This document shows, piece after piece, positions 1 to 45,676 of a DNA stretch of 45,676 nucleotides. Both the position numbers and the translations under genes were made by a program. The notes under the pieces are model-generated. The model was not told where the DNA came from, searched no databases, and was given only the letters and a program-made list of their open reading frames with translations. Location: NCBI RefSeq assembly GCF_030539555.1, contig NZ_JAUNXX010000010.1:1-45676 (forward strand), in the 5' to 3' direction. How positions within the stretch are numbered: the stretch's first letter is position 1; every line of letters begins with the position of its first letter. The DNA is from Methanobrevibacter sp. (lineage in GTDB: Archaea; Methanobacteriota; Methanobacteria; Methanobacteriales; Methanobacteriaceae).

Positions 1-321
1 AAAGAAGTAAGAGAAAGCATAGAAGAGTTCACCACAAAAGACGGAAGAAAAATCTATCTTTTAGCTGACGGTAGACTAGTCAACCTTTCAGCCGCACGTG
101 GACAGGGACACCCTGCTGAAATCATGGACATGAGCTTTGCCGTGCAAGCACTGTCTGCAAAATACATCTTGGAAAATGACCTTCCAGTAGGCGTTACCAA
201 GGCACCTGATGAAATCGACTACACAGTAGCTTCCATGAAACTGGATGCAATGGGAATCGAAATCGATTCTTTAACTGATAAACAGAAAGCCTATATGGCG
301 AACTGGCAGGAAGGAACATGA
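1..321 (+). CDS. ahcY: S-adenosylhomocysteinase, C-terminal part
   Basis: This is the last ~106 residues of a gene that begins before the window. The reading frame is open from base 1, and the residues match the C-terminal end of S-adenosylhomocysteine hydrolase: a run [16 protein letters not shown] followed by [14 protein letters not shown]. The enzyme splits S-adenosylhomocysteine into adenosine and homocysteine and so removes the inhibitor left by methyl transfer. Its stop lies 4 nt before metK, so the two are almost certainly one transcript that makes and recycles the methyl donor. One oddity is that the familiar C-terminal YRY-type end is absent; the protein ends MANWQEGT. Confidence 0.93.
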
Positions 322-325
322 TACT

Positions 326-1477
326 ATGGCAAGAACATTCACATCTGAATCAGTAACACAAGGACATCCGGACAAGGTTGCAGACATCATCTCAGATGCA
401 ATACTTGACGCCTATATGAAAAGGGATCCGTTTGCACACGTTGCATGCGAGACATGTGTGACTACAGATTACTGTATGGTGTTTGGGGAGGTAACCTCTG
501 AAGCCATAATCACTACAGAAGAAATCGAAAAAATCATTAGGGACACAATCAAGGAAATCGGTTATGATAACCCGGCCCTGAAATTCGATGGCGCCAACTG
601 TGAAGTCATATCCAAACTCCACTCACAGTCTCCCGACATCAAACAGGGTGTTGACGGTGAGGAAACCGGAGCTGGCGACCAGGGTATGATGTTCGGTTTT
701 GCAACCAATGAGACAGATACATTAATGCCTTATCCGATTTACCTTGCAAGAAAGCTTACAAACAAATTAACAGAACTTAGAGAATCCTGTGTGATTCCAT
801 ACTTAAGACCTGACGGCAAGGCACAGGTATCAGTTCACTATGATGATGAGGGTAATGTTGAATATCTTGAAGCGATTGTGGTGTCCACCCAGCATGACGA
901 GTCAGTATCAGACAATCAGGAACAGTTGCACAAGGATATCCGAGAAAAACTCATCAATGAAGTCATTCCTCAGAATCTGATTACAGAAAATACCAAAATC
1001 CACATCAATCCGACAGGCAAGTTTGAAATCGGGGGTCCTCACGGAGATGCAGGTCTGACCGGCCGTAAAATCATCGTTGACACATACGGAGGTTATGCAA
1101 GGCACGGTGGTGGTGCATTTTCAGGAAAAGACTGCACCAAAGTTGACAGAAGCGCATGCTACATGGCAAGACACATTGCAAAAAACATCGTTGCAGCAGG
1201 ACTTGCAGAAAAATGTGAAATACAGCTGTCCTATGCCATTGGAGTTGCAGATCCGACTTCAGTAATGGTTGATACAAAGGGCACTGGCGTGGCAGACCTT
1301 GACTTCGAAAAAATAGTGCGTGACAATTTCAGCTTAACTCCTGATGGAATCATTGAAACTCTTGACTTGAGACATCCGATTTACAAACAGACCGCCAAGT
1401 GTGGGCACTTCGGTATTGAAGGTCTTCCATGGGAGTCAACCGACAAGGCTGAAGACTTAAAAAAATACATCAAATAG
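326..1477 (+). CDS. metK: S-adenosylmethionine synthase, bacterial type
   Basis: The 383-residue protein makes S-adenosylmethionine from methionine and ATP. Visible motifs are GHPDK at residues 13-17 (ATP/phosphate site), GAGDQG at 115-120 (flexible loop and ATP site) and a GGGAFSGKD stretch near residue 260, all typical of the bacterial/eukaryotic MetK family. Length agrees with that family. Most archaea use a different, hardly alignable methionine adenosyltransferase, so this copy looks like a bacterial acquisition. It lies 4 nt after the S-adenosylhomocysteinase stop and is followed by a hairpin terminator. The function call is very secure; the idea of transfer is inference. Confidence 0.96.
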
Positions 1478-1516
1478 AAACTTCACCTGAAGTTTCAACT
1501 CTTTTTTTATTTTTTG
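1477..1516 (+). terminator. Hairpin plus T-tract terminator after metK
   Basis: A perfect 9-nt inverted repeat (GAAACTTCA / TGAAGTTTC, 2-nt centre) at 1477-1496 begins at the last base of the metK stop codon. A run of mostly T follows to about 1516. Position and T-tract fit transcription termination of the ahcY-metK unit. Confidence 0.7.
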
Positions 1517-1767
1517 TCCGGTTTAATCTATATGCTATAATTTAAGAGTTTTGTTTTAATTTTGTACTTAATCCTAATTAAATTGTTGATAAATTATATT
1601 CGCATTTAACTCACCAAGTAGTTAAAATATCTCTCGAAAATTGGATATGCTTGAAAGAATTTTGGAATCGGGATATAGTTTATTATGTTCTCATCAATAT
1701 CAAATTATTAAGATCATCCATCAGCTGATGCCACATTATATATCCTACCAGTTTCAAATAATTAATC
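1517..1767. other. Intergenic region with galU leader
   Basis: This 250-bp AT-rich gap lies between the metK terminator and galU. It holds TATA-like stretches (for example ACATTATATATCC near 1735) that could serve the galU promoter. There is no convincing ribosome-binding site directly before the galU ATG, so galU may have a short leader or be leaderless. A 64-codon frame across the gap has no homology signal or ribosome-binding site. Confidence 0.35.
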
Positions 1768-2607
1768 ATGAAAGCAGTTATCCCGGCAGCAGGTTTCGGA
1801 ACAAGGTTCCTTCCTGCAACCAAATCACAACCTAAAGAAATGCTTCCCGTCTATGACAAGCCGATTATCCAGTATGCAATGGAAGAGGCGGTTGCATCAG
1901 GAATTGACGATATTCTTATCATCACGGGCAGAAACAAGAGATCCATCGAAGACCATTTCGACAAGTCATATGAGCTTGAGCAGACCCTGCAGAAGGCGGG
2001 AAAGGACAGGATCCTAAAGCAGGTGAGAAAAATCACTGACCTTGCTGATGTATGCTACGTCAGGCAAAAAGAACAGGTGGGTCTGGGCGATGCGATACTT
2101 CGGGCGGAAAGGCATATCGGCGATGAGCCTTTTGCAGTTCTTTTGGGAGACACCATCGCAAAGTCAAAAACGCCCTGCACCAGGCAATTGATGGAAATAT
2201 TCAACAAATACCAGAAATCAGTCATTTCACTGAAGACAATTCCAAACACAAGACAGAACAAGTATGGTGTGGTGAAAGCAAGTCCGGTTGAAGACAACAT
2301 CTACAAAATCACCCAACTGGTTGAAAAGCCTCAAAATGAAAACAGAAAATGCCTTGCAATTGTTGGAAGATACGTCCTGACATCAGACATTTTTGATAAA
2401 ATCAGAGAAACCGAGCCCGGTCTCAACAATGAAATCCAGCTTACCGATGCGATTTCAAAGCTTGATGAGGTCTACGGTACTGTCTTTGATGGAAAGACTT
2501 TCAACATTGCAAACCGTTTTGACTGGCTTAAGGCATCAATCGAGTTCGGTCTTGAAACTGATGAGAGGGATGAGCTTATCCAATACATGAAAACCTTCAT
2601 CGGTTAA
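1768..2607 (+). CDS. galU: UTP--glucose-1-phosphate uridylyltransferase
   Basis: The 279-residue protein makes UDP-glucose from UTP and glucose-1-phosphate. The N-terminus carries the nucleotidyltransferase signature GFGTRFLPATKSQPKEMLP (residues 9-27) with the catalytic Arg and Lys, followed by the family pattern PIIQYAMEEAVASGI. Length is as usual for GalU. UDP-glucose feeds surface glycan synthesis; a UDP-glucose 6-dehydrogenase and glycosyltransferase genes lie about 10 kb downstream. The gene stands alone and is convergent with the ATPase at 2678-4117. Confidence 0.95.
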   Translation: MKAVIPAAGFGTRFLPATKSQPKEMLPVYDKPIIQYAMEEAVASGIDDILIITGRNKRSIEDHFDKSYELEQTLQKAGKDRILKQVRKITDLADVCYVRQKEQVGLGDAILRAERHIGDEPFAVLLGDTIAKSKTPCTRQLMEIFNKYQKSVISLKTIPNTRQNKYGVVKASPVEDNIYKITQLVEKPQNENRKCLAIVGRYVLTSDIFDKIRETEPGLNNEIQLTDAISKLDEVYGTVFDGKTFNIANRFDWLKASIEFGLETDERDELIQYMKTFIG

Positions 2608-2677
2608 TCTGGAATGATTTATTTAAACTAAACTAATTAATTTTCCCGCTTGCACTTGTGCATGACCATAACAGATT

Positions 2678-4117
2678 TTACATCAAAGCAAATGTTAAAA
2701 CAGGGATATATAGAATATTCCTCTTGAATTCTATTTTGGATGTCCTGTTGGAAACCAATATTCCATAATCTGCACCATATTTGCTTTTTGCTCTTGTAAG
2801 TTGGCTTTTGGTTTTTTTGCCGATACCAACTTCAATAGGTATGGTTTCATCCAAGTTTTTAATGATGAAGTCAACACCTTTCTTGTTGGAGTCGTAGAAT
2901 AAACCCAATGAGTGTGGGGATTCATAGGACAATCTGTTTAAGGTGGATGCAACCATATTTTCAACAAGCACGGAATAACATTTCTCATGATTCAAGTCAT
3001 ATCGTCCTACACGGTAATTTAACGCTGATTTTATGGAAGGCGATAAAAAGAAATGATGTTTTGGTTTGTTAAGTATTTTACCTGCAGGCCCATATGCGCT
3101 GATGCTGAATATTAGCTGAGATTTTTCCAATGCTTCCAAAATACTGTCGACGGTTCGGACATTAAGATTAAGACTTTGAGCCAGTGATGAGGAGGATGTG
3201 GTTCCTGGCTTTTTGGTAGCCAAATATGAGATTAATCTTAAAATGCTTGCATTGGTATCCTTTTTGAATGATGCAAAATGTTTCAAATCCTCCTGGACAA
3301 TTCTCTCCACCATATCATTTGTCCGCCTATGAGTTGAAATTTCTGAAATGTTTAGTGCATATGGAAAGCTTTGTGAATGGAGGTATTTTTTAAATTCCAA
3401 TTCCGGATCATTATCCAATTGAATTAAATCCTTTTTGATGATGTTTTCACAATCCTTTGCCTCATCAACAGTAGTGGGGTTTAATTTTAAAATCAAATCC
3501 CTGAAATTGTTTTTTGTTAAGTTGACGTTGTGTTTTAAAAGAAGGTATTCCTGAAAACTGCATGGCAGTAACTGCTCTTTTTCAATTCTCCTTGATGCAT
3601 CAACATTAACTTCCAGCCCCAGTGCTGATGAACCTGTAAAAATCATGAAGATGTTGAATGTTTCATTAAAGAGCAGTCTTGCATAATTTGCCCAGTTTTC
3701 ATCCAATTGTGATTCATCAACAAAAAAGAAGATTTTTTTATTCAGTCCTGCAGGAATTGTTTGGTGAATATCCTCCAAATACAAATCAAATACTTCCTTG
3801 ATGCCCACATCATACACGCTTTTTAAATCATGCACGTCCAGGTAGAATATGTTGTCTTCAGGGATGTTTTTCTGTTTTGTCAGATGATTGTATAACTGAT
3901 ATAATATTGTTGTTTTGCCTACTCCTCTCAAACCGGACATCATTATAAAACGATCATAGTACTCTGATTCAGCATCCAAAAAATTATTGCAATGTTTTTT
4001 AAGTGTTATGTATTTCAAGCGTTCATTGTCAATTTCTTCCAAATGGTTGGATGATAATATTCTTGTTTCCCTTTGTTTTGCATGAATGTAGTCAATCAGT
4101 TCCTGTTTGGATGGCAT
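2678..4117 (-). CDS. AAA-type ATP-binding protein (AAA_14/DUF4143 type)
   Basis: A 479-residue P-loop ATPase of the archaeal AAA_14 + DUF4143 family. The Walker A motif GLRGVGKTT is at residues 62-70 and Walker B (FFFVDES) near 130-135. The middle has the family pattern FTGSSALGLEV and a winged-helix-like stretch around 310-350, and the C-terminal DUF4143 part is nuclease-fold-like, with the pattern FYDSNKKGVDFIIK and IPIEVGIGKK (a D...E-K arrangement). Members are common in methanogens in many copies; their role is unknown and often suspected to be defence or mobile-element related. A GAGGG site lies ahead of the ATG. The promoter region contains repeated palindromes (4161-4240). I give no specific substrate. 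Confidence 0.85.
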   Translation of the reverse strand: MPSKQELIDYIHAKQRETRILSSNHLEEIDNERLKYITLKKHCNNFLDAESEYYDRFIMMSGLRGVGKTTILYQLYNHLTKQKNIPEDNIFYLDVHDLKSVYDVGIKEVFDLYLEDIHQTIPAGLNKKIFFFVDESQLDENWANYARLLFNETFNIFMIFTGSSALGLEVNVDASRRIEKEQLLPCSFQEYLLLKHNVNLTKNNFRDLILKLNPTTVDEAKDCENIIKKDLIQLDNDPELEFKKYLHSQSFPYALNISEISTHRRTNDMVERIVQEDLKHFASFKKDTNASILRLISYLATKKPGTTSSSSLAQSLNLNVRTVDSILEALEKSQLIFSISAYGPAGKILNKPKHHFFLSPSIKSALNYRVGRYDLNHEKCYSVLVENMVASTLNRLSYESPHSLGLFYDSNKKGVDFIIKNLDETIPIEVGIGKKTKSQLTRAKSKYGADYGILVSNRTSKIEFKRNILYIPVLTFALM

Positions 4118-4160
4118 GATTTTCCCTCATATTATGTTTTTGATTTTTATTTATATAATA

Positions 4161-4240
4161 TTATGTATTTTAATACATAATTAATATATAAATAGTTATG
4201 TAGTACAATACATAGCATATATAAATGGTTATGTAAATCG
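4161..4240. promoter_or_regulatory. Palindromic and repeated operator-like sites upstream of the ATPase
   Basis: A perfect inverted repeat, TTATGTATT-TT-AATACATAA, lies at 4161-4180. A second copy of its core, TATGTA...TACATA, is at 4197-4214, and a third half-site, TTATGTA, is near 4229-4235. The half-sites are spaced about 35 bp apart and alternate with TATATAAAT boxes at 4185-4192 and 4219-4225, so two similar units stand in tandem. The layout suits cooperative binding of a repressor to the promoter of the minus-strand ATPase gene, 45-120 bp from its start. Confidence 0.5.
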
Positions 4241-4353
4241 TATTTATTATACAATTTTCATCTGTTAAATTTCACCAATAATAAAATTAATAATAAAATT
4301 CATTCAAATAATCGTACTGATACTCTACAATTTCCAATATTTAAATTAAACGA

Positions 4354-4690
4354 TTTACAAATCTCAAAATTGATTTCAACTTGTGAAATGCAAATGGACA
4401 TGATTCAAGAATATGGGCAGATGGTTTAAAACAAGTAATGTATAATATTAATACCTTAGATGTGTGTATATGTGATGACGGGTTGAGTATTGGTAATAAT
4501 TTTCGGTTGAATGGAATTGATGTTGATGATTGTGGGGCTATAGAGCAACATCTAAAACTTCAACAAGTTCTCAAAAAATGGAAAAAGATAAATCTGATGG
4601 TGTTATGTGAAAGAGGAGTTCAAAAAAATAATTGATAATTTTCAATTCTCCTCACTGGCATGCAGCATATGATGCAATCTGCTATGAAAT
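4354..4690 (+). pseudogene. Relic of a GHKL/histidine-kinase-type ATP-binding protein
   Basis: A 65-codon frame at 4438-4635 reads DVCICDDGLSIGNNF then GIDVDDCGAIEQ, close to the N/G1-box pattern of GHKL ATPases (a DDG motif followed by GI..DD..AI). Just downstream, in other frames, come residues resembling the expected STK...ERG lid, and upstream a frame gives TCEMQMDMIQEYGQM before a stop. The fragments are in at least two frames and no complete domain remains, so I read this as a decayed gene. The family call rests on a short motif only. Confidence 0.4.
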
Positions 4691-4751
4691 CCTCGTCCGG
4701 GGCATTGAAATTATCATTTAAGTCATTCGAGTGCTTAAGCGAAGGTGATTT

Positions 4752-5348
4752 TCACATTCCCATAAGAAACATTCCGGAAATGGCGTTGCATAACACCAGT
4801 ATCAGGAATGATACGACAGGTGCGTATTTGACCCTTGAGACTTTCTGCTTTTCGCTTTCGCTTTTTTTGGCTGAGTTTTTGATGTATTTTTCCTCATCCC
4901 TGTAGTCTGAGTAGAATATCCAAAGGGCCAGCAACGGAACAACCCATGCCATAAGAAGGGCGAACAAACTTATAATTCCTCCAAACAAGACGCCAAGAAT
5001 TCCGAAGAGGAAATAGAAGAAAAACATTACAAACAATGAAATGATGAAAACCTTGATGAAACTGTCCTGGAAATTCAAGTCCTTGATTGTGCCGAGATCA
5101 TGGATTCTAATCAGGTCGGTGTCGTAGTCCGGGGAATTTTTGATGTTGTCCTCACCGATTTTTCCTATATAAAACTCCTTAAGCTCATTTTTCATTTCCT
5201 CTGGAATGTCCATGTTGGGCAGGTTCTTGTTGTTTCTGCTGTTTTTAGCGGTGCTTAGAGCACTTTCTCTTTCGGGTTTTGCCTTGAAGAATTCCTCGGA
5301 GATGTTTTTTCTCTTTTTTGCTATATTTTCAATTTCTTTTGAAACCAT
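4752..5348 (-). CDS. Hypothetical membrane protein
   Basis: A 198-residue protein of unknown function. Residues 1-90 are charged and hydrophilic, with Lys/Glu-rich helices. Residues ~97-150 hold two close hydrophobic segments rich in Phe and Gly, and a third segment is at the C-terminus (about 176-196). A charged cytoplasmic-type loop (DYRDEEKYIKNSAKKSESEK) separates them. A good ribosome-binding site, GGGAGG, precedes the ATG. No domain was recognised. It is a single-gene unit, convergent with the relic at 4354-4690. Confidence 0.7.
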   Translation of the reverse strand: MVSKEIENIAKKRKNISEEFFKAKPERESALSTAKNSRNNKNLPNMDIPEEMKNELKEFYIGKIGEDNIKNSPDYDTDLIRIHDLGTIKDLNFQDSFIKVFIISLFVMFFFYFLFGILGVLFGGIISLFALLMAWVVPLLALWIFYSDYRDEEKYIKNSAKKSESEKQKVSRVKYAPVVSFLILVLCNAISGMFLMGM

Positions 5349-5681
5349 TGGATAACCTCCCTTGCTATTAACAGTAAATAATATTGCAAAGATGATGTCT
5401 TCTGAGCAATGATTTAAATTATTCTGGGGATATTTTTGTTAAAGTCAATATATAAGTCAGTTAAAGCAATTAATTTATGTCCTGGTGAATACAGTTTTTG
5501 GAAAATATTGCTCCAAATTAAATACATGAAATTATGATTTTCACCATAAAAATTACTGTTTTATCCAAAAAATACCTGATTTTTCTTGACAATGATTATA
5601 AAATTAATAATTCAATAACTTATTATACAACAAATTACAAATATGGCTATATAAAACAGATTTCAAAGAAGTGGTGCAGTT
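5349..5681. other. Divergent intergenic region
   Basis: This 333-bp AT-rich region separates the minus-strand membrane protein from the plus-strand symporter. It contains several TATA-like boxes (for example CAATATATAAG near 5449 and GGCTATATAAAAC near 5645). The latter lies about 35 bp before the symporter ATG and is its likely promoter. I see no RNA gene or clear hairpin. Confidence 0.4.
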
Positions 5682-7097
5682 ATGATTGACCTGCTAAGCA
5701 TATTGACTCAAATTGATGATTTCATGTACTTTCCTGTTCTCATTATAGTGATGGCAGCGGCAGGAATTTATTTTACAGTCCGAACAAGGGGAGTCCAGAT
5801 AAGGCTCTTTCCGGAATCCGTAAGGCTTCTTCTGGAACCTTCCGGTGATGACAATTCGGTATCGTCACTTCAGGCAATGCTTGTATCGACCGCTTCAAGG
5901 GTCGGAACCGGAAACATCATCGGAGTTTCAACAGCAATCTGTCTTGGAGGCCCCGGCGCATGCTTCTGGATGTGGATTATGTGTATCATAGGTGCATCTT
6001 CTGCATTCATGGAAAGTACTCTGGCTCAAATCTACAAGCGCAGGGATGAAAACGGCCAGTTCTATGGTGGACCGGCATATTATATCGAGGAGGCTCTTCA
6101 CTCCCACAAGATTGCGATTCTGTTCTGCATTTTCCTGATTGCAACATATGCTGTGGGATTCAATCTCTTGTGTTCATATAATCTCCAGTCAACATTCATG
6201 GAGTACTCATTCTATCATCCGTCAACCACTCCGCTCATAATAGGTCTGATTCTTGCAGCCATAACAGGATACTGCCTTTTGGGAGGGGGAAAAAGAATAG
6301 TCAAGGTTACAAGTACAGTTGTGCCTCTTATGGGTGTGTCATATGTCATTGTCGCTTTGATTGTTATTCTTTTCAATTATTCAAACATTCCGTCAATGTT
6401 TGCTCTGATTTTCCAGGACGCCTTCGACTTCAAGTCCATTGCCGGAGGGGTTCTGGGGTCATGTCTTGTATACGGTATTAAACGTGGACTTTTCTCAAAC
6501 GAGGCCGGAGTGGGTTCTGCTCCTAACGCTTCAGCATCAGCGGAAGTCACACACCCTGCAAAGCAGGGTCTTGTTCAGACACTGTCAGTTTACATCGACA
6601 CCCTTCTTTTGTGTACTGCAACCGCTCTCATGTGTCTTTCAACAGGTGTTGCAAGGGATGCGACAGTTTCTGGAGCGCCTTATGTGCAGAATGCGATTTC
6701 AACAGTTTTCGGTACTGCCGGACCGGTATTCATCACGGTTGCAATGGTGCTTTTTGCATTCACAACCCTTCTTGGAAATCTCTACTATGTGGACAATGCT
6801 CTGGCTTTCATGAACAACCGCAAAAAGCCATCAAAAAGATTCATGAACATCTTCTACATCTGTGCCGTGGTCATAATATTTACAGGCGCAATAATTCCGA
6901 TGGATGCGGCATGGGCTGCTGCCGATATTGCAATGGGCGGTATGACCCTAATCAACCTGCCTACATGTATGATTTTGGGAAAATCAGCAATTGACTGTCT
7001 TAAGGACTATGAACGTCAGAAAAGGGAAGGAAAAGACCCTGTATTTGAGGCTGCTTCAATAGGCCTCAACCTTGAGGAGCTCGACTGGTGGAAATGA
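5682..7097 (+). CDS. AGCS-family Na+:alanine/glycine symporter
   Basis: The 471-residue integral membrane protein belongs to the alanine/glycine:cation symporter (AGCS) family, which imports small amino acids with Na+. The N-terminal helix is followed by TRGVQIRLFPES, then the conserved substrate/Na+ site pattern STASRVGTGNIIGVSTAI and GGPGACFWMW around residues 69-106. The second repeat shows GLFSNEAGVGSAPNASASA near 267-285, the family hallmark. About eleven hydrophobic segments can be seen and the length is normal. A GGTG element lies 10 nt ahead of the ATG. It is monocistronic, ending before a hairpin terminator at 7273-7312. Confidence 0.93.
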   Translation: MIDLLSILTQIDDFMYFPVLIIVMAAAGIYFTVRTRGVQIRLFPESVRLLLEPSGDDNSVSSLQAMLVSTASRVGTGNIIGVSTAICLGGPGACFWMWIMCIIGASSAFMESTLAQIYKRRDENGQFYGGPAYYIEEALHSHKIAILFCIFLIATYAVGFNLLCSYNLQSTFMEYSFYHPSTTPLIIGLILAAITGYCLLGGGKRIVKVTSTVVPLMGVSYVIVALIVILFNYSNIPSMFALIFQDAFDFKSIAGGVLGSCLVYGIKRGLFSNEAGVGSAPNASASAEVTHPAKQGLVQTLSVYIDTLLLCTATALMCLSTGVARDATVSGAPYVQNAISTVFGTAGPVFITVAMVLFAFTTLLGNLYYVDNALAFMNNRKKPSKRFMNIFYICAVVIIFTGAIIPMDAAWAAADIAMGGMTLINLPTCMILGKSAIDCLKDYERQKREGKDPVFEAASIGLNLEELDWWK

Positions 7098-7145
7098 ATG
7101 GACTGTCAATTTGTTGGGGCTTTTGGTAATATTTGGTGTTTGTAG

Positions 7146-7280
7146 ATTAATGCAAAGGATATTGCCCAAAAGACATTGGGCAGAAATGTCATCAAAAAGC
7201 TCAAGAAAGTCAAAAAGTATGTTGCAGCCGCAACCTTCGCCAAGGGCACAGTAAAACAACCGTTACAGTCAAGTAGATGA
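7146..7280 (+). pseudogene. Small open frame or gene relic downstream of the symporter
   Basis: Between a stop at 7143-7145 and a TGA at 7278-7280 runs a frame of 44 codons with a coding-like basic composition (pattern NVIKKLKKVKKYVAAATFAK) but no ATG and no ribosome-binding site. It could be the tail of a broken gene or a small protein using a TTG start. There is no recognisable family. Confidence 0.25.
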
Positions 7281-7312
7281 TTCATATCATCTGCTTTTTT
7301 TGTTCTTTTTTT
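7273..7312 (+). terminator. Hairpin plus T-tract terminator
   Basis: The inverted repeat GTAGATGA / TCATCTGC (7273-7294, one G-T pair) is followed by interrupted T runs to 7312. It lies at the end of the symporter transcript. Confidence 0.6.
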
Positions 7313-7707
7313 TCAATAGTGGAAATGTTTATCCTATTTTTATAATGAAAATAAATATATTTTATTATCTTAATTTATAATCAAACTTATTTTTGTTGTT
7401 TAAATTCATTTTAAATAAAAAGTTGTCTGACTTTGTAAAATTGCTTTGAAAAATAACTGACTAATTTAAATATTAGGTCGAATAAATAATTTTGTAGTGG
7501 TGCGGTTATTTCCACATTAACTTAATAAATTGCCCTTAAAAAACCATTTATTTAATGATTTTCTATTTATTTTGAAAATAAAATCTTATATGGTTTTAGA
7601 ATTAATATTGCTTCATGATTAGAAAAGTTCTATGGTGAAAAACTGTCAGAACATATTAACGACATGAATATTGAAAATTTAAGATTGACAAATGTGAGGT
7701 ATCGAAA
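7313..7707. other. AT-rich gap with decayed coding sequence
   Basis: Mostly A and T, with no supported gene in the first 300 bp. From about 7615 a frame of 30 codons without a Met start (pattern EKFYGEKLSEHINDM then LRLTNVRYRK) runs into a stop that overlaps the ATG at 7708. This may be the end of an upstream gene whose start has been lost. The ribosome-binding site for 7708 (GAGGT, 7695-7699) lies within it. Confidence 0.3.
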
Positions 7708-7890
7708 ATGATTGCGGAATACACGGCATATAGAAAATATTTTTCTCCCGAAGAATGGAGAGTTCTTCGCAAGTGGGAACTGGATCCACACATGCCTTCC
7801 GGTAAAGACATGATGTACAATTTTTTAAGGTTGATTGGAGAAGATATTGAATATGATGAGGTCTTCAATTTTGAGGATGGCGAAAATTAA
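7708..7890 (+). CDS. Small acidic hypothetical protein
   Basis: A 60-residue protein with a good ribosome-binding site, GAGGT, 8 nt before its ATG. It reads as a compact helical protein with a tryptophan-rich core (SPEEWRVLRKWELDPHMPSG) and an acidic tail (EYDEVFNFEDGEN). The ATG overlaps the stop of a short upstream frame (ATGA), suggesting an ancient operon. I do not recognise the family. It sits in an otherwise gene-poor stretch, so it may be a remnant of a lost island. Confidence 0.45.
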   Translation: MIAEYTAYRKYFSPEEWRVLRKWELDPHMPSGKDMMYNFLRLIGEDIEYDEVFNFEDGEN

Positions 7891-8657
7891 TCTTGGACCA
7901 TTTCAAGTTGGATGCGGCACTAAATTTTCAACTTTTCGATTTGGGTTCTCAAATATTGAGGAGGTTCCCATTGAAGATGCTCTTTTCCTTCATAAAAACA
8001 TCAAAAGTGATTATTTGGATGGGGACGTGTCAAAATTTGCTGATGTAAATTTGTCCTTATTCAATTTTCAAAATCGCTTTTTTCATCCAATTTTGACCAT
8101 GCCCGTGAACCTGGGGCAAAAAATCATTTCTTATAATCACTTACTTTTTCACATCATTATCAAAAAAGAAAAGAAGTGTTTAAGTTATGTTTTCGAGATT
8201 ATCCTTGCGAATATTTTGGGCATAACATACGTTTCATTTATATGTTTAATCATCTAAAAATTGCTTTAACATTGTAAAATTGCTTTGAATTCATAATATT
8301 GTTTTGAAATTAAAGGAAAAGTATTTATTCAATGTGAATTTTTGTTCGTTTGTTGCGAACTTTAAATAGTAACAATAACTAAAAATAATAAATGGCATTA
8401 AAGTTTAATAAAACTTTTTTTTCAACGATAATCAAGTTGGAAAAAAGAAAAAACATTAACACTTGAAATTGCATGAACTGTGGCGACGACGGCACAATAA
8501 AATTTCCAAAAAAACTATATTTTTTTGGTTTGCAAATCCCCTTCCTCTATAGGATGGAGATTCAAATGTCTGTAAAGAGATAATAGGGTGGTGTTATTCA
8601 GTCTTTCGAATAACTCTGCAAATATTTCTTAATTGTTTTAATATGAATTAAATGACT
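7891..8657. other. Gene-poor region
   Basis: A frame of 140 codons (7835-8257) covers the first part but has no ribosome-binding site, shares 56 bp with the better-supported gene at 7708, and ends in a hydrophobic low-complexity tail. I do not accept it as a gene, although residues encoded by ~7880-8060 look mildly protein-like and could be a relic. From 8258 on the sequence is AT-rich apart from two patches of higher GC at 8476-8495 and 8531-8620 (see the candidate RNA). Confidence 0.3.
8525..8620 (+). ncRNA. Candidate structured RNA (weak)
   Basis: In very AT-rich surroundings this stretch has higher GC and two small stems: CCTTCCT/AGGATGG around 8540-8556 and a perfect 7-bp stem GTTATTC / GAATAAC (8593-8599 with 8608-8614, 8-nt loop). 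It lies 55-150 bp before the HEPN operon, so it could be a leader element or separate RNA. Strand is unknown; plus is assumed. No known RNA family was recognised. Confidence 0.2.
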
Positions 8658-8674
8658 GTTGGAGATTGATATTT

Positions 8675-8959
8675 ATGGAAAATAATAAAGAACAAGAAAT
8701 TTTACCAATTCAATTCATCAAAAAGGATTTTGACATCTCTGAAAAAATTGATGAAAACTTTTTGAATTCCATTAAAGAAGCCTTTGGGGGTGAAGTTTCT
8801 GTAATTAGTCTGGCTTTTTTGATATCTGATAAAGATGATGAAAATAAAAAAGAGATAATTTCATTTAATTATAGGAATGATAAGGAACAAAAAAATAATG
8901 AGGTTCTTGTAGATTTAAATAATCCAAATTCATTTGACAAGATTAAAAAAATATTTTAA
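8675..8959 (+). CDS. Small hypothetical protein, first gene of the HEPN operon
   Basis: A 94-residue protein of unknown family. I chose the ATG at 8675 because GGAGA (8661-8665) sits 9 nt ahead; an in-frame TTG at 8666 abuts that site and is unlikely. The N-terminal part is acidic, the centre (FGGEVSVISLAFLI) is a hydrophobic beta-like stretch, and Lys/Asn-rich strands follow. It is 22 nt ahead of the next gene. In size and position, ahead of a HEPN gene, it could be an antitoxin-like partner, but that is only a guess. Confidence 0.7.
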   Translation: MENNKEQEILPIQFIKKDFDISEKIDENFLNSIKEAFGGEVSVISLAFLISDKDDENKKEIISFNYRNDKEQKNNEVLVDLNNPNSFDKIKKIF

Positions 8960-8981
8960 ATTATGATTAAGAGGTAATTTC

Positions 8982-9419
8982 ATGAATTTTAACGAAACAA
9001 CCATGCCAATACAAAAAAATGTTAATGATTTTCATGAAAATGTTGTAAATCCATTTTTAGAAAAGAGTAGAACTGAATATCCATATTCCATTGTTCAATC
9101 AGATTCAAATATTGTTGATATTACTTTACTAAAAAGCTTCCCGAATAACAAATATGATTTTATGTATGAAGATGCTATAAAATCTATAGAAAAATTTCTT
9201 AAAAGGATTATTCCAAATTATGGTTTAAGCGAAATTAAATTCCATGAAAATGTTCATTTAGGTTTCAATCCCTCTTTTAGGATTAAAGTACCAAATAATG
9301 TTTCTTCTAAAGAATTAAATCAATATTGGGATGATATTTTTAAGGAGGTAACTGATTTTGCAGATTCTGAGAAAATAGGGTTCATTTTAGATGATTTGTC
9401 CATTATATTATGCAGGTGA
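8982..9419 (+). CDS. Hypothetical protein, second gene of the HEPN operon
   Basis: A 145-residue protein with a ribosome-binding site GAGGT before its ATG. It looks like a mixed alpha/beta single domain, with predicted helices at 10-30 and 60-75 and a C-terminal acidic stretch (DFADSEKIGFILDDL). No Cys cluster, membrane segment or known motif is visible. Its stop is 4 nt before the next ATG, so it is tightly coupled with the HEPN gene. Function unknown. Confidence 0.72.
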   Translation: MNFNETTMPIQKNVNDFHENVVNPFLEKSRTEYPYSIVQSDSNIVDITLLKSFPNNKYDFMYEDAIKSIEKFLKRIIPNYGLSEIKFHENVHLGFNPSFRIKVPNNVSSKELNQYWDDIFKEVTDFADSEKIGFILDDLSIILCR

Positions 9420-9423
9420 TAAT

Positions 9424-9867
9424 ATGGATGATTCATTTGATTTCGATTACTTGATACCCTTTTGTCAAAGTTTGTGGGATAATAAAGACATTTTAGTTAA
9501 TAGTAAATATCAATGTCTCTATAAAACTATTGTAAGTAGGGTTTATTATTCTGCTTTTCACCATGCAAAATCTTGGCTAGAGATTAATCATAACTTCAAA
9601 ACTCGTGAATTTAATTATGAAACAGGTAAAATGCGGAATATTGGTGGGTTAAGTGAACATGTTCAGGTTTTTAAAGAACTGAGGAAGGTGGCCAAAGATC
9701 AAAAATCCTTGAAACGTGAATTTTTCAGCGCTTCTTCTAAACTGGAAGATTTGTTCAACAATCGTGTTGATGCAGATTATGATGAAACTTCAATATTTGA
9801 AGAAATTGAAGTTACTGATGCAATTCAAAATGCAATATTCATTGTAAACCTATTGAAATTTAATTAA
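9424..9867 (+). CDS. HEPN-domain protein (UPF0332-like)
   Basis: The 147-residue protein (start at the ATG preceded by GGTGAT) matches the HEPN helical-bundle pattern. Residues 38-50 read SRVYYSAFHHAKS, the signature first core helix. Residues 110-120 read LFNNRVDADYD, the R..ADY motif seen in UPF0332-type HEPN proteins. A last helix (VTDAIQNAIFIVNLL) completes the bundle. R39 and H46 form an R-X6-H spacing, compatible with but not proof of a HEPN ribonuclease site. Many HEPN proteins are toxins or RNA-processing effectors paired with a small partner, and two small genes lie directly upstream in the same operon. Confidence 0.7.
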   Translation: MDDSFDFDYLIPFCQSLWDNKDILVNSKYQCLYKTIVSRVYYSAFHHAKSWLEINHNFKTREFNYETGKMRNIGGLSEHVQVFKELRKVAKDQKSLKREFFSASSKLEDLFNNRVDADYDETSIFEEIEVTDAIQNAIFIVNLLKFN

Positions 9868-10067
9868 CATGTTTAATTAAATTTTCACAATGCTAAATAA
9901 TACTCATAATGAAAATTTTTCAATTAATATTTCATCATATTATCCACATCTCTTTTTGACAGTTCCAAAAATCACTAAAATCTCAACTTTTAAATAATTT
10001 GAACAATATAAAATTAATGGGTTTTTAGAAGTTTTTGCTAAAAACATCAAGATTGGGAGAACATAAA

Positions 10068-11252
10068 ATGAGATGTGTTGGCACAGTAGTGCGTGGAATA
10101 AGGACACCTATTATTAAGGAAAATGACGATTTGGCCACAATTGTTGTGGATTCATTGATGAATGCAAAGGAAGCTGAAGGATTCGAGTTTAATGACAAGG
10201 ACATTGTCGCAATCACTGAGGCGGTTGTCGGAATTTCAGAGGGAAACTATGTCACCGTGGATGATGTGGCAGAAGATTTAACCAAGAAGTTCCCGTCAAA
10301 GGACATCGGGGTAGTTAACCCTATCTTAAGCAGAAACAGGTTTTCAATCATCCTCAAGGGTATTGCCAGAGCAATGGATAAAATTACACTTTTAAGCTCT
10401 TTTCCGGCTGATGAGGTTGGAAACGGAATTCTTGATGAGGACACATTGGAGAAAAGCGAATATAATCTGGGAAGCGTAATTTCCGAAGTGGAATATGCAG
10501 AAACCTTCGGCTCATGGATTCACCCGTTCACCGGAATCAACATGGTCGACTTTTACCGTGAACTCATCGAAAGCGAGGACTGTGAAGTCGAATTCGTATT
10601 TTCAAATGACGTGAAAACAATCCTTGACTACACCAAAGATGTTCTCACCTGTGACATCCACACAAGATTCAAGACAACAAAACTGCTTGAAAGCTTAGGT
10701 GCCAACGTATACGGGCTGCACCAGGTTTTAACCGAACCTATCGACGGGTCCGGATGCAACCCTGACTATGGTCTTTTAGGTTCAAACAAGGCAACCGAGG
10801 AAAAACTGAAACTCTTCCCAAAAACCGGAGACACACTTGTCCGTGAAGTTCAAAAAAGGCTGATTGAAAAAACCGGAAAACAGATTGAAGTGATGGTGTA
10901 TGGTGACGGCGCATTCAAGGATCCTGTCGGAAAGATCTGGGAACTTGCTGACCCTGTAGTATCACCGGCACACACCGACGGACTTATAGGATATCCTAAC
11001 GAAATCAAGCTTAAATACGTTTCAGACAACAAGTTCGCCGACTTGAAAGGCGACGAGCTGAAAGAAGCAATCAAGGAAGAAATCAGATGCAAGGATGAAA
11101 ACCTCACCGGTCAGATGATTACCGAAGGAACCACCCCAAGGGTACTGACAGACCTCATAGGTTCACTGTGTGACCTCACAAGCGGTTCCGGAGATAAGGG
11201 AACACCGGTCATATTCATTCAGGGATACTTCGACAATTTGGCAGACGACTGA
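10068..11252 (+). CDS. Coenzyme F420-0:L-glutamate ligase-family protein
   Basis: The 394-residue protein starts at the ATG preceded by GGGAG; an upstream in-frame ATG at 10035 lacks a site. The N-terminal half carries the F420-0 ligase-type pattern (VGTVVRGIRTPII, then DIVAITEAVVGISEGN at about 45-60), and a second conserved region PDYGLLGSNK near 235-245. CofE adds glutamates to F420-0 to give the F420 electron carrier. This version is longer than the ~250-residue CofE core, with a C-terminal extension rich in charged helices. It probably belongs to the long methanogen-specific relative of CofE, whose substrate may differ, so I withhold the gene symbol. Confidence 0.7.
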   Translation: MRCVGTVVRGIRTPIIKENDDLATIVVDSLMNAKEAEGFEFNDKDIVAITEAVVGISEGNYVTVDDVAEDLTKKFPSKDIGVVNPILSRNRFSIILKGIARAMDKITLLSSFPADEVGNGILDEDTLEKSEYNLGSVISEVEYAETFGSWIHPFTGINMVDFYRELIESEDCEVEFVFSNDVKTILDYTKDVLTCDIHTRFKTTKLLESLGANVYGLHQVLTEPIDGSGCNPDYGLLGSNKATEEKLKLFPKTGDTLVREVQKRLIEKTGKQIEVMVYGDGAFKDPVGKIWELADPVVSPAHTDGLIGYPNEIKLKYVSDNKFADLKGDELKEAIKEEIRCKDENLTGQMITEGTTPRVLTDLIGSLCDLTSGSGDKGTPVIFIQGYFDNLADD

Positions 11253-11397
11253 ATTACATTAACCAACCATCACAAATTCACTTTTTTTTTAAATTTTTCG
11301 ATTCACGAAATTCATTCGGAATTTTCCAATGGATAATCAGCATTTTAGAAAAATGTTTATTAGTTAAGCAGTATAAAAATATCAGCAAGGTGAAAAT

Positions 11398-12201
11398 ATG
11401 CAAATAACTACTGGAGAGGAACTTCAGGACAATGAAGAAATCACATTCATCGGAGAGGTTCCGAAATTAATCAACTCAAACATTTTTGTTCACGGCGAGA
11501 ACAACATTCTGGTCTGTGAGGAAGGAGTGACCTTAAACAACTCCAGGATTGATTTTCACCAGGACAATTCAGTCTTATACTTATCAAGCAACTCCCATCC
11601 ATACAATGTAACGATTTCGCTCAACAAGGACAGTGCCTGTTACATAGGAAAGAACAACTACTTCAACGGGACAACTTTCATCATAGCATCGGAATCCAAA
11701 AACATTGTCATAGGAAGGGACTGTCTGTTTTCATATAATGTGGTTATCAGAACCTCGGACGGGCATGGGATTTACTCGACAGAGTCCAAAAAGAGAATGA
11801 ACTACGCAAAAAGCATTTTCATAGGCGACCATGTATGGTTCGGCCAGAACGTATTCGTCCTCAAGGGAACCCAAATCCATTCCGGTTCGGTTATCGGAGC
11901 AGGTTCGGTTCTCTCAAACAAGCTTGTTCAATCCAATGTCACTTTTGCAGGAAATCCCGCCAGACTGACAAAGGAAAACACATTCTGGATTCCTCATTCA
12001 ACCCAGGGGTGGGGTGAAGAGGAAATTGAAAAGATGGAAGAGTACAACAACGACCTTTTCACTTTCAGCGTTGATGACACTACGCTGGATTTCAATGAGC
12101 TGGATGAGAATCTCCTGAAGTTGGATGCTGATGACGCCCTTGACTACATTATCGAAAAATTTTTCATTGAAAAGAAAAACCGTTTTGCCGGATTCTTTTA
12201 A
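11398..12201 (+). CDS. Hexapeptide-repeat acyltransferase
   Basis: A 267-residue left-handed beta-helix acyltransferase. Residues ~20-110 form irregular beta-strand repeats and residues ~105-185 carry the acceptor/CoA region: SYNVVIRTSDGHGIYS, then IGDHVWFGQNVFVLKGTQI and SGSVIGAGSVLSNK, ending with AGNPARLTKEN as in sugar O-acetyltransferases. His125 of the TSDGHGIY region is the likely catalytic base. The last 80 residues are an acidic extension unlike the core family. An AAGGTG site precedes the ATG. It lies 52 bp ahead of the UDP-glucose dehydrogenase, so it likely decorates a surface glycan. Confidence 0.85.
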   Translation: MQITTGEELQDNEEITFIGEVPKLINSNIFVHGENNILVCEEGVTLNNSRIDFHQDNSVLYLSSNSHPYNVTISLNKDSACYIGKNNYFNGTTFIIASESKNIVIGRDCLFSYNVVIRTSDGHGIYSTESKKRMNYAKSIFIGDHVWFGQNVFVLKGTQIHSGSVIGAGSVLSNKLVQSNVTFAGNPARLTKENTFWIPHSTQGWGEEEIEKMEEYNNDLFTFSVDDTTLDFNELDENLLKLDADDALDYIIEKFFIEKKNRFAGFF

Positions 12202-12253
12202 AAACTACTTATTCAAATTTACTTAATTTACAATTTATTTCTGGAGGATTATT

Positions 12254-13576
12254 ATGAACATTACAGTTATAGGAACAGGTTATGTGGGACTTGTCACAGG
12301 AGCCTGCTTTTCAAAGATGGGAAACAAGGTATACTGTGTGGATATCGATGAAGCCAAAATCGAAGGGCTTAAAAAAGGAATTCTGCCGATTTTTGAACCT
12401 AACCTTGACACACTGGTAATGACAGGTCAGGAAAAAGGCGATTTGATTTTCACAACAGACATCAAAGAGGCTTTGGATGATACAAACATCATTTTCATCG
12501 CCGTTGGAACTCCAATGGCTGAAGACGGAAGTGCAAACCTTGACTATATCTTTTCAGCGGCATCAGATATAGCAAACAACATCACAAAGGACTCTCTTGT
12601 TGTCATCAAGTCAACAGTTCCAATCGGAACAGGCTTCAGGGTTAAAGACCACATCAACCGGATACTTGAGGAACGTGGATGTGACATCAAAATCCAGATA
12701 GCCTCAAATCCTGAATTTTTAAAAGAGGGCAAGGCAATTCAGGATTGCCTAAGTCCGGACAGGGTGGTTTTAGGCGCAGAATCAGAAGAAGTCTTCGAAA
12801 CACTTAAATATCTGTATTCTCCGTTCGTAATCAACCACGACAGGTTCGTCCTGATGGACGTTAAATCATCTGAAATGACAAAGTACGTTGCAAATGCCAT
12901 GCTTGCAACCAAAATTTCATTCATGAACGAGATTGCAAACATCTGTGAAGCTACAGGAGCTGACGTTCAAAAGGTCAGGCTTGGAATCGGATCGGATAAA
13001 AGGATAGGATACCATTTCATCTATGCCGGATGCGGATATGGGGGAAGCTGTTTTCCAAAGGACGTGCAGGCCCTGATCAATACTGCACAGACTCACGGCT
13101 ACGAACCTGAAATACTGACTCATGTCGAAACCGTAAACAAAAGGCAGAAAATGGTTCTGGCCAACAAGGTCGTAAGCCATTTCGGAGAGGACCTCACAGG
13201 ATTGACATTCACAATATGGGGACTTGCATTCAAACCGGGAACTGATGATGTAAGGGAGGCCACATCCCTTGTTGTGGCATCTGAACTAATCAGAAGAGGA
13301 GCCAAAATCAAGGCATATGATGCTCAGGCAGTGGATGAATTCAAACGTTCAATCGGCGATGAATACCTCAAATCCATAGAATTTACAACTAACCGTTATC
13401 AGGCAACAGAAGGTGCTGATGCGTTGATACTGATTACTGAATGGAAAGAGTTCAGAACTCCTGACTGGGAGCTTTTAAATCAGAACTTGAATCAGCCTGT
13501 GATATTTGACGGAAGAAACATCTACGACAATAAAATCAGGGACTACGGATTTACACTCTATCAAATCGGATGTTAA
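12254..13576 (+). CDS. ugd: UDP-glucose 6-dehydrogenase
   Basis: A 440-residue NAD-dependent dehydrogenase converting UDP-glucose to UDP-glucuronate. The Rossmann motif GTGYVGLVTGACFSKMG starts at residue 7, and the catalytic cysteine lies in GYGGSCFPKD (C266). The C-terminal UDP-binding domain has WGLAFKPGTDDVREA. Length is normal for the family. A GGAGG site precedes the ATG. The preceding acyltransferase is 52 bp away and the glycosyltransferase follows after 185 bp, so the three likely serve one surface polysaccharide. GDP-mannose or UDP-ManNAc specificity cannot be fully excluded by eye, but residues such as YAGCGYGG favour UDP-glucose. Confidence 0.9.
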   Translation: MNITVIGTGYVGLVTGACFSKMGNKVYCVDIDEAKIEGLKKGILPIFEPNLDTLVMTGQEKGDLIFTTDIKEALDDTNIIFIAVGTPMAEDGSANLDYIFSAASDIANNITKDSLVVIKSTVPIGTGFRVKDHINRILEERGCDIKIQIASNPEFLKEGKAIQDCLSPDRVVLGAESEEVFETLKYLYSPFVINHDRFVLMDVKSSEMTKYVANAMLATKISFMNEIANICEATGADVQKVRLGIGSDKRIGYHFIYAGCGYGGSCFPKDVQALINTAQTHGYEPEILTHVETVNKRQKMVLANKVVSHFGEDLTGLTFTIWGLAFKPGTDDVREATSLVVASELIRRGAKIKAYDAQAVDEFKRSIGDEYLKSIEFTTNRYQATEGADALILITEWKEFRTPDWELLNQNLNQPVIFDGRNIYDNKIRDYGFTLYQIGC

Positions 13577-13761
13577 TGTTTAACATATGTTATCTTAAAT
13601 GATATTGTGAAAAGGAAAATCTTTTAAAATTTTCAAAATTTCACATTATTTTTCCTTTTTTTAATATATAAGTCACTTAAAGTCACTCATTTAATTTTAA
13701 AAACATAATCACATTGTTTATATAATATGTTTAACTATATAGTTACAAGGAGGGTAATAAT
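13577..13761 (+). promoter_or_regulatory. Terminator-like element and glycosyltransferase promoter
   Basis: Just after ugd, GTGAAA...TTTCAC and GAAAAT/ATTTTC pairs (13607-13645) followed by T runs resemble a weak terminator. A TATA-like stretch GTTTATATAATATG lies at about 13717-13730. A perfect 14-bp palindrome, TAACTATATAGTTA (13732-13745), sits directly ahead of the ribosome-binding site AAGGAGGG, where it could bind a repressor or form an RNA stem that hides the site. Confidence 0.45.
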
Positions 13762-16449
13762 TTGGCTTTTAGATTTTCTGTCGTGATGACTGCATACAAT
13801 AGTGAAAACTATCTTTCACTTGCTATCGAGTCAATCATCAACCAGAGCCTTGACTTTAAAAGGAATATCCAGATTATTGTCATTGATGATGCAAGCGATG
13901 ACCACACTCCCGATATCGCATACTATTATCAGGACAAATACCCCGAAAACATTTTCGTTTTAAGAAACCCCGAAAATCATGGTCCGGCATATTCAAGAAA
14001 CCGTGGATTAGGTCATGTTCAGGGGGAATTCGTTAATTTTTTAGACAGTGATGATTTCATCACCGAATACGCTTTCAGCAAAGCACTGGACCTGTTCAAA
14101 AAGCATGATGAAATCGACATTGTTTCCATGCCTATTTATTATTTCGGAGCCAGAAAGGGTGAACATTCCCTAAACTACAAATACACAAAAACCCAGGTTG
14201 TCAACCTGTTTGAAAAGCCGGAATACGTTCAGCTTTCAGGACCCTCAGCATTCTTCAGATTTTCAAAGCTTAAAAACTACAAGTTCAATGAGGATCTGAG
14301 GGTTTCAGAAGATCCCCTTCTTATCAACCAGATGCTTCTGGACAATCCGAATATCGGGCTTTTGGACGGCTGTGCATATTATTACAGAAAACATGACAAT
14401 CAGAAATCACTGATCGGTTCGTCCACTCACAGGAAGTCCTACTACACATCACGTGTGGACAACTACTTTTTGGCGCTTATAGAGTACGCCATCCAGAAAT
14501 ACGAAAAGGTTCCAAAATTCATACAGCATGTGCTGATGTACGATTTGCAGTGGATTTTCGAAATCAGGCGAGTAGGCCATATCCTGAACAGGGAGGAACT
14601 GGTAGAGCTTTATGCCAAGCTGATTAAGATACTCTCATATATAGAAAGCGATGTTGTGATTTTTCAAAAGTCAATTCCAGGAACATTGAAATCACATATA
14701 CTGCTTTTAAAAAAGCACAATGTAAGATATCTGGCTGATAAAACAGACATAGGAAATGACGGATGTAATCATATTCAGGAACTGGATTTGGATAAGGTAA
14801 ACATTGACATCTGCCAAATCGAAAACGACAGTCTATACATCATGGGATATTTAACAACCTTCACGATGGAGCCGAACATTCAGGTTAAAATCAACGACGC
14901 CAAAACCATGCAGGTCACACTGATAGATTTCCCTCAAAGGGACAACTATTCACTGAACTTCAACTACGGATTCAACCATAACTTTGAAGTGTTCATTCCT
15001 CTTGAGGAAGGCATGAAGGTGTCCTTCAAGATAGACCAGCATCAGCTGATTCCGGAATACACCCACAACTCCAGGCTTTCCAAGGTGTCAAAATACATGC
15101 TGTCCGAGAAATACCTGGTCTGTGATAGGGATGACCATATTCTGGTCTTGAGGAGAAACTATGCAAATACATTTAAAAATGAAATGAAAACATCAATCAA
15201 TATTTTACGCCAAAGAGAGCCGGGCTGGAGAACCGGACTTCTTTTGAGGGTATTGTATTTCATCTATTATCCGTTCTATAAGGACAAGCATATCTGGCTT
15301 TTCATGGACCTGCCTTACAGTGCAGACGACAATGCATTCCATCTATTCAGATACATGGTCGAGGAAAACATAAGCGACGTTGAAAAGTATTTCGCCATTT
15401 CAAAGCACGACTATGAAGTTCACGATGTCGAGATAATGGCAAACAAATACCAGTCAAGTTCCAGGATGTTCAAGATAAGAAGACTTTTGGGTCTGGGCAA
15501 TCCGAGCAGCGAATATCAAAAGATAGCCGATATAGGCTTTGACATTCCTTTCAGGTCAATCAGACACAGGATCTATTCGCTTTTCGCAGAGGCAGTCGTC
15601 TCATCAAACCCTGACAACAATATCATATATCCGTTTTGGGGCAATTTCGAATACCTTGCAGGCCTTGTAAGGTCAAAAACAGTGTTCCTGCAGCACGGAG
15701 TTACAAAAGACGACACATCATCATGGCTCAACAAATATGACAAGAATATAGACCTTGTGGTATGCGTTTCAGACATGGAAAGGCAATCATTCATCGACAA
15801 TCCTTACGGATATCCGAAAGAGGCAATTCAGGTACTCGGTTTTCCAAGATTCGATAATCTTGAAGTTCTTGAAGACAATAAGGAGGTTATCGTAATGCCT
15901 ACTTGGAGAAGACATTACAATGACCTTGAGGACGAGGACTTTGTAAGAACCACATTCTTCAGGGCATTCAACAATCTTTTAAACGACGATGAATTAATCG
16001 AATTCATCGAATCAAAAGGATACAAGCTGGTTTTCAAGCCGCACCCTAACCTGTACAAGCATATCCATCTCTTTGACAGGCATCCTAAGGTAAGTTTCAT
16101 AGACAGAAGCTACAATGAAATCTTCAATCACTCATCACTGCTTGTAACAGACTATTCAAGCGTATTTTTCGATTTCGCATTCCTTGAAAAACCTCTCATA
16201 TATTACCAATACGGCAAAGACTACCATTTCGACGTGGAGAGCGGATATTTCGACTATGAGACAATGGGTTTCGGACCGGTTGAAAAAACACATGATGACG
16301 TGAAAGAGGCAATCATGAGATATGTTTCAAACGGCTGTGAGATGGAGGATGTCTACAGAAAACGTGTTGAAGAGTTCTTCAAATTCAGGGACAGGGAAAA
16401 CTCAAGAAGGGTTTATGAAGCAATAAAAAACATTGATTTCAACCATTAA
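13762..16449 (+). CDS. Bifunctional GT2 glycosyltransferase / CDP-glycerol glycerophosphotransferase-like protein
   Basis: An 895-residue two-domain enzyme starting at TTG after a strong AAGGAGGG. Residues 1-220 are a GT-A family 2 domain: SVVMTAYNSENYLSLAIESI, DDASDDH at 42-48 and the metal-binding DSDD at 95-98. Residues ~480-890 are a teichoic-acid-type glycerophosphotransferase domain: LQHGVTKDD near 643, MPTWRR, FKPHPNL and TDYSSVFFDFAFLEKP near 796. A beta-rich linker lies between. Such fusions build phosphodiester-linked surface polymers in bacteria; in Methanobrevibacter they likely make cell-surface or capsule glycans. The polymer itself cannot be told from the sequence. Confidence 0.88.
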   Translation: MAFRFSVVMTAYNSENYLSLAIESIINQSLDFKRNIQIIVIDDASDDHTPDIAYYYQDKYPENIFVLRNPENHGPAYSRNRGLGHVQGEFVNFLDSDDFITEYAFSKALDLFKKHDEIDIVSMPIYYFGARKGEHSLNYKYTKTQVVNLFEKPEYVQLSGPSAFFRFSKLKNYKFNEDLRVSEDPLLINQMLLDNPNIGLLDGCAYYYRKHDNQKSLIGSSTHRKSYYTSRVDNYFLALIEYAIQKYEKVPKFIQHVLMYDLQWIFEIRRVGHILNREELVELYAKLIKILSYIESDVVIFQKSIPGTLKSHILLLKKHNVRYLADKTDIGNDGCNHIQELDLDKVNIDICQIENDSLYIMGYLTTFTMEPNIQVKINDAKTMQVTLIDFPQRDNYSLNFNYGFNHNFEVFIPLEEGMKVSFKIDQHQLIPEYTHNSRLSKVSKYMLSEKYLVCDRDDHILVLRRNYANTFKNEMKTSINILRQREPGWRTGLLLRVLYFIYYPFYKDKHIWLFMDLPYSADDNAFHLFRYMVEENISDVEKYFAISKHDYEVHDVEIMANKYQSSSRMFKIRRLLGLGNPSSEYQKIADIGFDIPFRSIRHRIYSLFAEAVVSSNPDNNIIYPFWGNFEYLAGLVRSKTVFLQHGVTKDDTSSWLNKYDKNIDLVVCVSDMERQSFIDNPYGYPKEAIQVLGFPRFDNLEVLEDNKEVIVMPTWRRHYNDLEDEDFVRTTFFRAFNNLLNDDELIEFIESKGYKLVFKPHPNLYKHIHLFDRHPKVSFIDRSYNEIFNHSSLLVTDYSSVFFDFAFLEKPLIYYQYGKDYHFDVESGYFDYETMGFGPVEKTHDDVKEAIMRYVSNGCEMEDVYRKRVEEFFKFRDRENSRRVYEAIKNIDFNH

Positions 16450-16471
16450 ACTATTTTTTCCAATATAGATT

Positions 16472-16597
16472 TCACACCATCTCTCTCCTGATTTTTCCAA
16501 TTACTTCAATAATTTCAAATTGTCCATCAATTATTTTACCTATGAACGTCAAGTCCATCAGCTTAAACAGACCTTCCAGTATTTTAACCGATTTCAA
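16472..16597 (-). CDS. 41-residue small protein with TTG start
   Basis: A 41-codon minus-strand frame begins with TTG at 16597, preceded by a strong ribosome-binding site, AAGGAGG (16605-16611 on the plus strand), with 7 nt spacing, and ends with TGA at 16472-16474. The peptide starts MKSVKILEGLFKLMDL, then FIGKIIDGQFEIIEVIGKI and a basic end. It looks like two short beta strands with an amphipathic helix. The gap of 247 bp between flanking genes is otherwise empty. The site AAGGAGGCTAG is the same string found before mtrA. No family recognised. Confidence 0.55.
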   Translation of the reverse strand: MKSVKILEGLFKLMDLTFIGKIIDGQFEIIEVIGKIRREMV

Positions 16598-16696
16598 AAA
16601 CTAGCCTCCTTAAAGGGCAATACTACTTTTAACCCTTTAGAAGTTACAAAATATTTAAATAGATTCCGAAGATAACTTATATCAAGTGGTGATTAG

Positions 16697-16987
16697 ATGC
16701 ATGTAAAAGACATATTAGACGATTTAGGAATACGCGTAAAGCTTCCTCAGCATTGGTATTCAACCGATGTGGGTGACGAATTCGAAGAACCGAAATTAAT
16801 CCAAAACGACGATATCATCAAAATAGAGGCTGCAAGCGGCGATAACAGAAAAGTGATAGTCCTTGATGTCAATGACGGCATGAGCGTCGTTACAGTATTC
16901 AGCGATGAAAAGGTCATAGGTGTAAAATACCTCAAAAACAAGGACGATTTTGAATATATCGGAAAGCCGTCCGAGCTATACTTTTAA
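16697..16987 (+). CDS. Small hypothetical protein
   Basis: A 96-residue acidic protein, probably mostly beta strands: repeats of hydrophobic strands (KVIVLDV, MSVVTVFS, KVIGVKYL). The N-terminus MHVKDILDDLGIRVKLP is helical. GGTGATTAG precedes the ATG. The 3' end overlaps that of the convergent PAP2 gene by 12 bp. I do not recognise a family. Confidence 0.65.
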   Translation: MHVKDILDDLGIRVKLPQHWYSTDVGDEFEEPKLIQNDDIIKIEAASGDNRKVIVLDVNDGMSVVTVFSDEKVIGVKYLKNKDDFEYIGKPSELYF

Positions 16988-17524
16988 GTACCTGCAGACA
17001 ATAATGCCGCTGGCTATCCCGATTATGCAGCCAACTGCCACATCGAATGGGAAGTGCATGCCTATATAGATTCTTGAAAATCCGATTGTCAGGCTGAATG
17101 CAACAGCAAAGCACCTGACGAGAACATCCCTTCTGAAATACTCTTTCGCCTTCAAAAACAGCACGGTCATGACGCTCAGTGTTGTTGCGCTGTGGCCTGA
17201 TGGAAATGAATTGGGATCAACCGATGATGTCAGAATGTGGACATGGCTCAAAACCAGATATGGTCGTGGCTGGCTGAAAAGCAGCTTGACTGGCGCGGTA
17301 ATCAGAACCGCCAGTATTATCGCACCTGCAAAGAGCCTGACCAGACCGTAGTATCTGCCTGAATTGAAGACGTTCTTTCGTGTCAGGAGCAATGCGACTG
17401 CGCACAATATTGCAAGGCATGTCAGCCCGCCGGCATCGCTTATGTGGGGCATCAGAAAGTCAAGATAAGGATTGCTCAATCCGTTGTTGATAAGATAAAA
17501 AATTTCAGTATTTGCATTCATCAT
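16976..17524 (-). CDS. PAP2-family phosphatase
   Basis: A 182-residue membrane phosphatase with all three motifs of the type 2 phosphatidic-acid phosphatase/chloroperoxidase superfamily: K80-X6-R87-P, PSGH at 108-111, and SR(150-151)...H157...D161. Four to five hydrophobic segments surround them. Members dephosphorylate lipid (di)phosphates, for example undecaprenyl or archaeal polyprenyl diphosphate released in glycan synthesis. This would fit the nearby surface-glycan genes, but the substrate is not shown. No ribosome-binding site is evident before the ATG; it may be leaderless. It is divergent from mtrA. Confidence 0.9.
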   Translation of the reverse strand: MMNANTEIFYLINNGLSNPYLDFLMPHISDAGGLTCLAILCAVALLLTRKNVFNSGRYYGLVRLFAGAIILAVLITAPVKLLFSQPRPYLVLSHVHILTSSVDPNSFPSGHSATTLSVMTVLFLKAKEYFRRDVLVRCFAVAFSLTIGFSRIYIGMHFPFDVAVGCIIGIASGIIVCRYLKV

Positions 17525-17564
17525 TATTAATATTGTTTTTCAATCGTTAATACTTGTTGTCCTC

Positions 17565-17595
17565 AAAACGTTTAAATATATTTTAAAATATATCC
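17565..17595 (+). promoter_or_regulatory. Promoter and palindrome before the MtrA paralogue
   Basis: A perfect 18-bp palindrome, ATATATTTTAAAATATAT (17576-17593), is embedded in a BRE/TATA-like stretch about 30-50 bp before the mtrA start. The ribosome-binding site AAAGGAGGCTAG follows at about 17611-17622. It is the most likely core promoter; the palindrome may just be TATA sequence. Confidence 0.45.
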
Positions 17596-17624
17596 AATAT
17601 TATAGAATTAAAGGAGGCTAGAAA

Positions 17625-18185
17625 ATGGCTGATAAAAAGGCTCCTGCAGATGGCTGGCCAGTAATCAGTGGCGACTATGTTGTAGGGGACCCTGAAAGTC
17701 CGGTTGCAGTAACAACCCTTGCTTCTCACATTGAAGCCGAATTGTCCGGAGCTGCAATTGCAGGACCATGTAAGACAGAGAATTTAGGTATAGAAAAAGT
17801 AGTTGCAAACGTAATATCAAACCCGAACATTCGTTTTTTAATCGTAACCGGTGCCGAAGTGCAGGGCCACATCACAGGTCAGAGCATCAAGGCGCTGTAT
17901 GAAAACGGTGCCGATGCGGATAAAAAGAAAATCATCGGAGCAACAGGGGCTATTCCTTTTGTTGAAAACGTGCCTCTTGACGGTATCGAAAGATTCCAGA
18001 ACCAGCTGGAAATCGTTGATTTAATCGATACAGAAGACATAGGCGCAATCCAGTCCAAAATCAATGAATGTGTAGAAAAGGATCCGGGCGCAATCGAAGA
18101 GGATCCGATTGTCATGGAAGTTGATGAGGAAGCCCAGAAGATGGTAATCGTTAAAGGCGCCAAAAAAGACAAAAAAGAGCAATAG
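17625..18185 (+). CDS. mtrA: Tetrahydromethanopterin S-methyltransferase subunit A paralogue, soluble (MtrA2 type)
   Basis: A 186-residue corrinoid-binding MtrA. The sequence [20 protein letters not shown] and the ligand-bearing [13 protein letters not shown] with H82 (the lower axial cobamide ligand in this family) are intact. It stops after a charged tail ([11 protein letters not shown]) and has no C-terminal membrane helix, so it is not the membrane-anchored subunit of the MtrA-H methyltransferase complex. It also stands alone, without the other mtr genes. Such soluble paralogues occur in hydrogenotrophic methanogens; the methyl donor and acceptor are not known. A strong AAAGGAGG site suggests good expression. 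Confidence 0.88.
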
Positions 18186-18529
18186 GCTTCTTTTTTGTTT
18201 TGCTTTTTTTTTATTTTTTTTTCATACACCTGTTTTATGTGATTTTTCACAAAATAATTTTTTTGCACTTTTCTAGAAAAGGTAATATTTATATATGATG
18301 GGGAATATAGTAAGTATTGCATCGGTACAATTTGCATTTTTTAAAAAAGTATATGTAAAAACCGATAAGTATATATAATATTATAACAAAAGTATATGTG
18401 CGGATATGTATTTTTACCAAAAAGATACATAAGAAATATGTTGCATATTTCTAAAAAAGTTGTCACCATTGTTCACATGTTTTATCTTTTGAGGTGAACA
18501 TCAAATAAAAATTTAGGAGAAGTAATAAT
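18186..18529 (+). promoter_or_regulatory. Repeat-rich leader after mtrA and before the 18530 gene
   Basis: T runs at 18190-18225 likely terminate mtrA. Then follow: a 14-bp palindrome CTTTTCTAGAAAAG (18269-18282); a direct repeat AAAAGTATATGT with a downstream CGATA or CGGATA box (18345-18367 and 18388-18406); an 8-bp hairpin GAAATATG-TTG-CATATTTC (18433-18451); and a spaced inverted repeat TGTTCAC ... GTGAACA (18470-18476 with 18494-18500). The density of symmetrical elements in 240 bp suggests operators or a structured leader for the gene at 18530, whose ribosome-binding site (AGGAGA) follows. Confidence 0.5.
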
Positions 18530-18892
18530 ATGAATGGGATAATAAACGACAATAATGTAATCAACTGGTCTGAAAAAGTCAAAAACCTCGACAACAACAT
18601 CCGAAAAGAAATCGGAATCGAAGGTGAATGCGATGCAAAGCACATCCTAATCAAGGTGCAGACAAAAGCTGCCGAATGTATCGAACCTGCATTCATCGTA
18701 GCGGAAGACGATACCTTCCTGGACCTTTTCGTCCTCTCTCCGCAGGGAGCAGGAATCACATCAACAGCTGTTTTGAAATCAAACATCCAAAGCGTTGGCG
18801 TAATCGGAGGGCTTTCAGCAGAAAAAATGGACGTAAGAGAGATACCCGATGACGTGGATGCAATCGAGGACCTTGGAGGTTTATACCAATAA
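18530..18892 (+). CDS. Hypothetical protein
   Basis: A 120-residue soluble acidic protein. Its centre (KHILIKVQTKAAECIEPAFI, LDLFVLSPQGAG, QSVGVIGGLS) is an alternating beta/alpha pattern, and the C-terminus is acidic (DDVDAIEDLGGLYQ). A good site, AGGAGA, precedes the ATG. It follows an unusually elaborate leader, which hints at tight control. No known family was recognised, and I see no membrane segment or Cys pair. Confidence 0.7.
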   Translation: MNGIINDNNVINWSEKVKNLDNNIRKEIGIEGECDAKHILIKVQTKAAECIEPAFIVAEDDTFLDLFVLSPQGAGITSTAVLKSNIQSVGVIGGLSAEKMDVREIPDDVDAIEDLGGLYQ

Positions 18893-18916
18893 ACCCCTAT
18901 TTTTCAGGACAGAACC

Positions 18917-19312
18917 ATGAGGAGAAAGAAAAAGCAATCAGGAAAAAGGCATCTGAATAATGATTATTACAACAGGGAGCTGTTGCTGAACAAGAAGATA
19001 AGGCAGTTTCAAAATGACTATTACAACCTCTTAAACCCTCCGCTTCATGACGAATACATGAGGATGGATGTGCTGAGACGGGACATCAAGTACCTGCTGA
19101 GGTGCCAGGAATACCAGGTCTGGCAAAAGTCATACAACCGCAAACATGCTTATTTCGACCAGTTATCATTATTCAAATCAATGTACATAATGTGGAAAAG
19201 GCGCACCTTTTTCACCTACATTGAAGTGTATCACCAAGTACCGCACCACATCGCACTGTGGGCAAAGACCATAGGTGCAAACATGGTCCCGAACGGAGTG
19301 TTCGGAACCTAA
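18917..19312 (+). CDS. Basic hypothetical protein
   Basis: A 131-residue, strongly basic and aromatic-rich protein (many Lys, Arg, Tyr, His). The N-terminal 15 residues (RRKKKQSGKRHLN) resemble a nucleic-acid-binding tail; a helical middle follows (DVLRRDIKYLLRCQEYQVW). It starts 25 bp after the previous gene and likely shares its transcript. No family was recognised. The charge suggests binding to DNA, RNA or ribosomes, which is inference only. Confidence 0.6.
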   Translation: MRRKKKQSGKRHLNNDYYNRELLLNKKIRQFQNDYYNLLNPPLHDEYMRMDVLRRDIKYLLRCQEYQVWQKSYNRKHAYFDQLSLFKSMYIMWKRRTFFTYIEVYHQVPHHIALWAKTIGANMVPNGVFGT

Positions 19313-19357
19313 TTTTTTTATATTCCGGAGTGCAAAAATATATGCAGAGGCTAAAAC

Positions 19358-19921
19358 ATGGGCAAAGTAAAACTTAATGATATTGCGGAAGTCATATCAG
19401 GTCTTTCATATAGGCGTTATGTGGATGACCGTGAAAAAGCATTCGACGTAATTGTTCAAAGGTCAATCAAAAAGGACGGAATTCTGGATGATTTCGAAAA
19501 GATGAAGTTAAAAGAACCGAAATCACACTATTTCACAAAAAAGGGAGACATTCTTATGAAAATGCCCTACCCTTACGATGTTGTCTGCACTGACCGGGAA
19601 GGTCTTGTCGTAAGCGACAGGATTGCAATCATACGTCTCAATGAAGGCTACGACCCGTCTTTTGTAGCGCACCTGCTTACAAATGCCCATGTCAAAAAGC
19701 AGCTTCACGAACTGGGAAGCACAGAAAAAATTCCCCACACTTCCATAAAGGAAATCAAGGAACTTGAACTTGCAATTCCGGATTATGACATACAGGTCAA
19801 ATGCGGCGATCTTTTAAACACCATCAACGAAAAGATCGCCGAGGATTTAAGGGTCGTCGAATACGACCGCAACCTTAAGGAAGGGATTGTGAATAAGGTC
19901 TGGGAGGGATTAGATGGCTAG
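19358..19921 (+). CDS. Type I restriction specificity (HsdS)-like protein, single domain
   Basis: A 187-residue protein with the fold pattern of one target-recognition half of HsdS. The start (KLNDIAEVISGLSYRRY) matches the common entry to an HsdS TRD; the middle has DILMKMPYPYDVVCTDREGLVVSD, and the end has IPHTSIKEIKELELAIPDYDIQVK followed by a helical conserved region. Complete HsdS proteins are about 400 residues with two such halves, so this is a half-size form that might dimerise. It overlaps the HsdM-like gene by 8 bp. No HsdR is present. Confidence 0.75.
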   Translation: MGKVKLNDIAEVISGLSYRRYVDDREKAFDVIVQRSIKKDGILDDFEKMKLKEPKSHYFTKKGDILMKMPYPYDVVCTDREGLVVSDRIAIIRLNEGYDPSFVAHLLTNAHVKKQLHELGSTEKIPHTSIKEIKELELAIPDYDIQVKCGDLLNTINEKIAEDLRVVEYDRNLKEGIVNKVWEGLDG

Positions 19922-21572
19922 GAAAAAATCCCACAACGAAGCAATCCTCAATTATCTGATAAGACAGGCGAGGCGTTCATCCGTTTCAGCCAATGCAAAC
20001 TACCTGATATTATATGCATTTCTTTACAAATACCTCTCGGATAAACTTAAAAATCATCTCCTCCACCAGTTCGGAGGTGACGGTGATGACTTGAAAATAT
20101 TTTATCTCACAGACGAAGGCAAAGCCGAAATCAGGGAAGTTGCCCTGAACGATCTGGGATATTTCATTGAAAGCTATGACGCATACATCGACCACTTCAC
20201 CGGGGATAAGTTTGTTGAGGAATTCATACACCCGGAATTTCTCTCAGCACTTAAAAAGAGCATAGAATTCAGCAGGGACAATCCGTGCAGACAATATTTC
20301 AATTTCATCACCGAAACGCTTGAAAGATATACCAGCTTCTACGGCTATGACGCCGAGCAGGAACTCTTCATCAGCAATTATCTTCTCTCAATTTCCAAAC
20401 TCGATATTGAAGAGGAGGAATTCAGCTTCAGAAGAGTCTATGATTTGATATCCTCTTCAAGGCAAATCCGCCTGACACCGACTCCGGAATACATCACACA
20501 AATTCTTGAAGAGACAGTCACCTCAAAAAAGGACAGTGCTAACAGCATTTACGATCCTTTTTTAAAGGACGCATCCAACCTGTTCAATGTTTCAGGGTAT
20601 TTCAGGGAAAGCAGGATTTATGGAAAGGAAGCAAATAATCTTTACTACTTCTATAGTCTGATTAAGGCTTTCATCCATGAATGTGACTTCAGCAACGTAT
20701 TTCTAAAGTGTGAAGATGCAACAGAGTCCATGGCATATGACGAGGAGCTGTTTGATGTCATAGTCTCAAAGGTCCCGAACAGGTCACGCTTTTTTTCAAA
20801 ATATCATAAAAGCCAGAACCTTGAAGCTCCAAACCCCAACAAAATCGACATTAAAGAGCAGCTGATTTCACAATTGGACTTGTCAGCACTGGGTGAAGAT
20901 GAAGAACTGATTAATGCCTTAAAGATAGTGGAGAAGAAAGTCGAAGCCGTTGAAAAAAACAACATCATGGACTTCAGGGGAGAATATGAAGTCCTCAAAA
21001 ACAGCGAATTTCTCTTCCTGATTAATATGATAAACTGCCTTAAGGAAGACGGGATAATGGCGATTTCACTTTCACAAAACTTCCTCTTTAAAAAGTCCCT
21101 TACTGCGCTCAGGAAGTTTCTGACCTATGAAAACAACTATATAGATACAATCATCTCCCTTCCCGAAGAGTTGGGCAGATCAATAAGGCCTGAGGTAATC
21201 ATCGTATTCAGGAAAAACAAAAACATTGATGATATTCTTTTCATAGATCTCTCAAAGCAGTACAGTGCGGTTTCATCTAAAAGAATCGTGCCTGGAGTAA
21301 TCAGGCGCAATCTGATTCTCGACGATAGGACATTGCTCAGGGTCAGGGATGTTTTAACAAAAAGAAGGGCAATTGACAAGTTCTCTGAAATCATTTCCAT
21401 TGAGGAACTTGAAAAAAATGATTTTAACCTGACTGTTTCAAGATATGTCGACACATTTGACGGGGATTTCATCAGACTCGAAGATTTGAAATCCGAAAAA
21501 AAGGAAATTGATGATAATCTTGATAAGTTAAGTAAAAAAATAGAATCGATGATGAGTGATTTGGATATGTAA
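19914..21572 (+). CDS. HsdM-like N6-adenine methylase-family protein with degenerate active site
   Basis: The 552-residue protein aligns by eye with type I methylase subunits. Residues 1-150 form the helical HsdM N-domain; RLTPTPEYITQIL at 186-198 matches the entry to the methylase domain; YGKEANNLYYFYSLIKA follows; and the end has PEELGRSIRPEVIIVFRKNK and FNLTVSRYVDTF, then a coiled coil. The two essential motifs are lost: the SAM-binding DPxCGxG is DPFLKDASNLF (214-224), and the catalytic NPPF/Y is replaced by SKVPN (285-289). It therefore should not methylate DNA, though the frame is intact. The HsdS-like gene overlaps its start. Confidence 0.8.
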   Translation: MARKKSHNEAILNYLIRQARRSSVSANANYLILYAFLYKYLSDKLKNHLLHQFGGDGDDLKIFYLTDEGKAEIREVALNDLGYFIESYDAYIDHFTGDKFVEEFIHPEFLSALKKSIEFSRDNPCRQYFNFITETLERYTSFYGYDAEQELFISNYLLSISKLDIEEEEFSFRRVYDLISSSRQIRLTPTPEYITQILEETVTSKKDSANSIYDPFLKDASNLFNVSGYFRESRIYGKEANNLYYFYSLIKAFIHECDFSNVFLKCEDATESMAYDEELFDVIVSKVPNRSRFFSKYHKSQNLEAPNPNKIDIKEQLISQLDLSALGEDEELINALKIVEKKVEAVEKNNIMDFRGEYEVLKNSEFLFLINMINCLKEDGIMAISLSQNFLFKKSLTALRKFLTYENNYIDTIISLPEELGRSIRPEVIIVFRKNKNIDDILFIDLSKQYSAVSSKRIVPGVIRRNLILDDRTLLRVRDVLTKRRAIDKFSEIISIEELEKNDFNLTVSRYVDTFDGDFIRLEDLKSEKKEIDDNLDKLSKKIESMMSDLDM

Positions 21573-22502
21573 TCACCCGGTCTCATCAATGCCGTTTTCA
21601 ATCAGGATGTCTTCATCAAAGATTTCCTCTTCCTTTTTGAAGTATGACCAGTGAATGACCTCATCATCATATTTGTAAAGTGTTCCAAGCCCGTAATCAT
21701 TTTCAAATTCAAATCTGGACTCAAGAGCAACGCTCTCTTTTTTTTCAAAGCTTGCCTGTTTGGCATCTGCAATCACGCTTTCTATTTGCTCCATGTTGAT
21801 TGCGAATGTTGTGTTTTCAACCTTATTGTCAATCAGATAGCTGCGCAATATCTTTTCATGATATTCTGCATATATCTGAGGGTTGTAGAATATTTCAAAA
21901 CCTTTTATATCTCCGTTTTGAATTATCAGAACGCCGCTTTGGCCGTCAACAACCTTAAATGCCTTCAGGAACTTGTTGTGATCCACCTTCAGGTTGTCGT
22001 AGCTTTCAGACATTGCACTTGTAGGTGATTTGAATGATGTTTCGACTTCCAGGCAATGGATGGAATCCCAGACTTCGCTTTGGTAGTTGGATGTGTGTCT
22101 GCTTGCAACTTCCTTTGCACGGCGGGTTTTGTAGTTTGCAATGTAATCTGACTGTTTGAATTCGCTTTTGTATGCCCATCTCCCCTGCTCTGTACAGCTG
22201 ACAGGAATGTTCTGGGTCTTTCCCGCACCTATTAGGATTGTACTGTTGACGATACGATTCTGATTTGCTCCAAGGATTTCTTCACCGTCAATTAAAATCA
22301 GCGGTGTGACTGCATTGTTTTTGACTGACACTGTGTTTACGCTGCTTTCATCAAGCTCCTTGACTTCCGCAAGCCCCAGTTCAAGACCTTTTTTCAGGGT
22401 AAGAATATCTGTCCTGTATGAGAGTTTGCTTTTAAGGGGCACCACGACCATGTTTTCATGGCTTTGCGGAGCTAAGATTTCAATATCAATCATCTGAATC
22501 AC
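21573..22502 (-). CDS. ARPP-1 domain protein
   Basis: A 309-residue protein whose core matches the ARPP-1 domain: LILIDGEEILGANQNR at residues 68-83 and VSCTEQGRWAY at 101-111, with strand-rich flanks. This uncharacterised domain is found next to phosphatases and ADP-ribosyl-type enzymes; its function is not established. The C-terminus is acidic. Its first codons overlap the end of the HIRAN gene (ATGATTCAGATGATTGA), so the two are translationally coupled; the second Met (codon 4) is an equally possible start. It meets the HsdM-like gene end to end, with adjacent stop codons. Confidence 0.75.
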   Translation of the reverse strand: MIQMIDIEILAPQSHENMVVVPLKSKLSYRTDILTLKKGLELGLAEVKELDESSVNTVSVKNNAVTPLILIDGEEILGANQNRIVNSTILIGAGKTQNIPVSCTEQGRWAYKSEFKQSDYIANYKTRRAKEVASRHTSNYQSEVWDSIHCLEVETSFKSPTSAMSESYDNLKVDHNKFLKAFKVVDGQSGVLIIQNGDIKGFEIFYNPQIYAEYHEKILRSYLIDNKVENTTFAINMEQIESVIADAKQASFEKKESVALESRFEFENDYGLGTLYKYDDEVIHWSYFKKEEEIFDEDILIENGIDETG

Positions 22503-22869
22503 TTAAATAATGAATGTCGCTTTGAGGATTTTTCATCTCCTCGTTGTATTCTTCACTTGTCAGTATCTTTGCGATTACAGTGTTCTGGGTTATGAATTTC
22601 ACTTTGGCGAAATAAGTATCGTCAATTTTGTCATATACTCTGCCTGAGCTCATTGTTCCCATTGCTACGGTTTGTGTGCTGTTTGCAACATAGCCGACTT
22701 TTCCGAAGTATCTCATTTCGCAGGCTATCGCTTCGTTGTCATATTTGTTTTCAGGCTCTTTAATCAATTTGATTAGGGATTCGAGTTTGAATGGCTTGAG
22801 GCCGTGGAACTTTGAAAATCCGAGCAGTGTGATGTGCATATTTTTTTCAATCCATTGTGAATTTTCCAT
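22486..22869 (-). CDS. HIRAN-like domain protein
   Basis: A 127-residue protein starting at the ATG preceded by AAGGTG; an upstream in-frame ATG (22920) has no such site. Residues 15-63 follow the HIRAN pattern: a G..xxHGL start (GFSKFHGLKPF), the hallmark EPENKYDNEAIA at 38-49 and GKVGYVAN at 56-63. HIRAN domains in eukaryotic HLTF/Rad5 bind DNA 3' ends; stand-alone prokaryotic forms are probably DNA-binding. The C-terminal part is acidic. It forms a two-gene unit with the ARPP-1 gene. Confidence 0.75.
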   Translation of the reverse strand: MENSQWIEKNMHITLLGFSKFHGLKPFKLESLIKLIKEPENKYDNEAIACEMRYFGKVGYVANSTQTVAMGTMSSGRVYDKIDDTYFAKVKFITQNTVIAKILTSEEYNEEMKNPQSDIHYLSDSDD

Positions 22870-22968
22870 TTTTATCACCTTGTGTATATGTTGTGTTTTA
22901 AAAATATTTAAATCTTTCATCAGGCAACTAAGTAAAATTTAAAAAAAAGAAGATTAACAGCAGATAAT

Positions 22969-23580
22969 TTATAATCTGCCGACTTTAATTAATGATTCAA
23001 CAGGAATACCTTCGATTTCTGAAAGACCTGCTTTGTCGATTAGGACAACGACACAGATAGGTTCTCCGCCCAAATCTTTAACGGTGTGGATAACCTCACG
23101 TGCTGTTCTGCCGCTGGTAATCACATCATCCACAATAACTACCTTTTTGCCTTCGACGCTTCCGAAGTTGGTACTTATGGTACCTTCGTCATCGGTCTCA
23201 TCGGTGTCTTTTCTGTGCTTGTTAGGGTGGAATATTGCAAGGGAGGTTTCGATTCCGGTCATGTCCTCCAGGATGTCAGACATCATTGTGGCAAAAGGTA
23301 TGCCGCTGACTGCAATTCCACAGATGACTTCAGCTTCGCCATGAGCCAATGTCATGTCACTTAAAGCACTTGAAACATAGCTTAAACGTGCTGAGTTTCC
23401 ACCGATGCTTTTCCAGTTAATTGCAATGTCAGTTGGAGCATCCGGTTTTTCTTCGGTTGTTTTCTGCAGGGTCAACCATCTTGCGGTGTCCATACTTACA
23501 TTAAGTTCATCTGCAATTTCTCCTGTAGTAAATCCATGTTGTCTGAGTTCCTGAGCTTTTTGAATTAATCTTTCTTTCAC
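22969..23580 (-). CDS. gfcR: GfcR-type transcription regulator (orotate phosphoribosyltransferase-like)
   Basis: A 203-residue fusion of an N-terminal helix-turn-helix (residues ~1-40, [21 protein letters not shown]) and a phosphoribosyltransferase domain with the PRPP motif [14 protein letters not shown] at 147-160. It matches the archaeal orotate phosphoribosyltransferase-like family (COG0856), known in haloarchaea as GfcR, a regulator of sugar catabolism. The DNA sites controlled here are not known. It starts at GTG with GGTGG 5 nt upstream and lies 8 nt after the oxidoreductase gene, as last gene of the hemC transcript. Confidence 0.85.
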
Positions 23581-23588
23581 AATACCAC

Positions 23589-24545
23589 CTATTCAAGTTC
23601 TTCTAAACTAATCGGTCTATGTTCTTTAGAGGATCTGTTAGCAGCAATAACCATTTTAAGAGCTTTAAGTCCGTCTTCACCAGTTATTTCAGGTTCCTTA
23701 TCCTGAACAACTGAGTCAAGGAAGGATTTCAATTCACCTTTCAGAGGTTCTTCATGTTTAATTTGGATGTCCTGAGCAAATTTACCGTAAACTTCTATAC
23801 TTTGTTTAATGTAGTCCACTGAAATGATTCCTGCAGTTCCGGTAAGTTCAAGTTCTCTGCGTTTGTAAGGGGTCAGCCAGTTCACTTCAATGATTCCTGT
23901 TGATTCGTTGTCGAAGCTTACCATGATTTCTGCATGGTCTTCGAATTCACTGTCGTCAAAACTGCTGTTCATTGTCCCGTAAACCTGTGTGATGTCCTCT
24001 TCAAACAGGTAGTTCATGATGTCCAGATCATGGATTGCAAGGTCGATTGAAACGCCGACATCCTTGATTCTTGGCGGAAGCGGACCCACTCTTTTTGCAA
24101 AAGCGGATACGATATCTCCAATAACTCCGTCATCAATAAGCTCTTTAGCCTTTTGAACTGCCGGATTGAACCTTTCCACATGTCCTGTTGCAAGAATCAC
24201 TCCTGCCTCTTTTGCAGCAGCAATCATTTCTTCGGCTTCGTTTAATGTGAATGCAATAGGTTTTTCAACCAGAACGTGCTTTCCATGTTCGATTGCCTCC
24301 ATCACGACAGAATGGTGGAATGTTGTTGGTACACATACGCTGACTACTTCAATTTCCGGGTCATCGAGCAATTCACTATATTCAGTATAACCTTTGGCAC
24401 CGTATTTTTTCTCTATTTTTTTAAGTGCTCTTTCACTAACATCACTGACAGCAATCAGGTTTGCTTCTTCCATTTTATGGTATACGCGAACATGGTTTTC
24501 ACCCATAGCTCCGACTCCAATGACTCCTACGTTTACAGTTCTCAA
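23589..24545 (-). CDS. Gfo/Idh/MocA-family oxidoreductase
   Basis: A 318-residue NAD(P)-dependent oxidoreductase. The Rossmann motif [16 protein letters not shown] starts at residue 10; [15 protein letters not shown] near residue 95 carries the catalytic Lys, and [13 protein letters not shown] has the active-site Asp/His region. The family acts on sugars and their derivatives, often UDP-N-acetyl sugars in surface glycan synthesis; the substrate is unknown. The start codon is TTG with a good GGAGG site. It sits 14 bp after hemC and 8 bp before the gfcR-type gene, so the three form an operon. Confidence 0.9.
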
Positions 24546-24559
24546 TTTAATTCCTCCGT

Positions 24560-25429
24560 TTAAACATAATCCTCGAAAAGTTTTCCGATGCTGCCGCCAA
24601 GTTCAACTGCATCTTTTATGGAACCCTTTTCATTTTGCTCTTTAAGGATTTCTCCTTCTTTGGTTAATAATATAGAATAAATATTAAATTCTTTATCGTT
24701 TGTTCGTGCTATTGCTCCTATCGGCCATTGGCATCCAACGCCCAATTCCTCAAGCACTTTCTTTTCTGCGAGTACTTCCTGCATTGAAACATAATCATTC
24801 AGCTTGGAAATCTTATTTTTAACCTCAGAGTCCTTTCTTGTGATGATTGCCAGCGCTCCCTGACCTGCAGGTGGGGTAATGTATTTGAGCGGGAATACGG
24901 TTCTGATGTATTTTGTCAAATTCAGTCTTTTAAGCCCCGCTTCTGCCATCAGTGTGGCGTCAAGGTCGCTTTCATAAACCTTATTGATTCTGGTTTCTAT
25001 GTTTCCTCTGATAGGTTTCAGTTCAAATTCCTTTTGGTAATGATTGCAGAAAGCTTCTCTTCTGAGGCTGCTGGTTCCAAGTTTTGACCCAGGTCCCAGT
25101 TCATCCCAGTTTTTCTCAGAAATTAAAACTTCATGCGGAGATTCTCTTTTAGGAACGGCCACGATTTCCAAATCTTCATCCAGCTCGGTAGGCAAGTCTT
25201 TAAAACTGTGGACGGTAAAATCAACTTCCTCTTCAAGCAGCGCAATATCCAATTCCTTGGTGAAAAGACCTTTTGAATCCATATTGTACAGTTGGGATGT
25301 TGTAATCTTATCGCCTTTGGTCTTAATAATCTCAACATCAATAGCTTCCTTGGTTATTTTTGATAAATCACTGCAAACCTGTTTGGTTTGAGCTAAAGCT
25401 AATTGACTACCTCTTGTTCCTACAATCAT
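24560..25429 (-). CDS. hemC: Hydroxymethylbilane synthase (porphobilinogen deaminase)
   Basis: The 289-residue enzyme joins four porphobilinogens into hydroxymethylbilane, precursor of all tetrapyrroles including F430 and cobamides. Visible are the N-terminal GTRGSQLALAQT, the HSFKDLPTE stretch at 74-82 with catalytic D78, the GTSSLRRE stretch at 118-125, and the dipyrromethane-cofactor cysteine C233 in GVGCQWPIGA. GGAGA precedes the ATG. It follows cfbE after a 125-bp gap that has its own promoter-like region. The pairing with F430 synthase makes pathway sense. Confidence 0.95.
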   Translation of the reverse strand: MIVGTRGSQLALAQTKQVCSDLSKITKEAIDVEIIKTKGDKITTSQLYNMDSKGLFTKELDIALLEEEVDFTVHSFKDLPTELDEDLEIVAVPKRESPHEVLISEKNWDELGPGSKLGTSSLRREAFCNHYQKEFELKPIRGNIETRINKVYESDLDATLMAEAGLKRLNLTKYIRTVFPLKYITPPAGQGALAIITRKDSEVKNKISKLNDYVSMQEVLAEKKVLEELGVGCQWPIGAIARTNDKEFNIYSILLTKEGEILKEQNEKGSIKDAVELGGSIGKLFEDYV

Positions 25430-25554
25430 TTATTATCTCCGTTTTAAAAAATTTTCATAGTTATATTTATAACTTATAACTATTTTTTACATTGTTAATT
25501 TTTATAGTTAATAATAATTAAATGTTTCAATTTTTTCAAAAAATACGGTTGAGT
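25430..25554 (-). promoter_or_regulatory. hemC promoter region with inverted repeat
   Basis: An 8-bp inverted repeat ATAGTTAT ... ATAACTAT (25457-25464 with 25476-25483) lies about 28-54 bp ahead of the hemC ATG, overlapping TATA-like sequence. It could be an operator. The same half-site ATAGTTA occurs again near 25515. Confidence 0.4.
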
Positions 25555-26973
25555 TTATCTTTGTGAAACTTTGCTGTAACTGGAGCGGTATATGAAAAGA
25601 AGGTTCTTGCTGTTTTTTATTGCGATGTCATAGCAGTCCCTGTAATCTGGGAGGTATTCGGCATTTCCTGACATTTTCCGGAGAATGCTGTGGCCGACTT
25701 CTCCGGTCAGTATCAGCCTGCAGTCAAGGGTGTTTAGAAATTCGCTCACCTTGTCCTCGTCAATCTCTTCACAGGTTATTCCGTAATCCCCGCCAACGGC
25801 AACGTAATAATCATCCAAATCGCCGATCATGTTTACGGATTCTTTTATGGCCTGTGTGTTGATTCCAGGATTGATTTCTTCTATGATGGTGCTGTTTTCT
25901 ATTGTCCTTTTGTTGGTTCTTCCAGGTATTCCCTTATAGTTTTCAAGGCCTTTAATGATTTTGTCATCTTCAATTTCAAGACATATGCAGGTTAGAACAA
26001 CTCCTAATACATTTGATACGTGATGGGATCCGGGTGCAAAGGTTCTGACGCTTATCTCACCGTCAACCGCTTTGCCCGATGTCGTTTTAACGTTTTTGTA
26101 TATTATATCGATTGCTGTCTCGTCAAGGGAGTATGAAACGTTTCCGACATAGAAGTTAGCACTTTCATCGTCGATTGAAAACGTATTTACCTTATCATGG
26201 GCAATATCTGAATAGTATGCATCATAGCACTCTTTTTGGCATACTATGGTATCGCACATGAACACCTGTGATTTGGCTCTGCTTGCTGAGCTATGATTTC
26301 GTGCAATAGGATAATCTTCAGCGATATTTGTCAAAAGCCCCACATCACCGATTCCGCATGCTCCCAGAGAACTTTCAAAGATGGCGGATGAATATTTTCT
26401 TAGGTTTTCACTCTTAACCTTGCCTTCGGATATTTGGCAAACGGGATTCGCATTCCTGTAGGCCAGATCGACTGTTTCCTTGATGTTTGCAGGGGTGATT
26501 GAAATGTCCTTTTTCAGAAGGGTTTCATTGCCGTTTTCATATAAAATCGCACCCAGGCTTGATAGAATCAGAGGGTTTTCATCAATCAGGATTTCCTTAA
26601 GCATAAAAACGGAACTTGTTTTTCCTTTAACTCCTGTAACTTCAATTTTTGGAATGTCAGCTCCCCAGCCTTTAAGAATCTCGCCGATTGCCTGATGGTG
26701 GGTCATGAAATTATAATCCAGATTCGGGTTGAACGCTTCAATTTCCTCCTGTGTTAGCGGCAGGTGAATTGGGGATATTACGCATATCCTGCCTTTAAGT
26801 TCGGCCAAATCCTCAAGCTGCACCAGTTCCACGCCATAAATGCCAAGCATTTCTGCATCAATATCATTCAGGGTTTTATAAATGTCATATGCCTTGACTG
26901 TTTTGCCTTTTTTGGCAAGTGTTATGGCGATTTTCACTCCGCCATGGGTCAAATCGATTATTAGATAATGCAT
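25555..26973 (-). CDS. cfbE: Coenzyme F430 synthase (Mur ligase family)
   Basis: A 472-residue MurF-like ligase; CfbE closes the last ring of the Ni-tetrapyrrole F430, the cofactor of methyl-coenzyme M reductase. The P-loop VTGVKGKTS is at residues 112-120, preceded by the methanogen-specific N-terminal domain with DLTHGGVKIAITLAKKGK. The central region ANIKETVDLAYRNANPVCQISEG and the late GRTNKRTIENSTIIEEINPG fit Mur-ligase ATP and C-terminal domains. I place the start at the ATG two bases from the upstream stop, since GGTG lies 6 nt before it. Assignment to F430 rather than peptidoglycan rests on this being an archaeal methanogen and on the N-domain. Confidence 0.85.
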   Translation of the reverse strand: MHYLIIDLTHGGVKIAITLAKKGKTVKAYDIYKTLNDIDAEMLGIYGVELVQLEDLAELKGRICVISPIHLPLTQEEIEAFNPNLDYNFMTHHQAIGEILKGWGADIPKIEVTGVKGKTSSVFMLKEILIDENPLILSSLGAILYENGNETLLKKDISITPANIKETVDLAYRNANPVCQISEGKVKSENLRKYSSAIFESSLGACGIGDVGLLTNIAEDYPIARNHSSASRAKSQVFMCDTIVCQKECYDAYYSDIAHDKVNTFSIDDESANFYVGNVSYSLDETAIDIIYKNVKTTSGKAVDGEISVRTFAPGSHHVSNVLGVVLTCICLEIEDDKIIKGLENYKGIPGRTNKRTIENSTIIEEINPGINTQAIKESVNMIGDLDDYYVAVGGDYGITCEEIDEDKVSEFLNTLDCRLILTGEVGHSILRKMSGNAEYLPDYRDCYDIAIKNSKNLLFIYRSSYSKVSQR

Positions 26974-26974
26974 C

Positions 26975-28828
26975 TTAGCACCAGGAGTTGTCTTTGTGAA
27001 TTCCGCCTTCACTTAATTTGTCCTTAACTTTCTTATAGAAGTATTTGGTGGATGTTCTAATCAGATAAACGTCCTTATCTGATTTTTTGAATTTGATTTC
27101 CTCTTCATATTCTGCCTCTTCGTTGAGCTGGCCGTCCATTACGAATACTGCAGTTTTTCCTTTCTTGAGCAGTTTGACAGTAATTTCACTGTTGTCGGAT
27201 ACGATAAACGGTCTTGCGCCAAGCTTATATGGGCAGATTGGGATGATAATGAATCCTCCGACCTTCGGATCGACAATCGGTCCTCCGGCAGACATTGCAT
27301 AAGCTGTTGAACCGCTTGGTGTTGAAACAATCAGTCCGTCTGCCCGGACTTCCTCGATAATCTCTCCGTCCACCTGAATTTCGAAGTGAAGCATTTTTGC
27401 AGGTTTCTCGGTCATTATCACCACTTCGTTCATTGCGGAGTAGTTGTGGTTTTCGTGTGAAACAACAAGTTTTGACCTTTGTTCCTTGTAGTAGTTTCCT
27501 TTTAAAACCTCTTCCAGGGCGCTGAATGTATCTTTTGCTTCTATTTCTGTTAAAAATCCAACGGTTCCCATGTTTACTCCGAATATTGGGGTTTCCGGTT
27601 TCATTTTTGACTGCGCTCTTAGGAGTGTTCCGTCTCCCCCCAAAACCACTGCCATGTCGCATTCGAAATCAAAGATTCCGCAGCTTATCTGCTGGTAGTC
27701 GATGTTGAAGTTGATGTTGTCAAGCAACGGTGCAATGTCGGGGTATTTCCTTTTGGTCTTTTCTATAATCCTGTCCAGTTTAGGATTTTCTTTTAAATCC
27801 TTGAGTTTTCTTGCAAGTCTGGTTTCGATAACGACTTCACGTCCGTTGGTTAGAAGGTAATCGATTATTTTTGCTGAAAAGAGTATGGAGCGGTTCTGGT
27901 CGATTCTTCCGACAATTCCGACTTTTCCTATAAAGTCAGTTTGATTGTTGTTTAGGGTATCAATCATCTGTTTGTGAAGGATCTTGTTGTTTGCCGCAAC
28001 TACGATGGTTCTTTCGTGGATGCTTAATTTGTTGTTCAGCTTTTCACCGTATTTGTCGGTAATGATTCCTCCGGCTTCTTCAAGAATCAGTTTGGATGCC
28101 GCAATATCGATTATTCTGCTTCCTCTAAGGTCGATGAATGCATCGTATCTTCCGCTTGCGACATAGGATATTTCAAGCACTACGCTTCCAAGCACTCTCA
28201 TTCTTCTTGCATTGTCGACGAGCTGTGATGCTTCGGAGGTTCCGCTTTTGGTGAATCCTCCTAGGGTGATGTTGCTGATGTTTACGATGTTGCTAGGATG
28301 GACTTCCTCATTGTTCAGCCAGCAGCCCTTTCCTTTTTCGGCTTCAAAGAAGTTTCCGTTTCCGAAGTTGCTGATGAAACCCAGTTCAACATCATTCAAT
28401 GTGGCAAGTCTTCCTTCGGGAACGTTTGCCACAGCTATTGAGATTCCAAAAGCCGGAATTTCCTTGATTGCATTGCTTGTTCCGTCAACGGGGTCAACCA
28501 GGAATATGAATCTTGGCTTTTCCTCATCATCCAGATCGTCACGTCTGAGTTCATGAGTCAGGCTAATGCTTCTTTTTGTTCCTTTACCAAGTTTCAATTC
28601 TCCAATTTCTTCGCTTACAATATATGACAGGACCGGAGCATTCTTTAAGATATTGATGACTTTTTCTTCGGCAACAATGTCGATGAGTGATGTTGGTGTG
28701 CCGTCGGCCCCCATTTTTATTTTTTCTCCGGATTCCGGTTTTCCGACATATGGCCTGATTGCTCGGCTTACTTCTTTTATTATTTCATAGCAAAGGTCTG
28801 TTGCGATTTTCTTATCTTGAGCATCCAT
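26975..28828 (-). CDS. Bifunctional NADP phosphatase/NAD kinase
   Basis: A 617-residue fusion seen in methanogens such as Methanocaldococcus jannaschii. Residues 1-280 are an inositol-monophosphatase-like domain: EEIGE at 73-77, DPVDGTSN at 112-119 and DIAASKLILEEAGG at 241-254 supply the metal ligands. Residues 300-617 are NAD kinase, with the diphosphate-binding GGDGT at 397-401 and TPSGSTAYAMSAGGPI later. Together they balance NAD and NADP. The start with GAGGG 6 nt upstream was chosen over one five codons earlier. It probably co-transcribes with cfbE, whose ATG follows directly. Confidence 0.93.
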   Translation of the reverse strand: MDAQDKKIATDLCYEIIKEVSRAIRPYVGKPESGEKIKMGADGTPTSLIDIVAEEKVINILKNAPVLSYIVSEEIGELKLGKGTKRSISLTHELRRDDLDDEEKPRFIFLVDPVDGTSNAIKEIPAFGISIAVANVPEGRLATLNDVELGFISNFGNGNFFEAEKGKGCWLNNEEVHPSNIVNISNITLGGFTKSGTSEASQLVDNARRMRVLGSVVLEISYVASGRYDAFIDLRGSRIIDIAASKLILEEAGGIITDKYGEKLNNKLSIHERTIVVAANNKILHKQMIDTLNNNQTDFIGKVGIVGRIDQNRSILFSAKIIDYLLTNGREVVIETRLARKLKDLKENPKLDRIIEKTKRKYPDIAPLLDNINFNIDYQQISCGIFDFECDMAVVLGGDGTLLRAQSKMKPETPIFGVNMGTVGFLTEIEAKDTFSALEEVLKGNYYKEQRSKLVVSHENHNYSAMNEVVIMTEKPAKMLHFEIQVDGEIIEEVRADGLIVSTPSGSTAYAMSAGGPIVDPKVGGFIIIPICPYKLGARPFIVSDNSEITVKLLKKGKTAVFVMDGQLNEEAEYEEEIKFKKSDKDVYLIRTSTKYFYKKVKDKLSEGGIHKDNSWC

Positions 28829-28904
28829 TTTATCCCTCGGCAATATTATCTTTTTGATTGGCTGCCTTAGACAGCTTCGATGATTTAGATTTTATAGTTT
28901 ACAG

Positions 28905-29205
28905 TTCACGTTTTTTCCATCATGTATCTGACCATGTGTGAGCTTCATTTTTCCAGGTCTTTAAGATGTCTGTCTTATCAGGTAGTCTTTACCTGCAACC
29001 TGACGTGTCTTCAATAGCCGCTTTAACAACTGTCATGTCACATCACCTGATTTTTTGAGTGATTTGTGATAAAACGCTGTTGGCCGTTGCCTTCAGATAA
29101 TTGTATCCACTTCACGTCTTTAATTCCGTCATCTGCAAGTGCATTATCGAAAGCGCTTAGTTTTGCCGGTCATTAATCTTTTCGGCTGAAAGCGTCTATT
29201 TTCAT
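28905..29205 (-). pseudogene. Decayed pyruvoyl-dependent arginine decarboxylase (pdaD-like)
   Basis: Read on the minus strand, pieces in different frames resemble the short pyruvoyl arginine decarboxylase. From 29156 downward a frame reads SAFDNALADDGIKDVKWIQL, like the family's NAFDxALxxAGIxxxxLI segment; around 28995-29021 comes AAIEDTSGC; and near 28912-28941 SHMVRYMMEK, like the C-terminal helix. Multiple stops and frame changes separate them, and the serine cleavage region is gone. PdaD makes agmatine, and agmatinase (30203) plus eIF5A are close by, which supports the reading. Identification by memory of the family pattern only. Confidence 0.45.
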
Positions 29206-29287
29206 TTTTCTTACTTTTAATTTTTAGTACTTCTCTCTAATAAAAATTTATTAATGATTACGTCAAAAATAAATTTAGGTGTACCTA

Positions 29288-29641
29288 ATGATTTTCAATA
29301 AGTATCTTTCAATTTTCTTATCAGCATGCCTTTTCATGCTGCTGATGCTTTTAACATCGTCCGTTGTTGTGGTGTTCTTTAACGGAGGGTCTGTTCCATA
29401 TATTGGAATAGCATTCGTTGTAATTTACTATTTTATCGCACGAGCATTCTACACATATCTGAGAAATGACGATGAGTATAAAAACAACAGAAAAATCACA
29501 AGCGACAAAAAAGATGAAAGCTACATCACCAAAGGCCGAAGCGATACGAAAAAGGTCTTTCTTGTAGTTTGGGTTTTGATAATCCTGCTTCTCTCGGCAG
29601 TTTCACTCTGGCTTTATTCATTTAATAATGGTCTGCTTTAA
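29288..29641 (+). CDS. Small hypothetical membrane protein
   Basis: A 117-residue protein with hydrophobic segments at about 5-30, 34-55 and 92-113 around a charged loop (NDDEYKNNRKITSDKKDES). I chose the ATG at 29288 with AGGTG 6 nt ahead; a GTG at 29279 is inside that site. No family recognised. It lies between the decayed gene and eIF5A. Confidence 0.65.
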   Translation: MIFNKYLSIFLSACLFMLLMLLTSSVVVVFFNGGSVPYIGIAFVVIYYFIARAFYTYLRNDDEYKNNRKITSDKKDESYITKGRSDTKKVFLVVWVLIILLLSAVSLWLYSFNNGLL

Positions 29642-29667
29642 TTTTTTTCAATTCTTTTAAAATAATC

Positions 29668-29690
29668 GAATACTTTATATAAAATAGAAA
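29668..29690 (+). promoter_or_regulatory. TATA box before eIF5A
   Basis: CTTTATATAAAATAG at about 29671-29685 is a good archaeal TATA box, with A-rich BRE-like sequence before it. It lies ~90 bp before the eIF5A start, implying a leader of about 60 nt that ends in the ribosome-binding site GGAGG. Confidence 0.45.
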
Positions 29691-29769
29691 ATATAGTCTA
29701 TATTAATCTAATAATATTCCTTATTATAAGATTATAAAAACCGGTTTTTATTAAAATGGAGGAAAATTA

Positions 29770-30168
29770 ATGTCAACAAAAGTTGTAGAAATTAAAACAT
29801 TAAAAGTTGGAAAATATATTGTTTTAGGCGGAGAAGCTTGTAAAATTATCAGTTATACTACTTCATCTCCTGGTAAACACGGTGCAGCAAAAGCAAGAAT
29901 TGAAGCTGTAGGCGTATTCGATAACCAAAAAAGAAGTCTCGTAAAACCAGTGGACAACAAAGTAGATATCCCTATTATCGACAAAAGATTAGGTCAAGTT
30001 ATATCTATCCAAGGCGACAACGTTCAAATAATGGATATGGAAAACTACGAAACCATCGATTTACCAATGCCTGAAGACTTGAAAAACGACATCGTCGAAG
30101 GTATTGAAGTTGAATACATCGTCGCTTTAGGAAACATGAAAATAATGAGAACTAGAGGATCTGCTTAA
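29770..30168 (+). CDS. eif5A: Translation factor aIF5A (hypusine-containing)
   Basis: The 132-residue factor helps ribosomes through hard peptide stretches such as polyproline. The N-terminal SH3-like domain carries the hypusination loop [11 protein letters not shown] with the modified Lys at K36, and the C-terminal OB fold spans about 70-132. Length fits archaeal eIF5A. A clear GGAGG site and an upstream TATA box imply strong expression. Hypusine needs polyamine; the agmatinase gene follows 34 bp downstream, a sensible pairing. Confidence 0.97.
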
Positions 30169-30202
30169 GTTCTCTTCATATTTTCCTTTTTTTAGATAAA
30201 TT

Positions 30203-31069
30203 ATGCTTTTAAATACTTATGAACCGTGGAAATTTGCATTTTCTGCGGAAAATGATGAAATCAAAGAAAATTCATATGGGATAATCGGAGTTCCCTTTGA
30301 CAGCACTACTTCTTATCACTCCGGTGCACGTTTAGGACCAATCGTTGTAAGAGAAGCATCCTTTGGTTTTGAAAAATACAATACTGTTTTTAACAAGGAC
30401 CTGACAGCCACCTTTTACGATTTCGGCGACGTCAATGTTGTTCCCGGAAACTGTCAGAAAACCTGTGAAATCGTCAGGGAAACTGTTGATGAACTTTTAA
30501 GCTTAAACTTAAAGCCAATAATAATCGGAGGCGAACATTCAGCATCCATAGGGGCAATCGCCGCATTAATCGAAAAGTACGAAAAGCTTACTGTGATACA
30601 CTTGGACGCCCACAGGGACCTGGCCTTCGAATTCATAGGCGAGAAATACTCTCATGCAACAGTAATGAGGCGGGCTCATGAAGCGGGAGCTAACCTTGTA
30701 CAGATTGGAATAAGATCATCATCCCTTGAGGAAGAGGAATTCATAAAATCAACTTACAATATCCAGACATTCAAGAACAGGGATGTCCACAAGCACATGG
30801 ACGCAATCGAATATTACCTGACAAATATCGATGGCCCAATCTATATTTCGATAGACATGGATGTTTTCAATCCGGCAATCGCTCCAAGAGTTGGAAATCC
30901 GACACCTGGAGGACTTTTCGTTCATGATATTGAGACAATCCTTGAAACATTGTGTCATAAAAACATTGTGGGATTGGATGTTGTTGAAACCGCCAGCAAC
31001 AAGCTGGGCGAGGCCACAGCAGTCGTCGCATCAAAAATCATTTATGATTTCCTGACTTTGATAGAATAA
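30203..31069 (+). CDS. speB: Agmatinase
   Basis: The 288-residue ureohydrolase splits agmatine into putrescine and urea. Mn ligands are visible: H112 in GGEHSAS, D135/H137/D139 in HLDAHRDL and D218/D220 in SIDMD. Family signatures and length are complete. It is 34 bp after eIF5A. Arginase or another ureohydrolase role is possible but less likely in a methanogen with polyamine-linked neighbours. A possible broken source of agmatine lies at 28905-29205. Confidence 0.92.
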   Translation: MLLNTYEPWKFAFSAENDEIKENSYGIIGVPFDSTTSYHSGARLGPIVVREASFGFEKYNTVFNKDLTATFYDFGDVNVVPGNCQKTCEIVRETVDELLSLNLKPIIIGGEHSASIGAIAALIEKYEKLTVIHLDAHRDLAFEFIGEKYSHATVMRRAHEAGANLVQIGIRSSSLEEEEFIKSTYNIQTFKNRDVHKHMDAIEYYLTNIDGPIYISIDMDVFNPAIAPRVGNPTPGGLFVHDIETILETLCHKNIVGLDVVETASNKLGEATAVVASKIIYDFLTLIE

Positions 31070-31100
31070 TCTTATTAATCATATTGACAAATATTATACT

Positions 31101-31922
31101 ATGAAGATTAAGGCACCTCTGGTTATGGAAGCGATTTTTATCTTGATTGCCTTTTTGGTTTATTTTATAACATCCAATACGTTTTTTATATTCAATTTCC
31201 TGTATATCGGAACTGCGATAGCTATAGGTGTTTTTTTAATGTCCAATAATTTTAGATATGGTCGAAACATAATAATGCTTGCTGTCGGTTCATATTTGCT
31301 GTTTTACGTAAGCATTTTGGGTCATGAAAGCTTATCATTATCAGGGTTCTGGTATTATCTGTTTTTAGGCGTTTTTGAAGCAGCAGTAATTCATTTTTTA
31401 GTTGCAAAAATCCTTGGTCCATTCATTTTCGGAAGGGGATGGTGCGGATATGCCTGCTGGACGGCGATGGTGCTGGACTTGCTGCCTTACAAGACTCCAA
31501 ATCATGAACGGAAAAATTGGGGTTATGTCAGATATGTTCTTTTTGCAGTTATTCTGTGTTTCGTTTCCGGACTATTCATATTCAAGGTAAATAATCTTGA
31601 TGAAATCATATTCTACACATTCATCGCAGGAAACATAATATACTACATTCTTGGAATCTTTCTTGCATATCATCTGAAGGATAATCGTGCATTCTGCAAA
31701 TATGTTTGTCCGATTACAGTATTTTTAAAATTGTCAAGTTACTATTCAATTCTAAGAATTAAGGTTAACAACGACAAATGCAACGAATGTGGAAAATGTG
31801 TTAAAAAATGTCCTATGGATGTTAAAATATTGGATGATTCAAGAAAAAGAGAAAATGGTACAGAATGCATCTTATGCCTTGATTGTGTATATAATTGTCC
31901 TAATAATGCATTAAAACTTTAA
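31101..31922 (+). CDS. Membrane-anchored 4Fe-4S protein (NapH/CcoG-like)
   Basis: A 273-residue protein. Residues 1-225 hold about six membrane helices with two Cys motifs near membrane faces: GRGWCGYACW and FCKYVCP, as in NapH/NosR-type polyferredoxins. The last 50 residues carry two 4Fe-4S motifs, CNECGKCVKKCP and CILCLDCVYNCP. It likely passes electrons between a quinone-free membrane partner and a soluble ferredoxin; in methanogens the partner is unknown. It lies 31 bp after speB and no ribosome-binding site is obvious. Confidence 0.85.
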   Translation: MKIKAPLVMEAIFILIAFLVYFITSNTFFIFNFLYIGTAIAIGVFLMSNNFRYGRNIIMLAVGSYLLFYVSILGHESLSLSGFWYYLFLGVFEAAVIHFLVAKILGPFIFGRGWCGYACWTAMVLDLLPYKTPNHERKNWGYVRYVLFAVILCFVSGLFIFKVNNLDEIIFYTFIAGNIIYYILGIFLAYHLKDNRAFCKYVCPITVFLKLSSYYSILRIKVNNDKCNECGKCVKKCPMDVKILDDSRKRENGTECILCLDCVYNCPNNALKL

Positions 31923-31951
31923 TTTTATCGTTGTTAATCAATGTTCATTTA

Positions 31952-31973
31952 ATGATTAATCATGAATATTCAT
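31952..31973. promoter_or_regulatory. Two overlapping palindromes before the purine permease
   Basis: ATGATTAATCAT (31952-31963) and ATGAATATTCAT (31962-31973) are perfect palindromes that share two bases. They lie ~75-95 bp before the permease start, just ahead of its TATA-like sequence (CATAAATACTTTT, near 31999). This is an operator-like layout. Confidence 0.4.
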
Positions 31974-32045
31974 CGATAATCTTATAACATTTATTTAACA
32001 TAAATACTTTTATCAGATATTTACGTTTTTCTGATGAGGTGTTAT

Positions 32046-33383
32046 ATGTTGGACAATTTTTTCAAATTTAAGGAAAATGGAACTGATTTCAAAACTGAAA
32101 TCATCGCAGGTATCACCACATTCCTTGCTATGGCTTACATTTTGGGAGTAAACCCTGTTATCTTGGCTGATGGTGGAATGCCTGCTACCGGAGTATTATT
32201 TGCAACAGCAGTTGCTTCCGGTATTGCATGTATAATTATGGGGCTAGTTGCTAAATATCCAGTCGGATTAGCTCCAGGTATGGGACTGAACGCATTGTTT
32301 ACATATACTATTATATTGACAATGGGAAACACATGGGAAACAGCGCTTGCAGCAGTATTCATTTCAAGCATAATCTTTTTAATAATTACCATTTCCGGTT
32401 TAAGGGAAGCTATCTTGAACATCATTCCTCTTGACTTGAAACTTGGTATCGGTGCGGCAATCGGATTCTTCCTGGCATTTTTAGGTTTAAAAGGTGCAGG
32501 AATCATTGTAGCCGATCCGTCAACTTTCGTCAGTATGGGTAACCTTATGGCCGCTCCGGCTCTTCTTGCATTGATAGGTGTCATAATTACATTGATATTG
32601 TATGTAAGGGAATTCCCTGCTGCAGTATTTGTAGGATTGGTCGTCACTGCAGTAATCGGTTTAATATTCACAGCACTCGGATTTGGTACAGGAGATATAT
32701 TGATGCCTACCGTTCCTTCACAATTCATTACCACCAATTTTGATTTATCTCTCTTCGGTGGATTTGTTAAAGGATTCGGACAGCTGTTCACCAATATTCC
32801 GAACCTGATAATGATGCTCTTCTCACTTGTATTCGTGACATTCTTCGATACAACAGGAACCTTGATGGCATTAGGAAGACAATGCGGATTCATCGATGAA
32901 AAAGGTCAGGCAGTGGGTATTGAAAACGCATTTTTAGCAGACGCTGTCGGCGGTATCATCGGTGCGATATTCGGTACAAGTACAGTAACAGCATACGTTG
33001 AAAGTGCAACAGGTATTGGTCTTGGCGGTAAAACAGGTCTGACAGCTATCGTTACCGGTATACTGTTCATATTATCAATATTCTTCACACCATTGATATT
33101 GGCATTATTTACCTCTCCGGTCACCTGTGCAGCATTAGTGATTGTCGGTATCTTGATGATCGTGCAATTGAAAGAGGTTCAATGGGACAGTCTGATTGTT
33201 GCGGCTTCCGTATTCATGACCATTATCATGATGATTTTAACTTACTCCATTTCATTAGGTATCGCTTGGGGATTCGTAGTCTACGCAATTGCAAGCCTTG
33301 CCAGCGGAAAAACAAAAGAGTTAAGTTGGGGAATCTGGGTACTGGTTATAGTATTTGTAATATATCTGTTCTTCGGACTTTAG
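32046..33383 (+). CDS. NCS2-family purine/xanthine permease (AzgA-like)
   Basis: A 445-residue membrane transporter of nucleobases. The N-terminal NFFKFKENGTDFKTEIIAG and ITTFLAMAYILGVNPVIL are hallmarks of the AzgA branch (hypoxanthine/adenine/guanine). Later conserved parts are GLAPGMGLNALFTY, FFDTTGTLMALGRQ and SATGIGLGGKTGLTA. About 12-14 helices are visible. The start at 32046 has AGGTG just upstream; the ATG at 32034 lies ahead of that site. It ends at a perfect hairpin terminator. An adenine deaminase 4.6 kb downstream makes adenine uptake plausible, but the substrate is not shown. Confidence 0.92.
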   Translation: MLDNFFKFKENGTDFKTEIIAGITTFLAMAYILGVNPVILADGGMPATGVLFATAVASGIACIIMGLVAKYPVGLAPGMGLNALFTYTIILTMGNTWETALAAVFISSIIFLIITISGLREAILNIIPLDLKLGIGAAIGFFLAFLGLKGAGIIVADPSTFVSMGNLMAAPALLALIGVIITLILYVREFPAAVFVGLVVTAVIGLIFTALGFGTGDILMPTVPSQFITTNFDLSLFGGFVKGFGQLFTNIPNLIMMLFSLVFVTFFDTTGTLMALGRQCGFIDEKGQAVGIENAFLADAVGGIIGAIFGTSTVTAYVESATGIGLGGKTGLTAIVTGILFILSIFFTPLILALFTSPVTCAALVIVGILMIVQLKEVQWDSLIVAASVFMTIIMMILTYSISLGIAWGFVVYAIASLASGKTKELSWGIWVLVIVFVIYLFFGL

Positions 33384-33418
33384 ACTCATTATATGAGTCT
33401 AACTTTTTTTCTTTTTTT
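33381..33418 (+). terminator. Hairpin plus T-tract terminator after permease
   Basis: A perfect 8-bp stem AGACTCAT-TAT-ATGAGTCT (33381-33399) followed by T runs to 33418 ends the permease transcript. On the other strand A/T runs may also serve the convergent regulator gene. Confidence 0.75.
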
Positions 33419-33423
33419 TAAAA

Positions 33424-33702
33424 TCAGTCTTTATAATCTTTTTCTACCTTGTTCAGGTAGTATTTGCCTTTATCGGTGATGCTGTAGAACCTGTATCTTT
33501 TGTCCTCTTCGTTAAGGCATTCCACAAGTTCCGCTTCTTTTAGGGTCTTCAGGTATTTGGAGACATGGTTGCTGTTGTCGTTGATGTCCTTGCTGATTTT
33601 TGAAGGAATCTTGTCCTCCTTTTCAAGGGATTTCAACACGTTAATTCTTTTTTTGGACCTTGCAAGTAAAGAAATAATGCTCATGTCATCCTTTTTGCTC
33701 AT
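33424..33702 (-). CDS. Small winged-helix regulator (ArsR-like)
   Basis: A 92-residue winged helix-turn-helix: helices RINVLKSLEKE and PSKISKDINDNSNHVSKYLKTLKEAELVECL, then a wing RYRFYSITDKG. It has no Cys metal site, so it is not a classical ArsR metal sensor. It starts without an obvious ribosome-binding site. Upstream, shared with the divergent secreted-protein gene, lie two perfect palindromes (33730-33761), a likely autoregulatory operator. Confidence 0.8.
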   Translation of the reverse strand: MSKKDDMSIISLLARSKKRINVLKSLEKEDKIPSKISKDINDNSNHVSKYLKTLKEAELVECLNEEDKRYRFYSITDKGKYYLNKVEKDYKD

Positions 33703-33729
33703 GATTAAAAATTTAATTTTAGCTATTTA

Positions 33730-33761
33730 ATAGATATCTATACGATATTAGCATGCTAATA
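33730..33761. promoter_or_regulatory. Palindromic operator pair in the divergent promoter
   Basis: ATAGATATCTAT (33730-33741) and the perfect 16-bp TATTAGCATGCTAATA (33746-33761) stand 4 bp apart in the 114-bp region between the regulator and the secreted protein. Their centres are about 18 bp apart, allowing two dimers side by side. They probably bind the adjacent winged-helix protein. Confidence 0.5.
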
Positions 33762-33816
33762 GCAATGTTTATATTATGTGTATAACATAATTAATTATGC
33801 ACATGAGGTGGAGTTC

Positions 33817-34311
33817 ATGAACAAAAAAATTATCTTAATGCTTCTGATAATTATGGCTTTTATTTCCATAATGGCCGTAGGTTCTATCAAATCTAGTCAG
33901 GACTTTGACGGACAGTTCACAATGGACATTCCTATCGGTCATAATTTTCGGGATGTGGCATATTGCCTTCCAAATGGGGCACTGGGTTGTTCTAGAGAAT
34001 ATCTGGATGAGGATACAGGATGTGAACTTGAAGATGATGATATCATGGTTTGCTATTATAATGATTCATATTTGGTGGAAGGGGAGTCAAATGCATGGCA
34101 ACATGCAGTAAATGGGCTTACAACATCCTATTTCTATGAAATAGCTCAGGATGATGGAAATTCATTGGTATTGACTAATGATATTGGCATGAAAATGATG
34201 CCTCCGTATCTTGTTGGTGTTAAGAATGATGATGGAAGCAAAGCGGTATTTGTTGGTGGATACCATCTTGATGATTTGAAAAGATATGCAAATTCGGTTG
34301 AATTTAAATAG
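33817..34311 (+). CDS. Secreted or membrane-anchored small protein (paralogue of 42912)
   Basis: A 164-residue protein with a hydrophobic N-terminus (residues 4-22) that is either a signal peptide or an anchor, then an extracellular-type domain rich in Asp, Asn, Gly. The beginning (DFDGQFTMDIP) and end (DDLKRYANSVEFK) match the protein at 42912-43409, so they are paralogues. AGGTGGAG precedes the chosen ATG; the upstream start at 33778 lacks a site. Function unknown; possibly ligand-binding at the cell surface. It is divergent from the winged-helix regulator and is followed by the coiled-coil gene. Confidence 0.75.
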   Translation: MNKKIILMLLIIMAFISIMAVGSIKSSQDFDGQFTMDIPIGHNFRDVAYCLPNGALGCSREYLDEDTGCELEDDDIMVCYYNDSYLVEGESNAWQHAVNGLTTSYFYEIAQDDGNSLVLTNDIGMKMMPPYLVGVKNDDGSKAVFVGGYHLDDLKRYANSVEFK

Positions 34312-34327
34312 GTTTTAGGTGTTAAAC

Positions 34328-34882
34328 ATGTTGGTTCGTAATTTGAATTTTTTATCCATACCAAAAGAATTCGCAAAAGTTGAAGTTGATATATATGATG
34401 GAAAATCAATCGCTTTAGTTTATATAGAAAACAAAGGATATTCATTGGTTTTAAAAGAAGGCGAAGAGATAGATTCAGTATTTCTGCTAAAAACTGACAT
34501 CCTTCCAAGCAATGTTAATGAGCATTCAGACAGAAACGATTTCATCAATGTAATTAAAATGTTGTTGGATAAGGTTTACAGCGTTTCAGATATTAAGGAA
34601 TATGAAAAACAGCATCAGGAACACGTGTTCTTAAGATTGATGGATATGTTGAATGAAGGAACTGATGTCGTTATGATTTCAGAGGAAACCTCAAAGACTT
34701 ACACTGACATTGAAAAAGGATTCATGAAGTTGGAAATTGATATTATGGATAATAAGATTAATTCTTTAAATAGTTCTATCGCTGATGTTTCTAGCAATTT
34801 GGATTCTACTGTAAGAGATATGGAAGAAAATTCCTGGGGAAACAAAATTAGAAAAACAATGGATCAAAACAATTGGGGTTAA
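34328..34882 (+). CDS. Hypothetical protein with C-terminal coiled coil
   Basis: A 184-residue soluble protein. Residues 1-80 seem alpha/beta (NLNFLSIPKEFAKVEVDIYDG), and 110-160 form a long helix (ETSKTYTDIEKGFMKLEIDIM; NSLNSSIADVSSNLDSTVRD) with coiled-coil character. I use the ATG with AGGTG upstream. It lies 16 bp after the secreted protein and 3 bp before the first zinc-ribbon gene. No known family. Confidence 0.65.
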   Translation: MLVRNLNFLSIPKEFAKVEVDIYDGKSIALVYIENKGYSLVLKEGEEIDSVFLLKTDILPSNVNEHSDRNDFINVIKMLLDKVYSVSDIKEYEKQHQEHVFLRLMDMLNEGTDVVMISEETSKTYTDIEKGFMKLEIDIMDNKINSLNSSIADVSSNLDSTVRDMEENSWGNKIRKTMDQNNWG

Positions 34883-34885
34883 ATC

Positions 34886-35815
34886 ATGGTCAAATGTCAA
34901 AATTGCGGGGCAGAAGTTGTAGGGTCTGATTTCTGCTTTAATTGTGGTGAAAAAGTGGAAAAATACGAAAAAGACTCTGGAATATGTCCAAAATGCGGAA
35001 CAAAAAATGATAAAAACACAACATTCTGCCGTGAATGTGGTCATAAATTGGATAATGGTGCTTCCCTATCTTTCAAACAACAGGAATGGAATGCAAGACG
35101 TGATGAAGTTCTTGCAAGATATGATAGGCTTGCAGAGGAATTCGGAATTAAGGATGAAGATTATTTCTTAACCAGTGTTGAACGTTTCAATATGTTAGAA
35201 AAATCAACTTCTAAACATAAAACTATCAATAAATTCGTTTCAGGTTATAATCCCAACAAATTCATTGGTAATGAGACACAAATTGATGGATTTTTCTTAA
35301 TTAAAGAAAACAAATTTGTTTTCATGGAAATTGATAATCGGGACTTTAAAAAGGTCAATGCAGGGATAAACAATTTCTATTTTGATAAAATTGTCTCAAT
35401 GAGAGTAACTAAAAGGTTAGGCGATGAAAGCAGATATGAAGATATCACTAAACGAGCCTGGACATCTCCACATGATATCAGAAGGGATATTCAAAATAAG
35501 ATAGCTTCTCTTAAGGCAACTAGATTTAAAGATATGGTTGCTAATAATGACAGTGCAAACATGTTTGATAGGTTATTAATAAAATTAGTCGACAATACCT
35601 CTTACGAGATTAGACTTCCAAGTTATGAATTTGGTCAGAATTTAGTAGATTTATATGAGTCTTTAAGAGATAAGCCTCAAACAGTTGTAATTGAAAACCA
35701 GTCTTCCGAACCAACTAAAGCACAACAACTAAAAGAATTTCAGGAACTGCTTGAAAGCGGTGCAATAACAAAGGAAGAGTTTGATCAAATTAAAAATGAT
35801 TTATTGTTTAACTGA
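34886..35815 (+). CDS. Zinc-ribbon protein with SHOCT-type tail
   Basis: A 309-residue protein. Two zinc ribbons at the start bind Zn through C4/C7/C17/C20 and C34/C37/C48/C51. The middle (about 110-240) looks like a PH-like or beta-sandwich domain (GFFLIKENKFVFMEID; FYFDKIVSMRVTKR). The last 30 residues (LKEFQELLESGAITKEEFDQI) form a SHOCT domain, often found on membrane-related small proteins. The following gene has the same kind of N-terminus, starting MVKC. Function unknown; a sensor or scaffold is possible. Confidence 0.8.
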   Translation: MVKCQNCGAEVVGSDFCFNCGEKVEKYEKDSGICPKCGTKNDKNTTFCRECGHKLDNGASLSFKQQEWNARRDEVLARYDRLAEEFGIKDEDYFLTSVERFNMLEKSTSKHKTINKFVSGYNPNKFIGNETQIDGFFLIKENKFVFMEIDNRDFKKVNAGINNFYFDKIVSMRVTKRLGDESRYEDITKRAWTSPHDIRRDIQNKIASLKATRFKDMVANNDSANMFDRLLIKLVDNTSYEIRLPSYEFGQNLVDLYESLRDKPQTVVIENQSSEPTKAQQLKEFQELLESGAITKEEFDQIKNDLLFN

Positions 35816-35825
35816 GGGCTTGATT

Positions 35826-36650
35826 ATGGTTAAATGTAGTCGTTGCGGGATTGAAATAAAGGATGACCACAATATCTGCCCCAACTGCGGAAATGACTTA
35901 ACTGACTTGGATGAATCATCACTACAATCTGATGAAAATAATGCATGCAGCAATTGTGGTGCTGCTTTAAAGGAAGACGCCACATTCTGCGATAAGTGCG
36001 GAAACAGGATTGATGGTGCTGATGAAGTTCCAAAATGTGAGAGTTGCGGGTCTGAAATTCCTGAAAATGTTTTGTTCTGTCCGACATGCGGTGCTAAAGT
36101 AAAGCAGAAACCGCAGGTAATTAATAGAGCATGTCCCAATTGTGGATTGGAATTGGAAAATGACATTGTATTTTGCCCGGAATGTGGATCTAATGTATTT
36201 GCTGGCGAAAAAAATGATGCAGTAATTCAATCAGCTGTTTTGAGTAATAGTTTTTTAGATAAAATTAATTTGAATGTTATTATGATTCCCACTGCCCTAT
36301 CTGTAATCACATCAATAATATTATCTTTGATAGGACTTTTAATTGGATTTTCATGGTTTTCATTCATTCTGGCCATTATAATCAGTGTCGGATTTTTCTC
36401 CGCAACAATCAATAACGAAGCTAATGCGACAGTATCTGGGTTAATCACAGGGCTTATTTTAGGTCTTTTAGAAAATCCTTTGGTGGAATTCTTATTTGGT
36501 GCTTTTGTTTCAGGATTTTATGAAGGATTTTTCGGAGGTCATCTCTTAATACTGATTGTTTTGGGAATAATCTGTGCGTATATTTCAAATGTTTTTCTTA
36601 AAAGCAATGTTAGGGGAATTGTTGAGAAATTGGGAATTTCTTGGCTATAA
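35826..36650 (+). CDS. Membrane protein with four zinc ribbons
   Basis: A 274-residue protein. Four double-Cys zinc-ribbon units (C4/C7/C18/C21; C41/C44/C55/C58; C71/C74/C85/C88; C103/C106/C117/C120) are followed by three to four membrane helices in residues 150-270. The start at 35826 has GAGGG ahead of it; an in-frame ATG 45 bp earlier lies inside the previous gene. Chains of zinc ribbons on a membrane anchor are common in methanogens, with no known task. It is the last gene of the 33817 unit; a T-tract follows. Confidence 0.8.
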   Translation: MVKCSRCGIEIKDDHNICPNCGNDLTDLDESSLQSDENNACSNCGAALKEDATFCDKCGNRIDGADEVPKCESCGSEIPENVLFCPTCGAKVKQKPQVINRACPNCGLELENDIVFCPECGSNVFAGEKNDAVIQSAVLSNSFLDKINLNVIMIPTALSVITSIILSLIGLLIGFSWFSFILAIIISVGFFSATINNEANATVSGLITGLILGLLENPLVEFLFGAFVSGFYEGFFGGHLLILIVLGIICAYISNVFLKSNVRGIVEKLGISWL

Positions 36651-36743
36651 TTCTTTTCTTTTTTTTTTGACTGATTTTTTTACAATACCATTAAATATCA
36701 CCAAAACCTATATTTATAATATTAACAAATGGAGCATAATATT

Positions 36744-37964
36744 ATGAATAAACGAACTATTGAGCTTTCTGGCCATATCATTGACTCATTGACATTAACC
36801 AAGACAATGGGCATAATCATGGACAAGGGCGGAGAATTTGACATATTGGAAATCGATGTTGGACGTAAAAAATCAGATGTCAGTCATGCAAAGATTGAAG
36901 TTTCAGCGGATTCTCCCGAGTTGTTGGATTCTATCCTGGATGAACTGTCTGTTCTTGGCGCATCAGTTGATGATATCAAGGAAGTCAAATTAGTTGCATC
37001 AACAAAAGATAAAGTTGCTCCTGAAGGTTTTTATTCATCATCCAATCATACCACTCACATTTTCTATGACGGTAATTGGATACCTGTTGAAGAAATCGAA
37101 ATGGACTGTTTGGTTGTTGTAGATGAGGATGAGAAAAGAGCTTTTGTAAAGCCAATTGCAGATATTAAAGTTGGAGACAAGGTTGTTGTCGGTCTTGACG
37201 GAGTCAAGGTTACTCCTCCTCACAGGTCAAGGGACGAGCAGCAGGTGTTCGAGTTCATGAACAGTGAAGTGTCTTCAGAAAAGCCATTGATGAATCTGAT
37301 TAACGGCATTGCCGGTGAAATGAAAGAAATCAAGGCCAAAGGTGGAAAAATCGGTATTGTCGGAGGGCCGGCTATTGTTCACACAGGCTCAGGCAAATAT
37401 TTGGCTTCTCTGGTTAAGGAAGGCTATATCGACGTAATCATGGCGGGAAATGCTCTGGCCACCCACGACATCGAATCAAACCTCTTCGGCACATCATTGG
37501 GCATTGAAGTGGATACAGGCAAAATCGTGGCTCATGGCCATACCCACCACATGAGGGCCATCAACAGAATCAATCGCTCAGGTTCAATCAGGGCTGCCGT
37601 TGAGGACGGAACCCTGACCGGAGGCATAATGTATGAATGTGTTAAAAACGATGTTCCATTTGTCCTTGCAGGTTCCATTCGTGATGACGGACCTCTTCCG
37701 GATGTAATAACTGATGTTGTCGAAGCTCAGAAACTGATGAGAAAATACGCTCAGGAAGTGGACATGGTAATCATGATTTCAACAATGCTCCACTCAATCG
37801 CTACAGGTAACCTGCTTCCTTCCAGAGTCAAAAGTATCTGTGTGGACATCAATCCGTCCACAGTTACCAAACTCTCTGACAGAGGAAGCGCACAGGTTTT
37901 AGGTATTGTAACAGATATCGGGACATTTCTGCCCCTTCTTTATAATGCACTGCACGAGGAGTGA
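36744..37964 (+). CDS. TIGR00300-family enzyme (LOR/SDH region; archaeal ornithine cyclodeaminase type)
   Basis: A 406-residue protein. The N-terminal ~100 residues are the LOR/SDH-type region ([20 protein letters not shown]). The second half has the dinucleotide-like pattern [17 protein letters not shown] and [20 protein letters not shown], then [10 protein letters not shown]. This family corresponds to the C-terminal part of AgrE/ArgZ-type enzymes and is proposed to be an archaeal ornithine cyclodeaminase yielding proline. I rely on memory for the activity, so it is not certain. The start was chosen by GGAG 9 nt upstream. Its stop overlaps the ade ribosome-binding site. Confidence 0.75.
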
Positions 37965-37969
37965 GAGAT

Positions 37970-39685
37970 ATGATATTTTCAGCTTATATTTTGGACGTCT
38001 TGACAGAATCCATCTATCCTGCAAGAATAACAATTGAGGATGGTGTTTTTAAGGAGATTTCTCCAATCAACATGACTGATGAGACAAAAATAGACGTCGA
38101 GGGCCTGCTTGTTCCGGGGTTCATCGACTCCCATATTCATATTGAAAGCAGCATGATAACACCTGCCCAGTTTGCAAGGATAGCCGTTCGCCACGGAACT
38201 ACTGCAGCAGTATGCGACCCCCATGAAATCGCCAACGTCTGCGGAATCGAGGGTATAGAGTTCATGATTGAAAACTCAAAGGAAGTTCCCTTCAATTTCT
38301 ATTTCACAGCACCTTCATGTGTTCCCGCAACTGCTTTTGAAACATCCGGTGCCAGTCTCGACGCTTCAGACATCGAATACCTCCTTGAAAAGGATGAAGT
38401 TGTCGGTCTTGCTGAGATGATGAATTTCCCGGGAGTTATCGATGGCGATGAGGAGGTTTTAAGGAAACTTGAGATTGCAAGAAATTCCGGAAAGCCTATC
38501 GATGGTCATGCACCACTTGTAACCGGTCGGGATTTGGATAAATATGTCGCTCAACATATAGTAACCGATCACGAATGCAGTAATTTTCATGAAGCTTTGG
38601 AAAAAAAGCAGAAAGGCATGAAAATTATGGTACGTGACGGGTCATCCGCTAAAAATATGGAGGCTCTATTTGATTTTTCGGAGAAGTTGAATCACCTGAA
38701 AAAACAGGACGGGTTCAGCATCATACCGACAGAAATAATCGAGAGAAGACTGCACTCTCCGATATTTGACTTCATCGTAAGCGACGACAAGCATCCCAAT
38801 GACCTGATTGAAGGCCATCTCAACAAGTCCATCAAAAAAGCGGCAAATTTAGGAATCGATGTCATACAGGCCATTGAGATGGTGACAATCAATCCTGCAA
38901 CCCACTTCGGCCTTGATGGCGGAGCAATCGTAACAGGCAGCAAGGCTGATTTCGTCATAATCGACAGCCTGCATGATTTGAATGTCCTGAAAACATACAT
39001 AGGTGGTGAATGCGTATTCGACGGTGAAAACGTATTGTTCGACGTCGGTGAGGTCTCAGTCAAAAACTCCATCAATGCATCCAGAAAATCCGCAGATGAC
39101 TTTGAAATGTTCTTCGACGGGGATGAATGTGAAGTCAATGTAATAGAATGCTTCAATGGTGAGCTGTTAACCCAAAAGGCAACCGCAAAACTCAAATGCA
39201 AGGACGGCAAGGTTTCATCTGATATCTATCAGGACGTATTGAAGATAGCTGTCGTTGAAAGGTACGGCGGCGAAAACGTAGCCAACGGATTCATCAAGGG
39301 ATTCAACCTTAAAAAAGGTGCAATCGCATCATCCGTTGCCCATGACTCACACAACATCATTGTTGTAGGATATGACAGTGAAATGATGGCCGAAGCTGTA
39401 AATGCGGTGATTGACAATAAGGGTGGAATAGCTGTAGTGAGCGAAGACTTCTCGGATTCACTTTCCCTTCCGATTGCAGGGCTCATGAGCAATGAGGACG
39501 CTTATGTGGTATCGGAAAAATTGGATACTCTGCATAGGATGACAAAGGCGCTCGGATGCACACTGGACGCTCCGTTCATGACAATGGCATTCATGGCACT
39601 TTTGGTAATTCCTTCTTTGAAAATCTCAGATAAGGGATTGTTCGATGGTGATGCGTTCGAATTCATTGACGTTATAAGAAATTAG
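37970..39685 (+). CDS. ade: Adenine deaminase
   Basis: A 571-residue amidohydrolase turning adenine into hypoxanthine and ammonia. The metal motif [12 protein letters not shown] gives H55 and H57; [17 protein letters not shown] follows; DGHAPL and TDHECSN add further ligands; and the C-terminal half has the family-specific region. Length fits Ade. The start at 37970 has GGAGTGA 5 nt upstream; a GTG at 37961 overlaps the previous stop. It is coupled with the TIGR00300 gene, which is odd for purine salvage. Confidence 0.95.
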
Positions 39686-40317
39686 GGTTCATACCCTCTT
39701 TTCATCAATTCTTTTTTTATCTCGGCCATTGCAAGCTTGTCCTTCTTATAGCCGACTTTATTGACTATACGGCTGCATTCCCTAAATCTTTTAAGATATT
39801 GCTCTTTTTGAGCCTCATCAACAATATCGAAACGGGAATAGTTGGCCAAAGACTCTATGACGCATCCGAAACTTCTGTTGAATGCTTCAGTTGGCCGGCT
39901 GATAATCAAATCTGTAACCTCTGACTTGATTACAATTGCTTCGCCTTTCTTTTTTATAGGATCGCTTTGCTTGACTGCTTCCTTAAGACTGATTACCTCA
40001 CATCTGAAATAGGCATCAGCACATTTTAAGCTGTTGTCTTCATTGAAATAACTTTCAGGCAAATTCCCCAGAGTTGACAATGCAAACACTTCAGGGTCGT
40101 GAGTGATGTTAACAGTAAACTCCCTTTGGGAGATAATGTTGTCTAATGTGTGGCTTCCCTTAAAAATACGGTTTAAGATAGTCCCCTTGCCTGCACATAG
40201 CACTCCTATGGGTGCTGCATTTCGAACATTGTCACAATTTATGCTGGTGATAATTGTCTCATACTGCTTTCCTTTTTCCATTCCGATTAACGTCAAATCA
40301 ATTTCCATAGTTATCAT
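39682..40317 (-). CDS. DUF447-family protein
   Basis: A 211-residue protein of the archaeal DUF447 family (flavin-reductase-like split-barrel fold): residues 1-60 with [23 protein letters not shown] and [16 protein letters not shown]447 proteins are linked with methanopterin-type cofactor biosynthesis in archaea and methylotrophs, though the reaction is not firmly assigned. No ribosome-binding site lies ahead of the ATG, and a TATA box sits about 33 bp before it, so the mRNA is probably leaderless. Its end overlaps the ade stop by 4 bp. Confidence 0.82.
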
Positions 40318-40400
40318 AATTTTAAACTAATTTAAAAATACTTTTATATATGTTTTAACAATATATTAATATTATTAATTAATTTTAAGGGGTTTAGCTT
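40318..40400. promoter_or_regulatory. Divergent promoter of DUF447 and SIS genes
   Basis: In 83 bp of AT-rich DNA the stretch TTTTATATATGTTTTAAC (about 40341-40358) is TATA-like on both strands. It likely drives both the leaderless DUF447 gene and the SIS gene, whose site AAGGGG follows. Confidence 0.45.
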
Positions 40401-41411
40401 ATGAAATATAAAATGTATGATGAAATGATGGAGCAGCCGGAATCACTTAGAAAAACATTCGAAAGTGAATTCTCCACTCTGCAGGAAGTCTCCAATATGA
40501 TTCCTGATGCGGATAAGGTATACCTGATTGGCTGCGGCAGTTCCATTTCAACATGTTACAGTGTTAGGGATGCAATAAGAATGTCTTCCACCAACATTGA
40601 CATAGAAGTATACACAGGTTATGAATTTTACTACAACAAGAGATTACAGGAAAACGAGAATACTATAGCTATTTTCACATCCCAATCCGGTGAAACAGCC
40701 GATACTTTAGCATCCCTCAGAAGGGCAAATGAGTATGGGATTCACACAGTTTCAATTTCAAACGAACCGGACAGTTCAATGACAAAAGAAGCTAAAACTC
40801 CAATTGTTACCAGATGTGAAACAGAAACCGCCATTCTGGGCACAAAAACTTACATCACCCAGCTGGCCTGTCTTTACCAGATTCTGTTCAGCGCATCAGA
40901 TTATGAAAACAAGACAGAACTATTGGCCCAATTGGCTGAAATGCCTAAGATGCTCGAAAAGCTATTGCTTCTAACCGAAGATGAAAATAAGGCTCTGGCT
41001 GAAAAGCTTAAGGATGAGGACATATTCTACTGTTTGGGAAGCGGTCCAAACTTCGGTCTTGCCTACAAACTGGCAATGACAATGCTTATGGAAGGAGCAA
41101 TAAAACATGCCTGTCCTGAATATTCAGCTGAATTCAGGCATGGTCTGATTGAAAGGGCAGAAAAGGATGTTCCGGTCATAATCTTCAGGTCTGATTTAGA
41201 ATCCGATGAAATCACTCAAAAGGCAATTGATTTTTGCGAAAACCTGGAAGCAAAATTAATTCTTTTTGATTTGAAGGATTATGCCGATGTAGATAAACTC
41301 CTGTCCCCATTCATTTTTGTGATTCCTCTTGAATGGTTCGTATATTATCTGGCACACTTCAACGGCGAGGATCCGGGTGCTACAAGACACATCGGAAAAG
41401 TAAGATATTAA
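40401..41411 (+). CDS. SIS-domain sugar-phosphate protein (GlmS isomerase/AgaS-like)
   Basis: A 336-residue protein with two sugar-isomerase (SIS) domains and no N-terminal glutaminase domain. It has the phosphosugar signatures GCGSS at 44-48 and SQSGETADT at 94-102, and the second-domain pattern [30 protein letters not shown]. Such proteins isomerise or deaminate sugar phosphates, for example glucosamine-6-phosphate. The exact substrate is unclear. A terminator hairpin follows directly. Confidence 0.88.
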
Positions 41412-41412
41412 A

Positions 41413-41447
41413 ATGTAGATTCAATCTACATCAACCTATTTTTTTAA
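41413..41447 (+). terminator. Hairpin plus T-tract terminator
   Basis: A perfect 8-bp stem ATGTAGAT-TCA-ATCTACAT (41413-41431), followed 5 nt later by T-rich sequence, ends the SIS transcript before the mobile element. Confidence 0.7.
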
Positions 41448-41629
41448 TGTAAAGTTTTTTCTTTATCTTAAGTGTGCAAGAATATCACGACTTCTTTAAT
41501 TCGTGAATGAATTGCACAAAAATGGGAGAGTATGATTACTTTTCTAATGCTCTCTTGCCAATTTTAAATATATATCTTTTTAATATATTGTGTATTTGTA
41601 GTATTATTATATTTGTGTGTTGAGAATTT

Positions 41630-42869
41630 ATGGTTGTTAAAGTGGTTAATAAAGGTTTGGAGGTCAGGTTGTATCCTAAAGGTGATATGGTTTATGTTTT
41701 TAATCAGAATATTGGTAATGCGCGTTTTGTGTGGAATCATCTTTTAGATGAATACCAAAAGACCTATTCTTTGTTTATACAACATGGATACACTAAATTA
41801 AAATGCAATATGACTACATTTAATACTATGTTGAAAATGCTTAAAAAGGAGCATTCATTTCTTGGTCTTTCAGAGTCAAGTAGTTTACAGCAGGTATATC
41901 GTGATCTCATAAATGCTTTTAATAAATTCTTCAAAAAAGGTGCTGGATATCCACGGTTTAAATCTAAAAGTAATCGTAAACAATCATTCAGGATACAAAA
42001 CAATAAAAATATCCGAATACAAGGTAACCAGATTGTTTTTCCAAAAATTGGACAGGTATACTTTAGAACCAGCAAAGAATACAAAAAATCTTAAACAACT
42101 CGGATACTAAAATCAACAACGTCACCATAAAAAAACACAACGGCAAATACTATGAAGTATTCAATGTCAAAACAACCATAGAAGTGTTTGAAAAAACATT
42201 TGACCGTATAGGAATTGATTTGGGATTAAGAACATTAGCAACTCTAAGCAACGGACTAGAGAAAGCCAATCTAGACGTATCCTATGAGGAAAAAATGATC
42301 AATAAATACCAAAAAACACTATCACGGAAAAAATACATGAGCAAAAGATACCAAAAAACACAACGAACATACTGGAAATGGATTGATAAAAAAACAAACA
42401 AATACGAGACGCATACCACCAAATAAGCCATGATTTAGTACAAGCTTATGACCTAATCTGTATGGAAGACCTAAACATCAAAGGAATGTTCAAAAACAAG
42501 CACGGGAGCACTAAACTTCAAAGAATAGCACTATGCTCACTAGTAGAAAAAATCCGCTACAAAGCACAATGGCACAATAAAAAATTCATACAAGTCAACC
42601 GATGGTTCCCATCAAGCAAAAAATGCCACCACTGCGGATACTACAACCACGACTTAGAATACGAAAAAGAATGGACCTATCCAAAATGCAAAAAACACCA
42701 CAACAGAGACATAAATGCCAGTAAAAACATACTAAACGAAGGAATAAATGTTCTTCAACATGAATTATTAATGAACCTCTGGAACAGGGGGGATAGCACG
42801 GTATATCTAGGTGCATTAGCATCTACAGCCCGTGAAGTAAGAATCCTCGAGCTCCACAGCTCGAGGTAG
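41630..42869 (+). pseudogene. tnpB: TnpB RNA-guided nuclease, frameshifted
   Basis: Three frames join into one TnpB. 41630-42094 holds the N-terminal part (LYPKGD; NQNIGNARFVWNHLL; GYPRFKSKSNRKQSF). The second part shifts frame in an A run at 42083-42088 and reads on to 42426, with RuvC-I residue GIDLGLRTLATL. The third (from about 42430 to 42869) has MEDLNIKGM with the catalytic Glu and NRDINASKNIL with the last Asp. Two frame changes are present, some residues near 42405-42430 seem lost, and the zinc ribbon reads CHHCG ... YPKC, so one Cys is now Tyr. It should not yield full-length active TnpB. Confidence 0.85.
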
Positions 42870-42874
42870 TTCAA
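42760..42874 (+). ncRNA. Candidate omega RNA (right-end RNA) of the TnpB element
   Basis: TnpB guide RNAs usually derive from the 3' end of tnpB plus the right end. Here that region closes with the perfect stem at 42845-42866, including the last tnpB codons, and then TTCAA. The boundary at the 5' side is a guess. Confidence 0.35.
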
Positions 42875-42911
42875 ATGCCTTAAATTACAAAACTATTGTT
42901 CGGTGATAGTT

Positions 42912-43409
42912 ATGAAAAAATTTTTAGGCATGATGATATTCATAATGATCGGTGCAATTGTATGTGTTGGCGCAACAAGTTTGCAAACACATGATTTTGA
43001 AAATTTCACAGCAGATATTCCGACCAACTCAGATATCCATACATATGCAAGCGGAACTCTTCATAATGTGGATTCACGTTATCTTACAGCAAGCAGTTTG
43101 CAGAACGCTTTGGCAACCTCATCAGATGTCCACAGAAACTATGAGGATGAGGAAAATGACATAACATATGATTTCCAGGATATTCCTGAAAACGGAACCT
43201 ACGCTGACGAACTGGGCTCTGATGCTGAAGATTTGGGAACACAGGATGGATTGATTTGTTACAATATGTCTTACGGTTCACATAAGGAGTACTGTGTGAT
43301 AAAAGAACAAAAAAACCTATTCATTTTCCCTGGAGACCACTACGTTAAAATCACAGGTCATGATTTGGAATTGTTAAAAGAAATAGGTAAAACAGTAGAA
43401 TTTAAATGA
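42912..43409 (+). CDS. Secreted or membrane-anchored small protein (paralogue of 33817)
   Basis: A 165-residue protein with a hydrophobic N-terminus (residues 5-20) and an Asp/Asn/Ser-rich external domain. The start HDFENFTADIP and the end LELLKEIGKTVEFK correspond to the 33817 protein. GGTGAT precedes the chosen ATG. It begins 43 bp after the TnpB stop, so its promoter must lie inside the right end of the element or read from it. Function unknown. A hairpin terminator follows. Confidence 0.75.
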   Translation: MKKFLGMMIFIMIGAIVCVGATSLQTHDFENFTADIPTNSDIHTYASGTLHNVDSRYLTASSLQNALATSSDVHRNYEDEENDITYDFQDIPENGTYADELGSDAEDLGTQDGLICYNMSYGSHKEYCVIKEQKNLFIFPGDHYVKITGHDLELLKEIGKTVEFK

Positions 43410-43447
43410 GATTAACACAATATTAATCTCTCTTATTTTTTTTAAAA
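43408..43447 (+). terminator. Hairpin plus T-tract terminator
   Basis: The 8-bp stem GAGATTAA-CACAATA-TTAATCTC (43408-43430) followed by T-rich sequence ends the secreted-protein transcript. Confidence 0.65.
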
Positions 43448-43448
43448 A

Positions 43449-43479
43449 AGGGATAAAATGTAGAAATTTATTCTACATT
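43449..43479 (-). terminator. Minus-strand terminator of the Hsp20 gene
   Basis: A perfect 9-bp stem AATGTAGAA-ATTTA-TTCTACATT (43457-43479) overlaps the last codons of the Hsp20 gene. On the minus strand it is followed by T-rich DNA (complement of the A run near 43444-43449). Confidence 0.6.
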
Positions 43480-44061
43480 GACTTTATGTTTTGGTATAAT
43501 CAATTTTGGAACAGTAATGGTTACGATTCCGTTATTGAATTTGGCAGAGATATTTTCAATATCAATGCTGTTAACGAATCTGACGGTTTTTACACATCTT
43601 CCAGCTTTGAGGGAAGTGGAAATGACTTCAGCCTCATCTTCATCATCGAAATCTTCAATGTATGGTTTGAATGTAGCTTCGATGGTAATGTCGTTGTCTC
43701 CAGCTTCAATTAAGATTTCTTCTTTATCAATACCTGGAACAGCAACTTTTATGAAGTATTTGTCTTCAGTTTCGATTAAATCAGCATCTAAGCTTTGTAC
43801 AGTAGTTTTTTTGTAATCGTTATATCTTTGATCTGCGTTTTTCTGCATGTTTTTGAGACTTTCCTTGAATTCTTCAATGCTTTTGGAAAGGTCATTAATT
43901 ACATTGTCTGCAATATTTTTACCTTTTTCCTTGGTCTCTTCGTATTTTTCTTTTTTCTCTTCTTTTTTGTCTTCGAATTTGTCCTTTGTTTCATCAATTT
44001 TTTCTTCGAATTCTTCTTTTTTATCGGAAATTTTGGTTTCAATAGTTTCACTGTCTACCAT
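43468..44061 (-). CDS. Hsp20-family small heat-shock protein with long charged N-terminal coil
   Basis: A 197-residue protein. The alpha-crystallin domain occupies about 95-197: DADLIETEDKYFIKVAVPGIDKEEI and the conserved GIVTITVPK near the end. Residues 1-85 are an exceptional helix of Lys/Glu/Asp repeats (EEFEEKIDETKDKFEDKKEE), unlike the short N-arms of most small heat-shock proteins, and may form a coiled coil. It should act as an ATP-independent chaperone. I start at the ATG 10 nt after GGAG; the GTG at 44070 abuts it. There is no C-terminal I-X-I anchor in the usual form, apart from LIIPKHKV. Confidence 0.88.
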   Translation of the reverse strand: MVDSETIETKISDKKEEFEEKIDETKDKFEDKKEEKKEKYEETKEKGKNIADNVINDLSKSIEEFKESLKNMQKNADQRYNDYKKTTVQSLDADLIETEDKYFIKVAVPGIDKEEILIEAGDNDITIEATFKPYIEDFDDEDEAEVISTSLKAGRCVKTVRFVNSIDIENISAKFNNGIVTITVPKLIIPKHKVNVE

Positions 44062-44751
44062 AATTTTCACGCTCCTTTTTTTGATGAAATTTATGATTGT
44101 ATTTTATTTACTTTTTGTTACTATATAAAGTTTTCTATTTTTATTACTAAAAGTTATTTAAAAAATAATTATTTTAATTTTTGATTTATCATATTTATGA
44201 GGTTCTATTTCATAAATTTCATTAATTATTTTCTCAATATATTTAATAAGTGTCATTAAATGGTTAGAATTAAATAAAATTCTTTTTTTTACATTTGATT
44301 TAAAATGATTTTAATTGAGTGGGGTAACTATATGTTTTGTTCATGATGTCCTTTGGGTAGGCATATTTTTTCACTAAAATATATTAATTGTTGTTTTGAA
44401 TATTGCTCCATAATATATGTTGCTATTTCTATTCGCTGGACTTCAACACATATCTTTCGTTGGTCAATGTTGTCTCGTCCTGCTGAATTGACGGTCTTAA
44501 AACAAAAAGTATTATTCATTGAAAAAAAGTAATAATTATTCTAATTACATTCTAACTGCAATTTTTACTTGAGTATAGGCATATAAAAACTATTTAAGCC
44601 ATAAAATCAAATGTTATAAGTAATCAAACTCTTGACCATAGGGGGTGGTATTATTTTAGGTAGGATAATATTGCCATTGGTAGGATTTGAAACTGATGTT
44701 TTAATGAATGCTCCCTTTGGCAAAACCACTAATTTGATAGGAGGAATCCTT
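44062..44751. other. Gene-poor AT-rich region
   Basis: About 690 bp with no well-supported gene. A hairpin-like TTTATGA ... TCATAAA pair is near 44195-44216. A minus-strand frame of 63 codons (44328-44519) reads KICVEVQRIEIATYIMEQYS and SEKICLPKGHHEQ but has no ribosome-binding site; it may be a relic, and I cannot assign it. Confidence 0.3.
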
Positions 44752-44844
44752 ATGAGTGTCCAGAAGAAATTTTGGATTGGGGTGCTCATATACACCATCA
44801 TTTCATGGTGTGTGGCATCCTATCTCATTTGGGTTATATATTGA
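44752..44844 (+). CDS. 30-residue single-span membrane protein
   Basis: ATG at 44752 follows GGAGGAATCCTT, a strong ribosome-binding site, and gives a 30-residue peptide (MSVQKKFWIGVLIYTII, then SWCVASYLIWVIY) with one hydrophobic span. The same frame extends upstream to about 44632 with possible TTG/ATG starts lacking such a site, so a longer form is possible. No family known. Confidence 0.45.
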   Translation: MSVQKKFWIGVLIYTIISWCVASYLIWVIY

Positions 44845-45220
44845 CTAAAATGAGGCCATAATGATTTCACCTTTAAATTGTAGAAATCATCAAATATTAT
44901 AATGATTGTTTTTCAATGACCTTAAAAAGTCATATTTGGGTTTGTTTATTTATAATGGACACTTTCTACAATTTATAAATTAAACATAATAAAATTTATA
45001 TATCAAATATTTCAAATAATATCATAGAGTTTAAAATCCACCTTTCTGGGTTACTTAAATTCTAACAAATTAGTGGTTTAATTCAATGTCTATCTACCTA
45101 AACATGTGAAAACATGTTATAGGCATTGAAATTACTAATATTACTATTAATTTTAGTTTTTTTTAGCAGATTTAATTGTATTGTAAAAAAATAGTTTGAT
45201 TTATATTAATTCTATAAACT
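44845..45220. other. AT-rich gap containing a strong hairpin
   Basis: 375 bp without a gene. It contains the elaborate hairpin at 45082-45130, otherwise A/T tracts with TATA-like boxes. A minus-strand frame at 45172-45426 overlaps the gene at the edge and looks like its shadow. Confidence 0.4.
45082..45130 (+). ncRNA. Candidate structured RNA: 12-bp plus 6-bp hairpin
   Basis: Outer stem TTCAATGTCTAT / ATAGGCATTGAA pairs over 12 bp with one G-T pair (45082-45093 with 45119-45130). After a 7-nt bulge CTACCTA on one side comes a perfect 6-bp stem AACATG / CATGTT (45101-45106 with 45113-45118) with a hexaloop TGAAAA. This shape is unlikely by chance in AT-rich DNA. Could be an RNA gene, leader element or mobile-element end; strand unknown (plus assumed). 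Confidence 0.4.
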
Positions 45221-45676
45221 ATGTATGTTTCTGATATTATGAAAAAGGATTCTAAATTTTTCAAATATATTATTTTAACCGATCCGGGGAGTTTGTCAAT
45301 GACAAAAAGGATATGCATTATTCTTATTCCTTTAATTTTTATAACTTGCCTGTTATTGCACATGTTCATCACTTCCCATGAGGTTTTAGTACTTTTATGG
45401 CTATTTGGGATGTGGGTGTTCTTCATGGGTTTAGGTTATCCGTTAATCTATTTTGAAAAATATGAAGAAAAGTATGGATGGTACTCCAAAATAAGGTTTG
45501 GAGCTACCTATCAGATAATGTCCAAAACTTATTCTTATCTGATTCCTGGGCTGATAGTAAATATTATATTTGTAGGTTTGATTCTTGAAAATATAACAAA
45601 AGCCTCTTTAGTTGCTTTTGCATTCGTACTTCCGTTTTTAGCTTTATTTTTCAGGACTGATGTTTTCAACGACAAT
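45221..45676 (+). CDS. Hypothetical multi-span membrane protein, truncated by the window
   Basis: The frame opens at ATG 45221 after a stop and runs off the window, giving 152 residues. After a charged start (DIMKKDSKFFKYI) hydrophobic segments lie at about 30-50, 55-75, 108-125 and 130-145, with the loop YFEKYEEKYGWYSKIRFG. No ribosome-binding site is visible; a start at the second Met (45239) is possible. I do not recognise the family. Confidence 0.65.
   Translation, partial: MYVSDIMKKDSKFFKYIILTDPGSLSMTKRICIILIPLIFITCLLLHMFITSHEVLVLLWLFGMWVFFMGLGYPLIYFEKYEEKYGWYSKIRFGATYQIMSKTYSYLIPGLIVNIIFVGLILENITKASLVAFAFVLPFLALFFRTDVFNDN

Follow-up and report, generated by a model that had tools for sequence, protein, structure and literature searches.

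The operon and its half-size specificity subunit

The stretch of DNA that we analysed, referred to here as the window, comprises 45,676 nucleotides of a Methanobrevibacter sp. assembly (contig NZ_JAUNXX010000010.1) and carries an operon that ends in a pair of genes (S-M) related to the specificity and modification subunits, HsdS and HsdM, of type I methyltransferases. The genes of the operon are as follows, with distribution and identity given for the orthologous loci described below:

18530..18892 (+): first operon gene, 120 aa, family unknown; in 40/40 loci, 63-84% identity
18917..19312 (+): optional operon member, 131-aa protein, family unknown; in 14/40 loci
19358..19921 (+): half-size HsdS, 187 aa, with one target-recognition domain (TRD); Methylase_S 2.4e-6; 61-79% identity, 40 loci
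19914..21572 (+): HsdM-like protein, 552 aa, methyltransferase motifs lost; N6_Mtase 1.5e-27; predicted HsdM fold (AlphaFold/Foldseek)

A preliminary description of this DNA had placed a half-size HsdS and an overlapping HsdM-like protein at these positions, and both the Pfam matches listed above and the 8 bp overlap of the two open reading frames bear this out. Less can be said of the two upstream genes. The 120-aa protein is predicted to form a helix and five strands (AlphaFold pLDDT 74.5), for which Foldseek returned weak matches to SH3/Sm-like folds and nothing better, and a PDB sequence search found no relative; distant members of its family occur in another genus (L097, L098, L099, L100, L105), in one case (L097) close to a relative of the 131-aa protein, for which a Pfam search gave no match. 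Beside the leader, at 17625-18185 (+), lies a stand-alone gene that we take, from reading its sequence rather than from a family search, to be MtrA-like (methyl-H4MPT:CoM methyltransferase subunit A), and which is conserved near the loci of most carriers. On the other side, an ARPP-1 and HIRAN-like gene pair (21573-22920, -) is convergent with S-M; such a pair is found at 27/40 loci, and also at L088, which lacks S-M, and is followed by PRTase, oxidoreductase and hemC genes, an order scored only where the contig extends far enough.

The 187-aa protein scores 28.3 bits with Pfam Methylase_S (cut-off 22), has one TRD and is matched by the PADLOC type I specificity models at 2.4e-15, which makes it a half-size HsdS. 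Across the family, mean identity is 68% for HsdS and 48% for the HsdM-like protein, so that HsdS is more conserved than its partner, the reverse of canonical pairs (S 45%, M 74%), whose samples were unmatched, S coming from several genera and M from within the genus; three canonical S proteins from the genus are 67-70% identical to one another. Many TRD positions are invariant among 32 HsdS sequences, which suggests a frozen DNA target. Half-size HsdS proteins have been reported to form dimers in many cases and to read symmetric targets (PMC5399793; discussed also in PMC10030836) and, by analogy, we infer the same for the protein encoded in the window.

The HsdM-like protein and its orthologues

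Pfam, NCBIfam, PADLOC and a PDB sequence search all match the HsdM-like protein, its C-terminal part best: the N6_Mtase match falls mainly in residues 360-515, the HsdM structure 3lkd_A is matched at 2.5e-21, and the score with the NCBIfam hsdM equivalog model, 67.6 bits, lies below the cut-off of 242.75 bits. An AlphaFold model built on the family alignment (pLDDT 80.9, pTM 0.79) has HsdM 3lkd as its top solved match in Foldseek (E 1e-20, TM 0.73, target length), and by this prediction the HsdM fold is retained despite the loss of motifs. The N6_Mtase fold and the HsdM domain architecture are both present. The genome from which the window comes yielded no other HsdM of this type; its contig C109 has a weak N6_Mtase match.

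When the protein is aligned by profile with 15 HsdM-type proteins from within the genus, DPFLKDASNLF falls in the columns of the SAM-binding motif I (canonically DPxxGxG) and VSKVPN in those of the catalytic motif IV (canonically (N/D/S)PP(Y/F)), as the preliminary description had read them. It had also asked whether orthologues share the loss, and they do: motif IV is lost in 40/40, and GxG is missing from motif I in 39/40, among them the protein of the window. Relocation of the two motifs to another part of the protein is ruled out by the profile alignment together with a regex scan of the 40 whole proteins, which returned zero matches to [DNS]PP[YFWH] or PP[YF]. No orthologue with intact motifs, which the preliminary description would have counted against itself, was found; the exception in part is L032, whose DPxxGxG-like string (DPFMGDG, by regex, the only such string among the 40) speaks against a methylation-dead protein but is not accompanied by motif IV.

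The remaining pocket has changed as well. Compared with 14 HsdM proteins of the genus that have intact motifs, the 40 orthologues have replaced the catalytic N286 by K (19), R (18), E (2) or H (1), that is by K/R in 37/40 and never keeping N, S219 by D/N in 40/40 and Q238 by K in 40/40. The T of motif X survives in 9/40 and the D of motif III in 16/40, and the Q/E of motif II is eroded; the C-terminal RYVDT (R510-T514), which the preliminary description had noted as kept, is invariant. Because the replacement residues are themselves conserved, this pattern argues for a new constraint on the replaced pocket rather than drift. Judged by its motifs, the M protein does not qualify as an HsdM enzyme, though it has the fold and descent of one, and S-M shares an origin with the type I pairs of half-HsdS and HsdM.

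Full-length orthologues of the HsdM-like protein, 35-66% identical and with no internal stops, occur in 40/67 Methanobrevibacter genomes, one per genome; a search at 1e-30 through 151 genomes of the order recovered no orthologue from any other genus. An alignment-based scan of GTDB species contigs gave 31 loci, all Methanobrevibacter, and a scan of the same contigs with a single HsdM-like sequence as query gave zero matches. The carriers are gut and rumen MAGs, many from goat, deer, buffalo or of other gut origin. Gene order, the 131-aa gene being optional, is fixed in 40/40 loci, and the M tree and nearby core genes give correlated distances (Pearson 0.74), in keeping with vertical descent of the locus. 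Four genomes keep the locus and its first gene without S-M, and their positions in the tree suggest several separate losses. Both S and M are under purifying selection, with dN/dS of 0.05-0.13 for S and 0.065-0.12 for M (about 0.1), values that rest on the closest pairs, most of the remaining pairs being saturated. The checks of synteny and selection proposed in the preliminary description thus came out in its favour. Relatives of S-M were not found in viral contigs, and viral carriage was rejected on this ground; no defence-island markers were seen at the locus.

The closest relative outside the family is another pair of half-S and M genes, L074 (G006:C93, 2585-4663), with an S that is 47% identical and an M that has DPFLGTG in motif I and VPPF in motif IV and has lost the TP of motif X. 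This M may itself be inactive and represent a second inactive lineage. The DNA upstream of L074 has no clear inverted-repeat array, and downstream of the pair lie two small genes and a gene that is presumably purA-like, a label given by reading and not by search.

The leader array and its candidate reader

The preliminary description had mentioned an elaborate leader upstream of the operon, and this leader consists of an array of inverted repeats whose occurrence goes with that of the S-M pair:

18264..18284 (no strand): inverted repeat site 1 (TGCACTTTTCTAGAAAAGGTA); 14/18 consensus match, 14-18/18 in other carriers
~18288-18297: TATA-like box 1; site 1 lies directly upstream
18333..18353 (no strand): inverted repeat site 2 (TGCATTTTTTAAAAAAGTATA); 16/18 match
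18370..18379 (+): TATA-like box 2 (TATATATAAT), aligned with the conserved GTTAAGTTTATATACTAT of other loci; putative promoter element
18407..18429 (no strand): inverted repeat site 3 (TGTATTTTTACCAAAAAGATACA); 17/18 match
18432..18461 (no strand): inverted repeat site 4 (AGAAATATGttgCATATTTCT with an overlapping weak consensus match); perfect 9-bp arms

The consensus of the leaders, TGYATTTTT-n-AAAAATRCA, is repeated around the two TATA-like boxes with a median spacing of 71 bp between sites 1 and 2 and 75 bp between sites 2 and 3 (39 leaders), the spread of these values being bounded by the set distance ranges within which sites 2 and 3 were sought. No window shuffle (0) matches the string of site 3 at 3 mismatches; site 4 is the least conserved of the four and in several leaders appears as a weaker copy about 35 bp past site 3. 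As TATA box 2 is downstream of both site 1 and site 2, these two sites would act as DNA, not RNA, for the box-2 promoter. Just before the ribosome site of the first gene (18463-18500), this and other leaders have a further inverted repeat, CCAC-n-GTGG or CACC-n-GGTG, which is not tied to S-M, since it is kept in L086, where S-M is missing.

Sites matching at least 15/18 positions occur at 9.0 per kb in the leaders and 0.15 per kb in 629 kb of flanking DNA, an enrichment of about 60-fold, and those matching at least 16/18 at 4.5 and 0.014 per kb; leaders contain 2.85 sites each against 0.19 after shuffling, and the control, upstream regions of one other gene (mtrA-like), gave 2 sites in 11 kb. 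As the consensus was derived from S-M leaders, its presence there is partly circular; less so are the uniqueness of exact sites and their absence where S-M is missing. Exact-pattern sites number 19 in the 67 genomes and are confined to the S-M leader, which for two of the sites is cut short by the end of the contig; the four genomes without S-M have either no array or a decayed one, G006 retaining two degenerate copies 69 bp apart. Since the 120-aa gene is kept where the array is gone, and 26/40 loci have no 131-aa gene, S-M is the only product of the operon whose presence follows that of the array. At 2 mismatches, carriers and non-carriers have similar genome-wide counts of the site; with exact sites nowhere else, a wider regulon of the leader site was rejected.

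We consider the best explanation, with a probability of roughly 0.5, to be that S-M is a methylation-dead complex derived from a type I methyltransferase that binds DNA specifically and controls its own operon. In this model, two half-HsdS subunits would pair up, and two HsdM-like subunits, whose bodies would serve as clamp and scaffold in place of an enzyme, would hold them through their conserved C-termini. The resulting M2S2-like complex could then read the inverted repeat, occupy the evenly spaced copies around the two TATA boxes, and repress or tune the operon, repression being the simplest form of control. Motif loss, fixed synteny and low dN/dS all support the repurposed, sequence-specific DNA-binding complex that the preliminary description had proposed. 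Several points weigh against autoregulation: a regulator from another part of the genome might recognise the array, TGYATTTTT arms spread over 19-23 bp are unlike the usual 3-5 bp plus spacer of type I sites, and the genomes that retain the locus without S-M number only four. By recognising a shorter core target, the complex could also act elsewhere in the genome. A broader proposal, that type I S-M genes have given rise to a widespread archaeal DNA-binding regulator, methylation-dead and with a frozen recognition domain, that targets evenly spaced inverted repeats in the promoter of its own genes and perhaps additional positions on the chromosome, is one we hold tentatively and at somewhat less than even odds; if true, a restriction enzyme would have been converted into a transcription or chromatin factor that has no HTH domain.

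A different main role for a dead but DNA-specific S-M complex, such as organising the chromosome, marking or blocking sites, or defending the cell by binding foreign DNA, with the array belonging to a separate regulator, seems to us unlikely, if still worth weighing. The motif loss, the 40 orthologues and the dN/dS values support a dead complex equally under this reading, and a regulon limited to the one locus with exact array sites would be small for a complex that 40 species have kept. Against it stand the loss or decay of the array where S-M is lost, with no other operon product tracking the array, and a locus with neither viral relatives nor marks of a defence island.

Far less probable is that S-M serves as the recognition module of an HsdR acting in trans, giving restriction without modification, a reading for which the presence of an HsdR in the genome would speak. 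No HsdR is encoded at the S-M locus, HsdR matches lying on other contigs or in other places, and the preliminary description was right in this respect; its claim does not extend to the genome, which has an HsdR fragment at 595-3118 of a 3.1-kb contig (L137, G000:C97) that it fills. This HsdR is most probably part of another system, because its close relatives in G010 and G058 adjoin their own HsdM with intact DPCCGSG and NPPF motifs; its own HsdM and HsdS were probably lost at the contig edge. Furthermore, 14/40 carriers have no HsdR match, eight of these 14 being genomes at least 90% complete, and unmodified self sites would get cut. Comparably improbable is that S-M still methylates DNA through an unusual active site: the kept HsdM fold and the DPFMGDG of L032 would allow for this, but motif IV is missing throughout, and motifs X, II and III are eroded too. 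Least probable, and rejected, is a decaying type I relic or pseudogene, for which the fast evolution of M and the apparent losses of S-M could be cited, against 40 intact frames, low dN/dS, invariant residues and a conserved TRD.

Comparison with known systems

Inactive enzymes retained as binders are known from many families. For a genus-wide type I methyltransferase complex with a replaced catalytic centre, or an inactive HsdM acting as a regulator, we found no precedent in the open-access literature. Automatic annotation is likely to label the HsdM-like protein as an active type I methylase, and a dead reading would correct predicted methylomes. The methanogens concerned are relevant to livestock methane.

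The window pair is like type I M2S methyltransferases (HsdM/HsdS; 3lkd, EcoR124I 7bst) in its predicted HsdM fold, its RYVDT and Methylase_S signatures and its adjacent, overlapping S and M genes, and several Methanobacteriaceae type I systems have the same order of half-S followed by M. It differs from them in lacking the catalytic and SAM-binding motifs and an HsdR at the locus, in having a conserved rather than variable S, and in its fixed, apparently vertically inherited position. With the half-size HsdS proteins of type I systems (NgoAV, EcoDXXI and EcoR124I derivatives) it shares a single TRD and the expectation of a dimer that reads a symmetric site, whereas its partner M is without the motifs needed for methylation. 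Profiles of MADS (mad2/MAD5) give distant HsdM/HsdS-like matches to S and M that are far weaker than those of the type I models. Orphan (solitary) methyltransferases are likewise conserved within lineages and without a restriction partner, but they methylate, and S-M, by its motifs, should not. EcoRII and SsoII are dual-function methyltransferases that act as repressors of the genes encoding them; in the case of EcoRII, repression by an inactive enzyme persists provided that its sites carry methylation (PMC12707154). These are type II enzymes with a fused repressor domain, in contrast to the type I subunits of the window, which appear to be naturally dead and in which no HTH domain was found; if S-M binds the leader array, it would be an example of a restriction system turned regulator.

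Follow-up and report, generated by a model that had tools for sequence, protein, structure and literature searches.

Where does a Methanobrevibacter cell obtain its agmatine when the arginine decarboxylase gene beside eIF5A and agmatinase has decayed? From what is known of its family, pyruvoyl-dependent arginine decarboxylase (PdaD) makes the agmatine used by agmatinase. In archaea agmatine is thought to be needed for the modification of aIF5A and for the agmatidine of tRNA-Ile, so that losing the sole gene for its synthesis would be puzzling. In the window analysed here, a stretch of 45,676 nucleotides from a gut-dwelling methanogen, Methanobrevibacter sp. (contig NZ_JAUNXX010000010.1), the original prediction recognised a decayed pdaD from peptide pieces on the minus strand, held that its loss implied another source of agmatine, such as a second pdaD or uptake, and proposed a translated search of the region as well as a search of the remaining genome.

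The native pdaD site in the window

The genome of the window (G000), a draft assembly of 148 contigs, was analysed within a sample of 67 Methanobrevibacter genomes, most of them MAGs. A PdaD match was obtained in 61 of these 67, and an NADK gene likewise in 61 of 67. Throughout the genus pdaD is located between eIF5A/agmatinase and the gene of a bifunctional NADP phosphatase/NAD kinase, an order kept in other Methanobacteriales. An intact pdaD occupies this native site in 57 of the 61 PdaD-bearing genomes and is found elsewhere in G000, G006, G068 and G076. The site in the window comprises the following features:

26975 to 28828, minus strand: bifunctional NADP phosphatase/NAD kinase (IMPase and NADK), next downstream of the pdaD site (NF010678, 725.9 bits)
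28830 to 29205, minus strand: decayed native pdaD, ATG to stop (DNA alignment, nhmmer, stops in all frames)
28912 to 28935, minus strand: remnant piece MVRYMMEK (exact match)
28995 to 29021, minus strand: remnant piece AAIEDTSGC (exact match)
29081 to 29096, minus strand, approximate place: about 50 missing nt including the Ser-Ser codons (alignment gaps; chain ends of 1mt1_A and 1mt1_B)
29122 to 29157, minus strand: remnant piece SAFDNALADDGI (exact match)
29279 to 29641, plus strand: ORF120, small membrane protein between the pdaD site and eIF5A (no family match above cut-off)
29770 to 30168, plus strand: eIF5A (aIF5A; TIGR00037, 173.5 bits)
30203 to 31069, plus strand: agmatinase (TIGR01230, 230.6 bits, cut-off 174.3)

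The decayed gene can be aligned on the minus strand from its ATG (29205) to its stop (ending at 28830), and the genes flanking it (eIF5A, agmatinase and IMPase/NAD kinase) are intact. A local DNA alignment with the pdaD of the relative G001 gave 280 identical bases among 361 aligned, with a score of 200.5, whereas 300 shuffles reached at most 86.5. An independent nhmmer search, with a profile built from the DNA of 61 Methanobrevibacter pdaD genes, recovered the remnant as two pieces (E 3.2e-17 and 7.6e-11), and a tblastn search with G000's own intact PdaD as query matched over the first 37 residues (E 1.3e-6). An open reading frame for the whole protein is absent: the remnant measures 376 nt compared to 147-155 codons in intact copies, each of the three minus-strand frames contains 7-12 stops, and the longest open run amounts to 43 residues. 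According to the alignment gaps, about 50 nt are absent between about 29096 and 29081, the codons of the Ser-Ser self-cleavage site included; cleavage falls on profile positions 37-39, where the beta chain of a solved structure (PDB 1mt1_A) ends at 37 and the alpha chain (1mt1_B) starts at 39. The decayed pdaD of the original prediction was thereby corroborated. The peptides SAFDNALADDGI, AAIEDTSGC and MVRYMMEK were all recovered on the minus strand in two frames, the translated search against PdaD was significant, and the similarity extends further than had been reported. The remnant scores higher when aligned with the native pdaD of the closest relatives (200.5 for G001, 193 for G024, 173 for G007) than with the intact copy of its own genome (138.5).

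Two observations concern the neighbours of the site. ORF120 was found in many, not all, genomes of the genus and is more variable than the genes around it, and the IMPase portion of the NADP phosphatase/NAD kinase recurs as a second, stand-alone copy at G061:C5:141465-142343 and at G085:C88:1858-2733.

A displaced pdaD and the joint loss of native ORF175

Searching the remaining genome for a second pdaD yielded an intact copy, G000:C108:3787-4254, which encodes the sole intact PdaD found in G000 (TIGR00286 152.9 bits, cut-off 106.95; PF01862 105.1, cut-off 22.7). The self-cleavage Ser of PdaD becomes the pyruvoyl group, and the C108 protein keeps the Ser-Ser pair (S37 S38), which is invariant in A2. 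Compared with the solved pyruvoyl-dependent arginine decarboxylases (PDB 1n2m, 1mt1, 2qqd), it is a member of the same family by TIGR00286 with Ser-Ser kept, but begins some 15 residues downstream of the start of the solved PdaD chain, whereas the window copy is dead. Displaced pdaD genes show dN/dS values of 0.12-0.25, close to the native median of 0.13, and hence are under purifying selection. The contig C108 is 7.7 kb long and could in principle be misbinned, though no other intact pdaD was found in G000. As judged from its sequence, this intact and conserved PdaD means that agmatine synthesis is not lost in G000, and a loss of the capacity was rejected. The expectation of another agmatine source thus held insofar as a second pdaD is present; uptake need not be invoked. 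A second, distant PdaD was also observed in G067 (8% contamination) beside its native copy (L130, G067:C150, 4404-4829, minus strand), and is 29% identical to the C108 protein.

The gene of a membrane protein of 175 residues, termed ORF175, starts 28 nt behind the C108 pdaD. It is likewise directly downstream of the displaced pdaD in G006, G068 and G076 (for G076 the pdaD coordinates derive from sequence searches, the ORF list having given an overlapping frame there). Usually ORF175 is found at another place in the genus, directly behind deoxyhypusine synthase (DHS), namely in 57 of 62 DHS-bearing genomes; this native copy is absent from G000, G006, G068, G076 and G075. The gap from DHS to the next gene spans 563-587 nt in 29 measured loci keeping ORF175, as against 153 nt in G000, 110 in G006, 90 in G068 and 107 in G076, and 201 nt with a remnant in G075. 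With G075 left out of the scoring (its assembly has neither pdaD nor NADK), native ORF175 is lost in four of four genomes with displaced pdaD and in none of the 53 that have a native pdaD and in which DHS is assembled (Fisher p 2.5e-6, a value that ignores shared descent and is explained in part by the linkage of the incoming genes).

The decay of the native pdaD is not confined to the window. Remnants were also detected by nhmmer in G076 (E 1.1e-59) and G006 (E 5.4e-15), and the native site of G068 holds at most a doubtful stub (E 0.03 and 0.53). Traces of the accessory cassette occur in 13 of the 67 genomes, and among them the opposite outcome is found as well: G035, G020, G067 and G025 kept the native pdaD, and their cassette pdaD is broken. 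In G035 both cassette genes are broken and the native genes intact; a single deletion in each of G020 and G067 has joined the beginning of the cassette pdaD to the tail of ORF175; G025 retains a mere remnant of the cassette pdaD, with both of its ORF175 copies intact.

Probable horizontal spread of the pair and other explanations

Our best explanation, to which we assign a probability of about 0.87, is that the window contains the dead ancestral pdaD and that an arriving segment with pdaD and ORF175 made both native genes redundant, so that both were lost. An accessory segment spreading among Methanobrevibacter lineages would have brought in an intact pdaD immediately followed by ORF175. With the incoming pair present, neither the resident pdaD next to eIF5A nor the resident ORF175 next to DHS would have been needed any longer, and both would have disappeared, loss presumably following acquisition. 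PdaD would now be supplied from C108 only, by an enzyme that is probably active. This succession starts from what was observed directly, i.e., the remnant, the intact displaced pair, both native losses, the grouping of the displaced pairs in one clade, their dS values, and the genomes in which the reverse took place.

Two readings dispense with horizontal transfer, and the phylogenetic data bear on both. The PdaD tree was built from 61 rows (without the distant second PdaD of G067 and the broken cassette copy of G035), the ORF175 tree from 41 rows (without G012, the partial G027, the broken cassette copy and the native copy of G035; length filter), and the concatenated tree from the 34 genomes with both genes in the single-gene sets. 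According to the first reading, pdaD was duplicated or translocated within the genome in each lineage and the original was lost afterwards. This is compatible with the tests on PdaD alone, in which placement with the host was not rejected (AU p 0.076, 0.247 and 0.0525), and with accessory neighbours that differ between genomes. However, the four displaced PdaD form one clade in the PdaD tree, with a support of 92/93 only and with hosts that are scattered in the NADK tree, and in the concatenated PdaD and ORF175 tree the four displaced pairs form one clade with support of 100/100. Here AU tests reject host placement for two groups, the G000 pair (p 0.00014) and the G068 and G076 pairs (p 0.00023). 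Moreover, dS between displaced pdaD of different hosts is 0.29-0.83 compared to a native median of 1.55, values below 1 being reached by 7.8% of 1596 native pairs. Duplication within each genome is consequently regarded as very improbable.

The same low estimate applies to an ancient duplication, by which the ancestor of the genus possessed two pdaD and two ORF175 genes that were differentially lost. The reciprocal losses would fit, as native genes are gone from G000, G006, G068 and G076 and the cassette pdaD is broken in G035, G020, G067 and G025. Yet copies of that age should have diverged like their hosts, and the displaced copies are clearly less diverged, with cassette traces in only a minority of the genomes (13/67, as above). 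At equal host distance all six displaced PdaD pairs (6/6) lie above the native 95th percentile, and agreement at four-fold sites reaches 61-89% in displaced pdaD as against native means of 45-53%; base composition alone would give about 29-42%. For ORF175 the excess is weaker than for PdaD: only half of the cassette pairs (14 of 28) surpass the native 95th percentile in protein identity, while all 28 lie above the native mean in four-fold identity. Eight accessory copies group into a single clade of the ORF175 tree (100/100), and the copies of G061 and G075 make up a second one. On the basis of identity, concatenated AU tests and dS, in-genome duplication and ancient paralogy were both rejected as the main account. 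One clade, conflict with the host phylogeny and low dS together argue for a horizontal spread of the displaced pairs.

Still less probable is a cell relying on the uptake of agmatine or on a different arginine decarboxylase. Nothing was found in favour of either, G000 possesses an intact PdaD, and PdaD is present in all 91 of 91 genomes of the class with at least 90% completeness and at most 5% contamination. Finally, an assembly or sequencing error that broke an intact gene, which the fragmented draft might suggest, is least probable of all, given that the 376 nt contain numerous substitutions and several distinct gaps, that the neighbours on both sides are intact and that the same loss is found independently in G076 and G006.

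The horizontally spread pair is accompanied by recurrent cassette neighbours, i.e., an MFS transporter, paired TetR regulators and a CstA-family protein, and flank families include MFS, TetR, CstA and DUF4013. A family scan of part of the flanking ORFs revealed no integrase in the flanks of the pair. The CstA and other neighbours appear highly identical between cassette regions, a suggestive observation in which cassette regions were compared among themselves alone. That the second pdaD is a horizontally shared relative paired with ORF175, and that the native ORF175 is lost too, had been missed by the original prediction.

The window pseudogene is thus an ordinary case of xenologous gene displacement: as known for such displacements, the incoming ortholog persists and the resident decays to a remnant, with both outcomes in sister genomes. 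The resident remnant lies at the syntenic ancestral site, and the incoming copy is discordant with its host by concatenated tree, AU tests and dS, PdaD alone giving AU p values of 0.0525-0.247. What differs here is that a single linked pair took the place of two unlinked residents, and did so in four genomes belonging to at least three host lineages. It is this coordinated displacement, together with the lead on ORF175, that came as a surprise.

ORF175 and a possible link to the agmatine/deoxyhypusine pathway

ORF175 of G000 matched none of the Pfam and NCBIfam families, distant members were likewise without a match above cut-off, and no transporter match was recognised. Its predicted model is all helical (mean pLDDT 93.6). 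Comparisons with solved structures gave a best E of 0.72 with Foldseek and a best Z of 6.8 with VIA-align (rmsd 5.5, 120 aligned), where the VIA-align rows (ESX-3, aquaporins, PTS) score below what helical bundles attain through their arrangement alone; a sequence search of solved structures returned a single match (E 0.41). Residues D21, D25, K70, D72, H76, D110, E111, Y132 and R133 are invariant among seven members from four families.

Of the 151 genomes in the class, 138 contain ORF175. Among the 75 copies outside the genus, 51 immediately follow DHS in the same orientation, and another 11 adjoin it within 300 nt but on the other strand. In the Methanopyrus-like genomes G057 and G201, the genes for pdaD, eIF5A, agmatinase, DHS, a relative of ORF175, PyrF and IMPase/NADK constitute one cluster:

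L315 (G057), 5352 to 10875: Methanopyrus-like cluster
L316 (G201), 5350 to 10875: Methanopyrus-like cluster

Based on this single cluster, the two Methanobrevibacter loci may be the two halves of one ancient cluster. In Euryarchaeota the genes of aIF5A and agmatinase are clustered, Haloferax cannot do without an agmatinase-like gene, and agmatine may be a substrate of DHS and may feed the modification of archaeal aIF5A, as described in PMC5178350. The window shares the eIF5A-agmatinase pair of the aIF5A/agmatinase/DHS clustering set out there, with the difference that in the Methanopyrus-like genomes pdaD, NADK and ORF175 also belong to the cluster; a term search of that paper revealed no mention of PdaD by name, Methanobrevibacter or a membrane protein.

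The joint displacement hints that PdaD and ORF175 work together. ORF175 was found behind all five displaced pdaD genes detected (5/5; G000, G006, G068, G076 and G153), of which the pair in G153 (L299, G153:C7, 5260-6325, minus strand) is of its own genus's type, lies away from DHS and apparently arose independently. On the other hand, ORF175 also moves without pdaD. Methanobrevibacter-like copies were encountered away from DHS in G136, G097 and G098, which represent two other genera and in which no displaced pdaD was seen:

L286 (G136:C36): Methanobrevibacter-like ORF175 outside the genus
L287 (G097:C65): Methanobrevibacter-like ORF175 outside the genus
L288 (G098:C66): Methanobrevibacter-like ORF175 outside the genus

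The site behind DHS in G136 is without ORF175, and in G032, G025, G078 and G061 an accessory ORF175 is kept alongside the native one. Both the occurrence of ORF175 alone and its doubling count against a strict coupling with pdaD. Distant relatives in other archaea are mostly located away from DHS, which was contained in the fetched stretch in four of 20 cases (G057, G201, G211 and G221). Four of these relatives, L319, L320, L321 and L324 (G165, G167, G169 and G170), have a conserved neighbourhood without DHS, on account of which the wider ORF175 family may have other roles. It is therefore put forward only tentatively, as a possibility we hold to be rather less probable than its opposite, that ORF175 is a membrane component of the agmatine/deoxyhypusine pathway and that PdaD and ORF175 function best as a matched pair, so that both unlinked residents were displaced together. 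Its candidate role would perhaps be the handling of agmatine or a related polyamine, or the anchoring of DHS.

A published description of the pdaD-ORF175 pair was not found among the titles and abstract beginnings of the top-listed papers, a search whose coverage lies largely outside subscription journals. Raised pseudogene numbers have been reported for gut Methanobacteriota, and that study yielded no mention of agmatine, arginine decarboxylase or deoxyhypusine in a term search (PMC13135261). An arginine decarboxylase is likewise inactivated in some strains of Chlamydia, where the aaxABC cluster encodes arginine:agmatine exchange; the loss is reported there as pseudogene formation (PMC2720952), whereas here a second intact pdaD takes over and ORF175 is without a transporter match.

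The loss of the sole gene for agmatine synthesis would be a puzzle, and it is solved here in that the gene was replaced. Among related species the locus provides a clean example of both outcomes, the native copy kept or the cassette copy kept. At the same time, the replacement singles out the uncharacterised membrane protein ORF175 as a possible partner for both PdaD and DHS, and hence as a direct test case for the incompletely understood agmatine/deoxyhypusine pathway of archaea.
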